A stretch of DNA of 64,000 bases from Nereida sp. MMG025 (GTDB lineage Bacteria; Pseudomonadota; Alphaproteobacteria; Rhodobacterales; Rhodobacteraceae), in NCBI RefSeq assembly GCF_021654165.1, contig NZ_JAKFZN010000001.1, forward strand, positions 930,001 to 994,000, read 5' to 3'. The notes under the pieces were generated by a model that was given only the letters and a program-made list of their open reading frames with translations, searched no databases and was not told the DNA's origin. Each line of letters begins with the position of its first letter. Position 1 is the first letter of the stretch. Made by a program: the position numbers and the translations under genes. Below, one piece after another: positions 1 to 64,000 of this stretch.

Positions 1-214
1 TCAAAGACATCGCGCATCCTTTCACAGTTTCACGGCCAGCTTAGGCCAGCATGCAGGCAGGTGAAAGCCTTGTTGAACTACGGCCCGAAGGGTGATTTGC
101 ATTATCGCGCAAAACGCGAAACTGTTTGTGACAAAATGCGCTTTCGCTAGCGCGTGAAAAATAGTTTAACGTTAAACAAAATGTAGAAACGCGGGCGTTG
201 GGAGGCGCAGGTAT
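1..214. other. Intergenic region upstream of maeB
   Basis: No gene is supported here. A minus-strand frame starting near position 18 would leave the window almost at once, so a divergent gene may begin at the left edge, but only a few codons are visible. The stretch from about 120 to 200 is AT-richer and probably holds the maeB promoter; no clear -35/-10 pair was assigned. Confidence 0.4.
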
Positions 215-2500
215 ATGCCGGAAAATACAAAAACGACGGGGACAACCCTGCGCGATGCGGCCCTGCAATACCACAAATTCCCCAAGCCCGGAAAACTTGA
301 AATCCGCGCCACCAAGCCGCTGGCCAACGGCCGTGATCTGGCGCGCGCCTATTCTCCCGGCGTGGCCGAGGCCTGCATCGAGATCAAGGAAAACGCCGAT
401 ACCGCAAGGGATTACACCTCGCGCGGCAACCTTGTTGCTGTTGTGACCAACGGATCAGCGGTGCTTGGCCTTGGCAATATTGGTGCGCTGGCCTCCAAGC
501 CCGTGATGGAGGGCAAGGCGGTCTTGTTCAAAAAGTTCGCCAACATCGATTGTTTTGACATTGAACTAAATGAACCCGACCCCGAAAAACTGGCCGATAT
601 CGTCTGTGCACTGGAACCCACCTTCGGGGCCATTAACCTTGAAGATATCAAGGCGCCCGACTGTTTTATCGTTGAAAAGCTGTGTCGCGAGCGGATGAAC
701 ATCCCCGTATTCCACGACGACCAGCACGGCACCGCCATTGTTGTGGGTGCCGCTGCGAAGAACGCACTGCATGTGGCGGGCAAACGGTTTGAGGATATCA
801 AGATCGTCAGCACAGGCGGCGGTGCGGCGGGCATCGCGTGTCTGAACATGCTGCTCAAACTGGGGGTGAAGCGCGAAAATGTCTGGCTGTGCGACATCGA
901 CGGGCTGGTCTATCAGGGGCGCACCACCGAGATGACACCGCAAAAACAAGACTACGCCCAAGACAGTGATTTGCGCACGCTGGATGATGTGATCGCAGGG
1001 GCGGATATGTTCCTTGGGTTGTCGGGCAAGGATGTTCTGACACCCGAAATGGTGGCCAAGATGGCCAAGCAGCCGATCATCTTTGCGCTGGCCAATCCCA
1101 ACCCCGAAATCCAGCCCGATGTCGCCCGCAGCGTTGCACCCGATGCAATTATCGCCACGGGGCGCTCTGATTTTCCCAATCAAGTCAATAACGTGCTGTG
1201 TTTTCCCTTCATCTTCCGCGGTGCGCTGGATGTGGGCGCGACCGAGATCAATGACGCGATGAAAATCGCTTGCGTGGACGGGATTGCCGAACTGGCGCGC
1301 GCCACCACCAGCGCCGAAGCCGCCGAAGCCTACCGCGGCGAGCAGCTGACATTTGGTGCCGATTACCTGATCCCCAAGCCCTTTGATCCGCGCCTGATGG
1401 GCGTTGTGGCCAGCAGCGTGGCACGTGCGGCCATGGAAAGCGGCGTGGCCACGCGGCCCCTGCCCGATGTGGACCAATACCGCGCCGATCTGGACACCTC
1501 TGTGTTCAAATCCGCGCTGATCATGCGGCCTGTGTTCCAAGCCGCCAGCACCGCCGCGCGGCGGATTGTCTTTGCGGAAGGCGAGGATGAGCGCGTGTTG
1601 CGCACGGCACAGGCCCTGATCGAGGAAACCACCGAAACCCCCATCCTCATCGGTCGCCCCGATGTGATTGCGCGTCGATGTGAGCGCGCGGGATTAACCA
1701 TAAACCCCAAAATCCTGCAGATCGTTAACCCTGAAAATGACCCGCGATACCGCGACTATTGGGGCACCTATCACAGCCTGATGGCACGGCGTGGTGTGGC
1801 CCCCGATCTGGCCCGCGCGATCATGCGCACCAACACCACCGCGATCGGGGCCGTCATGGTCCACCGCGAAGAAGCCGACAGCCTGATTTGCGGCACATTC
1901 GGGCAGTATCTGTGGCACCTCAATTACATCGAACAGGTCCTTGGCACATCTGATCTGCACCCCGCAGGGGCGCTGTCGCTGATGATCCTGGAAGACGGGC
2001 CGCTGTTTATTGCCGATACGCATATTCACGCCATGCCAACGCCTGATCAGATTGCGCAGACCGTGCTTGGGGCGGCCCGCCACGTGCGCCGCTTCGGGAT
2101 TGAGCCGAAGGTGGCGCTGTGTTCCAGCTCTCAGTTTGGCAACCTCAACAGCGCGTCAGGTGAAACGATGCGTGATGCGATGGCGCTTCTGGATGCGATG
2201 GGGCTGGACTTTGAATACGAGGGCGAGATGCACACCGACAGCGCCCTTGATCCTGAATTGCGCGAACGGTACTTGCCCTGCTCGCGACTGCAAGGCGCCG
2301 CCAATGTGCTGATCTACGCCAATTCGGACGCCGCGGGTGCGACGCGCAACATCCTCAAGGCCAAGGCCGGCGGTCTGGAAGTGGGGCCGATCCTGATGGG
2401 CATGGGCAACCGCGCCCATATCGTGACGCCGTCGATCACGGCGCGCGGGTTGCTCAACATCAGTGCTTTGGCAGGCACGCCAGTGGCGCACTACGGGTGA
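215..2500 (+). CDS. maeB: NADP-dependent malic enzyme with C-terminal phosphotransacetylase-like domain (MaeB type)
   Basis: Oxidative decarboxylation of malate to pyruvate with NADP reduction in the cytoplasm. The 761-aa length and two-part architecture are those of the MaeB/Tme family. The malic enzyme part occupies roughly residues 15-425, with YSPGVAEAC near 46-54, NLEDI at 141-145 and FHDDQHGTA at 166-174. A PTA-like domain fills about 430-761; in this family it is generally regulatory (acetyl-CoA response) rather than an active phosphotransacetylase. The ATG at 215 follows GGGAGG at about 200-205. A strong double palindrome lies just downstream and probably ends the transcript. Confidence 0.96.
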
Positions 2501-2507
2501 TACCAAA

Positions 2508-2555
2508 GGACATGGATTTTCGAAAATCCATGTCCAAGCGCTTTTGAAAGCGCTT
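2508..2555. terminator. Tandem perfect palindromes after maeB, probable terminator
   Basis: Two adjacent inverted repeats begin 8 nt after the maeB stop. The first, 2508-2535, is perfect over 28 bp with arms GGACATGGATTTTC. The second, 2536-2555, has 9-bp arms AAGCGCTTT around TG. There is no long U-tract, only CTTTTTG some 20 nt later. A terminator or 3'-end processing hairpin is the simplest reading. The second palindrome also looks like a LacI-family operator, but no such regulator is nearby. Confidence 0.6.
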
Positions 2556-2655
2556 GTCACCGGCAATACCTGACTCTTTTTGTTGTCATACGCGCAGCAG
2601 ACGCCCCGCATACGCTAGGCCATACATGGGTTGGCAGGGTGAAAACGGTAAAAAA

Positions 2656-2734
2656 TTTGCAAAGTTGCTAGGCGGGCGACGGGATTTTGCAAACTCTTCG
2701 CAAGTTTGCAAATTCACATAAAACAAATTGCGAA
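2656..2734. promoter_or_regulatory. Array of TTTGCAAA sites upstream of prpE (ScfR/PccR-type operator)
   Basis: Exact TTTGCAAA occurs at 2656-2663, 2686-2693 and 2705-2712, with a degenerate ATTGCGAA at 2727-2734. An 8-mer is expected about once in this window, so three within 57 nt are not chance. Paired TTTGCAAA half-sites are the reported target of PccR, a short-chain fatty acyl-CoA responsive regulator of propionyl-CoA genes in Rhodobacter. The array is 84 nt or more upstream of the prpE start. Site identity is seen; the regulator is inferred, and none is encoded in the window. Confidence 0.65.
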
Positions 2735-2817
2735 GTTAGCGCAATCAGACGCACCAACGCCTCTTGCGCCCTGCCCCCTGCACGCGGTTAATACGCCCAA
2801 GGATGGAGGACGCCCCA

Positions 2818-4707
2818 ATGACATATGCTGATACTTACGCCGCTTGGAAAAACGACCCCGAAGGGTTCTGGATGCAAGCCGCAGACGCGATTGATTGGGA
2901 CCAAAAGCCCTCAAAAGCCTTGTTTGACGACAATGCGCCGCTGTATGAATGGTACAACGACGGCATGGTCAACACCTGCTACAATGCGGTGGACCGTCAC
3001 GTTGAAAACGGGCGCGGCGATCAGGCAGCGATCATCTATGACAGCCCCGTCACTGACACAAAACAAACGATTACTTACGCAGAGCTGCAAACCCGCGTGG
3101 CCAGTCTGGCAGGCGCTTTGGCGGCCAAAGGCGTCGGTAAAGGCGACCGCGTTTTGATCTATATGCCCATGGTGCCAGAGGCGCTTGACGCCATGTTGGC
3201 CTGTGCGCGCATCGGCGCGGTCCACTCGGTTGTCTTTGGTGGCTTTGCCAGCCATGAACTGGCCGTGCGCATTGATGACGCCCAGCCCAAATGCATCATC
3301 GCCGCCTCTTGCGGGATCGAGCCGAACCGCGTGGTCCACTACAAACCTTTGCTGGATGGCGCCTTGGCCGAGGCTAAACATAGCGTTGATTTTTGTGTCA
3401 TCTTCCAGCGCGACCAAGAGATTGCACAGCTGACCGAAGGCCGTGATGTGGATTGGCACGCCTTCCAAAAAGGCGTCGCCCCTGCCCCATGTCTTGCGGT
3501 CGAAGGCAACCATCCCGCATATATCTTGTATACCTCAGGCACCACAGGCGCCCCCAAGGGCGTTGTGCGGCCCACTGGTGGGCATCTGGTTGCGCTGAAC
3601 TGGACGATGAAAAACATCTATAACGTTGATCCTGGCGATGTGTTCTGGGCAGCGTCTGATGTGGGGTGGGTCGTCGGCCACAGCTACATTTGCTATGCCC
3701 CCTTGATCCACGGGAACACCACGATTGTGTTTGAGGGCAAGCCCGTTGGCACCCCCGACGCGGGCACCTTCTGGCGGGTGATGTCAGAACATAAAGTCAA
3801 AAGTTTTTTCACCGCGCCAACGGCGTTCCGTGCGGTTAAACAACAAGACCCCCAAGGCGAACTGGCCAAGCAATATGATTTGTCGCATTTGCAAGCGATC
3901 TACCTGGCTGGTGAACGCGCCGATCCTGATACAATCGAATGGTTGCAGGATATGACAAAGCTGCCGATCATTGATCACTGGTGGCAAACGGAAACGGGCT
4001 ATGCCATTGCGGCAAACCCTGTTGGCCTTGAATTGTTGCCTGTCAAACTGGGCTCGCCCACTGTGCCGATGCCCGGTTATGACGTGCAAATCCTTGATGA
4101 TGGCGGCCACCCTGTCCCCGCAGGGACGCTTGGGGCGATTGCTGTGAAACTGCCGCTTCCCCCGGGCACGCTTCCGACCCTTTGGAATGCCGAAGAAAGA
4201 TACCTGAACAGTTACCTCAACGCCTTTCCCGGGTATTACGAGACAGGGGACGCGGGCATGATCGACGAGGACGGATACCTGTATATCATGGCGCGCACCG
4301 ATGACGTTATTAACGTCGCGGGCCACCGTCTAAGCACAGGCGCGATGGAAGAGGTTCTGGCAGGCCACAAGGACGTTGCGGAATGTGCCGTGATCGGTGT
4401 CAGCGATGCTTTGAAAGGCCAGATGCCCCTCGGATTTTTGTGCCTGAACGCAGGTGTCACGCGTGATCATAGCGAGATCATCAAAGAGGTTGTGACCCGT
4501 GTGCGCGACCAGATCGGCCCGGTGGCGGCCTTCAAGCTGGCTGTCGTGGTAGACCGCTTGCCCAAGACGCGTTCGGGCAAAATCCTGCGCGGCGTGATGG
4601 TCAAGATTGCCGATGGCCAGGACTTCAAAATGCCTGCCACCATTGACGACCCCGCCATTCTGGACGAGGTGAAAACCGCGCTGCAAACGCTCGGCTACGC
4701 AAAGTAA
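2818..4707 (+). CDS. prpE: Propionyl-CoA synthetase
   Basis: Activates propionate to propionyl-CoA through a propionyl-AMP intermediate. The 629-aa protein has the full acyl-CoA synthetase (ANL superfamily) layout: an N-terminal ACS cap, the AMP-binding loop YTSGTTGAPKG at 238-248, WWQTETGY in the core, and a C-terminal TRSGKILRG whose lysine (about residue 588) is the catalytic and regulatory acetylation site in the family. The overall sequence fits PrpE better than acetyl-CoA synthetase. The start at 2818 was chosen because GGAGG lies at 2805-2809; an upstream ATG at 2764 has no such site. Probably controlled by the TTTGCAAA array. Confidence 0.95.
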   Translation: MTYADTYAAWKNDPEGFWMQAADAIDWDQKPSKALFDDNAPLYEWYNDGMVNTCYNAVDRHVENGRGDQAAIIYDSPVTDTKQTITYAELQTRVASLAGALAAKGVGKGDRVLIYMPMVPEALDAMLACARIGAVHSVVFGGFASHELAVRIDDAQPKCIIAASCGIEPNRVVHYKPLLDGALAEAKHSVDFCVIFQRDQEIAQLTEGRDVDWHAFQKGVAPAPCLAVEGNHPAYILYTSGTTGAPKGVVRPTGGHLVALNWTMKNIYNVDPGDVFWAASDVGWVVGHSYICYAPLIHGNTTIVFEGKPVGTPDAGTFWRVMSEHKVKSFFTAPTAFRAVKQQDPQGELAKQYDLSHLQAIYLAGERADPDTIEWLQDMTKLPIIDHWWQTETGYAIAANPVGLELLPVKLGSPTVPMPGYDVQILDDGGHPVPAGTLGAIAVKLPLPPGTLPTLWNAEERYLNSYLNAFPGYYETGDAGMIDEDGYLYIMARTDDVINVAGHRLSTGAMEEVLAGHKDVAECAVIGVSDALKGQMPLGFLCLNAGVTRDHSEIIKEVVTRVRDQIGPVAAFKLAVVVDRLPKTRSGKILRGVMVKIADGQDFKMPATIDDPAILDEVKTALQTLGYAK

Positions 4708-4744
4708 ACTGGACAAATCAAAGGCGCGCATCATCTCAAATCGC

Positions 4745-5269
4745 ATGTTACGCGCTTTTCTTTTCGCAGTGATGGTCCCCACCATGAGCCACGCAGATAC
4801 ATTGATTGATGACTTTTCGGGCGGCGCTGGAAGCCGCTGGTCGTATGTCAGCGATCAAGTCATGGGCGGCGTGTCGGAAGGGCAAGCCGCGCTGAACGCC
4901 GATGGATTTATCCATCTGACAGGTGAGGTCAGCACCGACAATAATGGCGGTTTCATCCAAGTGCGCCGCGATCTGGACCCGTTACCACAAGGCAGCACGG
5001 CCATTGTTTTGCGCGTCAAAGGGGATGGTCAGACCTATTACATGAACCTGCGCACCACACAGACGCGCCGCCCGTGGCACAGCTACCGCACATCCTTTGA
5101 GACGACGGGAGAGTGGCAGGAGGTTGTGATCGCGCTGGCCGATCTCGCCCCCTCGGGCCGCGGGTTCGACACACCGTTGGACATCACCAAAACGCGCAGC
5201 ATCGGCCTTATGGCGTATGGGCGCGATCACACGGCAGATCTGAAAATCGCCGAAATATCAGTCCGCTAG
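4745..5269 (+). CDS. Secreted CIA30 (NDUFAF1-like) domain protein
   Basis: A 174-aa protein of the CIA30 family, named for the mitochondrial complex I assembly factor; bacterial members have no settled function. Residues 1-17 form a short signal peptide ending SHA, so it should be periplasmic. The CIA30 domain follows, with the typical opening DDFSGG, RWSYVSDQVMGGVS, GGFIQVRRDL, and YYMNLRTT further on. It starts 37 nt after prpE on the same strand and may be cotranscribed. Its stop shares the tetranucleotide CTAG with the stop of the convergent lipoprotein gene. No good ribosome-binding site is seen before 4745, so the start is less certain. Confidence 0.8.
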   Translation: MLRAFLFAVMVPTMSHADTLIDDFSGGAGSRWSYVSDQVMGGVSEGQAALNADGFIHLTGEVSTDNNGGFIQVRRDLDPLPQGSTAIVLRVKGDGQTYYMNLRTTQTRRPWHSYRTSFETTGEWQEVVIALADLAPSGRGFDTPLDITKTRSIGLMAYGRDHTADLKIAEISVR

Positions 5270-5802
5270 GGCTGTAGATCACGCAAAGGTTTCGCCTCTG
5301 GGAAGAACTGGACGCCAAGAACTGGCTGATCCTCGACCAAGCGCCCGTCGGGGTATTCGCTGACCGCAACAATGCCCGCCCCGCGGCGGTAATATGCGCC
5401 ACAGACGGTGCCGTAGGCTTGCAAGGTTTGTCGCAAGATTTCGGCCAGATCACGGTTTTCACCTGCCGTCAGGTTGCTGTCGACGGTGATGCCCACGTTT
5501 TTATAGTCGCCACACAGGCGTGCGCCATCGGGCGTCAGGTTTGCATCAATAGTGATGGTTGCGGGCGCAAATATGTTGGCCTGAAACTGCGAGCGCACGG
5601 CCACGGTGCCATCGCGGTTTTCCTTGATGGTCGAGACGACTTCGCAGGTATCGCTGGCGGCATCATATTGCGCACATTCATAGGGCTGCTTTTCGGACAT
5701 GCGTAAAATCTCTTTGTAAGACACGGCCGTGTCTGGCGAAAAAGACGGCGCACAGGCCGCAAGTGCGGCAAGTGCAACAAATGAAAGGCCAAGCTGTTTC
5801 AT
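5266..5802 (-). CDS. Hypothetical lipoprotein
   Basis: 178 aa of unknown function. The N-terminus is a lipoprotein signal peptide with lipobox LAAC, the modified cysteine being residue 17. The rest is soluble and has three further cysteines (CAQYDAASDTCEV and one near LCGDY) that could form a disulfide. No known domain was recognised. It lies directly downstream of nadK, overlapping it by 4 nt, so the two are very likely one operon; whether that is functional is unknown. Confidence 0.8.
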   Translation of the reverse strand: MKQLGLSFVALAALAACAPSFSPDTAVSYKEILRMSEKQPYECAQYDAASDTCEVVSTIKENRDGTVAVRSQFQANIFAPATITIDANLTPDGARLCGDYKNVGITVDSNLTAGENRDLAEILRQTLQAYGTVCGAYYRRGAGIVAVSEYPDGRLVEDQPVLGVQFFPEAKPLRDLQP

Positions 5803-6566
5803 GCAAATTGCTCCTGAATAAGGCGTTCTTCCAGCCCGTGGCCGGGATCAAACAAGATACGGTGCGCGATGGACGGTTCGGACCGGATTTCCACGCTGGC
5901 CACATTCAGCACACTGCGGCTGTCGGCATCGGCCATCACGGGGCGTTTGTCGGGATCCACCACATCAAAGCGCACCTTCGCTGTCTTGGGCAGCAAGGCG
6001 CCGCGCCAGCGCCGTGGCCGAAACGCCGCCATCGCGGTTAGCGTCAAAACATCGGAACCGATGGGCAGGATGGGCCCGTGGGCCGAATAGTTATAAGCTG
6101 TTGATCCCGCTGGCGTGGCCACAAGCGCACCATCGCAGACCAGTTCTTTCATGCGCAACGTGTCGTCCACATAGATGCGCAGTTTGGCCGCTTGCGGGCC
6201 TGCGCGCAAAAGCGAAACCTCGTTGATGGCCAACGCATGTTTTTCTGCGCCATCGACGGTGCGGGCTGTCATGGATAGTGGATTGACCACCTCTTCTTCG
6301 GCTGCGGCCAGACGATAGAGCAGATCACCCTCATGGTATTCGTTCATCAAGAACCCCACGGTGCCGCGATTCATCCCGTAGACGGGGGTATCAAGGCTTT
6401 GGGTGTTGTGCATCGTTTGCAGCATGAACCCGTCCCCCCCCAAGGCCACAATCACCTCTGCGGCGTCCAAATCGACGTTGCCATAGCGCGCGCTCAGCAC
6501 TTTTAAGGCGGATTGTGCCACCTCGGTTTCGCTGGCGGCAAAGGCTATTTTGGGCGCTTGGGCCAT
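5799..6566 (-). CDS. nadK: NAD kinase
   Basis: Phosphorylates NAD to NADP, 255 aa, cytoplasmic. The diagnostic GGDG is at residues 43-46, followed by GMNRGTVGFLMN, AINEVSLLR and the core TPAGSTAYNYSAHGP found throughout the family. The start at 6566 was chosen because AAGGAT lies about 7 nt upstream and the protein then begins at the normal family position; an open extension up to 6713 has no homology-like content. The downstream lipoprotein gene overlaps its end by 4 nt. It is divergent from glyA across 177 nt. Confidence 0.95.
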   Translation of the reverse strand: MAQAPKIAFAASETEVAQSALKVLSARYGNVDLDAAEVIVALGGDGFMLQTMHNTQSLDTPVYGMNRGTVGFLMNEYHEGDLLYRLAAAEEEVVNPLSMTARTVDGAEKHALAINEVSLLRAGPQAAKLRIYVDDTLRMKELVCDGALVATPAGSTAYNYSAHGPILPIGSDVLTLTAMAAFRPRRWRGALLPKTAKVRFDVVDPDKRPVMADADSRSVLNVASVEIRSEPSIAHRILFDPGHGLEERLIQEQFA

Positions 6567-6743
6567 GGGTTTTATCCTTGTTTCCCAAAGACATCGCCTG
6601 TGCGGATGCGAAACGCAAGACGCAGATGCGCGCAAGGACATGCGGTTTTCATAAAGAACATGGCGTTTTCGGGTCTTTTTCCGATAGGAAACATGGGTTA
6701 AACCCTCGCTCAAGTCATCATATTTTTATCAAAGGACGCTGCC

Positions 6744-8039
<1,296 letters not shown>

Positions 8040-8042
8040 AAC

Positions 8043-8068
8043 GTAAGGTGGATTTCAATCCACCTTAC
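8043..8068. terminator. Bidirectional hairpin between glyA and a convergent gene
   Basis: Perfect 12-bp arms GTAAGGTGGATT (8043-8054) and their complement (8057-8068) with a 2-nt centre. It lies between the glyA stop and the stop of the convergent gene at 8070, so it can serve both. A run of U is lacking on either side. Confidence 0.65.
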
Positions 8069-8069
8069 C

Positions 8070-8441
8070 TCACAGAAATCCGCGCCAGATCAGAACGACC
8101 ACCACCAGTACAAACACGGTGATCGCGATAAAGGCCATTTGGCCTAGAAACCCGAGAAGCTTGCCAATGCGGCGATCCCTCGGGTTTACTGTTTCAAGGT
8201 GGTCGCGCAGGCGCAGATGCGCGCGACTGACACGCTTTGCATCAATCTGGCGGGCCAGTTTCGGGTTCTTGGCAAGGGCCGCAGCTTGCGCCAAATACAC
8301 CCCGTCAGCGATCAACGATTTTGACAACCGCCGCCGCGCGCGGCTCATTTGAACCGCCAGTGAATTGCCCCGCAGCGACAGTTTCGCGCGGACCAAATCC
8401 GTGATCTCTGCTTCTTTTTGCTGGATTTCTTCAGGGCTCAT
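8070..8441 (-). CDS. Small membrane-anchored protein of unknown function
   Basis: 123 aa, not recognised. The first two thirds are soluble, very basic and likely helical (QMSRARRRLSKSL, NPRDRRIGK). One transmembrane segment near the C-terminus (about 99-118, rich in I, V and F) would leave the basic part in the cytoplasm. The ATG at 8441 was preferred to an in-frame GTG at 8456 because AGGTGA sits 11 nt upstream of the ATG and nothing precedes the GTG. Its start lies only 17 nt from the start of the divergent hydrolase gene. Confidence 0.7.
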   Translation of the reverse strand: MSPEEIQQKEAEITDLVRAKLSLRGNSLAVQMSRARRRLSKSLIADGVYLAQAAALAKNPKLARQIDAKRVSRAHLRLRDHLETVNPRDRRIGKLLGFLGQMAFIAITVFVLVVVVLIWRGFL

Positions 8442-8458
8442 GGGGGATACCGTCACCT

Positions 8459-9199
8459 ATGCTTAACCATGTGATATACGGCCAACCCACGGACCTTCCA
8501 ACGCTTTTCATTGTGCATGGTCTGTTTGGATCAGCGCGCAACTGGAATGTCATCGCCAAGCGGCTGTCGGACAGCAGGCAGGTGGTGACCGTCGATCAAC
8601 GCAATCACGGGGACAGCCCGTGGTATGATACCCACAGCTACGCCGATATGGCAGGTGATCTGGCGCAGGTTATCTCGGCGATTGGCGGGCCTGTTGATCT
8701 GGTGGGCCATTCGATGGGGGGCAAGGCGGCCATGGTTCTGGCGCTGACGCAACCCGGTCTTGTGAACCGTCTGTTGGTGGCGGATATCGCACCCGTTGCA
8801 TATGGGCACAGCCAGATGGATGTGCTCAAGGCCGCACGCGCCACAGACCTGAATGTCGAAAACCGCAGTGCGTTAAAGATACCTGTGGACGACGCGGGCG
8901 TTGCCGCGTTTCTGGCGCAAAGCGTTGATATGAAAGAAAAACGGTGGAAGCTGAATCTGGATGTGCTGGCCAAGGACATGGACGCCATCCTTGGCTTCCC
9001 GTCCTTGAACCAGACATTCGGCGGCCCTACGCTTTTCCTGTCGGGCGGCGCGTCTGACTATGTATTGCCAGAACACCGCGAGACAGCAAAAACCCTTTTC
9101 CCCGCCGCCAAATTCGCAAAAATCCCTGATGCTGGCCACTGGTTGCACGCGGAAAAGCCGCGCGAATTTGAGGCTGCTGTCAGGTATTTTATGGCTTAG
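8459..9199 (+). CDS. Alpha/beta hydrolase (YbfF-like esterase)
   Basis: 246-aa cytoplasmic serine hydrolase of unknown substrate. The oxyanion region HGLFGSARNW is at about 20-29, DQRNHGDS follows, and the nucleophile elbow GHSMGG sits near residues 84-89. The catalytic histidine is in DAGHWLHAEKP near the C-terminus. The layout matches the YbfF/ABHD11 group of small acyl esterases. It is divergent from a small membrane protein gene whose first codons overlap the region that must hold this gene's ribosome-binding site (GGGGGA at 8442-8447). The 3' end overlaps the next gene on the other strand by 4 nt. Confidence 0.85.
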   Translation: MLNHVIYGQPTDLPTLFIVHGLFGSARNWNVIAKRLSDSRQVVTVDQRNHGDSPWYDTHSYADMAGDLAQVISAIGGPVDLVGHSMGGKAAMVLALTQPGLVNRLLVADIAPVAYGHSQMDVLKAARATDLNVENRSALKIPVDDAGVAAFLAQSVDMKEKRWKLNLDVLAKDMDAILGFPSLNQTFGGPTLFLSGGASDYVLPEHRETAKTLFPAAKFAKIPDAGHWLHAEKPREFEAAVRYFMA

Positions 9200-9378
9200 T
9201 TCGCCATGACTTGCTTGGTGACCCAATAGTTAACGGGCACCGCCAAAACGGCGCCGATCACAGCGCCCATCAGGACACCATTCAAATCGTCAAACCCCGA
9301 GGCCAAAGCGGCAATAACCCCTGCCCCTGCAAGCGACGTGCCGGTTAGCGCGAAAAGTGTGGAATAGAGGCGTAGCAT
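9196..9378 (-). CDS. Small two-helix membrane protein
   Basis: 60 aa with two predicted transmembrane segments (about 5-27 and 33-52). Proteins of this size and pattern are common in Rhodobacteraceae and are sometimes mislabelled CTP synthetase in databases; no enzymatic domain could fit. AAAGGACAC lies just upstream of the ATG. Function unknown. The stop TAA is embedded in the stop region of the convergent hydrolase gene. Confidence 0.65.
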   Translation of the reverse strand: MLRLYSTLFALTGTSLAGAGVIAALASGFDDLNGVLMGAVIGAVLAVPVNYWVTKQVMAN

Positions 9379-9446
9379 CTGCGTGTCCTTTCGTGTGTTG
9401 TCACGAAGACTTTAGCACATCGCAGAGGGCCGCGCTTTGATCTGGG

Positions 9447-9701
9447 TCAGACCTCGCGCGCATTTCGTTCGGGAATAACCACATCTACATCGCGCACACG
9501 CGTATGATCAAACTCGGGGTCCTGTCGTTTGATACGACGCGAGATCAGATAGGCACTGGGCCAAGACAGCGCAAAGCCCAAGATCGCAGCGCCCCCGATG
9601 GCATACCAGTTATAATACCCAAGCGAGAGCACGATAATCGTAAACCCGCCTGTAATGACAGCACCTACGGCGAGCGACAAAATGAGTGATAAACGGTCCA
9701 T
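9447..9701 (-). CDS. Small two-helix membrane protein with charged C-terminal tail
   Basis: 84 aa. Two transmembrane segments (about 5-26 and 33-51) are followed by a polar tail with SRRIKRQDPEFDHTR. The start at 9701 is supported by AAGGAGA 7 nt upstream; a longer open frame to 9848 has no support. It has the same size class and orientation as the gene at 9196-9378, 68 nt downstream, and the two may be one transcript. No domain was recognised. Confidence 0.7.
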   Translation of the reverse strand: MDRLSLILSLAVGAVITGGFTIIVLSLGYYNWYAIGGAAILGFALSWPSAYLISRRIKRQDPEFDHTRVRDVDVVIPERNAREV

Positions 9702-10027
9702 GAGATGTCTCCTTTTCAGGAATACAACGCATGAAGGACTAAAAAGGTTGCTGATGGGTTTGATGCTGTAACGTGCATGGGGGAAAGGAGTGGCCGTTGG
9801 GATCGCCGCGCACGATACCAAGGGGTGGGCGAGAAGCGCCCTCCCCATGGGGGAGGTTCGGGCGCAGCAAAACCTATGGTTTTGTTATTTGTTTTTCGAG
9901 GGCTTTGGCGTTGGCGGCTTTTGAGGTGGTTTGGGCGCCCCTTTTTCCACATTACCAATAATACCTCTTGTGGGAGGAGGCCGATCAGGTTTTTTTGCCA
10001 TTATCACAACTTCCGAGAATTCGCTTA
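9702..10027. other. 326-nt region without a convincing gene
   Basis: Contains a GC-rich imperfect hairpin with outer arms GCGCCC/GGGCGC around CTCCCC-ATG-GGGGAG at about 9837-9865. A second hairpin follows at 9868-9884. Frames on either strand here look non-coding. The hairpins could be the 3' part of a small plus-strand RNA; no promoter was assigned. Confidence 0.4.
9868..9896 (+). terminator. Rho-independent terminator-like hairpin with no upstream gene
   Basis: Arms CAAAACC (9868-9874) and GGTTTTG (9878-9884) around TAT, followed by TTATTTGTTTTTC. The orientation is plus, yet no plus-strand gene precedes it within 650 nt. It may end an unannotated RNA or be fortuitous. Confidence 0.4.
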
Positions 10028-10510
10028 ATGGATAGTAACAAACTAGAAATCGCCAGAAAAGGGTTTGAGCAAACAGTTCTTTACTTTCAAGCGCAAAATG
10101 AAATTGCTACCTCAGCAGATCAACGAGGAATGTCCTTCACAGGCTTTGCGGCAGTAATCGCCTCTGTATTAATTTCGAGCAACCAAATTGTTCCGCTGCC
10201 GGCTTTGAACTTTCTTGGAGCCATAGTCGTGATTGTTGGTGCAGTGATAGTAGCCACATCATGCCAACCCAGAAGCTTCTATATCGCAGGGAATGGCTTT
10301 TCTAATTGGAAAGACAGCTTGAAGGAAAATGAAGACCTTTTGAACGTTCTGATAGACCATGCCGAGACCAATGAAATGCGCATGGACGCAAACGATGCTA
10401 TTCTTGCTCAAAACGGGAACTTGTTTCGGCAAGGTATGCAGGTCGTGCTAGGCTCGACTTTTATAACTGCACTGGGTCAGGTTATGGCTCTGGCGCATGC
10501 TACGCTTTGA
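10028..10510 (+). CDS. Three-helix membrane protein of unknown function, AT-richer than neighbours
   Basis: 160 aa. A soluble N-terminal helix containing QNEIATSADQRGMSF leads into two close transmembrane segments (about 34-51 and 59-78). A soluble helical linker (90-135) and a C-terminal hydrophobic segment (137-157) follow. This layout is loosely like the 2TM effector families linked to nucleotide-based phage defence (for example DUF5706/PycTM), but no cyclase or other defence gene is adjacent, so this is only a resemblance. GC in the first 120 nt counted inside the gene is about 45%, below the surroundings, and it sits alone between minus-strand genes. The ATG at 10028 has only a weak CGAGAA upstream. 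Confidence 0.65.
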   Translation: MDSNKLEIARKGFEQTVLYFQAQNEIATSADQRGMSFTGFAAVIASVLISSNQIVPLPALNFLGAIVVIVGAVIVATSCQPRSFYIAGNGFSNWKDSLKENEDLLNVLIDHAETNEMRMDANDAILAQNGNLFRQGMQVVLGSTFITALGQVMALAHATL

Positions 10511-10609
10511 TCAAGCGAATACCAACAGCTTCAACCGAGTGCGGCACGCGATTGGTCAAAGCCCAATCTCTTTCGCCCACTGACTTTCATCCGCGCTGAA
10601 ATGAACGGC

Positions 10610-12409
10610 TTAGCCGTCCATTTTCAGAGCGCTGATGAAAGCCTCCTGCGGGATGTCCACCTTACCGAACTGGCGCATTTTCTTCTTACCCGCTTTCTGC
10701 TTTTCCAGCAGTTTCTTCTTGCGGGTCGCGTCGCCGCCGTAGCATTTGGCGGTCACGTCCTTGCGCATGGCGGACAGGGTTTCGCGGGCGATCACGCGGC
10801 CACCGATGGCGGCTTGGATCGGGATTTTGAACATGTGGCGCGGGATCAGGTCTTTGAGCTTTTCGACCATCGCGCGGCCACGTTGTTCGGCGCGGTCAAA
10901 GTGCACCATGGTTGACAGGGCATCGACGGGCTCTTCGTTCACAAGGATCGACATTTTAACCAAACGGTCCTCGCGGTAGCCGATCATCTGATAGTCGAAC
11001 GAGGCATAGCCCTTGGTTACCGATTTCAGGCGGTCGTAAAAATCAAACACCACTTCGTTGAGCGGCAGATCATACACCACCATCGCGCGGCTGCCCGCAT
11101 AGGTCAGGTCTTCCTGGATACCGCGGCGGTCTTGGCACAGCTTTAGCACATCGCCAAGATATTCATCAGGCACAAGGATCGTCGCTTTGATGCGCGGCTC
11201 TTCCAAATGGTCGACCAGCGTCAGGTCGGGCATATCGGCGGGGTTATGCAGCTCAAGCATCTCGCCGTCGCGCATGTAGATATGATAAATCACCGACGGC
11301 GCGGTGGTGATCAGCTCGATGTTGTATTCACGCTCGATCCGGTCGCGGATAACTTCAAGGTGCAGCAGACCAAGGAACCCACAGCGGAAGCCAAAGCCGA
11401 GGGCCGCAGAAGTTTCCATCTCGTAGCTGAAGGATGCGTCATTCAGGGCCAGCTTTTCGATGGCGTCGCGCAGATCTTCGAATTCGGCATTGTCGACGGG
11501 GAACAGGCCACAGAACACCACAGGCTGCGCAGGTTTGAAGCCGGGCAGCGCCTCGACCTCTTTTTTGTCATGGGTGATGGTGTCGCCCACACGTGTGTCG
11601 CGCACCTGTTTGATGGAGGCGGTCAGAAAGCCGATCTCGCCCGGGCCCAACTCATCAATCACCGCCATTTCAGGACGAAACACGCCGATACGGTCCACGG
11701 GATGCACGGTGCCGTTGGACAGGAACTTGATCTTGTCGCCCTTTTTCAGCTTTCCGTCGATGATACGCACCAGAACGATCACGCCCAGATAGGCGTCATA
11801 CCAACTGTCGACCAGCATCGCCTTGAGTGGGGCATCAGCGTCACCTGTAGGCGCGGGCAAATGCTCCACGATCGCCTCAAGCGTTTCACGGATGCCTTGG
11901 CCCGTTTTGGCCGACACAGGGATTGCGCCCGAGGCATCAATGCCGATGACATCTTCAATTTGTTCGGCCACGCGGTCCAGATCAGAAGCGGGCAAGTCGA
12001 TCTTATTCAGGATCGGCACCAGCTCGTGATCGGCGTCAATCGCCTGATACACGTTGGCCAGCGTCTGCGCTTCGACCCCTTGGGTGCTGTCGACGACCAG
12101 TAGCGACCCTTCGACCGCACGCATCGAGCGGCTGACCTCATAGGCGAAGTCGACGTGGCCGGGCGTATCAATCAGATTGAGCACATAGTCTTGGCCATTG
12201 TTGGCGGTGTAATCGATGCGCACCGTGTTGGCCTTGATGGTGATCCCGCGCTCGCGCTCGATATCCATACTGTCCAGCAGTTGCGCCTTCATATCACGGT
12301 CTTGAACCGTGCCTGTCTCTTGGATCAGACGGTCGGCCAAGGTGGATTTCCCGTGGTCGATATGCGCCACGATCGAGAAATTGCGGATATGTGAAAGGTC
12401 TGTGCTCAT
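10610..12409 (-). CDS. lepA: Elongation factor 4 (LepA)
   Basis: Ribosomal translocase-type GTPase. At 599 aa it is exactly the family length. The G1 motif AHIDHGKST is at 15-23, followed by [10 protein letters not shown] (switch I), DTPGHVDF (G3) and NKIDLP (G4). The C-terminus ends with the LepA-specific region rich in lysine ([28 protein letters not shown]). The ATG at 12409 gives the canonical N-terminus [20 protein letters not shown]; there is no strong ribosome-binding site. It is divergent from the small secreted protein at 12612. Confidence 0.97.
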
Positions 12410-12570
12410 ATGCAGGATATGAGGTGGAACGCGGGTTTGGTCAATGGGGATTGCACCTTGGAAACCACCTGCGCCGATTGGTCCATTCTGAAACTTCAGT
12501 TGAAAAATGCGCAAAAATATGCCAATGGTGAGGAATGGTTAACTTCTGGGCTTTAATGGTAAAAGCCGAT

Positions 12571-12585
12571 CCTCAATAATTGAGG
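12571..12585. promoter_or_regulatory. Short inverted repeat in the lepA / secreted-protein divergent region
   Basis: CCTCAAT-A-ATTGAGG, a perfect 7-bp inverted repeat 27 nt before the ATG at 12612. It could be an operator or a 5'-UTR hairpin close to the ribosome-binding site. No known regulator consensus was recognised. Confidence 0.3.
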
Positions 12586-12611
12586 GGTCCAGAACGGATC
12601 GAGGCAGAGAA

Positions 12612-12923
12612 ATGAAACACCTACTTATCATTGCGGCTTTGGCCGTGGCCGCACCTGTGGTGACTGCACCATCGGCTGAGGCGAAAATTATCAAACGGGC
12701 CTGTATGCAATCGGATCGCAAGGCGGCGAACCGTTCGTTGTGCGGCTGCATTCAACAGGCCGCCGATGCAACGCTGAGCCGGTCCGATCAACGGCTGGCA
12801 TCCAAGTTCTTCAAGGATCCGCACCGTGCCCAAGAAGTGCGGCAATCGGACAATCGCAGCCATGAAACCTTCTGGCGCAAATATAAGAATTTCGGACAAA
12901 CAGCGCAGGCCTACTGCTCATAA
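12612..12923 (+). CDS. Small secreted cysteine-containing protein
   Basis: 103 aa. Residues 1-24 form a signal peptide with cleavage after AEA. The mature part is basic and has four cysteines (RACMQ, LCGC, final AYCS) suited to two disulfides in the periplasm. Similar small proteins in the Rhodobacteraceae carry the unsupported label arginine transporter; nothing here suggests transport. GAGGCAGAG precedes the ATG, and a strong terminator follows at once, so it is a single-gene unit. Confidence 0.75.
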   Translation: MKHLLIIAALAVAAPVVTAPSAEAKIIKRACMQSDRKAANRSLCGCIQQAADATLSRSDQRLASKFFKDPHRAQEVRQSDNRSHETFWRKYKNFGQTAQAYCS

Positions 12924-12930
12924 GGAAAAA

Positions 12931-12954
12931 GGCGGGGTGATCCCCGCCTTTTTT
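12931..12954 (+). terminator. Rho-independent terminator
   Basis: GGCGGGG (12931-12937), loop TGAT, CCCCGCC (12942-12948), then six T. A run of five A before the stem lets it work on the minus strand as well, for the convergent PCuAC gene ending at 12973. Confidence 0.92.
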
Positions 12955-12972
12955 GTTGGGTCCATATGGGTG

Positions 12973-13455
12973 CTAGTTGGTGTGATCGCCCTCACCATGG
13001 TTTGCACCGTGCGCCATACCGTGTTTTGGCTGACGCTTGAGATCAACAGGCACCATCACCTCAACATTCCCCGCTTTTTCGAACGTCAGTGTGACAGGCA
13101 CCTGGGCGCCGTCGTCAAAAGACTGCGTAAGCCCCATAAACATGACGTGTTTGCCGCCGCGTTCCAACGCGATGGTTTCCCCCGCTTCAAGGGCAAAACC
13201 CTCTTCGATATGGACCATGTTCATCACGCCATCTTTTTCGATGTGGGTGTGCAGTTCGACGCGTTTGGCCACATCTGATGACGCGCCGATCAAACGGTCG
13301 GCCTGGTCAGAGGTGTTGGTGATCATCATAAACGCCGCCCCCGATTTGGCGGTTGGCGTGGAGGCACGTGCATAGGCGTCTTTGATATTGATATCAGCTT
13401 GCGCCATCGTCGCGGTAACGCAGGCCAAAGCGGCCGCCAGAAGTAACTGTTTCAT
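12973..13455 (-). CDS. Periplasmic copper chaperone PCu(A)C
   Basis: 160 aa with a signal peptide (residues 1-20, ending AQA). The PCuAC domain follows: VELHTH, VMNMVHIEEGF and GGKHVMFMGL supply the histidine and methionine copper(I) ligands (H..M..HxM pattern). The C-terminal tail KHGMAHGANHGEGDHTN is extra histidine- and methionine-rich, a common second metal site. In the family it delivers copper to the CuA site of cytochrome oxidase. It follows the small secreted protein gene at 13495-13842 by 39 nt. Confidence 0.9.
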   Translation of the reverse strand: MKQLLLAAALACVTATMAQADINIKDAYARASTPTAKSGAAFMMITNTSDQADRLIGASSDVAKRVELHTHIEKDGVMNMVHIEEGFALEAGETIALERGGKHVMFMGLTQSFDDGAQVPVTLTFEKAGNVEVMVPVDLKRQPKHGMAHGANHGEGDHTN

Positions 13456-13494
13456 TGCTTTTTTCCTTTGAAGTTTGATTTGGTTAGATGAGCT

Positions 13495-13842
13495 TCAAAG
13501 AAAAACGGGCGGCCCTCTGGCAGATGGGGCAATCGCAACCTCGGACCAAGTTGGACCTTTGGCAATCCAAAATACAGCGTCAGACGTCTGCGCGGGCCAG
13601 ATAGGTCCACCAGCCTGGGCGGGGATGTCCACGACGGATGACAATGCGCAATCAGGGCATAGGTGGGTGGTCTCGATCGGCGCGCCATCTTTATTAAGCG
13701 AGACAACCTGAAATCCATGCCCTGTACACAGCACGATCTGGCTTGCCACCATGGTTTGCCCACGTGCAAAGGCCATGCCCTGCGAGGTCACGATGATCAA
13801 AGCGGTCAACAAAGCCGCAAGAACGGGGCGTATGGCTTTCAT
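13495..13842 (-). CDS. Small secreted protein upstream of the PCuAC gene
   Basis: 115 aa. Residues 1-26 are a signal peptide ending AFA. The mature part has three cysteines, including HLCPDC, and an LCTGHG element, giving a likely thiol or metal site in the periplasm. The pattern resembles the DUF2946-like small proteins often next to copper chaperone genes, but the assignment is only by context and cysteine spacing. It was chosen over an overlapping minus frame at 13452-13769 because only this one has a signal peptide and sensible composition. Confidence 0.7.
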   Translation of the reverse strand: MKAIRPVLAALLTALIIVTSQGMAFARGQTMVASQIVLCTGHGFQVVSLNKDGAPIETTHLCPDCALSSVVDIPAQAGGPIWPAQTSDAVFWIAKGPTWSEVAIAPSARGPPVFL

Positions 13843-13891
13843 GGGTTAGGATATAGTCAGTGAAACCCGGAGACGAAAGCGACAAAAGGAA

Positions 13892-13922
13892 ACAGCCCCA
13901 CGTCAATCTGACGTGGGGCTGT
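13892..13922 (-). terminator. rpmB terminator
   Basis: 13-bp perfect arms ACAGCCCCACGTC (13892-13904) and complement (13910-13922), loop of five. Reading on the minus strand it is followed by TTTCCTTTTG. It begins 24 nt past the rpmB stop. Confidence 0.88.
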
Positions 13923-13946
13923 CAATTCCTAAAACCAGTTTTGCGC

Positions 13947-14231
13947 TTATGCGCTTACGGCTTTCAAGATGTCTTTTTTGACTTTCAAAGCGCCAGTCGA
14001 CAGCTCTGTGTCTTTTGCTTTTGCCATGAAACCGTCAAGGCCACCGCGGTGATCGACGGTGCGCAGAGCAGCTGTCGACAAGCGGAACTTGAATGTGCGG
14101 TCCAGTGCTTCGGACTTCAGCGTCACGTCCTGCAGGTTTGGCAGGAACCGACGACGGGTGCGGTTTTTGGCGTGGCTGACATTGTTGCCAGTCATCGGGC
14201 CTTTACCGGTAAATTCGCAAACGCGCGACAT
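13947..14231 (-). CDS. rpmB: 50S ribosomal protein L28
   Basis: 94 aa, alphaproteobacterial L28 length. The N-terminal [20 protein letters not shown] is typical, followed by the basic stretch [13 protein letters not shown]. The single cysteine at position 5 replaces the zinc cluster seen in some L28 forms. AAGGGGATG sits upstream of the ATG. Single-gene unit with its own terminator. Confidence 0.97.
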
Positions 14232-14363
14232 GGGTCATCCCCTTCTTTCAAACGGATAAGACCCGCGCAAGGCTGCGGGCCCGAAATACATGTTGGCGTT
14301 GAATAGGGGGATGCGCCGAAGCGGTCAAGCCATGAATCGGCTCAAAAGCCGTGCTATGCCCGT

Positions 14364-15335
14364 TTAATCCGCGTTTCCAAGCAGGTTGGCGAGGATTGAC
14401 GCCGCGGCCTGAGGCGGAGTCGCACGATTTGCAGCAATATCGGCACGGGCCTGAGCGACTCGCGCAACCATTTGAGGATCCTTTTGCAAGATGGACAACA
14501 GCCCGAAATGCAGCTCTTCATCAAACCAGTTTTGCAGCTGATCCGCCCGTCGTGTTGCCCAAAACCCTGTGTCTTTGCGATATTGCGCAAGGGTCTGAAT
14601 ATCGGTCCAAACGTGTTCAAGGCCTGTGCCCGTCAAGGCCGACACCATCATGGCTTTGGGAAATTGCGGGCCGTCGCCAGCGCGTTTGCGCAGCAATCGC
14701 AACGCGCCTGCATAATCGGCACATGTCCGTGTCGCGGCGGCCTTAAGATCGCCGTCGGCCTTGTTGACCACAATCAGATCCGCAATTTCCATGATACCGC
14801 GCTTGACGCCCTGAAGCTCGTCACCGCCCGCAGGGGCCATGAGAAGGGCAAAGATATCACTGATTTCAGCGACCATCGTTTCGGACTGGCCCACACCGAC
14901 CGTTTCGATCAACACCACGTCAAACCCCGCCGCCTCGCACAGTTGCACCACCTCACGGGTGCGACGCGCGACCCCACCAAGTTGGGATTGCGAAGGCGAA
15001 GGGCGGATAAAGGCGTTTGGATCGCGGCTCAGCTGTTCCATGCGGGTTTTATCACCAAGGATCGAGCCACCCGAACGGGCCGAACTTGGGTCAACGGCCA
15101 GCACAGCGACACGCAGCCCCGCACCTGTCAGATGCAATCCGAAACTTTCGATGAATGTCGACTTGCCGACACCAGGTGTGCCAGACAACCCGATGCGCAG
15201 CGCTTGGCGGTCTTTGGGTAGCGCCGCCATAAGGCTTTGGGCATCTTTACGGTGATCGGTGCGCGCGCTTTCGACCAAAGTAATGGCCCGCGCCAAAGCC
15301 CGCCGGTTGCCACAGATGATACCATCAATATCCAT
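14364..15335 (-). CDS. meaB: Methylmalonyl-CoA mutase-associated GTPase MeaB
   Basis: G3E-family P-loop GTPase that protects methylmalonyl-CoA mutase and gates its adenosylcobalamin loading. 323 aa. Walker [10 protein letters not shown] at 52-60, [28 protein letters not shown] (switch region) and VVNKADGD (base specificity) are all present. The start at 15335 was taken because upstream codons to 15398 overlap the repeat element and look non-coding; the ribosome-binding site is weak. The mutase itself is not in the window. It shares a 104-nt divergent region with hrpB. Functionally linked to prpE and mce. Confidence 0.93.
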
Positions 15336-15380
15336 AGTGCTTTCATGGCCGAGCCTGCGCGGGCTGTCCAGCCGATGGAT

Positions 15381-15404
15381 TTGGATATTTTTGAACAAAA
15401 GAAG
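15381..15404 (+). repeat. Copy 1 of dispersed intergenic element
   Basis: TTGGATATTTT then T, then GAACAAAAGAAG. The same 24 nt with one difference recur at 33051-33074, and a related, longer version lies on the minus strand at 62095-62142. It sits in the meaB/hrpB divergent region, 36 nt before the hrpB start. Confidence 0.75.
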
Positions 15405-15439
15405 GTTGTAGTGCGGCGCCTTGGTTTTTACGCAGAGCC

Positions 15440-17854
15440 ATGGCTTTACCCATTGATCCGATTTTGCCCCAGTTGGGCCAGATGCTCACCCGCGACGGCG
15501 TTGTGGTTTTGCAAGCACCCCCCGGTGCGGGCAAGACAACGCGCGTGCCTTTGGCCCTGCGCGGTGGCCATGCCCCATCGGCCAGAATGATCATGCTGGA
15601 ACCACGTCGGCTTGCCGCTAAAGCCGCGGCAGAGCGGCTGGCCGCGCAGTTGGGGGAACGGGTTGGCCAAACCGTGGGCTACAGAATGCGCGGCGCGACC
15701 GAGGTGGGCCCCGATACTGTCATTGAAGTCGTGACTGAAGGCATTCTGACGCGGATTTTGCAAAATGATCCCGAGATGGCGGGATACAAGACCGTCATTT
15801 TTGACGAGTTTCATGAACGGTCATTGCACGCTGACTTGGGTCTTGCCCTGATAAGCGAAGTGCGCGCAGCCTTGCGCGACGATCTGCAAATTGTTGTCAT
15901 GTCTGCAACTTTGGACGCGGGCCCCGTTGCAGAGCTTTTGGGGGCAAAGGTGCTGACCAGCGAGGGACGGGCCTTTCCAGTTGAAACAGTCTGGCTGGAT
16001 CGCCCGCTTGGTAAAGATAGACGGTTTGAGGCGGCCAGCGCCGATTTGGTTGCGAAGGCTGTGGAGCAAACACGCGGTGGCGTCTTGGTGTTTCTTCCCG
16101 GCGAGGGCGAGATCAGGCGCGTGCAGCGTTTGCTGGATGACCGTTTGCCAAAAGACTGTGCGATACGGCCACTTTTTGGCGCGATGCCGTTCGACGCACA
16201 ACGTGCCGCGATCATGCCACCGTCAAGCGGACGCAAGGTTGTGCTGGCCACGTCCATCGCCGAGACGTCTCTGACGATCGAGGACATCCGCGTCGTCGTG
16301 GATTGCGGAAAAGCAAGGCGCGCCCGATTTGATGCAGGCTCGGGGATGTCGCGTCTGGTGACCGAACGGGTGACGCGCGCCGAAGCCACGCAGCGTGCAG
16401 GCCGCGCAGGACGGGTTGCGCAAGGCGTATGTTACAAGCTTTGGACCAAAGGAGAGGAAGGCGCGATGCAAGCCTTCCCGCCCGCCGAAATCGAGGCGGC
16501 GGATTTGGCGAACTTTGCGCTGGAGTTGGCCCAATGGGGTGCTGCGCCGCATGATTTGCCGTTTCTGACACCGCCGCCAGAGGGTGCGATGCAAGGCGCC
16601 ACCGATTTGCTGACATTTTTGGGTGCGCTTGAAAACGGCCGCTTGACCGAGCACGGCAAAGAGCTTGCACGGTTACCGCTTCATCCCCGTTTGGGCCATA
16701 TGGTGCTGCGTGGCGGTGGTGATGCGGCCGAGGTTGCCGCCCTTTTGTCAGAGCGCGATGTGCTGGACCATGCGGGCTCTGACATGGCGTTGCGTCTGAG
16801 GGCGCTGCGAGGTGACAAGACAGGTCGCATCAATACTGCAGCCCTCAAACGCGTCAAAAGCGAAACACAACGCCTGCGCCGCTTGAGCGGGAAAGATCGT
16901 GAATATGATTTAGGGCAGCTTCTGGCGCTGGCCTATCCTGACCGCATCGGCATTCGGCGCAAAGGTGACAGCCCCCGCTATCTGTTGTCTGGTGGCAAGG
17001 GTGCTCTTTTTGACGCAGGCGATGATTTGGGCACACATCCTATCGTTGTTGCCTGTGATCTGGACGGAAACCCCAAGGAAGCCCGCATCCGAAAAGCCGC
17101 CGTGCTGAGTGAGGCTGGTTTGCGCGAGGTTTTTGGTGCCCGTATCGGTTGGCACCACGACTGCACTTGGTCCAAGCGCGAAGGACGGGTTTTGGCGGTG
17201 TCGCGCGAAAAAATCGGCGCTGCAGTTTTGCAAGAACGTCGCTGGTCGGACGCCTCTGATGAGGCCATTTCGCGGGCCATGTGCGACGGGATACGCCAGA
17301 TCGGGCTTCGCCTACCGCCCAAGGCGCAACGCTTGCAGGCACGCGTGGCTTTGGCGCGCGCGGGGGGGACCGACCTGCCTGATCTCTCAGATGAAAGGCT
17401 ACAAGAGACACTTGAAGACTGGCTTTTGCCGTATTTGAAAGGCATCACCACCACCGAGCAGTGGAAGGCGTTTGATCCGCTTCCTGCACTCAAGGCGCGG
17501 CTGACATGGGAGCAGACACAAGAATTGGACGCTCAGGTGCCATCACATTTTACGAGCCCCTTGGGAAACCGCGTGCCGATTGACTACAGCACGGCGCAAC
17601 CTGCGATTTCGCTGAGGTTGCAAGAGATGTTTGGGACCACGCGCCATCCAACCGTCGGGGGGGCGCCGCTTTTGATTACGCTGCTTTCGCCGGCGCAAAA
17701 GCCTTTGCAAACAACGGCGGATATCCCGGGGTTCTGGGCGGGGTCTTATGCGGACGTTCGCAAAGACATGCGCGCGCGGTATCCCAAGCACCCGTGGCCA
17801 GAAGACCCCACACAAGCTGACCCGACGCTGCGCGCCAAACCGCGCAAACGCTAG
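15440..17854 (+). CDS. hrpB: ATP-dependent helicase HrpB
   Basis: DEAH-box helicase of the HrpB group, 804 aa, cellular role not settled. Walker A GAGKTT at 29-34, DEFHER (DExH) at 122-127, SATLDAG (motif III), then [14 protein letters not shown] and QRAGRAGR (motifs V and VI). The C-terminal third has the HrpB-specific domain ending in PKHPWPEDP. The start ATG at 15440 gives a sensible N-terminus. The stop shares the tetranucleotide CTAG with the stop of xylA on the other strand. Confidence 0.95.
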
Positions 17855-19143
17855 ACGAAGCGACCCACGTAGTTTTCAAGACGCTCCTGACGGCCTGATC
17901 GCGGCTGCGGATCAATGCCCCCAGATGCAACCTGGGCCTCGATCACATCGAGAGATTGGCCCATCAAAGAGCTGTTTTGCCACCCCGCATAGCGCGCGGC
18001 GCGGGCCGCTTCCAGACCGCCGTCTTCCAGCATGGCAGCAGCCGCTTTCAACCCGCGGGCACAGATATCCATTGCCCCCACATGTGCCAAAATGAGGTCT
18101 TGGGGATCAAGCGATTGGCGTCGCAGCTTTGCGTCAAAATTGGTACCACCTGTGGTGAAGCCCCCCGCTTTGAGGACTTCATAGTAAGCCAGGGCCACCT
18201 CGGGAACATTGTTTGGAAATTGATCGGTGTCCCACCCCGATTGGTAATCATTGCGGTTCATGTCGATAGAACCGAACACACCCAAAGTAGAGGCCATCGC
18301 CAATTCATGCTCAAAGGAATGGCCCGCCAGAATCGCATGGCCTTGTTCGATGTTGAGTTGCACCTCGCCCTCAAGTCCGAAGTCTTTAAGGAACCCGTAG
18401 ACCGTTGCGACGTCGTAGTCATATTGATGTTTGGTGGGTTCTTGTGGTTTCGGCTCAATCAAAATTGCGCCTTTGAACCCAATCTTGTGTTTGTAATCGA
18501 CGACCTGCTGAAGAAATGCGCCTGCCTGCGCCCGTTCGCGGCCCAGATCAGTGTTCAACAAGGTTTCATAGCCTTCACGCCCGCCCCAAAGGACATAGTT
18601 TTCGCCACCCAGTTTATGCGTCGCATCCAGACAATTCTTTACCGTCGCTGCGGACCACGCATAGACATCAGGGTCGGGATTGGTCGCAGCCCCCGACATA
18701 AAGCGTCTGTGACTAAACAGATTGGCCGTGCCCCATAAAAGCCGCGGACCGCCATCAGCCATCTTTTGACCAATGTAGTCTATAATCTCTTCAAAATTGC
18801 GCTTGCTTTGCGCGAAGGTCGCGCCTTCTGGCCGGATATCAGCGTCATGCCAACAAAAGAACGGCTGCCCCAGAATTGCGAACATTTCGAACGCGACATC
18901 GGCTTTCATCCGCGCCAGATCCATTGTGTCGCCAAACCAAACGCGCTCGAATGTGCGTCCTCCGAACGGATCGCCCCCCTCCCACGCAAAGCTGTGCCAC
19001 CATGCAACGGCAAAACGCAGATGATCTTCCATCCGCTTTCCCATGACCATTTCGTTGGCGTCATAGTGACGATAGGCAAATTCGTTTGTGCTGTCTGGCC
19101 CTTCGAATGTCACTTGGGGGATGTCGGCGAAAAAGTCGGTCAT
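17851..19143 (-). CDS. xylA: Xylose isomerase
   Basis: Converts D-xylose to D-xylulose, metal dependent. 430 aa, class II length. The catalytic histidine and aspartate lie in [12 protein letters not shown]; metal ligands are in [17 protein letters not shown] and the later [12 protein letters not shown] and [17 protein letters not shown] segments, all intact. It is the last gene of the xylF-xylH-xylG-xylB-xylA run and starts inside the xylB stop (ATGA overlap). Confidence 0.97.
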
Positions 19144-20579
19144 GAGATACCTTTCAGTGCGGTATATGTCGCTTTGTACCGGCGGTAGCTGGCCTCGAAT
19201 GCGGACAGAAGCGCGGTATTGGGTTCAATGGTTTGGCTGATTGGCGGGGGTGTGCAGACCTCAACACCAGCGCCCGTTTGCGCCATCAGCGCAAGGCGCG
19301 CGGCGCCAAAGGCACCGCCAAAGTCTCCGTCTTGGGGCACATCGATCGCCAGGTTCAACGCCGTTGCAATCGCCTCAAGCCAATAGGGCGAATTTGCACC
19401 GCCACCCACAGCCACAAGAGTATCGATTTGCGTTCCTGTGGCGCGTAACGCCTCAAGACAATCGCGGAAGGCAAAGCTAACACCTTCCAGAACCGCGCGG
19501 GTCATCGCCGCCTGATCTGTGGCATGTTCAAGCCCAACAAATGCACCACGGGTTTCGGCGTCATTGGTGGGTGTCCGTTCACCGCCTAGATAGGGCAAAA
19601 ACAGCGCCCGACCGGGAGCCTGAAGCACACCAAGATCGGCCGATAACGCCGCTGCGTTTGTGCTGAACAAACCTGCAAGCCAATTCAACGCATCAGTGCA
19701 CGCAAGAATGACTCCCATCTGATGCCACGTGTCTGGAAGCGCATGGCAAAAACTGTGAACCGCCGTTTCCGGCGCAGGGTCATAGCTGTCGGATGCCGCG
19801 AACAAAACCCCAGAGGTGCCAAGCGAGATAAACGCCTGCCCCGCAGTCACCACACCCATACCGACGGCTGTGGCTGCGTTGTCCCCGCCCCCGCCTGCAA
19901 CGGGAATATTAGAAGGCAAGCCCAAGCACTCTGCACGTTCTGGCAAAAGCTTGGCCGCGATGCCTGACCCTTCTGACAATTTTGGCATCTGGGCGCGCGT
20001 CATGTTTGATTTGGCCAACAACACGTCCGACCAGTCGCGCTTGGCCACATCCAGCCATGAGGTGCCGGACGCGTCTGACATATCGCTGACCATCTCGCCC
20101 GTCAGAATGAAACGCAGATAGTCTTTGGGTAGCAGCACATGGGCTGTCTTTTGGAAAATCTCCGGCTCGTGCGCCTTTAGCCAAGCCATCTTGGGAGCGG
20201 TAAAGCCTGGAAACACGATATTGCCACTGATGCCGCGCCAATCCGGGTCCGCATCCATGCCCGAAGCCTCAGCCGCACTGCGGGTGTCATTCCACAAAAT
20301 ACAAGGGCGCAAGGGCTTGCCTTGCCTGTCCAGACAGGTTGCACCATGCATCTGACCAGACAATCCAATCGCTTTGACATCTTTGAGACGCGCCTGCGCG
20401 CTCAGTTTGGCCATCACACCGTTCAGCGCCGCAAGCCAGTCTGCGGGGTCTTGCTCGGACCAGCCTGAATGGGGGCGTGATACCGCCAAGGGCGCCGTTG
20501 CTTCGGCTAGGATTGTCTGATCCGCATCGATTATGATGCCCTTCAACCCCGAGGTGCCCAGATCAAGCCCGAGATACAT
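19140..20579 (-). CDS. xylB: Xylulokinase
   Basis: FGGY-family sugar kinase phosphorylating D-xylulose to xylulose 5-phosphate, feeding the pentose phosphate pathway. 479 aa. N-terminal phosphate motif [12 protein letters not shown], substrate region [15 protein letters not shown], and the C-terminal [11 protein letters not shown] signature. xylA overlaps its end by 4 nt and xylG ends 3 nt upstream of its start, so it is clearly cotranscribed. Confidence 0.96.
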
Positions 20580-20582
20580 GGC

Positions 20583-21329
20583 TCAAGCAGCCTCTGGCTT
20601 TTTACCCATGATGATCATGGACAAGATGTCATCCTCGGTCACATCTTCCACACGTTCCGTACCAATCAGCTGGCCGTTTTTCATGACGCTGACACGGTCG
20701 CATAGCTCCAACATCTCGCGGGTGTCGTGGCTGATCAGGAAAATCCCAAGCCCTTGCTTTTTGAGTTCCTGGATCAGATCCGCAACCATCGCCGTTTCAT
20801 GCACACCCAGTGCGGCGGTGGGTTCATCCATAATCAGGATTTTGGCATTGAAATAGACAGCCCGCGCAATGGCCACCGATTGGCGCTGCCCACCAGACAA
20901 GGCGCTCACAGGCTCTTTGAGCTTTTTGAAATTGGGGTTCAGCCGTGCCATGATCTTGGCCGTTTCAGCCTCCATCCGCCCGTCGTCAACAAAGCCAAGG
21001 GCGTTCGTTAATTCGCGGCCCAAAAACAGATTGGACGCGGCATCAAGATTGTCTGCAAGCGCCAGCGTTTGATAGATCGTCTCGATGTTAAAGCGACGCG
21101 CATCGCGCGGGCTGCGGATGTCTGCAGGCTTGCCTTCAATCAGGATCTCGCCGCTGTCTTTTTGATAGGCACCAGACAGGATTTTGATCAACGTCGATTT
21201 GCCAGCCCCGTTGTGCCCCAACAGGCCCACCACCTCGCCTGCGTGCAAATCAAGGCTTACGTGATCTACCGCTTTGACCCCACCAAAGGAGATCGAAATG
21301 TCTTTCAACTCAACTAGAGGCGTGGCCAT
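20583..21329 (-). CDS. xylG: Sugar ABC transporter ATP-binding protein (xylose)
   Basis: ATPase of a CUT2-type xylose importer. Walker A GHNGAGKST near 37-45, signature LSGGQRQ, Walker B ILIMDEPTAALG, switch histidine in LISHD. It is 248 aa and so has a single ABC domain, whereas E. coli XylG carries two in about 510 aa; the short form is usual for alphaproteobacterial operons of this type and would act as a homodimer. Start and xylH stop overlap by 1 nt (TAATG). Confidence 0.93.
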   Translation of the reverse strand: MATPLVELKDISISFGGVKAVDHVSLDLHAGEVVGLLGHNGAGKSTLIKILSGAYQKDSGEILIEGKPADIRSPRDARRFNIETIYQTLALADNLDAASNLFLGRELTNALGFVDDGRMEAETAKIMARLNPNFKKLKEPVSALSGGQRQSVAIARAVYFNAKILIMDEPTAALGVHETAMVADLIQELKKQGLGIFLISHDTREMLELCDRVSVMKNGQLIGTERVEDVTEDDILSMIIMGKKPEAA

Positions 21330-22621
21330 TATTTCGCTCCTGTGCGTTTGCGATAAACGATGTCAATGAACACGGCTGCCACCAGAACAGCGCCAACAAC
21401 GATGTTTTGAAGCGGCGCATCCACGCCGACCATCGCCATGCCAGACTGCAGCGACTGCATGATCAGCGCGCCAAGGATCGCGCCATGGATGGTGCCAATG
21501 CCGCCTGCCAAAGCTGTGCCGCCAATGACGGCCGCCGCAATGACCCGAAGTTCATCCAATGTGCCGATGTCATTGGAGTGGTTGGTCAAACGCGCAGAGG
21601 CAACAACCGCCGATATCGCGCAAAGTGCTCCCATCAGGGCAAACACCTTGACCGTGAGCATACGGGTATTGATCCCAGAAAGCTCTGCCGCATCAGGGTT
21701 TCCCCCCGTCGCAAAGATATAGCGGCCAAGGCGCGTGCGCTTGGCGATAACGGTCATACCAATGGCAATCGCAATGAGCAGCAAGACCGAAATTGGCAGA
21801 CCGTAAGAGGCCGTAAACCCTTCGGGCATGTCCTCACCACGAGCCGCAAACATACGCGCCAAACGACGTTCCGGAATTTGGTAGCTATTGAGGGTCGCAA
21901 TGAAGCCGACAATCCCACCGGAAATCAGGGCGGCCATCGTGAATTCGGCCCAAAGGGGTTTGACTGCAAAGCCGTGGCTCAGCTTTGTGCGCCGCGACGA
22001 CCACAAGCCATACAAGGCAGCCAGAACAGCAACTGCGCCAAAAATCCAAGACCACGTTTCGCCCAAGGTCCCGTTAATACCGCCGAACTTCATAAAGGTC
22101 GGATCAAGTGGACCAATCGTCTGGCCGCTGGTCTGATACCAGCCGACATTGCGCCATACCAGCAACCCGCCAAGCGTTACGATGAAGGCAGGGATCGCCA
22201 TATAGCCCACAAGCCAGCCCTGAAAGGCGCCAATCACCGTGCCGATCACCACCCCAACGGCAATGGCAATCCACGGGGTCAAGGGATGGCCCAGACCGAT
22301 ACCAAGAATTTCGGGCAGCCATGCGGTTTGTGTCATGGCCATCGCCGCCGAACAGGTCGCAAGCAACGCACCGCAGGCAAGATCAATGTGGCGCGTGACG
22401 ATGATGAACACCATGCCAGTGGCCATGATTGCCACACTCACGGTCTGGATGGTCAGGTTGAAAATGTTGCGCGGGGTCAGAAACCGCCCATCGGTAAGCA
22501 GGTTGAACACCAGACAGATCAGGACAAAAGCGCCGATCATTCCAAGCAAACGTGTGTCCAGCTCGAGTGTTTGGATAAACGACTTGCGCTTGGGTGTAGC
22601 TGTATTGGTCACGTCAGACAT
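21329..22621 (-). CDS. xylH: Xylose ABC transporter permease
   Basis: 430-aa inner membrane permease of the ribose/xylose (BPD_transp_2) family with about ten hydrophobic segments. The conserved cytoplasmic loop appears as ATGGNPDAAELSGINTRMLTVKVF, and the C-terminal AVIGGTALAGGIGTIHGAILGAL is typical. The length and position between xylF and xylG identify it as XylH. The start at 22621 was chosen; an open extension to 22678 contains intergenic hairpin sequence. Confidence 0.94.
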   Translation of the reverse strand: MSDVTNTATPKRKSFIQTLELDTRLLGMIGAFVLICLVFNLLTDGRFLTPRNIFNLTIQTVSVAIMATGMVFIIVTRHIDLACGALLATCSAAMAMTQTAWLPEILGIGLGHPLTPWIAIAVGVVIGTVIGAFQGWLVGYMAIPAFIVTLGGLLVWRNVGWYQTSGQTIGPLDPTFMKFGGINGTLGETWSWIFGAVAVLAALYGLWSSRRTKLSHGFAVKPLWAEFTMAALISGGIVGFIATLNSYQIPERRLARMFAARGEDMPEGFTASYGLPISVLLLIAIAIGMTVIAKRTRLGRYIFATGGNPDAAELSGINTRMLTVKVFALMGALCAISAVVASARLTNHSNDIGTLDELRVIAAAVIGGTALAGGIGTIHGAILGALIMQSLQSGMAMVGVDAPLQNIVVGAVLVAAVFIDIVYRKRTGAK

Positions 22622-22664
22622 AGACGGTCGTCCCACAGATAAAAAATGAGAAAAGAAGAAGGGA

Positions 22665-22696
22665 TCCGCCCCAACCAAACATGCGGTCAGGGCGGA
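22665..22696 (-). terminator. Intercistronic hairpin between xylF and xylH
   Basis: 7-bp arms TCCGCCC and GGGCGGA with an 18-nt loop, starting 11 nt after the xylF stop. On the minus strand it is followed by a pyrimidine-rich run ending in six T. Such a partial terminator or mRNA-stabilising hairpin commonly lets the binding protein be made in excess over the permease. Confidence 0.55.
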
Positions 22697-22706
22697 ACAG
22701 GGAGCG

Positions 22707-23738
22707 TTAGTTACAAGGCGCAGGTCCGTTGGTCACACCTTGGCAAAGCTTGTCTTGGTCAATCCAGCCAGCATCTACAACAGCCGTCAGATTTGCAGCC
22801 GTCACAGGAACAGGCGCCAAAAACTTGGCCGTCATGGTTGTGCCACCCGGGCTGGTCCACTCGATTGCGCCGTCGACATTTTTCATCATGCCATCTTTGG
22901 CCAGCGCCACAGCAATCTCGCCTGCGGATTTGCCCAACTCGCGGGCGTCTTTCCAAACAGAAACAGTCTGTGTGCCTTTTGCGACGCGATTCAACGCAGC
23001 GTGGTCACCGTCTTGGCCAGACACTGGAATACCTTCCATGCCTTGCGCGGTGAGCGCGGCAACAGCGCCACCGGCGGTGCCGTCATTTGACGCCACAACA
23101 GCATCAACCTGGTTGTCCTGTGCGGTAAGGATTTGTTCCATATTGCGCTGTGCGTTCGCTGGCAGCCAACCATCGGTATAGGCCTCGGCAACAATCGTAA
23201 TATCGCCTGCATCAATCGCCGCTTGCAGAACCTCCTGCTGGCCGCCGCGCAGGAAATCTGCGTTTGGATCAGTGGGCGAGCCTTTGATCATCACGTAATT
23301 GCCTGTTGGCTGCGCTTCGAGAACGGCGCGCGCCTGCATCCGCCCAACCTCGACGTTGTCGAATGTCAGGTAAAATGCGCGTGGGTCCTCGATCAGGCGG
23401 TCATAGCCCACAACAGGGATGCCTTCGTCAGCAGCCGCTTGGACCGCTGGCCCGATGGCCGCGGCGTCTTGGGCCAGAATAATCAGGGCATCAACGCCCT
23501 GCGCGATCAGGCTTTCAACATCGGAAAGCTGCTTTGCAGAAGATGATTGAGCGTCTGCCGAAACATATGTGGCACCTGCCGCTTCCAACGCGCCCTTGAT
23601 AGCCGCTTCATCGGTTTTCCAGCGTTCTTCCTGAAAATTTGACCAGCTCACACCAACGGTGACACTGTGACCATCAGCCAATGCTGTGGTTGTTAATGCG
23701 GCCGTTGCAACTGCGGCCACTGCGAATACTTTACGCAT
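22707..23738 (-). CDS. xylF: Xylose-binding periplasmic protein
   Basis: 343-aa substrate-binding protein of the type I periplasmic family. Signal peptide residues 1-21 (ending ALA) after [18 protein letters not shown]; mature protein starts near [19 protein letters not shown], the ligand-binding entry strand of XylF. Later [10 protein letters not shown] and [13 protein letters not shown] are also typical. The ATG at 23738 has GGAGGAAACC just upstream. First gene of the xylose operon, divergent from xylR. Confidence 0.94.
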
Positions 23739-23811
23739 AAGGTTTCCTCCCATTGTGCGTCCGTGGTTTGCCCACGGCGCGGACGTGTGTCCTGCGATCA
23801 GGGAAGTCGAA

Positions 23812-23834
23812 TTTATTTTATTTGTCAAAATAAA
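23812..23834. promoter_or_regulatory. Probable XylR operator
   Basis: Inverted repeat with 8-bp arms TTTATTTT (23812-23819) and AAAATAAA (23827-23834) around a 7-nt centre. It lies in the 248-nt xylF/xylR divergent region, 74 nt before the xylF start. AT-rich arms of this spacing are usual for ROK-family repressors. An extra AAAAATAAAAA stretch at about 23950-23960 may be a second half-site. Confidence 0.6.
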
Positions 23835-23986
23835 AAGACGCCGCGCTGCGGCGGAAATTCGTTCTGCAGTGCAAAATATCAGTGTTTTGACGTTTTTCTC
23901 TGGATTGTTCCTGAAAAATCAGTGCTGATGAAAGATATTACTACAATCGCAAAAATAAAAACACGAAGGTTCGCCTAGGTCCCGCA

Positions 23987-25252
23987 ATGTACGATGTCGA
24001 TAATGAGAACCCAGAAGCAGAATCGGGATGCGGTCCGATCTCTCAAAACGTGGGCGCGACGCCAAAGCCCCTTTTGCAACAAGCCTTCGAGGCTGTGCGC
24101 AGTGCGGGACATATCTCGCGCAAGGATCTGGCCGATCTGCTATCTGTCAGCCCTGCCTCTGTCACAACGCTCACCTCGGATCTAATCGCGAAAGGACTGC
24201 TTGCCGAAAGCACAGGCGCAAGACATACGCAGAACCAATCGGGACGTGGTCGCCCCAAAGTGGACCTGCATGTTGCCCGCGGCAACAGATTTGTCGTTGG
24301 GATCAAGCTCGGTGACAATGCACACACAGCGGTGCTAACGGACCTTGCCGGTCGGCGATATGGCACCGCGACCCTTGCCAGCCCGAACAAGAAACAGAAC
24401 CTCACAACGCTTTTGGGCCAAGCACGACAAGTGTTGGACATGGTCCTTACCGATGCGGGCGTCACCCACGCGGATTGCCGTGCCGTCGGTGTGGGCATTC
24501 CTGGTGTGGTTGATTTCGAAATGGGTGTGATGGCATGGTCCCCGATCGTCGAAGACACAAATGTTGATCTGCGCACGCAAGCCACAGATGCCTTGGGCCT
24601 TCCAACGATTGTCGACAATGATGCCAATGTTCTTACTCTTGCCGAACTTTGGTTCGGTGCGGGGCGCACCATGTCGGATTTTGCAGTGGTCTCCATCGAA
24701 AACGGGGTTGGCATGGGGGTTGTTTTGCACAACTCGCTGTTTCGCGGCGCGATGGGTCTGGGGCTGGAGCTTGGACATACCAAAGTGCAGTTGGATGGTG
24801 CCTTGTGCCGGTGTGGCCAACGTGGCTGTCTGGAAGCCTATTTGGCCGACTACGCGCTGGCCAGAGAAGCGGCCACAGCGTTGCAACAATCCCATTGTGC
24901 GCTTCAATCTGAACGAGACATGCTCGAACAACTTTATGCCCAAGCCAAGGGCGGGAACGAAGCCGCCCATATGATTTTCCTTAGGGCGGGACGGTTCTTG
25001 GCGCTTGGTCTGGCCAATATCGTTCAGCTTTTTGACCCCCAACGGATTATCCTAAGCGGCGACCGCGTGCTGTATGATTACTTCTTTCCCGAAGCTATTA
25101 TGAGCGAAATGCAAAAGCTCACCCTTAACAACAACCGCCCCCCCACCCCGATCGAGGCCCATGCCTGGGGCGATCTGGTCTGGGCACAAGGTGCGATGGC
25201 GTTAGCGCTCGATCACGTCACGCAAACACTTTTTGCCAAGGCAGACGCGTGA
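23987..25252 (+). CDS. xylR: ROK-family xylose operon regulator
   Basis: 421 aa. Winged helix-turn-helix at about 36-72 (ISRKDLADLLSVSPASVT), then a ROK sugar-kinase-like domain. The zinc site is ELGHT (His264) with CRCGQRGC (Cys274, 276, 281). It is divergent from the xylose genes and so almost certainly their repressor, released by xylose. VDNDANVLTLAE replaces the usual glucokinase substrate loop, as in other regulators. The next gene starts within its stop codon. Confidence 0.92.
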   Translation: MYDVDNENPEAESGCGPISQNVGATPKPLLQQAFEAVRSAGHISRKDLADLLSVSPASVTTLTSDLIAKGLLAESTGARHTQNQSGRGRPKVDLHVARGNRFVVGIKLGDNAHTAVLTDLAGRRYGTATLASPNKKQNLTTLLGQARQVLDMVLTDAGVTHADCRAVGVGIPGVVDFEMGVMAWSPIVEDTNVDLRTQATDALGLPTIVDNDANVLTLAELWFGAGRTMSDFAVVSIENGVGMGVVLHNSLFRGAMGLGLELGHTKVQLDGALCRCGQRGCLEAYLADYALAREAATALQQSHCALQSERDMLEQLYAQAKGGNEAAHMIFLRAGRFLALGLANIVQLFDPQRIILSGDRVLYDYFFPEAIMSEMQKLTLNNNRPPTPIEAHAWGDLVWAQGAMALALDHVTQTLFAKADA

Positions 25253-26742
25253 TGGTCTTTCGCCTTGGCGCATTGCTGGTTTTGGCCGCCTCAGCCTTAC
25301 ATGCAGGCGAGCCGCTGCGAACTGGCGTGGCATTTGATCACCTTTCAAACACCTTGCCACATCACAGCTATGTCGGCGGGTGGGAGCATTTTGTCGGCGG
25401 CGGCGTGGCTGTTTTTGATTGTAACAGTGATGACTTGCCCGAGATCGCCATCGCGGGCGGCACAGATAAGGTGCAGCTATTCCAAAACCGCGGCGAGATG
25501 GCGTTTCAGCCTGCGCCGTTGCCACCCATCACAGGCGCAACCGGGCTTTATCCGATCGACATGGATGGCGATGCGATACTCGACCTGTTTGTTTTACGTG
25601 TCGGCCAGAATATAGCGTTAAAAGGCGATGGCGCGTGCGGCTTCACCACATTGGATATGGGCATAGACTGGCCCGATGGATGGAGCACCGCATTCAGCGC
25701 AATTTGGATGCCGGGCGACGACCACCCTACATTGATTGTCGGGAATTATGTCGACCGCAGCAACCCCGATGGTCCGTTTGAAGCCTGCGACGACAACGTG
25801 ATTTTACGGCCCTCTGATGACGGTGCATGGCAGGCCAACGCATTAACCCCGGGTTTCTGTCCGCTTTCTGCCCTTGCCTATTTCAACGCTGATGGCACGC
25901 CATTGCTGCGCCTTTCGAATGATCGGCACTATTACGTGCGCGACGGCTATGAGCAGCTTTATGACCTCAGCGCCCGCCGCTTTTTAGGAGCGGAGGATGG
26001 ATTTCCCAAGGTGTCGCTGTGGGGTATGGGCATCGCGCAACGCGATGTGACGGGGGATGGCCATGCGGACGTCATGTTGACGTCGATGGGTGATCAGCTT
26101 TTGCAGTTGGGCGCAGCTGACGGTAGCTTTACCGCGGCCCCCTACGAGATTGGCACCTATGCGCAGCGCCCTCACGTTGGCGATGATGGACGCCCGTCCA
26201 CGGGATGGCATGCCCAGTTTGGTGATATTGATAATGATGGATTGAACGACCTGTTCATCGCAAAAGGCAATGTGGACCAGATGCCTGGCATGGCGATGCA
26301 AGACCCCAATAACCTACTTAGACAGACAAGCGATGGCTCGTTTGAAGAGATCAGCGCGATGGTCGGTGTTGCAACCACAGACCGCTCGCGCGGTGCCGCC
26401 CTTGCGGATTTGGATAATGATGGGCGCCTTGATCTGGTGGTCGTCAACAGGCGTGCCCCGCTCGAACTTTACCGCAATGCAACCGCGCCGTCGGGCAATT
26501 GGCTCAAGATCGATTTGCGGCAACCGCAAGGCAACCGCTTTGGCATTGGCGCTCAGGTAAAAGTGGGACGGCAAGCGCAACAGCGCACCATCGGTGGCGG
26601 CCATGCGGGTGGTCAGATGGTGCCGCTTCATTTTGGGTTGGGGCAACAAGCGCGGGTCAAAGTGCAGGTCGTCTGGCCAGACGGGTTTGTAACGGATCTG
26701 GGGATCGTGGACAGCAATCAAACCCTAACGGTCAATCGGTAG
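25252..26742 (+). CDS. Secreted FG-GAP/VCBS repeat protein with C-terminal ASPIC/UnbV domain
   Basis: 496 aa, CRTAC1-like. Signal peptide in residues 1-18. The body has repeated calcium-type loops (DMDGDAILDLF, DVTGDGHADV, DIDNDGLNDLF, DLDNDGRLDLV), predicting a beta-propeller. The C-terminal ASPIC/UnbV part runs from NRFGIGAQVKV to VQVVWPDG. The ATG at 25252 overlaps the xylR stop (TGATG); a GTG one codon earlier is possible. Function of the family is unknown. The end overlaps the convergent di-heme peroxidase gene by 18 nt. Translational coupling to xylR is unusual for a secreted protein. Confidence 0.88.
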   Translation: MVFRLGALLVLAASALHAGEPLRTGVAFDHLSNTLPHHSYVGGWEHFVGGGVAVFDCNSDDLPEIAIAGGTDKVQLFQNRGEMAFQPAPLPPITGATGLYPIDMDGDAILDLFVLRVGQNIALKGDGACGFTTLDMGIDWPDGWSTAFSAIWMPGDDHPTLIVGNYVDRSNPDGPFEACDDNVILRPSDDGAWQANALTPGFCPLSALAYFNADGTPLLRLSNDRHYYVRDGYEQLYDLSARRFLGAEDGFPKVSLWGMGIAQRDVTGDGHADVMLTSMGDQLLQLGAADGSFTAAPYEIGTYAQRPHVGDDGRPSTGWHAQFGDIDNDGLNDLFIAKGNVDQMPGMAMQDPNNLLRQTSDGSFEEISAMVGVATTDRSRGAALADLDNDGRLDLVVVNRRAPLELYRNATAPSGNWLKIDLRQPQGNRFGIGAQVKVGRQAQQRTIGGGHAGGQMVPLHFGLGQQARVKVQVVWPDGFVTDLGIVDSNQTLTVNR

Positions 26743-28029
26743 TCCACTGGGCACCGATGCAGGAATACCAAGCCGCCCGTCCAATGCGGTTTGGTCTGTC
26801 AGCGTTTGTAAAAAAGCGACCAGACGTTCAATCTCTTTCGCATCTAGTTCAGGCAAGGTCACTGCCGAAGCGGCGATACCTGCAATCTGATCAGGATCAT
26901 CCAGAACACGCCAATCCTGCGCATCCATCGCTGGCAGTGTTGCGAGTGATCGGTCATAGGCGCTGATCGCAGGGCGCGCGCCTTGGTGCGCTTTGAGGAA
27001 CGAAATAATATCTGGATAAGCGCCTGTATGCCCATAGGGTGCCGTGGCCATCACATTGCGCAACGATGGCGTGCGAAACGCATAGGCATCGCGCAATTTT
27101 CCTGTTACGCGCATCCGCCCGTCATCGCGGGCATGGCGTTCAAAACGCGCTGCCTTGCCCGGACCAAATTGGGGTTGGCCAACAGCGTGAAATCCGTGAT
27201 CCGTTTGAAACGGCCCTGCGTGGCAACTGGCACATTTTGCGTCAAATACCTCAAGACCCTGCTGTGCGCGGTCGGGCAACTTGGTTTCTGACCGCAAATA
27301 CGCATCATAAAGACTGCTATCAGACCGCCATTCGAACGCGATGAATTCAGCAATAGCATTGGAGATGTCGGTGAAATGAATATCGGCGCGGTCAGGATAT
27401 GCGACCGCAAACATCTGCCGATAACGCGGGATCGCCGCGACACGGTCTGACAAAATATCCCACGCGCCGCCGTCGCCTGTAATCCGCCCTGTGCGCACGG
27501 CTTTGGACACATCATTCTCGCTGTAGTGCCCTGCCATTTCATCGGCTGATAAAACGGGAAACATGGTTTGCGCAGACAGCAAGCTGTCAAACCCTGCCTC
27601 CATCTCGGCCCCCATGGGGGTGCGCAGTCCGCTGTCTCGCGTCGGATCCGCTTCGATGCGCCCGTCATGGAACATGACCGTGAACTCACGTGCACCAAGG
27701 TTGAAAAGAGCGGGTGAATGGCGCGGAATACGTTGCTCTGGCGGATTTGTCGGATCAATGATGCGATCTGGTCCAAGCCCGATCCCCCCTTCACCAATCC
27801 CCAATGACAGCCCATCGCTGGTCGCGTGTTTGGGGTGGTGGCAGGTCGCACAACTGATGTTGCGGTTGCCAGACAGGATCGGGTCATAAAATAACAATTG
27901 GCCCAAGCGCGCTGCATCCATGTTAACAGGCGCAAAATCAGCGTCTGTCAGCGCACCGTCAGCCCAGGCTGGCCCTGCAACGAATGCCGCGATGATGGCC
28001 GCCTTGCGGATCACTTTCCCAGACACCAT
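26725..28029 (-). CDS. MauG/CcpA-like di-heme cytochrome c peroxidase family protein
   Basis: 434-aa periplasmic protein with a signal peptide ending AWA. Two heme c motifs: CATCH at 60-64 and CASCH at 266-270. Other family elements are [14 protein letters not shown] and RHSPALFNL near the first heme, and [21 protein letters not shown] near the second. It could reduce peroxide or oxidise a protein partner; sequence alone does not decide. Its start overlaps the argF stop by 19 nt on the same strand, and its end overlaps the convergent UnbV gene. Confidence 0.88.
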
Positions 28030-28937
28030 CGCATGATGGCCTTTTGCGCATGCAGTCGGTTTTCGGCTTCATCGAATACCACCGACTGCGGGCCATCCAG
28101 CACAGCGTCCGTAATTTCCTCGCCGCGGTGCGCGGGCAAGCAATGCATCACCAAAGCATCTTTGGGGGCGGATTTCATCAACGCCTCATTCACCTGATAG
28201 GGCCGCAACAAATTGTGGCGCCGCTGGCGCGAACTTTCGGCGTCCCCCATCGAGACCCATGTGTCGGTCACCACCAGATCTGCATCGGCAACGGCTTTGG
28301 ACGGATCACGCTCTATGCGCACGTCGCAGCCGGCGCTGCGCGCGAGGTCCAGCAAACCGGAACTTGGATCAAGCTGCTGTGGACCCGCAAAAGTAAAATC
28401 AAAGCCAAAGCTGGCCGCAGCATGCAAGAAACTTTGCGCAACATTGTTCCCGTCGCCCATCCAGACAACGCGCTTGCCTTTGATCGGACCACGATGTTCT
28501 TCGAATGTCATGACATCGGCCATCAGTTGGCAAGGATGCGATGTGTCGGTCAGCCCGTTGATCACAGGAACGGTCGCATGTTCTGCCATTTCCAGCAAAA
28601 TATCTTCGCCAAAGGTGCGGATCATAATCAGATCAACATACCGCGACAGGACACGTGCCGTATCCGCAATGGTTTCACCGTGGCCAAGCTGCATATCTGC
28701 GCCCGACAACACCATCGACGTGCCCCCCATTTGCCGCACACCGACATCAAAGCTGATGCGGGTACGGGTCGATGGTTTCTCAAAGATCAGAGCAACCACA
28801 TGACCTGCAAGCGGCAGGCTGTCATCGGGTGTTCCTTTGGGGCGATCCCCGCGCGCATCTTTCATCGCTTGGGCTTGATTCAGAATGGCGCGCAGGTCGG
28901 CGGCATCCGTTTTGTGAAGGTCAAGAAAATGGGTCAT
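28011..28937 (-). CDS. argF: Ornithine carbamoyltransferase
   Basis: Makes citrulline from ornithine and carbamoyl phosphate, the step after argD in arginine synthesis. 308 aa. Carbamoyl phosphate loop STRTR at 56-60, HPCQ, the ornithine-binding DTWVSMG, and MHCLPAHRG with the catalytic cysteine are intact. It lies 27 nt downstream of argD on the same strand, forming an operon. carB, whose product supplies carbamoyl phosphate, is also in the window at 51 kb. Confidence 0.97.
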
Positions 28938-28964
28938 GTCAGTATGTCTCGTATGAATTTTGCG

Positions 28965-30137
28965 TTATGCAACAAGGCTTTGGGCCGCGCGGTCAAGCCG
29001 TGCGACAGCCTCGGCGATATCGCTGTCAGGAATGTTTAAGGCTGGCAACAGGCGCACCACGTTGTCCGCAGCGGGCACCGTCAGGATTTCCGCGTCATAG
29101 CAGGCGGCGATCACATCCGTGTTTGGCATCTTACATTTAATGCCAAGCATCAGGCCAACACCGCGGACACACTCAAACACATCGGGATATGAAGCAATCA
29201 CCCCCTCAAGCTTTTGACGCAGCATCCCTGCCTTGCGGCTTACGTCTTCCAGAAAATCAGTGTCTGCTATGTGCTGCAGAACCGCAACGCCCACAGCGCA
29301 CCCCAAAGGATTGCCGCCATAGGTGCTTCCATGCGTGCCTGCGGTCATCCCGCTTGCGGCATGTTCCGTGGCAAGCACACAGCCGATCGGGAACCCCCCG
29401 CCGATGCCTTTGGCGACCATCATGATATCGGGCGCAATACCCGACCATTCATGTGCAAAAAGCTTGCCCGTGCGCCCGACCCCACATTGGACCTCGTCCA
29501 AGATCAGCAGCGTGCCAGTGGCATCACAGAGATCGCGCAGCCCCTTCAGGCATTGATCGGGAACCGGGATAATGCCGCCCTCACCAAGCACGGGCTCTAG
29601 AATAACAGCGCAGGTTTTGTCCGTGATTGCCGCGTTCAGCGCCTCATGATCGCCAAACGGCAAATGGGTGAAACCCGGCAAAAGCGGGCCAAAACCCTTG
29701 GTCATTTTTTCCGATCCTGCGGCAGCGATGCCAGCGGCGGACCGCCCGTGAAACGACCCCTCAAACGCGATGATCTCGGTCCGTTCAGGCTGTCCTGCGT
29801 CATAGAAATGCTTGCGCGCCATCTTGACCGCCAACTCGCAGGCTTCGGTGCCAGAGTTGCACATGAAAACCGTATCCGCGAAGGTCTGTGACACCAGCGC
29901 ATCCGCCAGCTCTGTCTGTTTGGGGATATTGTAGAGGTTGGACGTGTGCCAAAGACTGTGCGCCTGATCGACAAGCGCCTTGGTCAGATCAGGATGTGCA
30001 TGACCTAGGGAATTTACCGCGATGCCAGCCCCCATGTCCAAAAAACGTCGCCCATCTGCCTCTGTCAGCCAGCTGCCTTCCCCTTTGACAAATGTCAAAG
30101 GCGCACGGTTGTAGGTGGGCAAAATGCTCGGGATCAT
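28965..30137 (-). CDS. argD: Acetylornithine aminotransferase
   Basis: PLP-dependent class III aminotransferase, 390 aa. LTFVKGEGSWL and GAGIAVNSLGHAHP open the fold; HTSNLY, NSGTEACE, and LDEVQCGVGRTG precede the PLP lysine in MMVAKGIGGG. The argF linkage settles the acetylornithine role over other transaminases. The start at 30137 has AAGGACA 8 nt upstream; the open frame to 30191 has none. Confidence 0.95.
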   Translation of the reverse strand: MIPSILPTYNRAPLTFVKGEGSWLTEADGRRFLDMGAGIAVNSLGHAHPDLTKALVDQAHSLWHTSNLYNIPKQTELADALVSQTFADTVFMCNSGTEACELAVKMARKHFYDAGQPERTEIIAFEGSFHGRSAAGIAAAGSEKMTKGFGPLLPGFTHLPFGDHEALNAAITDKTCAVILEPVLGEGGIIPVPDQCLKGLRDLCDATGTLLILDEVQCGVGRTGKLFAHEWSGIAPDIMMVAKGIGGGFPIGCVLATEHAASGMTAGTHGSTYGGNPLGCAVGVAVLQHIADTDFLEDVSRKAGMLRQKLEGVIASYPDVFECVRGVGLMLGIKCKMPNTDVIAACYDAEILTVPAADNVVRLLPALNIPDSDIAEAVARLDRAAQSLVA

Positions 30138-30599
30138 GTCAGAGGTGTCCTTATGGGTCTTGAGCCAACAGTGGTGTCGTCGTGCCACCAAGCTGTCAAG
30201 TAAATGTGGGAAAAGAACCGCTGCTGATATGGATCCATATCAGCCAGAAGCGTATCAAAGGCCTTATCGGCGTCGGAGACGGAGCGCGGTGTTCATAGCC
30301 TGCGCATAAAATGAGAAGTCGCGTCTGTCCAGTTCATTTTCCATTAAACCTTTTTTGGCAATCTGTGGGCATGACAACGACAACTGCGATTCTGATCGGT
30401 ATTCTTTTTTGCGTATGGGTGCGCAGGCGTATGCGCCTTCGCGCCCGGCTACTGGACATCACTTATGAAACCAGACCCGTAGAAGGGGCACGATACGGGC
30501 TGAAGCCTGTTGGTGGACACCGGACATCGAAGGGCCGCGGCACGGCACCAAGCAAATATCGCTTGCACATTCCTAGGCAAATACGGCACGCCCCTTGGG
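30138..30599. other. 462-nt region between argD and the EamA gene
   Basis: Holds the argD promoter on the minus strand, a perfect 22-bp palindrome at 30223-30244, and a weak plus-strand small frame at 30371-30631. No other feature was recognised. Confidence 0.4.
30223..30244. promoter_or_regulatory. Perfect 22-bp palindrome upstream of argD
   Basis: Arm GCTGATATGGA followed directly by its exact complement. It is 86-107 nt upstream of the argD start. The symmetry without a loop suits a dimeric DNA-binding protein better than an RNA hairpin. It does not resemble the ArgR consensus I know. Confidence 0.45.
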
Positions 30600-30631
30600 A
30601 TGACCCAGATCCGCCCTCTCTCAGTCGATAG
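30371..30631 (+). CDS. Possible small membrane protein
   Basis: 86-codon frame starting at an ATG at 30371. It has one hydrophobic segment (AILIGILFCVWV) followed by a long basic, proline-rich tail without clear structure. It overlaps the start of the EamA gene by 32 nt in another frame. Ribosome-binding support is weak (GTGGG). It may be spurious. Confidence 0.25.
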   Translation: MTTTTAILIGILFCVWVRRRMRLRARLLDITYETRPVEGARYGLKPVGGHRTSKGRGTAPSKYRLHIPRQIRHAPWDDPDPPSLSR

Positions 30632-31514
30632 TACGCCAAGCGATTTACGCGCAGTTGTGTTGATGGTTCTGGCAACAGCTTTTATCGCAGGCACGACTCT
30701 GATGGCCAAAACGCTCGGGACCGACACTTTGGGCCCCCCTTTGCACCCACTTCAGATCAGCCATGGTCGTTTTGTCTTTGCCCTGATTGTATTGGGCACC
30801 TATGTGGGCTGCTTTGGCCGCGCCCAAATCGATCGGCGGCCCGCCATAGGGCTTCATATCGGAAGGACCGTATTGGGATGGGCGGGGGTCACGCTGATGT
30901 TCGCCGCGGCCGCATTTATCCCCCTGGCGGATGCAACGGCGATCAGTTTTCTTAACCCGGTTTTCGGTATGATATTTGCATTCGTGTTCCTTCGGGAAAA
31001 CGTCGGGCCATGGCGGTGGATCGCGGCTATCGTTGCAATGGGTGGCGCCGCTATTTTATTGCGCCCGACACCTGACAGCTTTCAGCCCGCTGCGCTTTTT
31101 GCGTTGGGGGCGGCGTTGTTTTTGGGGTTGGAACTTATCTTCATCAAGAAATTGTCAGCGCGGGAAAACCCGCTTCAAATCCTTTTGGTCAACAATGCTT
31201 TGGGGTGCATCATTGCAACCTGCGCTGTGCTTTTTGTGTTCGTAACGCCCACAATGTCACAATGGATGGCTTTGGCCACGCTTGGTGCCTTGATGGCCTG
31301 CGCACAATTTTGTTTTGTCAGCGCCATGCGACGGGCCGATGCCAGCTATGTTGTGGTGTTCAGCTACGCCACACTGATTTTCGCGACGCTCTATGACTTC
31401 GCGTTTTTCAATCAACGCCCCGATGCCATCAGCATATTGGGCTCGTGCATCATTTTGGCTGGCGCGGTATTGCTGGCATGGCGCGAAGCCGCTGCGCGCG
31501 CGCGCCAGTCCTAA
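30600..31514 (+). CDS. EamA-family (DMT superfamily) transporter
   Basis: 304-aa inner membrane protein with ten predicted transmembrane segments in two EamA repeats. The end of repeat one is visible as ATAISFLNPVFGMIFAFVFLRE, the classic EamA helix 4-5 region. Substrate not predictable; the family mostly exports metabolites. The ATG at 30600 was selected because the upstream open part (from 30510) is not membrane-like. The 3' end shares CTAA with the convergent ABC-2 permease gene. Confidence 0.85.
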   Translation: MTQIRPLSVDSTPSDLRAVVLMVLATAFIAGTTLMAKTLGTDTLGPPLHPLQISHGRFVFALIVLGTYVGCFGRAQIDRRPAIGLHIGRTVLGWAGVTLMFAAAAFIPLADATAISFLNPVFGMIFAFVFLRENVGPWRWIAAIVAMGGAAILLRPTPDSFQPAALFALGAALFLGLELIFIKKLSARENPLQILLVNNALGCIIATCAVLFVFVTPTMSQWMALATLGALMACAQFCFVSAMRRADASYVVVFSYATLIFATLYDFAFFNQRPDAISILGSCIILAGAVLLAWREAAARARQS

Positions 31515-32329
31515 GGTTTCAGGCGGTATCCTGAACGAAACCAAGACCAGCACAAAGTCAAAACGGCGGCGGTCGTGACAGAACAAATCAATAGCCCAAG
31601 CCACGGATCGCTATCAGACACCCCCAAAATCCCATATCGCGCACCATCAATGAGGTAAAAGATCGGGTTCAAATGGCTTAGCGTCTGCATGAAAGGTGGC
31701 AGGCTTGCGACCGAATAAAATGTCCCCGACAAAAAGGCCAAAGGCGTCACGATGAAGTTTGTGATCGCAGCCATCTGATCAAATTTATTGGCAAATGTGG
31801 CCGCTATAATCCCCAAACCACCCATCAAAGCGGCGCCCAAGACAACAAACACCAGCGCCCAAAGGGGGTGGGCGACGCCAATGCCCAAAAACACCAATGC
31901 GCCAAGACCGATGCAAATCGCCACCAACAGCCCACGCGCGATGCCACCCGCTATGTAACCAACCACCATCTCAAGAGCAGAGAGCGGCGGCATGAGCGTA
32001 TCGACGATATTGCCCTGAACTTTGCTGACAAGGATCGAACTGGACGTATTGGCAAAGCTGTTTTGAATGACTGTCATCATCAAAATGCCAGGCGCGATGA
32101 AGGTGATAAACGGCACGCCCATAACATCGCCACGGCGCGGACCGATCGCCAGATCAAACACCAAAAGAAACAAGCCAGCCGTGATCAGGGGCGCCATGAG
32201 GGTTTGTGACCAAACGTTCACAAAACGCCTGATTTCACGTTCCGCGAGGGTCAAAGTCCCGATCCAGTTGATGCGCCCAAACCTGCGCCTGCCCATCTCG
32301 CCTAAATCTGCCACGATCGCTGCCTCCAA
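31511..32329 (-). CDS. ABC-2 type transporter permease
   Basis: 272 aa with six predicted membrane segments. Family signatures include FVNVWSQTLMAPLITAGLFLLVF at the first segment and FLSGTFYSVASLPPF near the fifth. Such permeases export polysaccharides, lipids or drugs and need an ABC ATPase. No ATP-binding gene is next to it here, so its partner must be encoded elsewhere or has been separated. Start choice uncertain: an internal ATG (GEMGRRR) is possible. Confidence 0.85.
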   Translation of the reverse strand: MEAAIVADLGEMGRRRFGRINWIGTLTLAEREIRRFVNVWSQTLMAPLITAGLFLLVFDLAIGPRRGDVMGVPFITFIAPGILMMTVIQNSFANTSSSILVSKVQGNIVDTLMPPLSALEMVVGYIAGGIARGLLVAICIGLGALVFLGIGVAHPLWALVFVVLGAALMGGLGIIAATFANKFDQMAAITNFIVTPLAFLSGTFYSVASLPPFMQTLSHLNPIFYLIDGARYGILGVSDSDPWLGLLICSVTTAAVLTLCWSWFRSGYRLKP

Positions 32330-32439
32330 AAATACCAGCAGTTGCTTGTAACTGCCCTTGGCCCTGCTTAGAATAGGAGGCTGGCAGAGAACTCAAGCCC
32401 TGCGCGCCAGATGCGCGGGCACATTCGTAGGAAGCATGT

Positions 32440-32997
32440 ATGTCCTGGACCGATGAACGCGTCGAAATTTTGAAAAAGATGTGGGGCGAAGGACAATCCG
32501 CCAGCCAGATCGCAAAGGAATTGGGCGGCGTGACCCGCAATGCGGTGATCGGCAAGGTCCACCGTCTGGGCCTGTCCAACCGCGCGGGCGGTGGCACCAA
32601 AGCCGCGGCCAAGGACAAAGCGCCAAAGGCTGAGGCCAAAAAGGCAGCCCCCGCCAGACCGCAGCCCAAGACCGAAAGTGCGGCACCACCCCCGCAACCA
32701 AAACCTGTGGGCGGCCGCCGCGCAATTATTCCAGCTGGCCAGCCCCTGCCGCCACAGCCATCGGCAAATGAGATTAGCCCGGAAGCTTTGGCTAAGGTGA
32801 ATGAGGTCGAAAAGAAATCCAAGAAGATCAGCCTGATGGAGTTGACAGAGCGGACCTGCAAATGGCCTGTGGGCGACCCCGCGACAGAAGATTTCTGGTT
32901 CTGCGGCCTGCCTGTCAAAGCGGGCAAACCCTACTGCGAGGCGCATGTGGGTGTGGCGTTCCAGCCAATGTCATCGCGCCGGGACCGACGCCGTTAA
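32440..32997 (+). CDS. gcrA: GcrA cell cycle regulator
   Basis: 185-aa sigma70 cofactor that in alphaproteobacteria activates promoters carrying CcrM-methylated GANTC. The N-terminal HTH is canonical: MSWTDERVEILKKMW, then SASQIAKELGGVTRNAVIGK (DNA contact). A low-complexity lysine-, alanine- and proline-rich linker spans about 50-105. The C-terminal sigma-binding part has CKWPVGDP and FWFCGLPVKAGKPYCEAH. AGGAAGC precedes the ATG. Single-gene unit. Confidence 0.95.
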   Translation: MSWTDERVEILKKMWGEGQSASQIAKELGGVTRNAVIGKVHRLGLSNRAGGGTKAAAKDKAPKAEAKKAAPARPQPKTESAAPPPQPKPVGGRRAIIPAGQPLPPQPSANEISPEALAKVNEVEKKSKKISLMELTERTCKWPVGDPATEDFWFCGLPVKAGKPYCEAHVGVAFQPMSSRRDRRR

Positions 32998-33050
32998 TTG
33001 CCAGCTGTTGTGCATCTGGCCCGTTGCACCCGCGTTTTGCAAATGTCGGA

Positions 33051-33074
33051 TTGGATATTTTCGAACAAAAGAAG
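33051..33074 (+). repeat. Copy 2 of dispersed intergenic element
   Basis: TTGGATATTTT, C, GAACAAAAGAAG: 23 of 24 bases as at 15381-15404, same orientation relative to the downstream gene. An imperfect inverted repeat with arms GGCGCGTTAA and TTAATGCGCC follows at 33084-33105, just before rimO. Confidence 0.75.
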
Positions 33075-33128
33075 TTTTGGAGTGGCGCGTTAAGGTTAAT
33101 GCGCCGCGGTTTTACTGAGGTTTTCTAG

Positions 33129-34508
33129 ATGTCGCAAAACCCGCCAGATCTGCGCCCCGACCTTGCGCCGCGCATCACAGTCAATGAAACACGTCGCGCG
33201 GGCCAACCCACGCTTGGGATGGTGTCGCTTGGGTGCCCGAAGGCTTTGGTGGACAGTGAGCGGATCCTGACGCGGTTGCGCGCCGAGGGCTATGCGATCA
33301 GCGCGGAGTATGCGGGCGCGGATGCGGTGATCGTCAATACCTGCGGGTTTTTGGACAGTGCGAAGGCCGAAAGCCTGGATGCCATCGGAGAGGCTTTGGT
33401 CGAAAACGGCAAAGTGATTGTCACAGGGTGTCTGGGTGCCGAGCCTGACTACATTCGCGAGCATCATCCTAATATTTTGGCGGTCACCGGGCCGCATCAA
33501 TATGAGCAGGTGCTTGACGCTGTCCATGCGGTCGTGCCGCCATCCCCTGATCCATTCGTCGATCTGCTGCCCGCAACGGGGGTGCGTCTGACCCCGCGCC
33601 ATTACAGCTATCTCAAGATTTCCGAGGGCTGTAACCATAAATGCAAGTTCTGCATCATTCCCGACATGCGCGGCAAGCTGGCAAGCCGTCCAGCCCATGC
33701 CGTGATCCGCGAGGCCGAAAAACTGGTGGACGCAGGTGTGAATGAATTGCTTGTGATCAGCCAAGACACCAGCGCCTACGGGTTGGATATAAAACACCAC
33801 GAAGACCGCGGCCATCGCGCCCATATCACCGATCTGGCCCGTGACTTGGGAGCTTTGGGGGCTTGGGTCAGGCTGCACTACGTGTATCCCTACCCGCATG
33901 TGCGCCAGCTGATCCCGCTGATGGCTGAGGGTTTGATCCTGCCCTATCTGGACATTCCATTTCAACACGCCCATCCCGATGTCTTGCGGCGCATGGCCCG
34001 TCCTGCAGCTGCGGCCAAAACGCTCGACGAAATCGCGGCTTGGCGCGGTGATTGCCCTGATATCACACTGCGTTCGACCTTCATTGTGGGATACCCGGGC
34101 GAGACAGAAGCAGAATTTCAGACCCTGTTGGATTGGCTGGATGAAGCCCAATTGGATCGTGTCGGCTGCTTTCAGTATGAAAATGTCGCTGGCGCGCGCA
34201 GCAATGCGCTTGCAGATCATGTGCCGTCAGAGGTTAAACAGGACCGTTGGGAACGCTTCATGCAAAAGGCACAGGCCATTTCAGCTGCAAAGCTTGCCGC
34301 AAAGGTCGGCACCCAGATGGATGTTATCATCGACGATATTGATGAAGACGGCATTGCAACCTGCCGCACCAAATCGGACGCCCCAGAAATTGATGGCAAT
34401 CTGTTTATCGATGAAGGCACAGATGCCCTGCATGTCGGCGACATTGTCCGCGTGGATGTAGATGAAGCCAGCGAATATGATCTTTGGGGTGTTCTAACCC
34501 GCCGCTAA
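33129..34508 (+). CDS. rimO: Ribosomal protein S12 methylthiotransferase RimO
   Basis: Radical SAM enzyme adding a methylthio group to an aspartate of ribosomal protein S12. 459 aa. The N-terminal UPF0004 domain carries cysteines 36, 72 and 101 for the auxiliary cluster. The radical SAM cluster is CNHKCKFC (Cys168, 172, 175). A TRAM domain ends the protein. [12 protein letters not shown] identifies RimO against MiaB. The 131-nt upstream region holds a copy of the dispersed repeat. Confidence 0.96.
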
Positions 34509-34844
34509 CCACACGCGCACACATTCCTGCACGTGCCGAAACCTGTCACCGCCCAGATGCTTGCCGCCATACCAACGGGTGACAACAACGATCTGCGCCT
34601 TGCATTGGGCGCGCTCAAGCATCCGCAAAATCACCATGCCTGCGCCTGCTTCGCCATCATCGGTCTTTAAAGGCGTGCCATCAGGCAAGATGACAGCCCA
34701 TGTATTATGGGTCGCTTTGGCGTATTTCTTGGCCCGTTTGAGGTTTTTCAGAAACAGATCAGCTTCGGCCTTGGATGTGACAGGGCCACCCGATACCGCG
34801 TATTTTGAGCCGCGGTCGCTGATCACATTTTCAATCTGGCGCAT
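34494..34844 (-). CDS. IMPACT (YigZ/UPF0029) family protein, short form
   Basis: 116 aa covering only the N-terminal IMPACT domain: [29 protein letters not shown] and [17 protein letters not shown] are the family's hallmark blocks. YigZ proteins are about 200 aa with a second domain, so this is a single-domain variant. Function in bacteria is unclear. The last 15 nt overlap the end of rimO on the opposite strand. Confidence 0.85.
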
Positions 34845-34927
34845 GTTTTCCCTTAGACCCTACGTCACCGCCCCTGTGCAAGAGGAAGGGCTTGCGTCCT
34901 TTTGCGAGAGGCGGTCAAATCTGGGGC

Positions 34928-35587
34928 ATGGCCCAACACGCATCATCAGATTATCCCGCATATAGTTTTCCCGAAAAACTTGCTGATGGCACTGTGCATA
35001 TCGTGGGTATCATCGCAGGCATTGTCGGGACGATTGCCCTTTTGTGGATCACAAAAACGCCTTTGGGCATTGGCGCTGCATGGGTTTATGGCCTGTGTGC
35101 GACACTGGCACTTGGCGCATCGGCTGCATACCACATGACACCTGTAGAGACGTGGCGCGCCACCCTAAGACGCCTCGACCATGCGCTGATCTTTCTTAAA
35201 ATCGCAGGGACCTATACGCCGCTGGTGGTTTTGATCAACACGCCATTTGCCTATGCCATTCTGGCCCTTGTCTGGGGGATTGCGGGATACGGTGTCGTAC
35301 GGAAACTCTTTTTCTGGCGGACGCCAAAAGCGTCATCCGTTTGGCTCTATTTGGGCATGGGCTGGCTCAGCCTGGCACTTGCCAAACCCCTGATCGACAC
35401 GGTCCCGATAACAACTGTGATCTGGGTGGCGGCAGGGGGGCTTTTGTATTCCCTTGGCGTCATTTTCTACAAATGGGAGTCGTTGCGCTTTTCAAACGCC
35501 ATTTGGCACGCATTTGTTCTGGTTGCTTCGGGGTGTTTCTTTTTTGGGATCTACGGCGCAAAAGCGGGCGTTGCAGCCCCGTTATGA
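34928..35587 (+). CDS. Hemolysin III / TrhA family membrane protein
   Basis: 219-aa PAQR-superfamily protein with seven predicted membrane helices. The first conserved block is EKLADGTVHIVGI, then SAAYHM, RRLDHALIFLKIAGTYTP, and near the end SNAIWHAFVLVAS, supplying the histidines and aspartate that form the metal site in the superfamily. Hemolytic activity should not be assumed; bacterial members are linked to membrane energetics. The start was set at 34928 by the position of family homology. Confidence 0.88.
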   Translation: MAQHASSDYPAYSFPEKLADGTVHIVGIIAGIVGTIALLWITKTPLGIGAAWVYGLCATLALGASAAYHMTPVETWRATLRRLDHALIFLKIAGTYTPLVVLINTPFAYAILALVWGIAGYGVVRKLFFWRTPKASSVWLYLGMGWLSLALAKPLIDTVPITTVIWVAAGGLLYSLGVIFYKWESLRFSNAIWHAFVLVASGCFFFGIYGAKAGVAAPL

Positions 35588-35863
35588 TTGCACTTTGAGG
35601 CCATTGAAGCGTTCGGCATTTTCGCAAGTATTGGGGGCAGTGGCCGAACCGTCTTGGTCTTGAAGCCATGTGCTACAGCCTTCGGCCCATTGGCAACCGC
35701 GGCATTTGGTGATCATGCCCGCCCATTCTGCCTGATCAATTTCACCGCCACGTGATTTGCCAGCAAGATCGACGCCTATGGCTTTTGCCATGCGCTGCGC
35801 CAACCAGAAATGTTTGCGTGGATCACCCAGTTTTCGGATTTGTGAAGATCGTGCATCGGTCAT
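35582..35863 (-). CDS. DUF6455-like small cysteine protein
   Basis: 93 aa, cytoplasmic, no signal peptide. CRGCQWAEGCSTWL and a later TCENAE supply four cysteines in a pattern consistent with a metal site. Small proteins of this pattern are widespread in Rhodobacteraceae without known role. The 3' end overlaps the hemolysin III-like gene by 6 nt. Confidence 0.7.
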   Translation of the reverse strand: MTDARSSQIRKLGDPRKHFWLAQRMAKAIGVDLAGKSRGGEIDQAEWAGMITKCRGCQWAEGCSTWLQDQDGSATAPNTCENAERFNGLKVQS

Positions 35864-35956
35864 TTTTCAGGGCCCCTGAACAGAGAAAGCCAACCCTGTT
35901 TCGCACAGTTTTGCGTTTGGTGCGTTGATCTACGTCAAAACCACGCGCTGAATTGG

Positions 35957-36661
35957 CTACAGGCCTCTGACCGTCTGCCGAACAGCTTCAATGCGTTGTG
36001 CGTTGGGCGGATGGGTGCCCAAAAAGCGGTCGCCGGGATCAGGAATACGGTTAAAGAACTCTGCACCGCGCACAGGATCGTAGCCCGCACGCGCTGTAAT
36101 CACGGTACCAAGGCGGTCTGCTTCCAGCTCAAATTCCTTGGAATACGTGCGCGAGCCGACAAGCGCCCCAAGCTCTTGGGCTGATTGCACCGTGCCCGCA
36201 TTCGCGCCTGTGATGGACGCAAGGTTGCCGAAAATCAACGCACCTGCGATGGCGCTTTGACGTTGGCGACCAAGGTGGTTTTCGATGTGATGCGCCGTTT
36301 CATGGCCCAGAACAAAGGCAAGTTCATCTTGGTTTCGCGCCGCTTTCACCAACGCCAGCGTGAACACAATGATGGGGCGGTTATTCTTATCAAGCGTCTG
36401 GAACGCGTTTGGCGGGGCGCGGCGATTGTCATCCAAAACGATCTTGAAATCACAATCCAAACCGCGTGTTTCACGGCGGCACACATCCTCTGCCACAGGC
36501 TCAACCCGCCGGATGATTTCCTGAAAGTTGCGAATTTGCTGGCTCTCCGACAGACGTTGCGGGGCCGGCGCGGTTTTTTGTGTAGGTGGTGGCGTCTGGC
36601 CCTGCGGAACAGGTTGACAGGCCACAGCGACCAGCAAAGACAAAACAGCAATCCAGCGCAT
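35957..36661 (-). CDS. M48-family metalloprotease lipoprotein
   Basis: 234 aa. Lipoprotein signal peptide with lipobox VAVAC, the cysteine at about residue 15, placing it on the periplasmic face of a membrane. The zinc site is HETAHH with the third ligand glutamate in EFELEADRLG. Proline- and threonine-rich linker after the cysteine. The family (Oma1/BepA-like) deals with envelope protein quality control. The ATG at 36661 was preferred to the one at 36673 because GAGGG is 5 nt before it. Confidence 0.9.
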   Translation of the reverse strand: MRWIAVLSLLVAVACQPVPQGQTPPPTQKTAPAPQRLSESQQIRNFQEIIRRVEPVAEDVCRRETRGLDCDFKIVLDDNRRAPPNAFQTLDKNNRPIIVFTLALVKAARNQDELAFVLGHETAHHIENHLGRQRQSAIAGALIFGNLASITGANAGTVQSAQELGALVGSRTYSKEFELEADRLGTVITARAGYDPVRGAEFFNRIPDPGDRFLGTHPPNAQRIEAVRQTVRGL

Positions 36662-36788
36662 CTGCACCCTCATAAACCAGCGTTATTTCTTGGAAGATAG
36701 CAGGTCGGCGGCGAAGGGCCAGCCCTGCTCACAAAGCTGTGCACGGTGCGGCCTTGGAAATTGCGGGGTTTCGCCTAGTTACTCGTCT

Positions 36789-37175
36789 ATGAATGAGCAA
36801 ACCGACCAACCGCTGAAAGTCATCTATAACGGATCTTGCCCGATTTGTTCGCGCGAGGTGAACGGCTATGCAAAATATGCCGCAAACAATGATCTGGATT
36901 TGAAATTCGAAGATTTGAACGATGTTGACCTAAACGCCTATGGACTGGACCGCGACACAGCCGCCAAGCAGTTTCACGTTGATGACGGGCACAAAATTGT
37001 CGGTGGGGTTGATGCGTTCATTCTGTTGTGGTCCCGCATGCCGCGGTTTCGCTTTCTTGCGCGGTTTGTAAGCCTGCCCGTGATCAAACCCATTGCGCGT
37101 GTGGTCTATGACCGTGTTTTGGCGCCTGCCCTGTTTGCCATGCACAAACGCCGTGAGCGGCGTAAAAACGCTTGA
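36789..37175 (+). CDS. DCC-family (DUF393) thiol-disulfide oxidoreductase-like protein
   Basis: 128 aa. The family signature appears as YNGSCPICSREV near the N-terminus, with the CxxC pair. DUF393 proteins are thioredoxin-like and of unknown substrate. LWSRMPRFRFLARFVSLP is the usual second block. First of a plus-strand cluster leading to the HDAC-like gene. The start was placed at 36789 from homology; there is no clear ribosome-binding site. Confidence 0.82.
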   Translation: MNEQTDQPLKVIYNGSCPICSREVNGYAKYAANNDLDLKFEDLNDVDLNAYGLDRDTAAKQFHVDDGHKIVGGVDAFILLWSRMPRFRFLARFVSLPVIKPIARVVYDRVLAPALFAMHKRRERRKNA

Positions 37176-37205
37176 ACCCCTGCCTTGCCCGTCTAAGCTG
37201 GTCTC

Positions 37206-37439
37206 ATGTTTACGATTGAGCACGAGTTTGACGCGACCGTTGTCACCTTGATTGACGATGGCGAAGCCCCCCTGAGCGAGGACGTCACCGTCAACGCATT
37301 CGAAGATTGCGTCACACTAGAGCAATATGATCCGCGCACCGATCAGGTTGTCACCATCCGCCTGTCTATGACGCAGGTGCGCGACATGGGCGCGGCGCTG
37401 GATCTGCCCGAAGGCATGTATGCGATCAAACGAACATGA
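37206..37439 (+). CDS. Conserved small hypothetical protein coupled to the HDAC-like gene
   Basis: 77 aa, acidic, no membrane segment, no cysteine pair. Probably a small beta-rich domain (alternating hydrophobics: TIEHEFDATVVTLIDD, VVTIRLSMTQV). Its stop overlaps the start of the following gene by 4 nt (ATGA), so translation is likely coupled. Not recognised as a known family. Confidence 0.7.
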   Translation: MFTIEHEFDATVVTLIDDGEAPLSEDVTVNAFEDCVTLEQYDPRTDQVVTIRLSMTQVRDMGAALDLPEGMYAIKRT

Positions 37440-38524
37440 CCCAGACCGCTTTTTTCTGGGACGAACGGTGCTTTTGGCATTCAGGCGGGAACTACGCTTT
37501 TACTTTGCCTGTCGGTGATCTGGTGCAACCGCTTGCGGCTGGTGGACTGCCCGAAAGCCCTGAAACGAAGCGCAGGCTTAAAAATCTTATGGATGCAACG
37601 GGTCTGTCGGGCGCAGTGGCCATGCAGTCAGCAGACGCCGCAAGCCCCGAAGATGCGCGGCGCGTCCATCCACAAAGCTATCTGACGTCCTTCAAAGATA
37701 TGTCAGACGCGGGCGGCGGTGAATTGGGACTGCGCACGCCGTTTGGTAAGGGTGGTTTTGAAGGTGCGCTGCTTTCTGCGGGCTTGGCATCGGCGGCTGT
37801 ATCATCTGTTTTGACAGGCAAAACGCGCAACGCCTACGCGCTGTCGCGCCCCCCGGGTCATCACTGCTTAGCTGATTTTCCAAACGGGTTTTGCCTCATG
37901 AACAATATCGCCATCGCGATCGAAGCTGCCCGGGCGAACGGGTTAGCCAAACGATTTGCGGTGCTGGATTGGGATGTGCATCACGGCAACGGGACAGAGG
38001 CGATCTATGCCGACGACCCGGATGTCTTGACCGTCAGCATCCATCAAGATCGCAACTACCCGTTAGACACAGGGGCCTTCACCACAGCGCCCACAAACCT
38101 CAACATTCCCCTACCGCCCGGGGCGGGCCATCGCGTTTATCTGCGTGCGATGGCGCAATTGGCACTGCCTGCGATCCGTGCATTCGAACCCGATATCATT
38201 ATTGTGGCCTGCGGCTATGATGCGGCGGCGATTGATCCGCTGTCGCGCATGCTGGCCAGCGCCGACACGTTTCGCCGGATGACGCGCATGACAATGGATC
38301 TGGCCGATGACATCTGCGACGGTCGTATCGCCATGACCCATGAAGGCGGGTATTCCGAGGTCTACGTGCCCTTTTGCGGCCACGCGGTGCTTGGGGAAAT
38401 GAGCGGCAGCAAAATACACGCCCCCGATCCCATGGCCACCACCATTGCAGCCCGCCAGCCAGATGATCGCTTTGATGCATTTGTCTTTGGACAGTTGGAT
38501 GAAATGGCGGCTGCGCGCGCCTGA
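37436..38524 (+). CDS. Class II histone deacetylase-like amidohydrolase
   Basis: 362 aa. Zinc-dependent deacetylase fold: RPPGHHCLADFPNGFCLMNN holds the catalytic histidine pair, DWDVHHGNGT the zinc aspartate and histidine, and the second half has HQDRNYPLDTG and ACGYDAAAIDPL. Bacterial members act on acetylpolyamines or other acetylamides, or lysine residues; the substrate cannot be told. FFWDERCFWHSGG matches the class II opening. All catalytic residues appear intact. Confidence 0.92.
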   Translation: MTQTAFFWDERCFWHSGGNYAFTLPVGDLVQPLAAGGLPESPETKRRLKNLMDATGLSGAVAMQSADAASPEDARRVHPQSYLTSFKDMSDAGGGELGLRTPFGKGGFEGALLSAGLASAAVSSVLTGKTRNAYALSRPPGHHCLADFPNGFCLMNNIAIAIEAARANGLAKRFAVLDWDVHHGNGTEAIYADDPDVLTVSIHQDRNYPLDTGAFTTAPTNLNIPLPPGAGHRVYLRAMAQLALPAIRAFEPDIIIVACGYDAAAIDPLSRMLASADTFRRMTRMTMDLADDICDGRIAMTHEGGYSEVYVPFCGHAVLGEMSGSKIHAPDPMATTIAARQPDDRFDAFVFGQLDEMAAARA

Positions 38525-38582
38525 CCCTTGAACATCACGCCACATCCCCCGAAATAGGGAACAGACTGCCAAGGAACGCTTC

Positions 38583-39161
38583 ATGCCCAACGCCAACACA
38601 TCCGCTATTGAATTTCTGCAAACGCGCCGTTCGCGCCCTGCCAAAACACTTGGCCTGCCCGTGCCCACCCGCGATGCGCTTTTGCCGCTGTTGGAGATGG
38701 CCGCCCGCACACCCGATCATGGCAAGCTGGAGCCATGGCGCTTTGTGGTGCTGGAACGCGCAGCCCTTCAACGACTGGCGGCGGCTGTCACATCCCACGG
38801 GGACACCGCAGGGATACACCCCGACAAGATCACCAAAATGCACAACCAATTTGCGATGGGACATCTGGCCGTCATGGTCGTGGAAAGCCCGAAACCTTCG
38901 GCCAAAATACCCGCACGCGAACAAACCTATTCAGCGGGGGCCGTGTGTCTTGCGCTCCTCAACGCCGCCCTTGCCTCGGGTTGGGGGGCGAATTGGTTGT
39001 CCGGTTGGGCCAGTCACGACCCGCAGTTTTGCGCCAATCATCTCGGCCTTGCCCCGCATGAACGCGTCGCCGGTTTCATCCACATTGGCACCGAAACAAA
39101 CACCCCGCCCGAACGCCCACGCCCTGATCTGACAGCCATCACAACATGGATCGAGGCATGA
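38583..39161 (+). CDS. Nitroreductase family protein
   Basis: 192-aa FMN-dependent oxidoreductase of the YdjA-like short group. RRSRPAKTL and ARTPDHGKLEPWRFVV give the FMN phosphate contacts, and GAVCLALLNAALASGWGANWL the central helix; GLAPHERVAGFIHIGT is the last block. Natural substrate unknown. Its stop overlaps the next start (ATGA). Confidence 0.9.
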   Translation: MPNANTSAIEFLQTRRSRPAKTLGLPVPTRDALLPLLEMAARTPDHGKLEPWRFVVLERAALQRLAAAVTSHGDTAGIHPDKITKMHNQFAMGHLAVMVVESPKPSAKIPAREQTYSAGAVCLALLNAALASGWGANWLSGWASHDPQFCANHLGLAPHERVAGFIHIGTETNTPPERPRPDLTAITTWIEA

Positions 39162-39850
39162 TATTCGCCTCGTTCTCGGCCGCACTTGCGCAGCTTTCCG
39201 ACAGCCGCTTTATGGCCGTCTTTGCCAAAGGGGTCGGGCTGAACCTTGCTCTTTTAATCGGGGTCTATGCCTGTGTGTTCTGGCTTTTGGGCTGGCTGAT
39301 CCCCGACAGTTTTACGCTGCCCTGGATCGGGACGATTGAATGGGTGGATACTCTGGTCAGTTGGGCTTCGGTGCCGTTGATGATGATCCTGTCCATCTTT
39401 TTAATGGTGCCCGTTGCATCGGCGGTGACGGGACTGTTTCTGGACGACGTGGCCGACGCAGTTGAGGACAAACACTATGCCCATCTTGGTCCGGCCCCGC
39501 GCATAAGCCTTTCGGAAACGGTCCGCGACAGCCTCAGCTTTTTGGGCCTTTTGGTCATGGCCAACCTGTTCGCCCTCATCCTTTATGTTCTGTTTCTGCC
39601 TTTCGCGCCGTTGATCTTTTGGGCGCTAAACGGGTTTCTTTTGGGCCGCGAGTATTTCCAGCTTATCGCAATCCGCCGCTTGGGGCGCAAAGGCGCAAAA
39701 CAGCTGCGCAAGCGTCACGGTTTCACGATTTGGCTGGCAGGCGGGTTGATGGCGATCCCGCTGTCCATTCCATTGGTGAACCTACTCATCCCGATTATGG
39801 GGGCAGCCACCTTTACGCATTTGTTTCACAAACTTACTGCGCAGCCGTAG
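39158..39850 (+). CDS. EI24-domain (CysZ-like) membrane protein
   Basis: 230 aa with four predicted transmembrane helices and a conserved central region FLDDVADAVEDKHYAHLGP. EI24/CysZ proteins include sulfate permeases, but in alphaproteobacteria most are uncharacterised. ATG at 39158 overlaps the nitroreductase stop as ATGA; the ATG at 39146 is in frame but without a binding site. The 3' end overlaps the DUF1467 gene by 17 nt. Confidence 0.85.
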   Translation: MIFASFSAALAQLSDSRFMAVFAKGVGLNLALLIGVYACVFWLLGWLIPDSFTLPWIGTIEWVDTLVSWASVPLMMILSIFLMVPVASAVTGLFLDDVADAVEDKHYAHLGPAPRISLSETVRDSLSFLGLLVMANLFALILYVLFLPFAPLIFWALNGFLLGREYFQLIAIRRLGRKGAKQLRKRHGFTIWLAGGLMAIPLSIPLVNLLIPIMGAATFTHLFHKLTAQP

Positions 39851-40130
39851 GCAGGCCCGATCCGGGCCCCATGCGGTTGAACATATCAATGCTTTCAACG
39901 GTCAAAAGACCCGACAGCAAAACCCCTGCAATCACCGCCCATAGCCCAATGGCCCAAACCGTGGTGATCTTGGCCCGCCTTTTCAACTGCGGGTCAACAG
40001 GTGCCGATTTGTGCGTTCCGGGCACCAGTTCCCCTGCATCGCCCTGCGTGACCAAGCGCAACGGCAGCACGATCAAAAACACCATGAACCAGATCACAGC
40101 GAACAAGACGATGGCAGAGGTGATGGACAT
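39834..40130 (-). CDS. DUF1467 family protein
   Basis: 98 aa with two transmembrane segments (about 4-25 and 58-79). The block WFMVFLIVLPLRLVTQGDAGE is the DUF1467 signature, and the paired KRRAKITTVWAI opens the second segment. Function unknown. Located 13 nt downstream of mce on the same strand, a common arrangement in this group. Confidence 0.88.
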   Translation of the reverse strand: MSITSAIVLFAVIWFMVFLIVLPLRLVTQGDAGELVPGTHKSAPVDPQLKRRAKITTVWAIGLWAVIAGVLLSGLLTVESIDMFNRMGPGSGLPTAAQ

Positions 40131-40143
40131 AAATACGCTCCCT

Positions 40144-40548
40144 TTAGACCTGTTCTAGCTCGACCAGACATCCGTTAAAGTCCTTGGGGTGCAAAAAGAG
40201 CACTGGTTTACCATGCGCTCCGATCTTCGGATCGCCGTCCCCCAAAACACGGGCGCCTTCCTTTTTCAGATGGTCGCGTGCCGCCAGAATATCATCCACC
40301 TCATAGCAGACATGGTGAATGCCGCCTGCAGGGTTCTTTTCCAAAAACCCGTTGATCGGGCTGTTGTCGCCAAGCGGATAGAGCAGTTCGATTTTCGTGT
40401 TCGGCAATTCGATAAACACAACTGTAACCCCGTGATCAGGCTCATCCTGCGGTGCACCTACATTTGCACCAAGCATGGTGCGGTATTGTGCGCTGGCCGC
40501 CTCCAGATCAGGGACAGCGATTGCGACATGGTTCAAGCGACCGATCAT
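40144..40548 (-). CDS. mce: Methylmalonyl-CoA epimerase
   Basis: Interconverts (2S)- and (2R)-methylmalonyl-CoA. 134-aa vicinal oxygen chelate protein: RLNHVAIAVPDLEAA (metal histidine), TVVFIELPNTKIELLYPLG (metal glutamate), GGIHHVCYEVDD (metal histidine) and CLVELEQV. The ATG at 40548 has AAAAGGAATACC upstream. It completes the set with prpE and meaB in this window, although the three genes are not clustered. Confidence 0.95.
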   Translation of the reverse strand: MIGRLNHVAIAVPDLEAASAQYRTMLGANVGAPQDEPDHGVTVVFIELPNTKIELLYPLGDNSPINGFLEKNPAGGIHHVCYEVDDILAARDHLKKEGARVLGDGDPKIGAHGKPVLFLHPKDFNGCLVELEQV

Positions 40549-40619
40549 GATGGTATTCCTTTTAAAACTTCTTTTGCCCACCTTATGCGGGCGCGCCAAG
40601 GTCTGTGCAACGGGACAGA

Positions 40620-40660
40620 TTAACCCGTTGTTAGCAAAGCTGCGGTCTAATCATGGTTAA
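40620..40660. promoter_or_regulatory. CtrA-like sites upstream of a response regulator
   Basis: TTAA-N7-TTAG at 40620-40634 (one base off the CtrA consensus TTAA-N7-TTAA). ATGGTTAA at 40653-40660 is the complement of the CtrA half-site TTAACCAT. Both lie within 61 nt of the ATG at 40681. Confidence 0.5.
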
Positions 40661-40680
40661 GGATTCGAAAGGACACTGCC

Positions 40681-41397
40681 ATGCCCGAATTTACCGACCC
40701 GCTTTTTAATCGTCCCGCCACGCCCCAACGTCCTTTGTTGGGACAAACCATTCTCGTCGTCGAAGACAGCCGTTTCGCTTGCGAAGCATTGCGCCTGATG
40801 TGTCTGCGCTCTGGTGCGCGCATACGCATGGCGGATTGCCTCGGCTCTGCGCGGCGCCATCTGCGGGTCTATCGGCCTTCGGTCACAATCGTCGACATAG
40901 GCCTGCCAGACGGATCAGGCACCGATTTGCTGCGCGATCTGGCAGCTGCATCCCCGCGGGTCGAGGTGATCTTGGGCACCAGCGGCGACACAGGTGCCGA
41001 AGCCAAAGCACTCGCGGCAGGGGCAGATGGATTTTTGGAAAAACCCCTGCGCAGCCTGGTCCAATTTCAGCAAGCTGTGCTGGCCCACATGCCCGCCGAC
41101 AGACGCCCCGCAGGACCGCGCCTGGTTGAGGACGAAGTGATTGAGCCTGATCACATCGCCTATCAAAACGACATGGCCCATATTGCAGAGGTGCTGACCG
41201 CTGATGCCGAAAGCCAAACGCTTGACTACATCGCGCAATTTACGCATGGCGTCGCGCGCACCGCGCAAGACAGCGAATTGCAAGCAGCGGTCGAACATCT
41301 GAGCGCCACCAGAAAGGCAGGGCAACCTGTGCCATCCGCGCTGTCGCAACTGGCGGGGTTGGTGCAAGAGCGGCTGACCAGCCGCGCTGCCATCTAA
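40681..41397 (+). CDS. CheY-like response regulator with C-terminal helical domain
   Basis: 238 aa. Receiver domain about 22-135: acidic pair Glu28-Asp29, phospho-acceptor Asp72 (IVDIGLPDG), Thr100 and Lys121 (LEKP). No DNA-binding domain follows; the C-terminal 100 residues look helical and lack a known output motif. It may act through protein binding in chemotaxis or cell-cycle signalling. CtrA-like sites in the promoter fit the latter. Partner kinase not in the window. Confidence 0.85.
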   Translation: MPEFTDPLFNRPATPQRPLLGQTILVVEDSRFACEALRLMCLRSGARIRMADCLGSARRHLRVYRPSVTIVDIGLPDGSGTDLLRDLAAASPRVEVILGTSGDTGAEAKALAAGADGFLEKPLRSLVQFQQAVLAHMPADRRPAGPRLVEDEVIEPDHIAYQNDMAHIAEVLTADAESQTLDYIAQFTHGVARTAQDSELQAAVEHLSATRKAGQPVPSALSQLAGLVQERLTSRAAI

Positions 41398-41507
41398 ACG
41401 GACCAAATGCCGCCGAAACTCCGCACGACCTGCACATGTTTTTCCCAATCTGGCCACATTCAAACGTCATCACTTAGGCGGGGCCAACACGACTGGAGAC
41501 TGCCACA

Positions 41508-41702
41508 ATGGAAAAGCTAGCCAACACATTCTGGAAAGATCATCATGCCAAAGGGAACGGCGCCATCGACTGGATCGTTTTGACCGCCGGTGCGACCTTC
41601 CTCAGCTTTGGCATCGCCGCATCCCTGTTCAGCAATTACAACCAAGAGATGGCGACCGATGAACTGCCAGCCGACGGTCCTGCATTGGTTCAGACGCTTT
41701 AA
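41508..41702 (+). CDS. Small Flp-pilin-like membrane protein
   Basis: 64 aa. A short basic N-terminus ends in GNGAIDWIVLTAG, followed by one hydrophobic helix and an acidic tail. Cleavage after a G before a hydrophobic helix, with an acidic residue nearby, is the type IVb (Flp) prepilin style, and short Roseobacter pilin-like proteins have the similar VDWVVLTA. No tad genes are adjacent. GGAGAC precedes the ATG. Confidence 0.6.
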   Translation: MEKLANTFWKDHHAKGNGAIDWIVLTAGATFLSFGIAASLFSNYNQEMATDELPADGPALVQTL

Positions 41703-41705
41703 CCG

Positions 41706-42932
41706 CTAGGCCAAAAGGCCGATGTCAGGCCCCATTTGCAGCCCCGGGAACACCGCAGTTTCCAACGCGGCTCTGTCGACTCCATAAAGCCCGCGCAAAA
41801 CCCAAGCGGCATGGGCACGCACATCCGAGGTCGGCAAAAGATCGCGGCGATCATAAAGATCCGCTTCTGACAGGCCGGGCCATGCGCCATGCACTTTGCC
41901 GCCGTTTATGGCGCCACCGGCCAAAACCATTGCACCTGCGGTGCCGTGATCTGTGCCCGCAGTGCCATTTTCGCGCGCCGTACGACCGAACTCTGTCATG
42001 GCGATCACGGCCGTATTTTCCCAATCGGCCCCAAGACCCGCTTGCAGCGTCAAAATTGTATCGGACAGGCGCTCCAACGCACGGCTTAACCCGCGTTGCT
42101 GATTGTTATGGGTGTCCCATCCGGTCAGGGAAAAACTGGCGATGCGCGTCTCGGCCCGCAGGCGCGATGCCGCGAATTGCGCAAGTTTGCGGTGATCCCC
42201 GCCACGGCTTTGCATCATATTCATCGCCATCATGCCCTCTTCTTGGGCCTCTGACATCTGCTCAAGGCTCAGCGACTGCGCAATCTGGATCGCCTCGCCC
42301 ATTGCCTCATTCAGCGCGACATCATCGTGCATCACCAACTCCATCAGCCTTTGGGTCTGCGCACTCATGTCCAGCTTGGCATCGGGCGACCACTCCGCCA
42401 CAGGTGCATCCCCTGCGGTCAACAGCATCTTTTCGCGCCCGATGGCAAAACTGGTCTCGCTTTGAATTCCCGGCACGACCTGTAGCATGCGGTTCAGCCA
42501 CCCATCGCGGTCGCGCCCGATCGGCACGTCCATCGTGCCCGCCTCCAGCATATCCTGCCCATCAAAATGGCTGCGCCGATCACGGTATGGCGTTGAGGTG
42601 GCGTGAACAAAAGCAAGGTCTTGCGCCGCCCACAAAGGTTGCAAGGGTTCAAGCGCACGGTGCGCGGCATAAAACCCCGTAAGGTCCCAAGCCCCATTTT
42701 CCGCGCCGATCAAAACCTTCTTGCGCAGGCCCAGATAATCAGGGTCGCCCAACGGTTGCACTACACCAAGCCCGTCCATGCCGCCCCGCAAGATGATGAC
42801 AACCAAACGCTTGTCCCCAAGCACCGAGCCGTTCAGATCAGAGGCAAAGGTCACTGGCGTCATGAGGGGCGACGCGGCAAGCGAACACCCCACAAGACCC
42901 ATTCTCAGAATATCGCGTCGTGAAAGGGTCAT
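41706..42932 (-). CDS. DUF1501 protein with Tat signal
   Basis: 408 aa. The N-terminus has a twin-arginine signal (SRRDILRMGLVG ... FAS), so it is exported folded. The body is a DUF1501 domain, distantly sulfatase/alkaline phosphatase-like: VIILRGGMDGL, GWDTHNNQQRG and AMTEFGRTARENGTAGTDHG. Function unknown; it is the partner of the DUF1800 protein encoded 2 nt upstream. Confidence 0.9.
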   Translation of the reverse strand: MTLSRRDILRMGLVGCSLAASPLMTPVTFASDLNGSVLGDKRLVVIILRGGMDGLGVVQPLGDPDYLGLRKKVLIGAENGAWDLTGFYAAHRALEPLQPLWAAQDLAFVHATSTPYRDRRSHFDGQDMLEAGTMDVPIGRDRDGWLNRMLQVVPGIQSETSFAIGREKMLLTAGDAPVAEWSPDAKLDMSAQTQRLMELVMHDDVALNEAMGEAIQIAQSLSLEQMSEAQEEGMMAMNMMQSRGGDHRKLAQFAASRLRAETRIASFSLTGWDTHNNQQRGLSRALERLSDTILTLQAGLGADWENTAVIAMTEFGRTARENGTAGTDHGTAGAMVLAGGAINGGKVHGAWPGLSEADLYDRRDLLPTSDVRAHAAWVLRGLYGVDRAALETAVFPGLQMGPDIGLLA

Positions 42933-42934
42933 CG

Positions 42935-44314
42935 CTATCTCCTTTGAAACGCGGGCGAAATGAGGGTCAGACCAATGCCGGATGCTACATCTTCGGCCGC
43001 CCCCACCGCAAAAGACAGATCGGCAGGCACCTGCTGGCCCAATGCTGTTTGCACAAAATCGCGCGGATCGGGCAGATCAGAGAGGATGCCCGCGGGCGCA
43101 TTCATCGCCCATGTGATCCGCGCGGCCATGCCTTGGGGCGTGATCCACACCTCGTCCTCTTCGGGCCATCCATCTGGCCCCAACGGGCTGCGCCACTGCT
43201 GCCCCATCACCGTGAGGGGAGACACCAGATAGACCTGCGTCCGCCCTGTCGTCAGTGTGGTCAGATCATCGTCCTGCACACCCAACGCCCGCAGCGACGA
43301 CCAGACAAATTCAACGGGTTGTTTGATGTTCGCCGCCGTGCGCTGCCAGGCCGCGGGATGGCTTAGCATGGCGTCATAAACCGCGCTCAAATCGCCTTGC
43401 GTATCCAGATAGGCCGCTTCCATCGCTGCAATCAACGCGTCCGAAGGGGCATCTGCAACGAAATGCACAGCCAACTTGCGCGCAAGATGGCGGGCGGTAT
43501 CGGGGTGGCGTGCCAGATCATCAAGGGCGGCCAGGATCGGCTCTATCGTGGCGCGACCCGCGTTGCCATACCGCACGCCCAAAACCTCCTCCGCGCCGGG
43601 TTCGGCCCATCCATCTTTGAAGTGAAACCCATCGCGGTCTCGAAACCCAAGCCCTGTGAACAGCTCGGCCAGTTGGCGCACATCATCCTGATCATAGGCC
43701 CCGCCCACCCCAAGGGTGTGTAATTCCAAAACCTCGCGGGCCAGATTTTCATTCAACCCCCGCCCGCGTCGTTTGCCCACTTTGGTCGAAGGGCCCGCAG
43801 ACAGATGCTGATCCAGATAGGCCAACATCGCGGGGTTCGTAATCACCGCCTTCAGCATATCGCCAAACCGCGCGGTCACATGCGGGCGGATCGCGCTTTC
43901 GACATAGCTGTCGCGCATAAAGCGAAATTCGGCTTGGGGCGGGGCTGCGGTAAAATGATCGGCCCAGAATTGCACCAACCGCTCGCGAAATCCCGAGGGC
44001 GCTCGCGCCCCGCGCAGCACCGTGTGGGTCAAATCCCGCACCGCTTCGTTGCGCATGGTGCGGCGTGCCTTGGAAAAGGCCTTGCTTGCCTCTTCGCCCG
44101 CATCAGTGCCACGCAGCCGCCTGCGGCGCTTGCGCAATTGCGACAGCTCATAAAGCTGCGACCAGCGCGCCTCTAGCGTTCGGATGGGGTAGCGCACAGC
44201 CATTTCATCGCGGCCCTGTGCTTGGGCCAGCATATCACCCACTGATTGCGGCAGCCGCGCATCGGGGCCAAGCCCCGTGCCAAAGCGTCGTTCTGCAAAC
44301 TGTGGATTAAACAT
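42935..44314 (-). CDS. DUF1800 family protein
   Basis: 459 aa. Characteristic DUF1800 blocks: RLVQFWADHFTAAP, GLNENLAREVLELHTLGVGGAYDQDDV, and LARKLAVHFVADAP. It is nearly always paired with DUF1501, as here (2-nt spacing). The reaction is unknown. No signal peptide is evident. The start at 44314 was chosen because GAGG lies about 6 nt upstream, giving MFNPQFAERRFG. Confidence 0.9.
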   Translation of the reverse strand: MFNPQFAERRFGTGLGPDARLPQSVGDMLAQAQGRDEMAVRYPIRTLEARWSQLYELSQLRKRRRRLRGTDAGEEASKAFSKARRTMRNEAVRDLTHTVLRGARAPSGFRERLVQFWADHFTAAPPQAEFRFMRDSYVESAIRPHVTARFGDMLKAVITNPAMLAYLDQHLSAGPSTKVGKRRGRGLNENLAREVLELHTLGVGGAYDQDDVRQLAELFTGLGFRDRDGFHFKDGWAEPGAEEVLGVRYGNAGRATIEPILAALDDLARHPDTARHLARKLAVHFVADAPSDALIAAMEAAYLDTQGDLSAVYDAMLSHPAAWQRTAANIKQPVEFVWSSLRALGVQDDDLTTLTTGRTQVYLVSPLTVMGQQWRSPLGPDGWPEEDEVWITPQGMAARITWAMNAPAGILSDLPDPRDFVQTALGQQVPADLSFAVGAAEDVASGIGLTLISPAFQRR

Positions 44315-44403
44315 CGCGCACCTCACTTACACCTTAAACTGTAAATGGGGGCAAAACCCGTCGAAAAAAGGCTGGCCCCGCACATCGGCAGGGCCATGCT
44401 TAT

Positions 44404-46392
44404 TCACGCCTCAGGATCAATCACGCGTAGCGACAACTCGCGCAGCTGTTCGTTCTGCGGCTCGCTTGGGGCGTTCATCATCAAATCTTCGGCGCGTTGG
44501 TTCATCGGGAACATGATGACCTCGCGGATGTTTGCCTCATCCGCCAAAAGCATCACGATACGGTCGATGCCTGCCGCACAACCACCGTGGGGGGGTGCGC
44601 CGTATTGGAAGGCATTGACCATCCCGCCAAAGCGTTTTTCAACTTCATCCTTGCCGTAGCCCGCAATCTCAAACGCCTTGAACATGATTTCGGGGCGGTG
44701 GTTTCGGATCGCACCCGACACCAGCTCATAACCGTTGCAGGCCAGATCATATTGATAGCCCAACACATCCTCGGGGTTGCCCTCAAGTGCAGCCATCCCG
44801 CCTTGCGGCATCGAGAACGGGTTGTGTTCAAAGTCGATCTTGCCTGTTTCTTCGTCGCGCTCATAAATCGGGAAATCCACGATCCACGCAAAGGCAAAGC
44901 GGTTTTCGTCGGTCAGCCCCAATTCATTGCCGATCTCGACCCGCGCTTTGCCGGCAACCGCTTCAAACGCTTTCGGCTTGCCGCCAAGGAAGAACGCCGC
45001 GTCGCCGACACCCAGACCAAGCTGCTGGCGAATGGCTTCTGTGCGCTCTGGTCCGATATTTTTAGCCAACGGGCCAGCGGCTTCCATGACGCGCTGAGCA
45101 AAATTGAATTCGACCATTCGCTTCGCTTTCTGAATATCGAGTGCATCACCAGAATTTATGAGGTCTGCAATGTCAGAAATAAGTCCTTTGCGATCGTCTG
45201 AGGGTTCAAATTCTACCAATAAATCCAAATCACCTTTAGAAGCACTTTTGTCCTCAACCCATTTTAATAAATTGTCGTAGGTTAATTTGTTAAACGCCAA
45301 GTTGTTACCTTCACGCCAGAAGATATAGCCCATGCCGGGCAGGCCTTCTTTTTGGGCAAAGGCGTTCATACGGTCACAGAACTTGCGGCTGCCGCCTTTG
45401 GGCGCGGGGATCGCACGGATTTCTGTGCCCTCTTGCTCAAGCAGTTTCGCAAAAATCGCAAAGCCAGAGCCGCGGAAATGATCACTCACCACCTGCATCT
45501 TGATCGGGTTGCGCAGGTCGGGCTTATCGGTACCATACCACAGCGCGGCGTCGCGGTAAGAAATCTGCGGCCACTCCTGATCAACCGTGCGGCCACCGCC
45601 GAATTCTTCAAAAATGCCTGTCAAAACAGGCTGGATTGTGTCGAACACGTCTTGTTGCTCAACAAACGACATCTCAAGGTCCAACTGGTAGAAGTCAGTG
45701 GGCGAGCGGTCGGCGCGCGGGTCCTCATCACGGAAACACGGCGCAATCTGGAAATATTTATCAAAGCCGCTGACCATGATCAGCTGTTTGAATTGCTGCG
45801 GCGCTTGAGGCAGCGCGTAGAATTTGCCGGGGTGCAAACGCGACGGCACCAGAAAATCGCGTGCACCTTCGGGCGACGATGCGGTGATGATCGGCGTCTG
45901 GTATTCGCGGAAGTTCAGATCCCACATGCGTTTGCGCATCGATGCCACGACATCCGAGCGCAGCGCCATATTGCGTTGCAGCTTTTCACGGCGCAGGTCC
46001 AGATAACGGTATTTCAGGCGGGTTTCTTCGGGGTATTCCTGATCGCCGAACACCATCAACGGTAGTTCTTCGGCCGATCCCAGAACCTCGATGTCGCGGA
46101 TAAAGACTTCCACCTCGCCCGTCGGAATTTTGGGGTTCACCAGGCTTTCGTCGCGGGCCATGACATTGCCATCAATGCGGATACACCATTCGCTGCGCAC
46201 CTTTTCGATCTGGCTGAACACAGGGCTATCGGGGTCGGCCATCACCTGCGTGATCCCGTAGTGGTCGCGCAAATCAATGAACAGCAAGCCGCCGTGATCG
46301 CGCACGCGGTGCACCCACCCGGACAGACGAACATTTTCGCCAACGTTGGCTTTGGTCAGATCGGCGCAAGTGTGGCTGCGATAGGCGTGCAT
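44404..46392 (-). CDS. aspS: Aspartyl-tRNA synthetase with an AT-rich in-frame insert
   Basis: Class II synthetase charging tRNA-Asp (and, in alphaproteobacteria lacking AsnRS, tRNA-Asn). OB-fold anticodon domain ([11 protein letters not shown]), motif 2 [25 protein letters not shown] domain, and motif 3 GIDRIVML near the C-terminus. Length is 662 aa, about 70 more than the near-590 usual in relatives. The excess is one block, residues 363-435 (nt 45088-45306), between WREG and [20 protein letters not shown] in the GAD domain. Its central 180 nt have 67 G or C (37%), unlike the flanks. The frame is kept, so the enzyme is probably still functional. Confidence 0.95.
45088..45306 (-). other. 73-codon AT-rich insert within aspS
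   Basis: Encodes a mostly charged, helical stretch from [20 protein letters not shown] to [15 protein letters not shown]. Codon use (TTA, AAT, ATT) differs from the rest of the gene. It contains [10 protein letters not shown], which resembles the metal-binding strand of MNT-type nucleotidyltransferases, but the preceding GS motif is missing, so that likeness may be chance. No terminal repeats and no intein splice residues (no Cys/Ser at the start, no HN-Cys at the end) are seen. Confidence 0.7.
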
Positions 46393-46477
46393 GGTGGCTC
46401 TTTCTTCATGAAATCCAAGTCTCGTGCGATACACCGCCATGAGGCCCGAAAGTCAAGCAAAAGCCGCCCTATCCGTG

Positions 46478-47164
46478 CTACGCCGCGCTCTGGCGGGCGT
46501 CCAACATTTGGGCCGACAGCTGATCAATCTCAATCACACCGCTTGGAAAGCTGCGCCCATGCGCCGCTTGTCCCGCAAAGCCATAGGTTTTGATCCCCGC
46601 CGCAACAGATGCTTGGGCGCTTTCGGGCGTGTCTTCAATCGCGATGGCCTCTTGCGCGCGCAGGTTCATATCTTTTAGCGCTTTTTGGTAAATATCAGGG
46701 GCGGGTTTTCCCCGCGCAACCATATCGGCATGACCGATAAAGGCGAAATCGGAGCGGTGCAGAAACTGGTGCAGCCCCGAAAAAATCAGGTTCACAGTAT
46801 CGCGGTTGGTCGTCGTCGCAAACCCAAGCGCCACCCCTTGTGACTTGGCCAACTCGATCAACGCGCATACGCCTTTTCGGGGCAAAATCCCTTCGGCGTC
46901 TACAATCCGTTCAAAGTGATCGACCTTGGCCGCGTGCAACGCAGCCGCGTTCACGGTTTCGCCGCGCGATGCTGCGAAACGTTCGATGCGGTCACGCCCA
47001 CCCGGCGCGCGCAGCATGTTCACATAGCTGTCGGCGTCCCAATGCCAATCCAGACCAGCATCCGCAAAGGCCGCGTTAAAGGCGCGGCGCTGCACGTCAG
47101 ATGTTTCCGTCAAAGTGCCGATAGCACCAAAAAGAACCGCCTTGGGCGCAAGGGTGGCTGTCAT
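46478..47164 (-). CDS. HAD-superfamily protein lacking the motif I aspartates
   Basis: 228 aa with the CbbY/phosphoglycolate phosphatase-like layout, cap domain inserted after motif I. Motif II ATTTNRD (about 117-122), motif III GKPAPDIY (Lys153) and motif IV IEDTPES (Glu177, Asp178) are present. Motif I reads FGAIGTL at 12-18 where FDxDGTL is expected: the nucleophile is Gly13 and the acid/base Asp is Ile15. A phosphatase mechanism therefore seems impossible. It lies 78 nt downstream of bchJ and upstream of aspS on the same strand. Confidence 0.88.
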   Translation of the reverse strand: MTATLAPKAVLFGAIGTLTETSDVQRRAFNAAFADAGLDWHWDADSYVNMLRAPGGRDRIERFAASRGETVNAAALHAAKVDHFERIVDAEGILPRKGVCALIELAKSQGVALGFATTTNRDTVNLIFSGLHQFLHRSDFAFIGHADMVARGKPAPDIYQKALKDMNLRAQEAIAIEDTPESAQASVAAGIKTYGFAGQAAHGRSFPSGVIEIDQLSAQMLDARQSAA

Positions 47165-47242
47165 CGCACATACTCCGCTTATGGTGTGATACACCAACCT
47201 ACGCACAAGCGGCGGGTTTGGTTCCCATGGATGGGGCAGAAA

Positions 47243-47845
47243 TCAATCGTCCTGTCGCACCAATTCAAAACGACACGCTGGCGCGCCCATGGCACAACAG
47301 GCCACTTCTCGGCACTGAAGCGTGGGATGCACCAACTCCTGATACAATCGCTCAAACACAGCGGCGTGCCAGTCGCACAGCGGCTTGTCCGATACCTCGC
47401 CGCGCACCACGGGGTTATCCCTGATTTCCAGAACAAACGGTTTTTCCGCCCGAAACGCACCTGATCCCACAAAGGTCCACGCGTGTTTTGTGACACTGCC
47501 AGCCAGCAATTTGGCCGCCGCCCGCGTTGGCAACACCTTCAGCATGGTTTGCGCAGGGCGCGGGATGCGGTGGGCCAGAATGTAATCCGCCGTGCGCCGT
47601 CCCGCCTCGCGCGCCAAAGCGGGCGCAAGATCGGGGAATTTTGCACGCAACGCCTGATGCAATCGCGCGGCTGGTTCTTCGGGGATCATGGCGGTGCCAT
47701 CGGGCAATTCCATCAGCCCCGCTGCCGCGCAGACCTCATCGCGCATGGCAGCACCACCTTCTTTTTCAAGCACAGGCACCAGCTGCAAAATCGCATTAGG
47801 CCCGATCAGCGCGCCTTCTTCGGCGGCATCCAGAGGGTGTGACAT
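47243..47845 (-). CDS. bchJ: Bacteriochlorophyll synthesis protein BchJ (V4R domain)
   Basis: 200 aa. The V4R domain appears towards the C-terminus with FVLEIRDNPVVRGE and a cysteine-rich end QCREVACCAMGAPACRFEL likely to bind a metal. BchJ was first called 4-vinyl protochlorophyllide reductase; later work assigned that reaction to BciA/BciB-type enzymes, so BchJ may be a substrate carrier. The start at 47845 lies 4 nt after the bchE stop, with GGAGG inside the bchE end. It forms an operon with bchE. Confidence 0.88.
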   Translation of the reverse strand: MSHPLDAAEEGALIGPNAILQLVPVLEKEGGAAMRDEVCAAAGLMELPDGTAMIPEEPAARLHQALRAKFPDLAPALAREAGRRTADYILAHRIPRPAQTMLKVLPTRAAAKLLAGSVTKHAWTFVGSGAFRAEKPFVLEIRDNPVVRGEVSDKPLCDWHAAVFERLYQELVHPTLQCREVACCAMGAPACRFELVRQDD

Positions 47846-47849
47846 GCGC

Positions 47850-49535
47850 TCATGCCTCCTCCATTTGCTGGTCGCCGCCACCGCAGGCTTTAACCTCGGC
47901 ACCATCCTGCCCACCGGCAGGTGACAAAGGCATGGGCATCTTGAAGGCCCGCTCTTTGGCGCGTTCCTTGCCCTGTGCGCGGATCGCTTCGCGCCGCTCG
48001 GCGGCGGCTGCCGCTTTGTCGGCACTGGCAATCCAGTCATCCATCTGCGCTTCTGAAATGGTGCGCGTCTCGTCAAAATGGAAATCCACCTTGTCTTTGG
48101 ATTGCGGTCCCCAATAGCCCGCCTTGCCCAGATCATAGAAGGTCCGCGCAAAACCCGCCTTGGCAAAGGCCTTCAGACAGCCAAGCAGATAGCGGCGACG
48201 ATACCCGGTGCCGCGCCAAGGATAGTGGAACAGCGCCTTTTGGCTGTAAAAACGGCGGTAATTCTTCATCACACCATTCAACAACTCGCCACGTTCCATA
48301 TTCGCAGGCTTCATAATGGGCGTCACAAAGTTGTATTTGCTGAAATCAAAGACCTCGACCTGATCTTTCAGCTCCTGAAACAGCGGGGTGAACGGCCAAG
48401 GCGTATACATCGCCCAGTTCGCCAGATCGGGCTGCCAGTCCCACGCCATCTTATAGGTTTCTTCCAGCGTCTCTTCGGTCTCGTTATCAAGGCCCACGAT
48501 AAATTGCGCTTCGGTAAAGATATCGGCCTCTTTGAGCAGGCGGATCGCTTCCTTGTTTTCCTCGACCTTCGTTTCCTTGTTGAACACATCCAGCTTCAAC
48601 TGAGCCGCCGCTTCGGTGCCAAGGCTGACGTGCACCAGCCCCGCCTTGCGGTAAAACGACAGCAATTCGCGGTCGCGGTAGATGTCGGTCACGCGGGTGT
48701 TGATGCCCCATTGCACACGGCGCGGCAGGTCGCGCTTGATCAATTCCTCACAAAACTGAATGAACTTTTTGCGGTTAATCGTAGGTTCTTCATCAGCGAG
48801 GATGAAAAAGCCGACACCCTGTTCGTTGACCAATTCCTCAATCTCGTCGACCACCTTGATGGGGTCACGCACGCGGTAATCCCGCCAGAATTTCCACTGG
48901 CTACAGAACGAACAGGTAAATGGACAACCGCGCGCCATATTCGGGATCGCAACCTTCACGCCAAGCGGAATATAGATGTAGTCGTCCCATTTCAGCAGCG
49001 TCCAATCGGGTTTGATCGCATCCAGATCCTTGACCGTGCTGGCCGCCTGCGTGGCGCGAATCTCGTCGCCATCAATGAACGCCAGACCCTTGATCTCGTG
49101 GCGGGCGGCAGGCCATTGCCCGTCGCGCACGGCCATCATCAGCGTCTGGAAAATTTCCTCGCCCTCGCCGCGCACGATGACATCAATCCAAGGGGCTTCG
49201 GTCAGGACTTGTTTATACATGAACGTCGCATGCACACCGCCCATGACACGCACGGCATCGGGCACCACCTCAGAGGCGATTTTCAGAACGTTTTCAGCCA
49301 TATAGATGCTTGGCGTGATGGCCGTGACCCCCACAACATCAGGCTGCAACTCGGCCATTTTGACCCGCAGATCACCGTCGGACAAATCATGGGTCATGGC
49401 ATCCAGAAAATGAATGTCGTCAAAACCGGCAGTGCGCAGATGCCCCGCCAAATAAGCAACCCACGCAGGCGGCCACGAGCCCGCAATTTCTGCACCACCT
49501 GACCGATAATTCGGATGCACCAGTAGAATACGCAT
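47850..49535 (-). CDS. bchE: Anaerobic Mg-protoporphyrin IX monomethyl ester cyclase BchE
   Basis: Oxygen-independent formation of the isocyclic ring in (bacterio)chlorophyll synthesis. 561 aa, normal length. N-terminal B12-binding-type domain ([29 protein letters not shown]) and radical SAM cluster CPFTCSFC (Cys204, 208, 211) after NMARG. The C-terminal tail [31 protein letters not shown] is BchE specific. ATG at 49535 has GAGGG 8 nt before it. The 68-nt upstream gap holds PpsR- and FNR-type sites. Confidence 0.95.
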
Positions 49536-49552
49536 GTGAAAACCCTCGCTGT

Positions 49553-49595
49553 TGTAGCGTCAGCTTTACATATGTGGTGTCAACTTACGTTGACA
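49553..49595. promoter_or_regulatory. Two PpsR/CrtJ-type palindromes in the bchE promoter
   Basis: TGTAGCGTCAGCTTTACA at 49553-49570 and TGTCAACTTACGTTGACA at 49578-49595. Both fit TGT-N12-ACA exactly; the second is also a perfect 7-bp inverted repeat. They are 7 nt apart, the close tandem spacing used by PpsR/CrtJ for cooperative repression of photosynthesis genes under oxygen. Confidence 0.8.
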
Positions 49596-49603
49596 CAGAT
49601 CAA
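49590..49603. promoter_or_regulatory. FNR/FnrL-type box in the bchE promoter
   Basis: TTGAC-ACAG-ATCAA, one base away from TTGAT-N4-ATCAA. It overlaps the distal PpsR palindrome and ends immediately before the smr stop codon. FnrL activation of bchE at low oxygen is known in Rhodobacter. Confidence 0.65.
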
Positions 49604-49930
49604 CTAATGCCCCGCACCCGAAAACACCTGAATGATCACCACACCCCCAAGGATCATCCCCATCCCGATCAACGCAGGCGTATCCAACACCTGCTTGTAG
49701 ACGATCCAGCCGATAATGCTGATCACCACAATCCCCATGCCCGACCATATCGCATAGGCAGGCCCCACGGGTATCTCGCGCAGCGCCAGCGCCAACAGAT
49801 AAAACGATGCCGCATAGCTGACCGTCACCACCCCCGTAGGCGCAAGCTTGGTAAACCCGTCACTGGCCTTAAGCGCCGTGGTCCCGATCACTTCCATCAA
49901 AATTGCAAAAAACAGATACACCCACGCCAT
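49604..49930 (-). CDS. Small multidrug resistance (SMR) family transporter
   Basis: 108 aa with four transmembrane helices. The essential glutamate is Glu13 (FAILMEVIGTTALKAS), and PVGPAYAIWSGMGIV plus a late GMILGGVVII complete the family pattern. SMR proteins act as antiparallel dimers, moving cationic drugs or guanidinium. The sequence is closer to EmrE-like exporters than to SugE. It is upstream of bchE on the same strand, separated by the bchE promoter. Confidence 0.93.
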   Translation of the reverse strand: MAWVYLFFAILMEVIGTTALKASDGFTKLAPTGVVTVSYAASFYLLALALREIPVGPAYAIWSGMGIVVISIIGWIVYKQVLDTPALIGMGMILGGVVIIQVFSGAGH

Positions 49931-50053
49931 GCCGCCACCCTTTTTGTTGGGTCAAACCTGCGCCAATCGCCCAGAAATTGCCACTGGATTTTCATAGCCG
50001 CGCCGCGCACCGCTCCTATGCCAGTGGCATACGAGCAGACGGACCAAACACAT

Positions 50054-51355
50054 ATGACCGACGCAACACACGTCAGCCCACCTCACACGGGCCCCCAACT
50101 GGCCGCGCGCAACGCGTGGCTGATGTGCGGCAGTGTCATGGCCCTTTTTGCCACCGTGATGCTCCAGATTTACTGGAACACATGGGCGATTGATCTGGCC
50201 GCGCTTTATATTGCAGCCGCAGGGCTGGCCCAGGGCATCCCCGAAGCGGTCTATGACTCAGAGCCTATTTTCTGGGCCGCCACCGGCCCGATCACCACAG
50301 CCCTGACAGACAGCTACGGTGTGGCGGGCGCAAAATCATCATCCTACGTCTACCCCCCGCTTTGGGCGCATCTGCTGGCACCGCTGACCAACCACATCGC
50401 ACCGCTTGCGTTTTTCAACGCGTTTCTGGTGATCCACATGGCCCTTCTTTGGGGCGGCTTCTTCCTGCTTTGGCGCAGCTTTTGTAACGCCACCCCCACC
50501 TTTGCCAGCGCAGGCATCCTCGCACTGGCCGTTTTGGGGACAGAACCCTTTGTGGCCCTGTTTCTGTATAACCAGCCACAGATGATCCTTGTCTGCCTCG
50601 TCATCACATCCATGCTGTTTTACACCCGCGGCTGGATGATCGCGGCAGGCCTGTGCATCGGGCTGGCCGCCGCAATCAAAATCACACCCGCCGTCTTTGC
50701 GCTGATCTTTCTGGCCGATCGCAACTACCGTGCCTTTGCCGCGGCCACCCTGTCTGGCCTTGCGCTTTTGGCGCTCAGCATTGCGGTGGCGGGGATGGAT
50801 ATGCACTGGGCCTTTCTGAGCCAGCTGGACCGCTTTGGCCAATACGCGCTGATCTGGCATAACAATCTCAGCCTCGAAGCCTTCATCACCTCTTTGATCG
50901 CCACACCCGCCACGGGGCTGATCAGCAGCGAAAGCAGCTATGCCGTGGCCCCCATGATCCCCGCTTTGCGCGTTGCAGGGCACGCCGCCCTGGTCGCGGC
51001 CATCGCCCTTGTCTTGTGGCGCACCCGCAACCATACGCTTTTGGCACGCACCGTTTTGCGCATGCTCGGACTGTGGTGCGCCCTCATCCTTTTGTCCTCA
51101 ACAGGGTGGTCGCACTATATGATCGCGCCGTTGATGCTGTTGCCCATCTTGGTCATGCCCACGCTCGCCGCACAGATCGGACGCACACGTGTCTGGGTGG
51201 CCAGCACCATCGCATTGCTGTGCAACAGCCACCTCATTTCATTCGGACTTGTGGCCAAGCCTGATCCGTTTTCATGGCCCGTTGCCTTTGGAATCCTGTC
51301 GCTCTTTGCATTGCTCTGGCTCGCGATGAGCAAACCCCACCACAAAGCCCTCTGA
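50054..51355 (+). CDS. GT87-like (DUF2029) multi-pass membrane protein
   Basis: 433 aa with about ten membrane helices. FVALFLYNQPQMILVC and AAGLCIGLAAAIKITPAVFAL are typical of the DUF2029/GT87 group of polyprenol-linked mannosyl- or arabinosyltransferases; the membrane topology and a periplasmic loop after the first helix agree. Donor and acceptor unknown. The start at 50054 (MTDATHV) is chosen with modest support; 50018 is an alternative. Confidence 0.75.
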   Translation: MTDATHVSPPHTGPQLAARNAWLMCGSVMALFATVMLQIYWNTWAIDLAALYIAAAGLAQGIPEAVYDSEPIFWAATGPITTALTDSYGVAGAKSSSYVYPPLWAHLLAPLTNHIAPLAFFNAFLVIHMALLWGGFFLLWRSFCNATPTFASAGILALAVLGTEPFVALFLYNQPQMILVCLVITSMLFYTRGWMIAAGLCIGLAAAIKITPAVFALIFLADRNYRAFAAATLSGLALLALSIAVAGMDMHWAFLSQLDRFGQYALIWHNNLSLEAFITSLIATPATGLISSESSYAVAPMIPALRVAGHAALVAAIALVLWRTRNHTLLARTVLRMLGLWCALILLSSTGWSHYMIAPLMLLPILVMPTLAAQIGRTRVWVASTIALLCNSHLISFGLVAKPDPFSWPVAFGILSLFALLWLAMSKPHHKAL

Positions 51356-51427
51356 ATCCCTCTTGCACCTGCCTGCGTCATCCCTATAACGCAGGACAAT
51401 TTGCAAGTCATATCAGGGGGCACTGCC

Positions 51428-54400
51428 ATGCCAAAGCGTACCGACATCCAGTCGATCATGATTATTGGTGCGGGCCCCATTATTATTGGCCAGGCCTGCG
51501 AATTTGACTATTCTGGCGCACAAGCCTGCAAGGCCCTGCGCGAAGAAGGCTACCGCGTCATTCTGGTCAACTCCAACCCCGCCACCATCATGACCGACCC
51601 GGGGCTGGCAGACGCCACCTATATCGAACCGATCACGCCCGATGTGGTCGAAAAGATCATCGCCAAAGAACGCCCCGACGCGCTGCTGCCCACGATGGGC
51701 GGGCAAACAGGGCTGAACACGGCGCTGGCGCTGGATGATCTGGGCGTTCTGGACAAATATGATGTGGAACTGATCGGCGCCAAACGCGACGCGATTGAAA
51801 TGGCCGAAGACCGCAAACTCTTCCGCGAGGCGATGGACCGTCTGGGCATCGAAAACCCCCGCGCCACCATCGCCAACACCTTTGAAGAATGTATGGATGC
51901 GCTGGAAGACATCGGCCTGCCTGCAATCATCCGCCCCGCCTTTACCATGGGCGGCACAGGCGGCGGCGTGGCCTATAACCGCGAAGATTACGAACATTTT
52001 TGCAAAACCGGCCTCGATGCCAGCCCCGTCAACCAGATCCTGATCGACGAGTCGCTTCTGGGCTGGAAAGAGTTTGAGATGGAAGTCGTGCGCGACACCG
52101 CCGACAACGCCATCATCGTCTGTTCCATCGAAAACGTGGACCCCATGGGTGTGCACACAGGTGACAGCATCACCGTGGCCCCTGCCCTGACGCTGACCGA
52201 CAAAGAATACCAACTGATGCGCACCCACTCTATCAATGTGCTGCGCGAGATCGGTGTGGAAACAGGCGGCTCCAACGTGCAATGGGCCGTAAATCCCGCC
52301 GATGGCCGCATGGTCGTGATCGAGATGAACCCACGTGTGTCGCGCTCCTCTGCGCTGGCGTCCAAAGCCACGGGCTTTCCCATCGCGAAAATCGCGGCAA
52401 AACTGGCTGTGGGCTACACGCTGGACGAGCTGGACAACGACATCACCCGCGTCACACCTGCGTCTTTTGAGCCGACGATTGACTACGTCGTCACCAAAAT
52501 CCCGAAATTCGCCTTTGAGAAATTCCCGGGCTCCGAACCTTACCTCACCACGGCCATGAAATCCGTGGGCGAAGCCATGGCCATCGGCCGCACCATTCAC
52601 GAGTCGCTCCAAAAGGCGCTCGCCTCCATGGAATCGGGCCTCACGGGCTTTGACGAGATCGAGATCGAAGGCGCGCCCGAAAAATCCGCCATCATCAAAG
52701 CGATCAGCAAGCAAACCCCCGACCGCATGCGCACCATCGCCCAAGCCATGCGCCACGGGCTGAGCAACGAAGACATCCACGCGACCACCATGTTCGACCC
52801 GTGGTTCCTTGACCGCATCCGCGAGATCATCGACGCAGAAACAGACCTGCGCAAAAACGGCCTGCCCACCGATGAAACGGCCCTGCGCCACATCAAGATG
52901 ATGGGCTTCACCGATGCGCGATTGGCCAAACTCACAGGCCGCGACGAAGACAACGTGCGCCGCGCGCGCCACAACCTTGGCGTCACCGCTGTGTTCAAAC
53001 GCATCGACACCTGCGCCGCCGAGTTCGAAGCGCAAACCCCCTACATGTATTCCACCTATGAAGCCCCGATGATGGGCGACGTGGAGTGTGAGGCCCGCCC
53101 CTCAGACCGCAAAAAAGTGGTTATTCTGGGCGGTGGCCCCAACCGCATAGGACAGGGGATCGAGTTTGATTACTGCTGCTGCCACGCCTGCTACGCGCTC
53201 ACGGACGCGGGGTTCGAGACCATCATGGTCAACTGCAACCCCGAGACTGTCTCGACCGACTACGACACCTCGGATCGTCTGTATTTCGAGCCGCTCACCT
53301 TTGAGCACGTCATGGAAATCCTGCGCGTTGAGCAGGACAACGGCACGCTGCACGGCGTCATCGTCCAGTTCGGCGGCCAGACCCCGCTGAAACTGGCCAA
53401 CGCGCTTGAGGCCGCAGGCATCCCCATTCTCGGCACCTCGCCCGACGCGATTGATCTGGCCGAAGATCGCGAGCGTTTTCAAGCCCTTGTCGAACGGCTT
53501 GACCTCAAACAACCCAAGAACGGCATCGCCCATTCTGGCGCCGAGGCCATGCAAATCGCCCAAGACGTGGGCTACCCACTGGTCATCCGCCCCTCCTATG
53601 TTCTGGGGGGCCGCGCCATGGAAATCGTGCGCGACGACGCCCAACTGACTCGCTACATCAACGAAGCCGTGGTGGTTTCGGGCGACAGCCCCGTGCTGTT
53701 GGACAGCTACCTTGCAGGGGCCGTGGAAATCGATGTCGACGCGCTCTCTGACGGCACCGATGTGCATGTCTCTGGCATTATGCAGCACATCGAAGAAGCA
53801 GGCGTGCACTCTGGCGACAGCGCCTGTTCGCTGCCGCCCTATTCGTTGTCTGACGCAACCATCGCAGAGCTGCGCCGCCAGACCGAAGCACTGGCCCGCG
53901 GGCTGAACGTGGTCGGCCTGATGAACGTGCAATTCGCGGTCAAAGACGGTGACATCTACCTGATCGAAGTGAACCCGCGTGCCTCGCGCACCGTGCCTTT
54001 CGTGGCCAAAGCCGTGAACTCGCCCATCGCCTCTATCGCCGCACAGGTCATGGCAGGCGCCAAGCTGGGCGACTTCACGTTGGTCGACCCGATCACCGAC
54101 ACCTTTGCCGTCAAAGAAGCTGTGCTGCCCTTCGCCCGTTTCCCGGGCGTCGACACGATCCTTGGGCCAGAAATGCGCTCGACAGGCGAGGTCATGGGCA
54201 GCGACAAAGATTTCCACATGGCCTTCCTCAAGGCGCAAATGGGCGCAGGCACCGACCTGCCCAAGGACGGAACTGGCAAAGTGTTCTTCTCGATCAAGGA
54301 CGCCGACAAATCCGATGACATCCTTGAGGCCGCAACGGTGCTGGCAGGCTTGGGCCACAAGATCATGGCCACCCGCGGCACCGCCGATTTCCTGAAATCC

Positions 54401-54670
54401 ACGGGGCTGGACATCGAAGTCGTCAACAAAGTCTACGAGGGGCGGCCCAACGTGGTCGATCAACTGAAAGACGGGCAGATCAGCCTTGTGCTGAACACCA
54501 CCGAAGGCACCCAAGCCATTGAAGACAGCCGCGAAATCCGCTCGGTCGCGCTCTACGACAAAATCCCCTACTTCACCACCGCCGCCGCCTCCCACGCCGC
54601 AGCACTGGCGATGAAAGCCCGATCAGAAGGCGAGATCGAAGTGGTGGCGTTGCAGGCGGGCGATAAATAA
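51428..54670 (+). CDS. carB: Carbamoyl phosphate synthase large subunit
   Basis: Makes carbamoyl phosphate for arginine and pyrimidines with the glutaminase CarA (not in the window). 1080 aa. Two ATP-grasp halves: first half with [33 protein letters not shown] and [16 protein letters not shown]; second with [35 protein letters not shown] and [14 protein letters not shown]; then the C-terminal MGS-like allosteric domain ([13 protein letters not shown]). Start 51428 follows CAGGGGG. Confidence 0.97.
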
Positions 54671-54680
54671 TAACAGAAAA

Positions 54681-54850
54681 TTGACATAATATCTATATTG
54701 AAAAATAAAGATATTGGGCCAATTGTTGGATATGGAAATGACTGCTGAATTTGTAGTTCTGCTATGCTGCTTAGTGATTAACATTGCGAACTTACTGATG
54801 CTGATGTACGTGAGAGGACGTATAAAAAATCAGCTAATGTAAAACGTAAA
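54681..54850. other. AT-rich leader of the post-carB island
   Basis: Begins 10 nt past carB. TTGACA at 54681-54686 with AATAAA 17 nt later is a plausible sigma70-like promoter. The stretch is strikingly AT-rich compared with carB and contains the 36-codon ORF described separately. Confidence 0.4.
54732..54842 (+). CDS. Possible 36-aa single-pass membrane protein
   Basis: Frame from ATG at 54732 to TAA at 54840-54842. The peptide has an acidic start (MEMTAE), one hydrophobic helix (FVVLLCCLVINIANLLMLM) and a basic end (RGRIKNQ), so it would insert with the C-terminus in the cytoplasm. It ends 7 nt before the next gene. TTGGA upstream is a weak ribosome-binding site. Composition fits a real small membrane protein, but length alone makes this uncertain. 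Confidence 0.4.
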   Translation: MEMTAEFVVLLCCLVINIANLLMLMYVRGRIKNQLM

Positions 54851-55620
54851 TGTTATCGTCCCGAGCAGCGGCATATTTTGGATTGATATTCGGCGCGGCT
54901 GGGATTACTGGCAGCGTCCTCGATTTAGATGACATTGTAGAAGATCGCGTGCCGTGGGTTTCTCCTTACATGGAGATAGTAGAATGGTCATTCATTGGCA
55001 TCCTTTTGATTTTTTCACTAAGCGTTTTTTGGCTTCTTTGGTCCACAATTAGTCAGCTTTCAGTAGAATCTAGATTTGCTACTGAGGGCGTGTTGCGACG
55101 ACGGCTGCAGCACTTCGTATGTGAGGACATGGACGCCGACGATATTCCGGATATTCTTAAGATTTACGGGGCAACAACAGACGGTCGAACATCCGAAAGC
55201 GTCACCAGAGCCATCTATGGAAAGTGTAAAAAGGGGTGGAAGAAGGTAATAGATATACGAACTCGGAAGATTGTTGGATACTTTGTACTCTTGCCACTCA
55301 CAAGATCGGGTGAGCAAGCTATCAAAGAGCGTGAGTTTAGCTTCGGGTCGACTAAAGCCGTATCATGGATACGGACATCCCATTCGAAGAATTGTGCCTT
55401 ATACATTGGGATGTTAGCTGCCGAACCTAACAACAGGCAAGCGCGAGCATTCGTAATTGATAGGACGGCGCACTTCGTAAATTCGGGTCGTTATTCACGC
55501 TTGTTTGCTCGCCCAATTACCAAGGAAGGGCTAAGACTTGTGAAGAGCAAGAAATTCAGCCCCTATAATGAAAAAGATCGCCCTGAGATGGATGTTGTTT
55601 TCGTAAAAGAAGCACGCTGA
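54850..55620 (+). CDS. Membrane-anchored GNAT-like protein, AT-rich
   Basis: 256 aa. Two transmembrane segments (about 7-24 and 46-65) are followed by a soluble domain. That domain is reminiscent of GNAT acetyltransferases: a first helix DADDIPDILKIYG, strand KIVGYFVLLPLT, strand ALYIGMLAAEP followed by a helix where acetyl-CoA would bind, and the end FARPITKEGLRLVKSKKFSP. The pyrophosphate loop is not the standard Q/RxxGxG/A, so activity is uncertain. Base composition is unlike carB and suggests acquisition. No ribosome-binding site is seen; translation may be coupled to the 36-aa ORF. Confidence 0.7.
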   Translation: MLSSRAAAYFGLIFGAAGITGSVLDLDDIVEDRVPWVSPYMEIVEWSFIGILLIFSLSVFWLLWSTISQLSVESRFATEGVLRRRLQHFVCEDMDADDIPDILKIYGATTDGRTSESVTRAIYGKCKKGWKKVIDIRTRKIVGYFVLLPLTRSGEQAIKEREFSFGSTKAVSWIRTSHSKNCALYIGMLAAEPNNRQARAFVIDRTAHFVNSGRYSRLFARPITKEGLRLVKSKKFSPYNEKDRPEMDVVFVKEAR

Positions 55621-55635
55621 ACACCCCTAAGCGCC

Positions 55636-55995
55636 TCACCCCCCCTCAAACACCTCCTCCACCTCCATCTCGTCGCCCTTCAAAAAGCCCGCCAGTTGCA
55701 TCTGCGTATAGTACCGCAGCACCAAATTCAGCCGCGTTGAATACCCCGGCCCCATTGCCTTGAAATACTTCAGCGTCACATCATCCACGCGCAGTGTGAC
55801 CTTTGTTTTGGGCTTCCAATCGGGCTTGTGCCATTCCTCAAAATGCACCCAATCCTGCGGCATGTGCCGCGCCATGCGTTTGGCGTATTGCGCGTCCACC
55901 TCCAGCTTGCGTCCTGCCTTCACCGCGTCCAGATAGGCGCGGCGCTGGGCCTTTGTCTTGGGTATTCCATATCCGTAAAACGGTTCACCTTTCAT
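55636..55995 (-). CDS. Orphan BrnA-like antitoxin family protein
   Basis: 119 aa. The C-terminal part TKVTLRVDDVTLKYFKAMG ... YSTRLNLVLRYYTQ has the BrnA (ribbon-helix-helix type) pattern, in which BrnA represses its own operon and binds the toxin BrnT. The N-terminal half is a basic, tryptophan-containing extension (DWVHFEEWHKPDW). No BrnT-like gene is adjacent on either side, so it is probably an independent regulator. Confidence 0.75.
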   Translation of the reverse strand: MKGEPFYGYGIPKTKAQRRAYLDAVKAGRKLEVDAQYAKRMARHMPQDWVHFEEWHKPDWKPKTKVTLRVDDVTLKYFKAMGPGYSTRLNLVLRYYTQMQLAGFLKGDEMEVEEVFEGG

Positions 55996-56218
55996 CGCTC
56001 GGTCCTTTCCGGGTGCTGTCGAACGGGTCCAAGGATGCCGTTAAATCGTTAACGCTTTCCTACACCACCGAACGTCTGACGCATTGCCATACCGTGAGCA
56101 GACGCTAGGCCATACCCCGTCTGCTGGCCCGGGTTGCGGGCCGCGCAACGCCGTAACGTCGCGCTTGACCTCACCGTCCCGATAGCCCCAAATCCCTTTG
56201 AAATAAGGGGGACACGCG
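55996..56218. other. Intergenic region before the FabH-like gene
   Basis: 222 nt holding divergent promoters. GAAATAAGGGGG at about 56199-56210 provides the ribosome-binding site for the gene at 56219. A GC-rich inverted repeat (CCCGGGTTGCGGGCC) is present; nothing else was recognised. Confidence 0.4.
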
Positions 56219-57349
56219 ATGCACACACCAGCAATCACAGGCCACGGGGTCTTTACCCCTGAAAATGTCATCACAAATGATGAACTGGTCGTCGCTTTCA
56301 ACGCCTACGCCGATCGCTATAACACTGAAAACGCTGATAAAATCGAGACAGGCCAGATCGCAGCGATGGCCCATTCCTCTTCCGATTTCATCCATGCCGC
56401 CTCTGGCATCGAAAACCGCTTCGTCATGGACAAAAACGGCGTTCTCGACCCCTCTCGTCTGTTTCCGAAATTGCCCGCGCGCCCCGATGATGCGCCGTCC
56501 ATCATGGCCGAAATGGGTGTGGATGCCGCGCGCCAAGCCCTTGAAATGGCGGGAAAATCCGCAGCCGACGTTGGCGCCATCCTTTGCGCAGCCTCCAACC
56601 ACGAACGCGCCTACCCGGCCATCGCCATTGAAATCCAACAGCTTTTGGGCGCAGGTGGATTTGCCTTTGATATGAATGTCGCCTGCTCGTCGGCGACATT
56701 CGGGATCCAGGCTGCCGTTGATATGGTGAAATCCGGCAGTATCTCCAGTGCCTTGGTCATCTGCCCCGAGATTTGCAGCGCCCATCTGGAATGGCGCGAC
56801 CGCGACTGCCATTTCATCTTTGGTGACGTGGCCACAGCCGTCTTTATCGAACGGGCCGAAGCCGCAACGGGTGCGTATTTCGAAGTAAAATCAACCCGTT
56901 GCGCGACCCAGTTTTCCAACAACATCCGCAACAACAACGGCTTTCTGCGCCGCACACGCGACCAGATGGAGGACCGCCGCGACATGCAATTCATGCAAAA
57001 CGGGCGCAAGGTTTTCAAAGAAGTTCTGCCGATGGTCAGCCAACATATCGCCGATCACATGGCTGAAGAAAACGTATCAAAAGACGATCTAAAGCGCCTC
57101 TGGCTGCATCAGGCCAACAAAACGATGAATGACTACATCGGCAAAAAAGTCCTCGGCCGTACGCCCGAACCGCATGAGCAACCCAATATTCTGCAAGATT
57201 ACGCCAACACATCCAGCGCAGGCAGCATTATCGCTTTTTCCAAACATTCCAATGACATGGAGAACGGCGCACATGGGCTGATTTGCAGCTTTGGTGCGGG
57301 ATATTCGGTTGGAAGTGTGGTTGTTCAGAAAAAATTAGCACATTCGTGA
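56219..57349 (+). CDS. 3-oxoacyl-ACP synthase III (FabH-like) family protein
   Basis: 376-aa thiolase-fold condensing enzyme. Catalytic triad: Cys156 in FDMNVACSSATFG, histidine in LWLHQANKTM (about 300), asparagine in YANTSSAGSI. It is longer than the 320-aa housekeeping FabH and keeps an extra N-terminal segment (ADRYNTENADKIETGQ), so it belongs to the FabH-like/FabY-type group with an uncertain acyl substrate. Strong AAGGGGG upstream. Ends 34 nt before the convergent arsH gene. Confidence 0.88.
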   Translation: MHTPAITGHGVFTPENVITNDELVVAFNAYADRYNTENADKIETGQIAAMAHSSSDFIHAASGIENRFVMDKNGVLDPSRLFPKLPARPDDAPSIMAEMGVDAARQALEMAGKSAADVGAILCAASNHERAYPAIAIEIQQLLGAGGFAFDMNVACSSATFGIQAAVDMVKSGSISSALVICPEICSAHLEWRDRDCHFIFGDVATAVFIERAEAATGAYFEVKSTRCATQFSNNIRNNNGFLRRTRDQMEDRRDMQFMQNGRKVFKEVLPMVSQHIADHMAEENVSKDDLKRLWLHQANKTMNDYIGKKVLGRTPEPHEQPNILQDYANTSSAGSIIAFSKHSNDMENGAHGLICSFGAGYSVGSVVVQKKLAHS

Positions 57350-57383
57350 TTAAATGGCAGCATCACAAAAAGGAGGACGCCGC

Positions 57384-58100
57384 TTAATCAGACTTTTGGC
57401 TTACACGCGCATGCACAGCTTCGACGCTTTCAACCCGTTCGGAATAGCGATCCGTCAAATAAGCTGACCGCCCGCGTGTCATATAAGTGAACTTCACCAG
57501 CTCTTCCATCACATCCACGATCCGATTGTAGAGCGGTGATGGCTTCATGCGATCGTGCTCAAATTCCAACCACGCCTTTGGCACACTGGACTGGTTGGGG
57601 ATTGTGATCATCCGCATCCAACGCCCCAGTATGCGCATCTGGTTCACGGCATTGAAACTTTGGGAGCCACCGCAGACCTGCATCAACGCCAGTGTCTTTC
57701 CCTGGGTTGGACGAATTCCCCCCAAAGGCGCAAGCGGGAGCCAATCAATCTGCGCCTTCATGATCGCTGTCATCGCGCCGTGACGTTCGGGGCTGGACCA
57801 GACCATCCCTTCAGACCAAAGCGCCAACTCACGCAACTCGGCCACTTTGGGGTGATCGGGCTCTGCATCATCTGGCAGGGGTAAGCCACTGGGATCAAAG
57901 AATTTAACGTCACAGCCAAGGGCCGTCAAAACGCGTGCACCTTCTTGCGCCGCTGCCCTGCTATAGCTGTTTGGCCGCACAGAACCATACAGCATCAAAA
58001 TACGCGGCGCGTGGCCGTCATCGCCCTCAGCAATCAAACCTTGTGGCGAAATCGGGTGCAGCTGCCCTTCGACCAGGTTGGGAAGATCGCCGAAATCCAT
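57384..58100 (-). CDS. arsH: ArsH, NADPH-dependent FMN reductase
   Basis: 238-aa flavoprotein that oxidises trivalent organoarsenicals (and reduces quinones). FMN-binding motif [14 protein letters not shown] and [24 protein letters not shown] are typical ArsH blocks, as is TPYG-free YLTDRYSER at the end. No arsenite pump or ArsR lies here; the upstream neighbour is an HTH protein whose stop overlaps the ATG (TGATG), implying coupled translation. ATG 58100 preferred over GTG 58103. Confidence 0.92.
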
Positions 58101-58555
58101 CACGTCATCTCGTTTTCCAGATGAAGCTTCATATCCATCAATACCCGTTGGAGCGCCAATGTTTCGCTTAACAATCGCTTGGCCTCGTTCACCGTGATTA
58201 CACCGTCGGCAATCGATTGATTGTATTCACCCATCAGCATTGCAAATCGTTGTGACAGCGCGATTACATCCGCATTCACGCCACCGCTTTCGCTGTTCTT
58301 GGCCGAATTGTCATAGGTCAAAGTGATCCCACGCAGCTCTGCCAAAGCGGCGGTCACATGCGGAAACGAGCTTGCGGCCTCCAAGGCGGCGACAGAATCG
58401 ATTGGCATGAACCGGCCCGTATGCTCATCGGAATCCGAATAGTATCGTCCAATCGTGGCCTTGGATTTACCAGTCAACTCGCAGGCCGCTTCGACTCCCA
58501 CATCCTTGACCAAAGCCTCGGTGTGCTTTTTCAGATAGTTGCCATATGAACTCAT
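58100..58555 (-). CDS. Small HTH protein of phage-CII-like character
   Basis: 151 aa. N-terminal helix-turn-helix: [18 protein letters not shown], followed by [29 protein letters not shown], a pattern like the CII/CP76 family of phage regulators. The C-terminal part is a likely coiled-coil ([26 protein letters not shown]). It is first in a two-gene unit with arsH and might regulate it, but no arsenic-binding cysteines are visible. Confidence 0.7.
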
Positions 58556-58670
58556 GATACCCTCAGATTTGACTAGCTACTTCTTACCATCATTGTCCCC
58601 CAAGGAAACGAGAAACAACCCGTGCCAATCACAACTTGCAAGCGCATTGTTGCTTGAGTAGCCACAGCAT

Positions 58671-59258
58671 ATGGCAAAACTATACTTCAATTTCTCGACG
58701 ATGAACGCTGGCAAATCGACCGTCTTGCTGCAAGCCTCGCACAACTACATCGAACGTGGGATGCAGACATACCTGTTGACTGCGCGTTTTGACAATCGCG
58801 CAGGCGACGGCATGATCGCGTCGCGCATCGGAATTGGTGAAAAGGCCGACACATTCGACGAAACCGATGATCTGTTTGCCAAGTTGGAGGCCCGCAAAGC
58901 GGCAGGCCCCTGCGCGTGTGTGTTTATTGACGAGGCCCAGTTTCTGACCGAAGCGCAGGTCTGGCAACTGGCCCGCGCGGTGGATGATTTGGGGTTGCCC
59001 GTCATGTGCTACGGGCTGCGCGTTGATTTTCGCGGCAAGCTCTTTCCCGGATCCGCGGCTCTTTTGGCACTGGCCGATGAAATGCGCGAGGTGCGCACCA
59101 TTTGTCATTGTGGAAAGAAGGCTACAATGGTCGTCAGACAAGACACGGATGGCACAGTGTTGGCCGATGGTGCGCAAGTCCAGATTGGCGGCAACGAAAG
59201 CTATGTTTCGCTTTGTCGCAAGCACTGGCGCGCCGCGATGCAGGCGGCTAAGCCGTAA
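58671..59258 (+). CDS. tdk: Thymidine kinase
   Basis: 195-aa type II thymidine kinase. P-loop STMNAGKST at 9-17, DEAQF (Walker B), and the structural zinc cysteines CHCGKKA with a late CRKH. GGNESYVSLCRKHW is the family C-terminus. The salvage pathway step is thymidine to dTMP. Overlaps the convergent dehydrogenase gene by 11 nt. Confidence 0.95.
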   Translation: MAKLYFNFSTMNAGKSTVLLQASHNYIERGMQTYLLTARFDNRAGDGMIASRIGIGEKADTFDETDDLFAKLEARKAAGPCACVFIDEAQFLTEAQVWQLARAVDDLGLPVMCYGLRVDFRGKLFPGSAALLALADEMREVRTICHCGKKATMVVRQDTDGTVLADGAQVQIGGNESYVSLCRKHWRAAMQAAKP

Positions 59259-60204
59259 CCCCGTTTGGCAAGGGCGCCCCATCCAGAAAGGCTTTGATGT
59301 TGTCCACAGCCATCAACCCCATGTCCTCTCGGACATTCAACGCTGCCGTTCCAAGATGGGGCAGCAGGGTCACATTTTCCATCTGCAAAAGCTCTTTGGA
59401 AACAATGGGTTCACGCTCATAAACATCCAGACCTGCACCAGCGATCTGGCCTGATTGCAGCGCAGCGACCAAGGCCGCCTCATCGATAATATCGCCGCGT
59501 GCGATGTTGATCAGCAGCCCGTGGCGCTGCATCTGTGCAAAGCGGTCTGCATTCATAAGATGGCGTGTCTGGGGCGTTGCGGGCACCGCCAGCACCACAA
59601 TATCGGCTGCCGCAAGCACCGCTTCGATGCTGCCCAGTTGCGTGGCCGGCACGCCAAAATCCGCAACCTTGGAACGGTTATAGTAAGCAATATCCATGCC
59701 AAATCCGAAATGCGCACGTTTTGCAATTGCTTTGCCGATCCGCCCCATCCCGATGATACCAAGGGTGCGCCCGCCCAGATGCATGCCCAACAGCTGAGTG
59801 GGGTGCCAGCCATCCCACGTACCCGCGCGGACCATCCGCTCGCCCTCTCCTGCGCGGCGGGCGGTCATTAAGATGAGGGTCAGGGCAATATCGGCTGTCG
59901 CATCAGTCACCGCACCGGGCGTATTGCTGACTTGCAAACCAGCGGCCACAGCGGCGCCCACATCAATATGGTTGTATCCAACACCAAAGTTGGCCAGCAA
60001 CCGACACCGCGACGCGCGGTCAAACACATCGCCGTTAAACTGATCCCCCAAGGTCGGCAAAATCATGTCATAGTCCGACAAAGCCTGCTTGGCCTCGGCC
60101 ATTTGCATGGGCGATTGATCCGCGCGGATGGTTACCTGCGCGATAGATTTTGCAGCCTCAAGCACTCTTTGGGGCAGCTCGCGGGTGATCAAAAGGGTCT
60201 TCAA
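59248..60204 (-). CDS. D-2-hydroxyacid dehydrogenase (glyoxylate/hydroxypyruvate reductase-like)
   Basis: 318 aa. NAD(P) motif GIIGMGRIGKAIAKRA; catalytic Arg in NIARGDIIDE, Glu in YEREP, His in LLPHLGTAALNVR. The closest functional group is GyaR/GhrB glyoxylate or hydroxypyruvate reductase, which would link to serine metabolism, but the exact substrate is not determined by sequence. Overlaps the upstream CsaA-like gene by 4 nt. Confidence 0.9.
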   Translation of the reverse strand: MKTLLITRELPQRVLEAAKSIAQVTIRADQSPMQMAEAKQALSDYDMILPTLGDQFNGDVFDRASRCRLLANFGVGYNHIDVGAAVAAGLQVSNTPGAVTDATADIALTLILMTARRAGEGERMVRAGTWDGWHPTQLLGMHLGGRTLGIIGMGRIGKAIAKRAHFGFGMDIAYYNRSKVADFGVPATQLGSIEAVLAAADIVVLAVPATPQTRHLMNADRFAQMQRHGLLINIARGDIIDEAALVAALQSGQIAGAGLDVYEREPIVSKELLQMENVTLLPHLGTAALNVREDMGLMAVDNIKAFLDGAPLPNGVTA

Positions 60205-60539
60205 AACAAGCGCCCCCCTGTCGGAACATCCTTGTCGGGTGTTAGCAAAACAACCTCTCCGGCGTCGTCAGGAACACCGAGAACCAAGACTTCGGACATG
60301 AATTTACCAATTTGACGGGGCGGAAAATTCACCACCGCCATGACCGTTTTCCCGACCAAGGCATCGGGGCTGTAGTGCGTGGTGATCTGGGCCGAGGACT
60401 TTTTTTCCCCGATCTCCCCGCCGAAATCCACCCAAAGCTTGATGGCCGGTTTTCGCGCTTCGGGATAAGGCTCGGCCCGCGTGATGCGCCCTGCGCGGAT
60501 ATCCACCTTCATAAAATCATCGAATGAGATCTCAGCCAT
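60201..60539 (-). CDS. csaA: CsaA-like tRNA-binding domain protein
   Basis: 112 aa made of one EMAP/Arc1p-type OB-fold tRNA-binding domain. FMKVDIRAGRITRAEPYPEARKPAIKLWVDFG opens the fold and VMAVVNFPPRQIGKFMSEVLVLG closes it. CsaA proteins were described as secretion-related chaperones that bind tRNA or peptides. Starts at 60539 inside the end of proC (8-nt overlap) and overlaps the dehydrogenase gene, giving a proC-csaA-dehydrogenase operon. Confidence 0.92.
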   Translation of the reverse strand: MAEISFDDFMKVDIRAGRITRAEPYPEARKPAIKLWVDFGGEIGEKKSSAQITTHYSPDALVGKTVMAVVNFPPRQIGKFMSEVLVLGVPDDAGEVVLLTPDKDVPTGGRLF

Positions 60540-61347
60540 TGGCCAATTCCTTTGACCGTGCAGCAGCCGCGGCAACCGTTTTTTGGATCAGGGGCGGCAG
60601 GCCAGTCTCCTGATCCATCAAAACGTCCAACCCTGCCTGCGTGGTTCCATTTGGAGACGTCACATTGACCCGAAGCTGCGACGGGGTCTCATCGGCCTCC
60701 ATCACCAACTTGCCAGCCCCTGCGACCGTCGCCTTGGCCAGACGCATCGCCATGTCCTGTGGCAATCCCTGCGCCTCGCCCGCCGCCGCCAATGTTTCTA
60801 CAAGGTGAAACACGTAAGCAGGGCCAGACCCCGAAACGCCTGTGACGGCATCGATCTGGCCTTCGTTTTCAAGTCGGACAACCTGCCCGACCGCCGCAAG
60901 CAGACCTTCTGCCATATCAAGCTGCGCATCAGATGTATGGGCGTTACCGATGGTCGCTGTAATGCCCGCCCCAACGGCGGCGGGCGTATTTGGCATCGCG
61001 CGAATGATCGGGGTTTGATCACCCAGAACTTCTTCGAAACGGGCGATCGTGATCCCTGCAGCCACGGACACAAACAACGTATCGCCATTTCCAAGGGTTT
61101 GCATCGCGGGAAGGGCGTCGCCCATCATCTGAGGTTTTACAGCAATCAAAACAATGGCCGGATTGGGCGGCAAGGTCTGGTTGAGCGCAACACTCTGCCC
61201 GCGCAACCATTCAGATGGATGCGGATCGAGCACGTGGACGCACCTGACGCTCAGCCCTTGGGATAGCCAGCCTTCCAGCATAGCTGACCCCATCTTTCCG
61301 CAGCCCAAAAGAACCAGACCGCGCCGCTCGATTTCTGTGAAATCCAT
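60532..61347 (-). CDS. proC: Pyrroline-5-carboxylate reductase
   Basis: Last step of proline synthesis, 271 aa. N-terminal NADPH site LGCGKMGSAMLEGW, then AVKPQMM, RAMPNTPAAVGAGIT and the C-terminal signature VSGSGPAYVFHLVE and VTSPNGTTQAGL. All residues of the active site are in place. First gene of a probable three-gene unit; 29 nt downstream of the YbjN gene, which may belong to the same transcript. Confidence 0.96.
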   Translation of the reverse strand: MDFTEIERRGLVLLGCGKMGSAMLEGWLSQGLSVRCVHVLDPHPSEWLRGQSVALNQTLPPNPAIVLIAVKPQMMGDALPAMQTLGNGDTLFVSVAAGITIARFEEVLGDQTPIIRAMPNTPAAVGAGITATIGNAHTSDAQLDMAEGLLAAVGQVVRLENEGQIDAVTGVSGSGPAYVFHLVETLAAAGEAQGLPQDMAMRLAKATVAGAGKLVMEADETPSQLRVNVTSPNGTTQAGLDVLMDQETGLPPLIQKTVAAAAARSKELANG

Positions 61348-61376
61348 GTCCCCTCCGCACTCTTACGGAAGAAAGG

Positions 61377-61880
61377 TTATGCGCGCCCGTAGGCCTCTGC
61401 AATGGCTGTTTGCAACGCGCTGTCGACACTTTGATCGCCCCATGTGACCAGCTGGAACGCAGGATAATACCGTTCCGCTGACATGACAGCAGCGGTGATT
61501 GCCGTGTCAATCTGATCAGGGCTGGCCACCTGGCCGCCTGCAAGGATCAGCCCATAGCGATACACCATCAGCTTTTGGGCGTTCCAATATGAAAAAGCCC
61601 CTGCCCAACAATTATCGTTTACAGCGTTCAAAGCCTCATAAAGATTAGGGAGCTTATCTTCTGGCGGCTCCATCTCGAACGTGCAGATCAAACGCAGCGT
61701 TTCATCGTACGCCGACCAGGCAAGGGTAATCGAATAGGTGCGCCATTGGCCCTCGACGGCCATGGCAATTTGATCGTCGTGGATACGGTCAAAATCCCAG
61801 GCGTGATGCTCTGCGATATGTTCGACAATATCAATCGGGTGAAGGTCGTCTGTTTCCAGATACCGCTCTGAGACTGCCAT
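61377..61880 (-). CDS. YbjN domain-containing protein
   Basis: 167-aa soluble protein with the YbjN/type III secretion chaperone-like fold. Typical blocks are LICTFEMEPPEDKLPNLYEALNAVND and the central CWAGAFSYWNAQKLMVYRYGL. Function unknown; family members affect stress responses. It precedes proC with 29 nt between and is likely cotranscribed. Confidence 0.85.
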   Translation of the reverse strand: MAVSERYLETDDLHPIDIVEHIAEHHAWDFDRIHDDQIAMAVEGQWRTYSITLAWSAYDETLRLICTFEMEPPEDKLPNLYEALNAVNDNCWAGAFSYWNAQKLMVYRYGLILAGGQVASPDQIDTAITAAVMSAERYYPAFQLVTWGDQSVDSALQTAIAEAYGRA

Positions 61881-62179
61881 GGCTGCGGCCTTTCCAGTTT
61901 GGCGCTGACCAGTGGCAGTGGCCTAGCGCTAGGTGCCTGCGCAAGAGGATGTATTTTTATCACCTCTCTCACCTATATGCTGTGCCATGAAGGGGGTTCC
62001 TGTAAAGACAATAATTTGTAGGGACCACAATAAGTTGTGGGTAACTTGGAAATCGGACACAAGAAAAAAGGCGCAAACGCAACCTGCATCTGCACCTTTC
62101 ATTGTTGGCGAAATACCTCGGGGTTCGGGGCAGCGCCCCGATAAAACATCATGTGCGGGCCCTAGCCCGCCCAATCAGA
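61881..62179. other. 299-nt region between YbjN and ubiK
   Basis: Contains the dispersed repeat (62095-62142), a 6-bp GC hairpin at 62155-62170 next to the ubiK stop, and the YbjN promoter. An open plus-strand frame here has no coding character. Confidence 0.5.
62095..62142 (-). repeat. Long version of dispersed element with GC hairpin, 3' of ubiK
   Basis: Read on the minus strand it starts with TCGGGGC-GCT-GCCCCGA (7-bp stem at 62125-62141), continues ACCCCGAGGTATTT, and ends CAACAATGAAAGG. The tail aligns with the copies at 15381 and 33051 (GGATATTTT..GAACAAAAGAAG). Placed directly after ubiK it may act as its terminator. I recall similar hairpin-plus-tail sequences as very frequent between genes in Rhodobacteraceae genomes. 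Confidence 0.65.
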
Positions 62180-62425
62180 TCACTTCTTTTTGGCTTCCAA
62201 AGCATCCAGCCGCGCAGAAAGCGCCATGTTTTCTTCGCGGGCCTTTTGCGCCATCGCGCGTACTGCATCAAATTCTTCGCGTGTCACCAGATCGCGGTCC
62301 GCAAGCCAGCGGTCCATCAATGATTTCATCGCCGTCTCGGCTTCATCTTTTGCGCCCTGGGCTACGCCCATTGCGTTGGTCATCAGCTGGCTGATGTCAT
62401 CCATGATCTTATTGCGGGTTTGCAT
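62180..62425 (-). CDS. ubiK: UbiK-family ubiquinone synthesis accessory factor (BMFP domain)
   Basis: 81 aa, formerly YqiC/BMFP. An amphipathic N-terminal helix (DDISQLMTNAMGVAQGAKDE) is followed by a C-terminal coiled coil (VTREEFDAVRAMAQKAREENMALSARLDALE), the fold of the BMFP family, which trimerises and aids ubiquinone synthesis under aerobic growth. GAAAGGG lies 8 nt before the ATG. Divergent from lgt. Confidence 0.88.
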   Translation of the reverse strand: MQTRNKIMDDISQLMTNAMGVAQGAKDEAETAMKSLMDRWLADRDLVTREEFDAVRAMAQKAREENMALSARLDALEAKKK

Positions 62426-62529
62426 TGCGTATGCCCTTTCGGTCGTATCCCTTTGTCCTCTATATGGGGGCGAAACGGCGCAGTCTCAAGCCACCATGCG
62501 TCGCAGGCCAACCAAAGGACCGCGCACAT

Positions 62530-63414
62530 ATGATTGCTGCCATCCCGTTTCCCGACATCTCGCCCGAGATATTCTCGATTTCCATTTTCGGATTTGAATT
62601 TGCGCTGCGCTGGTATGCGATGGCCTATATCGTAGGGATTATTATCGGCTGGCGCATTGTGGTGGCCGCGCTCAAGCGCCCCGCATTGTGGCCCAATTCC
62701 ACATCCCCCATGCCAGCCTCACAAGCCGAAGACTTGCTCACTTGGATTGTGATCGGCGTCATCGCGGGGGGCCGCCTTGGGTTTGTGGTGTTCTATCGCC
62801 CCCTTCACTACCTTCAAAATCCGCTCGAAATTCCGATGATATGGACGGGCGGCATGTCGTTTCACGGCGGTTTTATCGGGGTTGTTCTGGCCGTCTATAT
62901 CTACAGCAGGCGGCACAAAATTCCGCTCTGGCACCTGTCCGACGCGCTTGCCATTGCAGTTGCACCGGCAATTCTACTGGGACGTCTATCCAATTTTATC
63001 AATGCAGAGCTGTGGGGCCGCGCAACGGATGTGCCGTGGGCCGTGATCTTTCCGGGGGATCTTGCCCAATTTTGCCCAGAGGTCGCAGGGGCGTGTGCGC
63101 GTCATCCATCGCAGCTCTATGAGGCGGTCCTGGAAGGCTTGCTTTTGGGGGCGCTCCTTCTTTATCTGGCCTTCCGCCGCGGCCTTTTAAGACGACCCAT
63201 GGCCGCCACTGGCATCTTCTTTGCGGGCTATGGGGCGGCTCGTTTCTGTGTTGAGTTTTTCCGACAGCCGGATTTTCAATTTCGCACCGATGACAATCCG
63301 CTTGGCCTAGCCCTGCACATTGGCGGATACGGATTTACGATGGGCCAGCTTTTGTCACTGCCGATGATCGCGATTGGGCTTTGGCTGTTCCTGCGCAGTC
63401 GCAAAACAACATGA
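62530..63414 (+). CDS. lgt: Prolipoprotein diacylglyceryl transferase
   Basis: 294-aa inner membrane enzyme that attaches diacylglycerol to the lipobox cysteine of prolipoproteins (two such lipoproteins, at 5266 and 35957, are encoded here). Seven membrane segments; conserved GGRLGFVVFY, MSFHGGFIG (HGG) and the Lgt signature GRLSNFINAELWGR. AAAGGA precedes the ATG at 62530; the frame upstream is not membrane-like. The next gene starts in its stop codon. Confidence 0.96.
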   Translation: MIAAIPFPDISPEIFSISIFGFEFALRWYAMAYIVGIIIGWRIVVAALKRPALWPNSTSPMPASQAEDLLTWIVIGVIAGGRLGFVVFYRPLHYLQNPLEIPMIWTGGMSFHGGFIGVVLAVYIYSRRHKIPLWHLSDALAIAVAPAILLGRLSNFINAELWGRATDVPWAVIFPGDLAQFCPEVAGACARHPSQLYEAVLEGLLLGALLLYLAFRRGLLRRPMAATGIFFAGYGAARFCVEFFRQPDFQFRTDDNPLGLALHIGGYGFTMGQLLSLPMIAIGLWLFLRSRKTT

Positions 63415-64000
63415 GCCTGACCGACCACATCCAAGCGCGGATCGCCCGAAACGGCCCCCTGACCGTGGCGGAGTTTATGGCGGACGCGTTGATGCACCCG
63501 ACGATGGGTTACTATGCAACGCGTGACCCCTTGGGCGCGCGGGGGGATTTCATTACCGCGCCTGAAATCAGCCAGATGTTTGGCGAAATGCTTGGGTTGT
63601 GTTTGGCGCAGGCTTGGCTCGATCAGGGCGCGCCGCCCGATTTTGCGCTGGTTGAGCTTGGGCCCGGGCGCGGAACGCTGATGGCCGATATGTTGCGGGC
63701 CGCGTCAAAGGTGCAGGGGTTCGCGCAGGCCGCACAGGTCCATCTGGTTGAGGCAAGTCTGGTTTTGCGGGCGGCCCAATCACAGCTGCTTGGGCGTGTG
63801 ACCCACCACGATACCGTCGAAAGCTTACCGCAGCTGCCCACCTTTCTGGTCGCAAATGAGTTCTTTGACGCGCTGCCCATCCGACAATTCGAGCGTGACG
63901 GGGCTGCATGGCGCGAGCGGCACATCGCTTTGATCGACGGCGCGCTATCTTTCGGGCTCGGGGCGGCCACGCCTTTCGCGCATCTTGCCCATAGGCTGGA
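63411..64000 (+). CDS. Class I SAM methyltransferase, COG1565/NDUFAF7-like (partial)
   Basis: Open from ATG at 63411 (ATGA overlap with lgt) to the window end, 196 codons seen. RIARNGPLTVAEFMADAL, HPTMGYYATRDPLG and GDFITAPEISQMFGEMLG are the family's N-terminal blocks, and VELGPGRGTLMADML (about 81-95) is the SAM site. Eukaryotic NDUFAF7 methylates an arginine of a complex I subunit; the bacterial target is unknown. The lgt-linked position is common in alphaproteobacteria. The C-terminus is outside the window. Confidence 0.93.
   Translation, partial: MSLTDHIQARIARNGPLTVAEFMADALMHPTMGYYATRDPLGARGDFITAPEISQMFGEMLGLCLAQAWLDQGAPPDFALVELGPGRGTLMADMLRAASKVQGFAQAAQVHLVEASLVLRAAQSQLLGRVTHHDTVESLPQLPTFLVANEFFDALPIRQFERDGAAWRERHIALIDGALSFGLGAATPFAHLAHRL

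Follow-up and report, generated by a model that had tools for sequence, protein, structure and literature searches.

The window analysed here, a stretch of 64,000 nucleotides from Nereida sp. MMG025, carries on its minus strand bchE (47850-49535), which encodes an anaerobic Mg-protoporphyrin IX monomethyl ester oxidative cyclase of 561 aa (TIGR02026 equivalog, 822.9 bits against a cut-off of 481). Upstream, on the same strand, lies a gene of the SMR efflux family (49604-49930), for which no SMR/Qac model reaches its curated cut-off (120 bits at most). The gap between the two genes is 68 nt long (minus strand: TTGATCTGTGTCAACGTAAGTTGACACCACATATGTAAAGCTGACGCTACAACAGCGAGGGTTTTCAC-ATG) and holds an FNR box, a distal and a proximal PpsR palindrome and the Shine-Dalgarno sequence of bchE (GAGGG, 49543-49547, minus strand), which corresponds to purine-rich aligned columns in relatives (offsets 55-60). 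The stop codon of the SMR gene directly abuts the FNR box. In nine relatives (for example at locus L003) carB adjoins bchE, whereas in the window the SMR gene and an ORF with a weak mannosyltransferase match (50054-51355) separate the two (region 49604-54670), which suggests that a segment was inserted later, up to the very edge of the FNR box. Elsewhere in the window, two adjacent minus-strand ORFs of 408 and 463 aa (41706-42932 and 42935-44326) lie downstream of aspS and match no NCBIfam model. The other genome of the same genus in the set (G001) is without bchE.

The FNR box, TTGATCTGTGTCAA (49590-49603, minus strand), has the form TTGA-N6-TCAA. As the earlier note had described, it has one mismatch and overlaps the distal PpsR site; the mismatch is to TTGATNNNNATCAA, the overlap measures 6 nt (49590-49595), and the box shows no mismatch to the FnrL consensus of Rhodobacter capsulatus, TGA-N6-TCA (PMC4634722). 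The same note had placed two exact TGT-N12-ACA sequences 7 nt apart, TGTAGCGTCAGCTTTACA at 49553-49570 and TGTCAACTTACGTTGACA at 49578-49595, and these coordinates are correct; they give the predicted proximal site TGTAAAGCTGACGCTACA and the predicted distal site TGTCAACGTAAGTTGACA, both on the minus strand. Its description of the distal site as a perfect inverted repeat holds for the 7-bp arms, TGTCAAC and GTTGACA, but not for the centre, the dyad being obeyed at 16 of 18 positions, and at 10 of 18 in the proximal palindrome. Taken alone, neither type of element is significant, with 17 copies of TGT-N12-ACA in the window against 11 expected by chance and four one-mismatch FNR boxes against 2.2 expected. 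Their combination is significant: the composite pattern TTGA-N4-TGTCAA-N9-ACA is found once in the 3.1-Mb genome, at bchE, and in 30 related genomes it has 25 copies, 21 of them upstream of bchE, with none for a reversed control pattern. Tandem TGT-N12-ACA near the promoter core, by which a PpsR/CrtJ-controlled promoter is recognised, is thus present at this locus. In one relative an FNR/PpsR composite also lies about 280 bp upstream of a ccoN match (G387:C5:2136972-2136997) and could be a second exclusion site.

A search for bchE was positive in 79 of 395 family genomes, with 80 loci in the named collection, and after removal of duplicates 142 distinct upstream regions were retained, 130 from close relatives (the window included) and 12 assigned to an outgroup by title or kinship. 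Conservation in close relatives, whose absence had been named beforehand as evidence against the proposal, proved strong: a perfect TTGA-N6-TCAA is present in 126 of the 130 regions, three others keep 7 of the 8 letters and one has no box, while in the outgroup the box is perfect in 8 of 12. In most regions its first base lies 62-76 nt ahead of the ATG. In an alignment anchored on the box, the columns preceding it carry almost no information, which rises from 0.2 to 1.9 bits at the first base of the box, and a second conserved block, TGTCA...T...ACA, follows at a fixed distance. Exact palindromes start at +8 from the box in 66 of 129 promoters and at +33 in 72, with nine more at +32, four at +34 and at most four at any other offset, where shuffled sequence gives an expectation of about 0.03 per offset. 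The footprint, the fixed offsets and the composite counts together rule out a chance origin of the arrangement. The flanking sequence varies between bchE upstream regions, and the genes next upstream at 141 loci form 68 clusters (ppsR at 20 loci, carB at nine, the SMR gene of the window in a cluster of its own); since neighbours differ while the promoter block stays constant, the block seems to travel with bchE. In the gammaproteobacterium Chromatocurvus halotolerans (L160), a bchE with 75% protein identity is preceded by a similar block, TTGACATGTGTCAACTACGCTTAACA, which is consistent with joint transfer of gene and promoter.

The core promoter itself probably sits inside the proximal PpsR site. 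Precisely 22 nt beyond the FNR box there is a conserved -10-like element, TGn-NAnnnT, with A in 117 of 129 promoters at column +37 and T in 100 of 129 at column +41. In the window this corresponds to a predicted extended -10, TGT-AAAGCT (49562-49570, minus strand), with the TGn at -15 to -13 and the conserved A and T at -11 and -7. Among intact proximal palindromes, the A at -11 carries more information than its dyad partner (1.61 vs 1.13 bits), and so does the T at -7 (0.88 vs 0.13 bits); this excess is unexplained by a symmetric protein site and fits a -10 lying inside the palindrome. AAAGCT is a poor -10. Where the proximal TGT has been lost, a T at -12 is found in 19 of 35 promoters, compared with 4 of 94 otherwise (p 8e-10, ancestry ignored), yielding hexamers such as TAGGCT, TAGGGT and TAGCCT. 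The register of the -10 would place the transcription start at the A at 49555 (minus strand) and the centre of the FNR box at -41.5, a predicted position that agrees with the conserved -10-like columns. In E. coli, -41.5 is the position from which FNR acts as a class II activator. The literature searched held no mapped start for bchE.

The six bases in which the FNR box and the distal palindrome overlap (TGTCAA, 49590-49595, minus strand) are shared in the majority of relatives: the distal site is exact in 66 of 129 promoters and TGT is present in the box in 94 of 129, so that the overlap of the two sites is itself conserved, as expected of a mutually exclusive switch. The TGT accompanies an intact ACA partner in 66 of 74 promoters, compared with 28 of 55 otherwise (p 2e-6, ancestry ignored). 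In 30 of the genomes surveyed, the 500 nt preceding ccoN hold 23 perfect FNR boxes, and none of these carries the TGT. Because of this difference between bchE and ccoN, and because the TGT depends on its partner ACA, the shared half-site looks selected and not incidental. Allowing a shift of 1 nt, 27 of 129 promoters have both PpsR sites, the window among them, 39 only the distal one, 58 only the proximal one and five neither, so at least one exact site is kept in 124 of 129. The two are inversely associated, the five promoters with neither comparing with about 21 expected under independent loss (p 3e-10, ancestry ignored), and four of these five retain a one-mismatch distal site; the two sites thus appear able to replace each other. 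In independent pairs on well-supported branches of the BchE tree the directions of these associations hold (for example 4.7 vs 0.2 pairs) and are not significant, the differing pairs being too few. An association of bchE-ppsR adjacency with a missing distal site (p 0.014, uncorrected) vanished in the independent pairs and was rejected.

The genome encodes both candidate regulators: PpsR (TIGR02040, 471 bits) and FnrL (NF045989, 458 bits against a cut-off of 300), with the N-terminal cysteines for an Fe-S cluster visible in the translation of the latter. Together with the TIGR02026 assignment, the conservation of the FNR box and the alignment with R. sphaeroides ChIP sites, this strongly supports the proposal that the bchE promoter is under FnrL and PpsR control. 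We consider it likely, at a probability of about 0.82, that these roughly 70 bp are an oxygen on/off switch activated by FnrL and repressed by PpsR, with a start, class II mode and mutual exclusion as predicted here. The promoter would be one without a good -35 and with a weak -10 aided by the extended TG motif. Without oxygen, FnrL on the box at -41.5 would activate RNA polymerase in class II mode; with oxygen, or in the light via its partners, PpsR would bind at -40 to -23 (distal site), at -15 to +3 (proximal site, over the -10 and the start) or at both. Since TGTCAA belongs to the distal site as well as to the FnrL box, PpsR bound at the distal site should keep off polymerase and FnrL alike, and the promoter would then compute "FnrL AND NOT PpsR". 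On this geometry, FnrL and PpsR probably exclude each other at bchE. The direct competition proposed in the earlier note thus stands as a prediction, its shared half-site being conserved and statistically tied to the rest of the PpsR site, while the extrapolation from Rhodobacter behind it fails for the overlapping site, which is lost in R. sphaeroides; in R. capsulatus the CrtJ motifs at bchEJGP are reported as widely spaced (PMC6199135). The idea of competition therefore draws on geometry and on how the arrangement is conserved among the other family members, not on Rhodobacter data.

Part of this evidence could be read differently. The proximal site might do the repressing, with the distal palindrome mostly a by-product and no real competition, since an FnrL half-site TCAA followed by a TTGA-like sequence readily resembles TGTCAA...TTGACA; R. 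sphaeroides and C. changlensis are without the distal site, R. sphaeroides is nonetheless bound and repressed by PpsR, and the proximal-only class is the one seen in 58 of 129 relatives. The 39 relatives with the distal site only and the 27 with both argue against this, as do the mutual dependence of the distal TGT and ACA and the lack of TGT in the boxes upstream of ccoN, and we find such a by-product improbable. Still less probable is that the perfect TTGACA on the bchE strand (49578-49583) is an ordinary sigma-70 -35, with the FNR box upstream near -49 and not in a class II position: no -10-like columns are conserved 16-18 nt downstream of it (offsets 42-49), the NAnnnT and TG are conserved at their exact distance from the FNR box instead, and TTGACA is missing in many relatives.

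The identity of the activator is a separate matter, because a Dnr- or CrpK-like regulator of the Crp/Fnr family could act at the box in place of FnrL or alongside it. CrpK acts at R. sphaeroides bchE (PMC4263372), DnrD and DnrF induce photosynthesis genes of Dinoroseobacter shibae in concert with FnrL (PMC5398030), and the product of a second Crp/Fnr gene in the genome is weakly similar to FnrL (70 bits). On the other hand, the box matches the FnrL consensus and, of the matches examined, only that of FnrL exceeds the equivalog cut-off, which makes the involvement of another regulator rather unlikely. That bchE transcripts arise chiefly by read-through out of the SMR gene, conceivable for two genes on one strand 68 nt apart, deserves hardly any weight, since this neighbour is found in the window alone while the promoter block is constant. 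An FnrL-activated, PpsR-repressed promoter is the well-supported reading.

BchE serves bacteriochlorophyll synthesis without oxygen, whereas AcsF is the oxygen-using enzyme. Here the oxygen-dependent cyclase AcsF is encoded on the same contig as PpsR (C2) and bchE on another (C1), and cells that have both enzymes must choose between them. If an oxygen sensor and a repressor of photosynthesis indeed exclude each other directly at bchE, this would be a compact and testable AND-NOT gate. A broader generalisation is that most Rhodobacteraceae bchE promoters are a portable element in which exclusion works through a shared half-site, the extended -10 is at the same time the proximal half-site of the repressor, and at least one of two interchangeable PpsR sites is maintained by selection, an arrangement whose tight form would be lacking in both Rhodobacter models from which the system is known; we put the odds of this as even. 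The literature searched, which mostly excluded subscription journals, held no description of a compact promoter of this kind, with a shared half-site, an embedded -10 and interchangeable repressor sites. The comparison with known systems also cautions that R. sphaeroides and R. capsulatus are atypical of the family at the bchE promoter.

That FnrL and PpsR regulate bchE is already known. In R. sphaeroides, FnrL ChIP-chip gave the box TTGACatgcATCAA at bchEJGP (PMC2908626), and ChIP-seq of PpsR, a repressor, gave the motif TGTCAACTGAAATGGACA at bchEJ, where comparison with a ppsR mutant revealed a 9.6-fold expression change (PMC4344238). Mutation of the T at -57, which aligns with base -58 of the window promoter, lowered FnrL-dependent activity by about 90%, and in global expression data the expected effect of FnrL on bchE was not seen (PMC4263372). 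Locus L059 has an FNR box and a proximal palindrome identical letter for letter to these published ChIP sites, and its T at -57 is the mutated base; from these matches we infer that it stems from R. sphaeroides 2.4.1 or from a strain nearly identical to it. As its sites are the published, tested ones, the FnrL box and the proximal PpsR site of the window are their counterparts. At R. sphaeroides bchEJGP the FNR box and the proximal palindrome keep the spacing seen in the window, both between themselves and relative to the ATG, and the control predicted for the window, activation by FnrL and repression by PpsR, has been shown there (PMC2908626, PMC4344238, PMC4263372). Unlike in the window, the distal palindrome is absent, L059 having CATCAATTTGCCCGCCAC in its place, and the FNR half-site is CATCAA, which leaves the FNR and PpsR sites without overlap; direct competition can therefore not be extrapolated from this species.

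In R. capsulatus, bchC, the model for CrtJ, has two TGT-N12-ACA sequences 8 bp apart over its -35 and -10 (PMC5362033, PMC6199135), an architecture similar to that of the bchE promoter in the window. These palindromes span -47 to -30 and -21 to -4, whereas those of the window are predicted to lie about 7 bp further downstream, and the window has an FNR box in the predicted -41.5 place. R. capsulatus bchEJGP also has TGT-N12-ACA and is bound by CrtJ in vivo (PMC5362033), but its CrtJ motifs are reported 45-500 bp apart (PMC6199135). CrtJ remains on photosystem promoters of this species without oxygen (PMC5362033), so the switch may not consist simply in the release of PpsR from its sites. At bchF of the roseobacter D. 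shibae no FNR overlap is described and the main input to PpsR is light, not oxygen; as predicted for the window, TGT-N12-ACA there lies over the -10 and -35, and it has been the subject of a mutation study in a PpsR context (PMC10890935).
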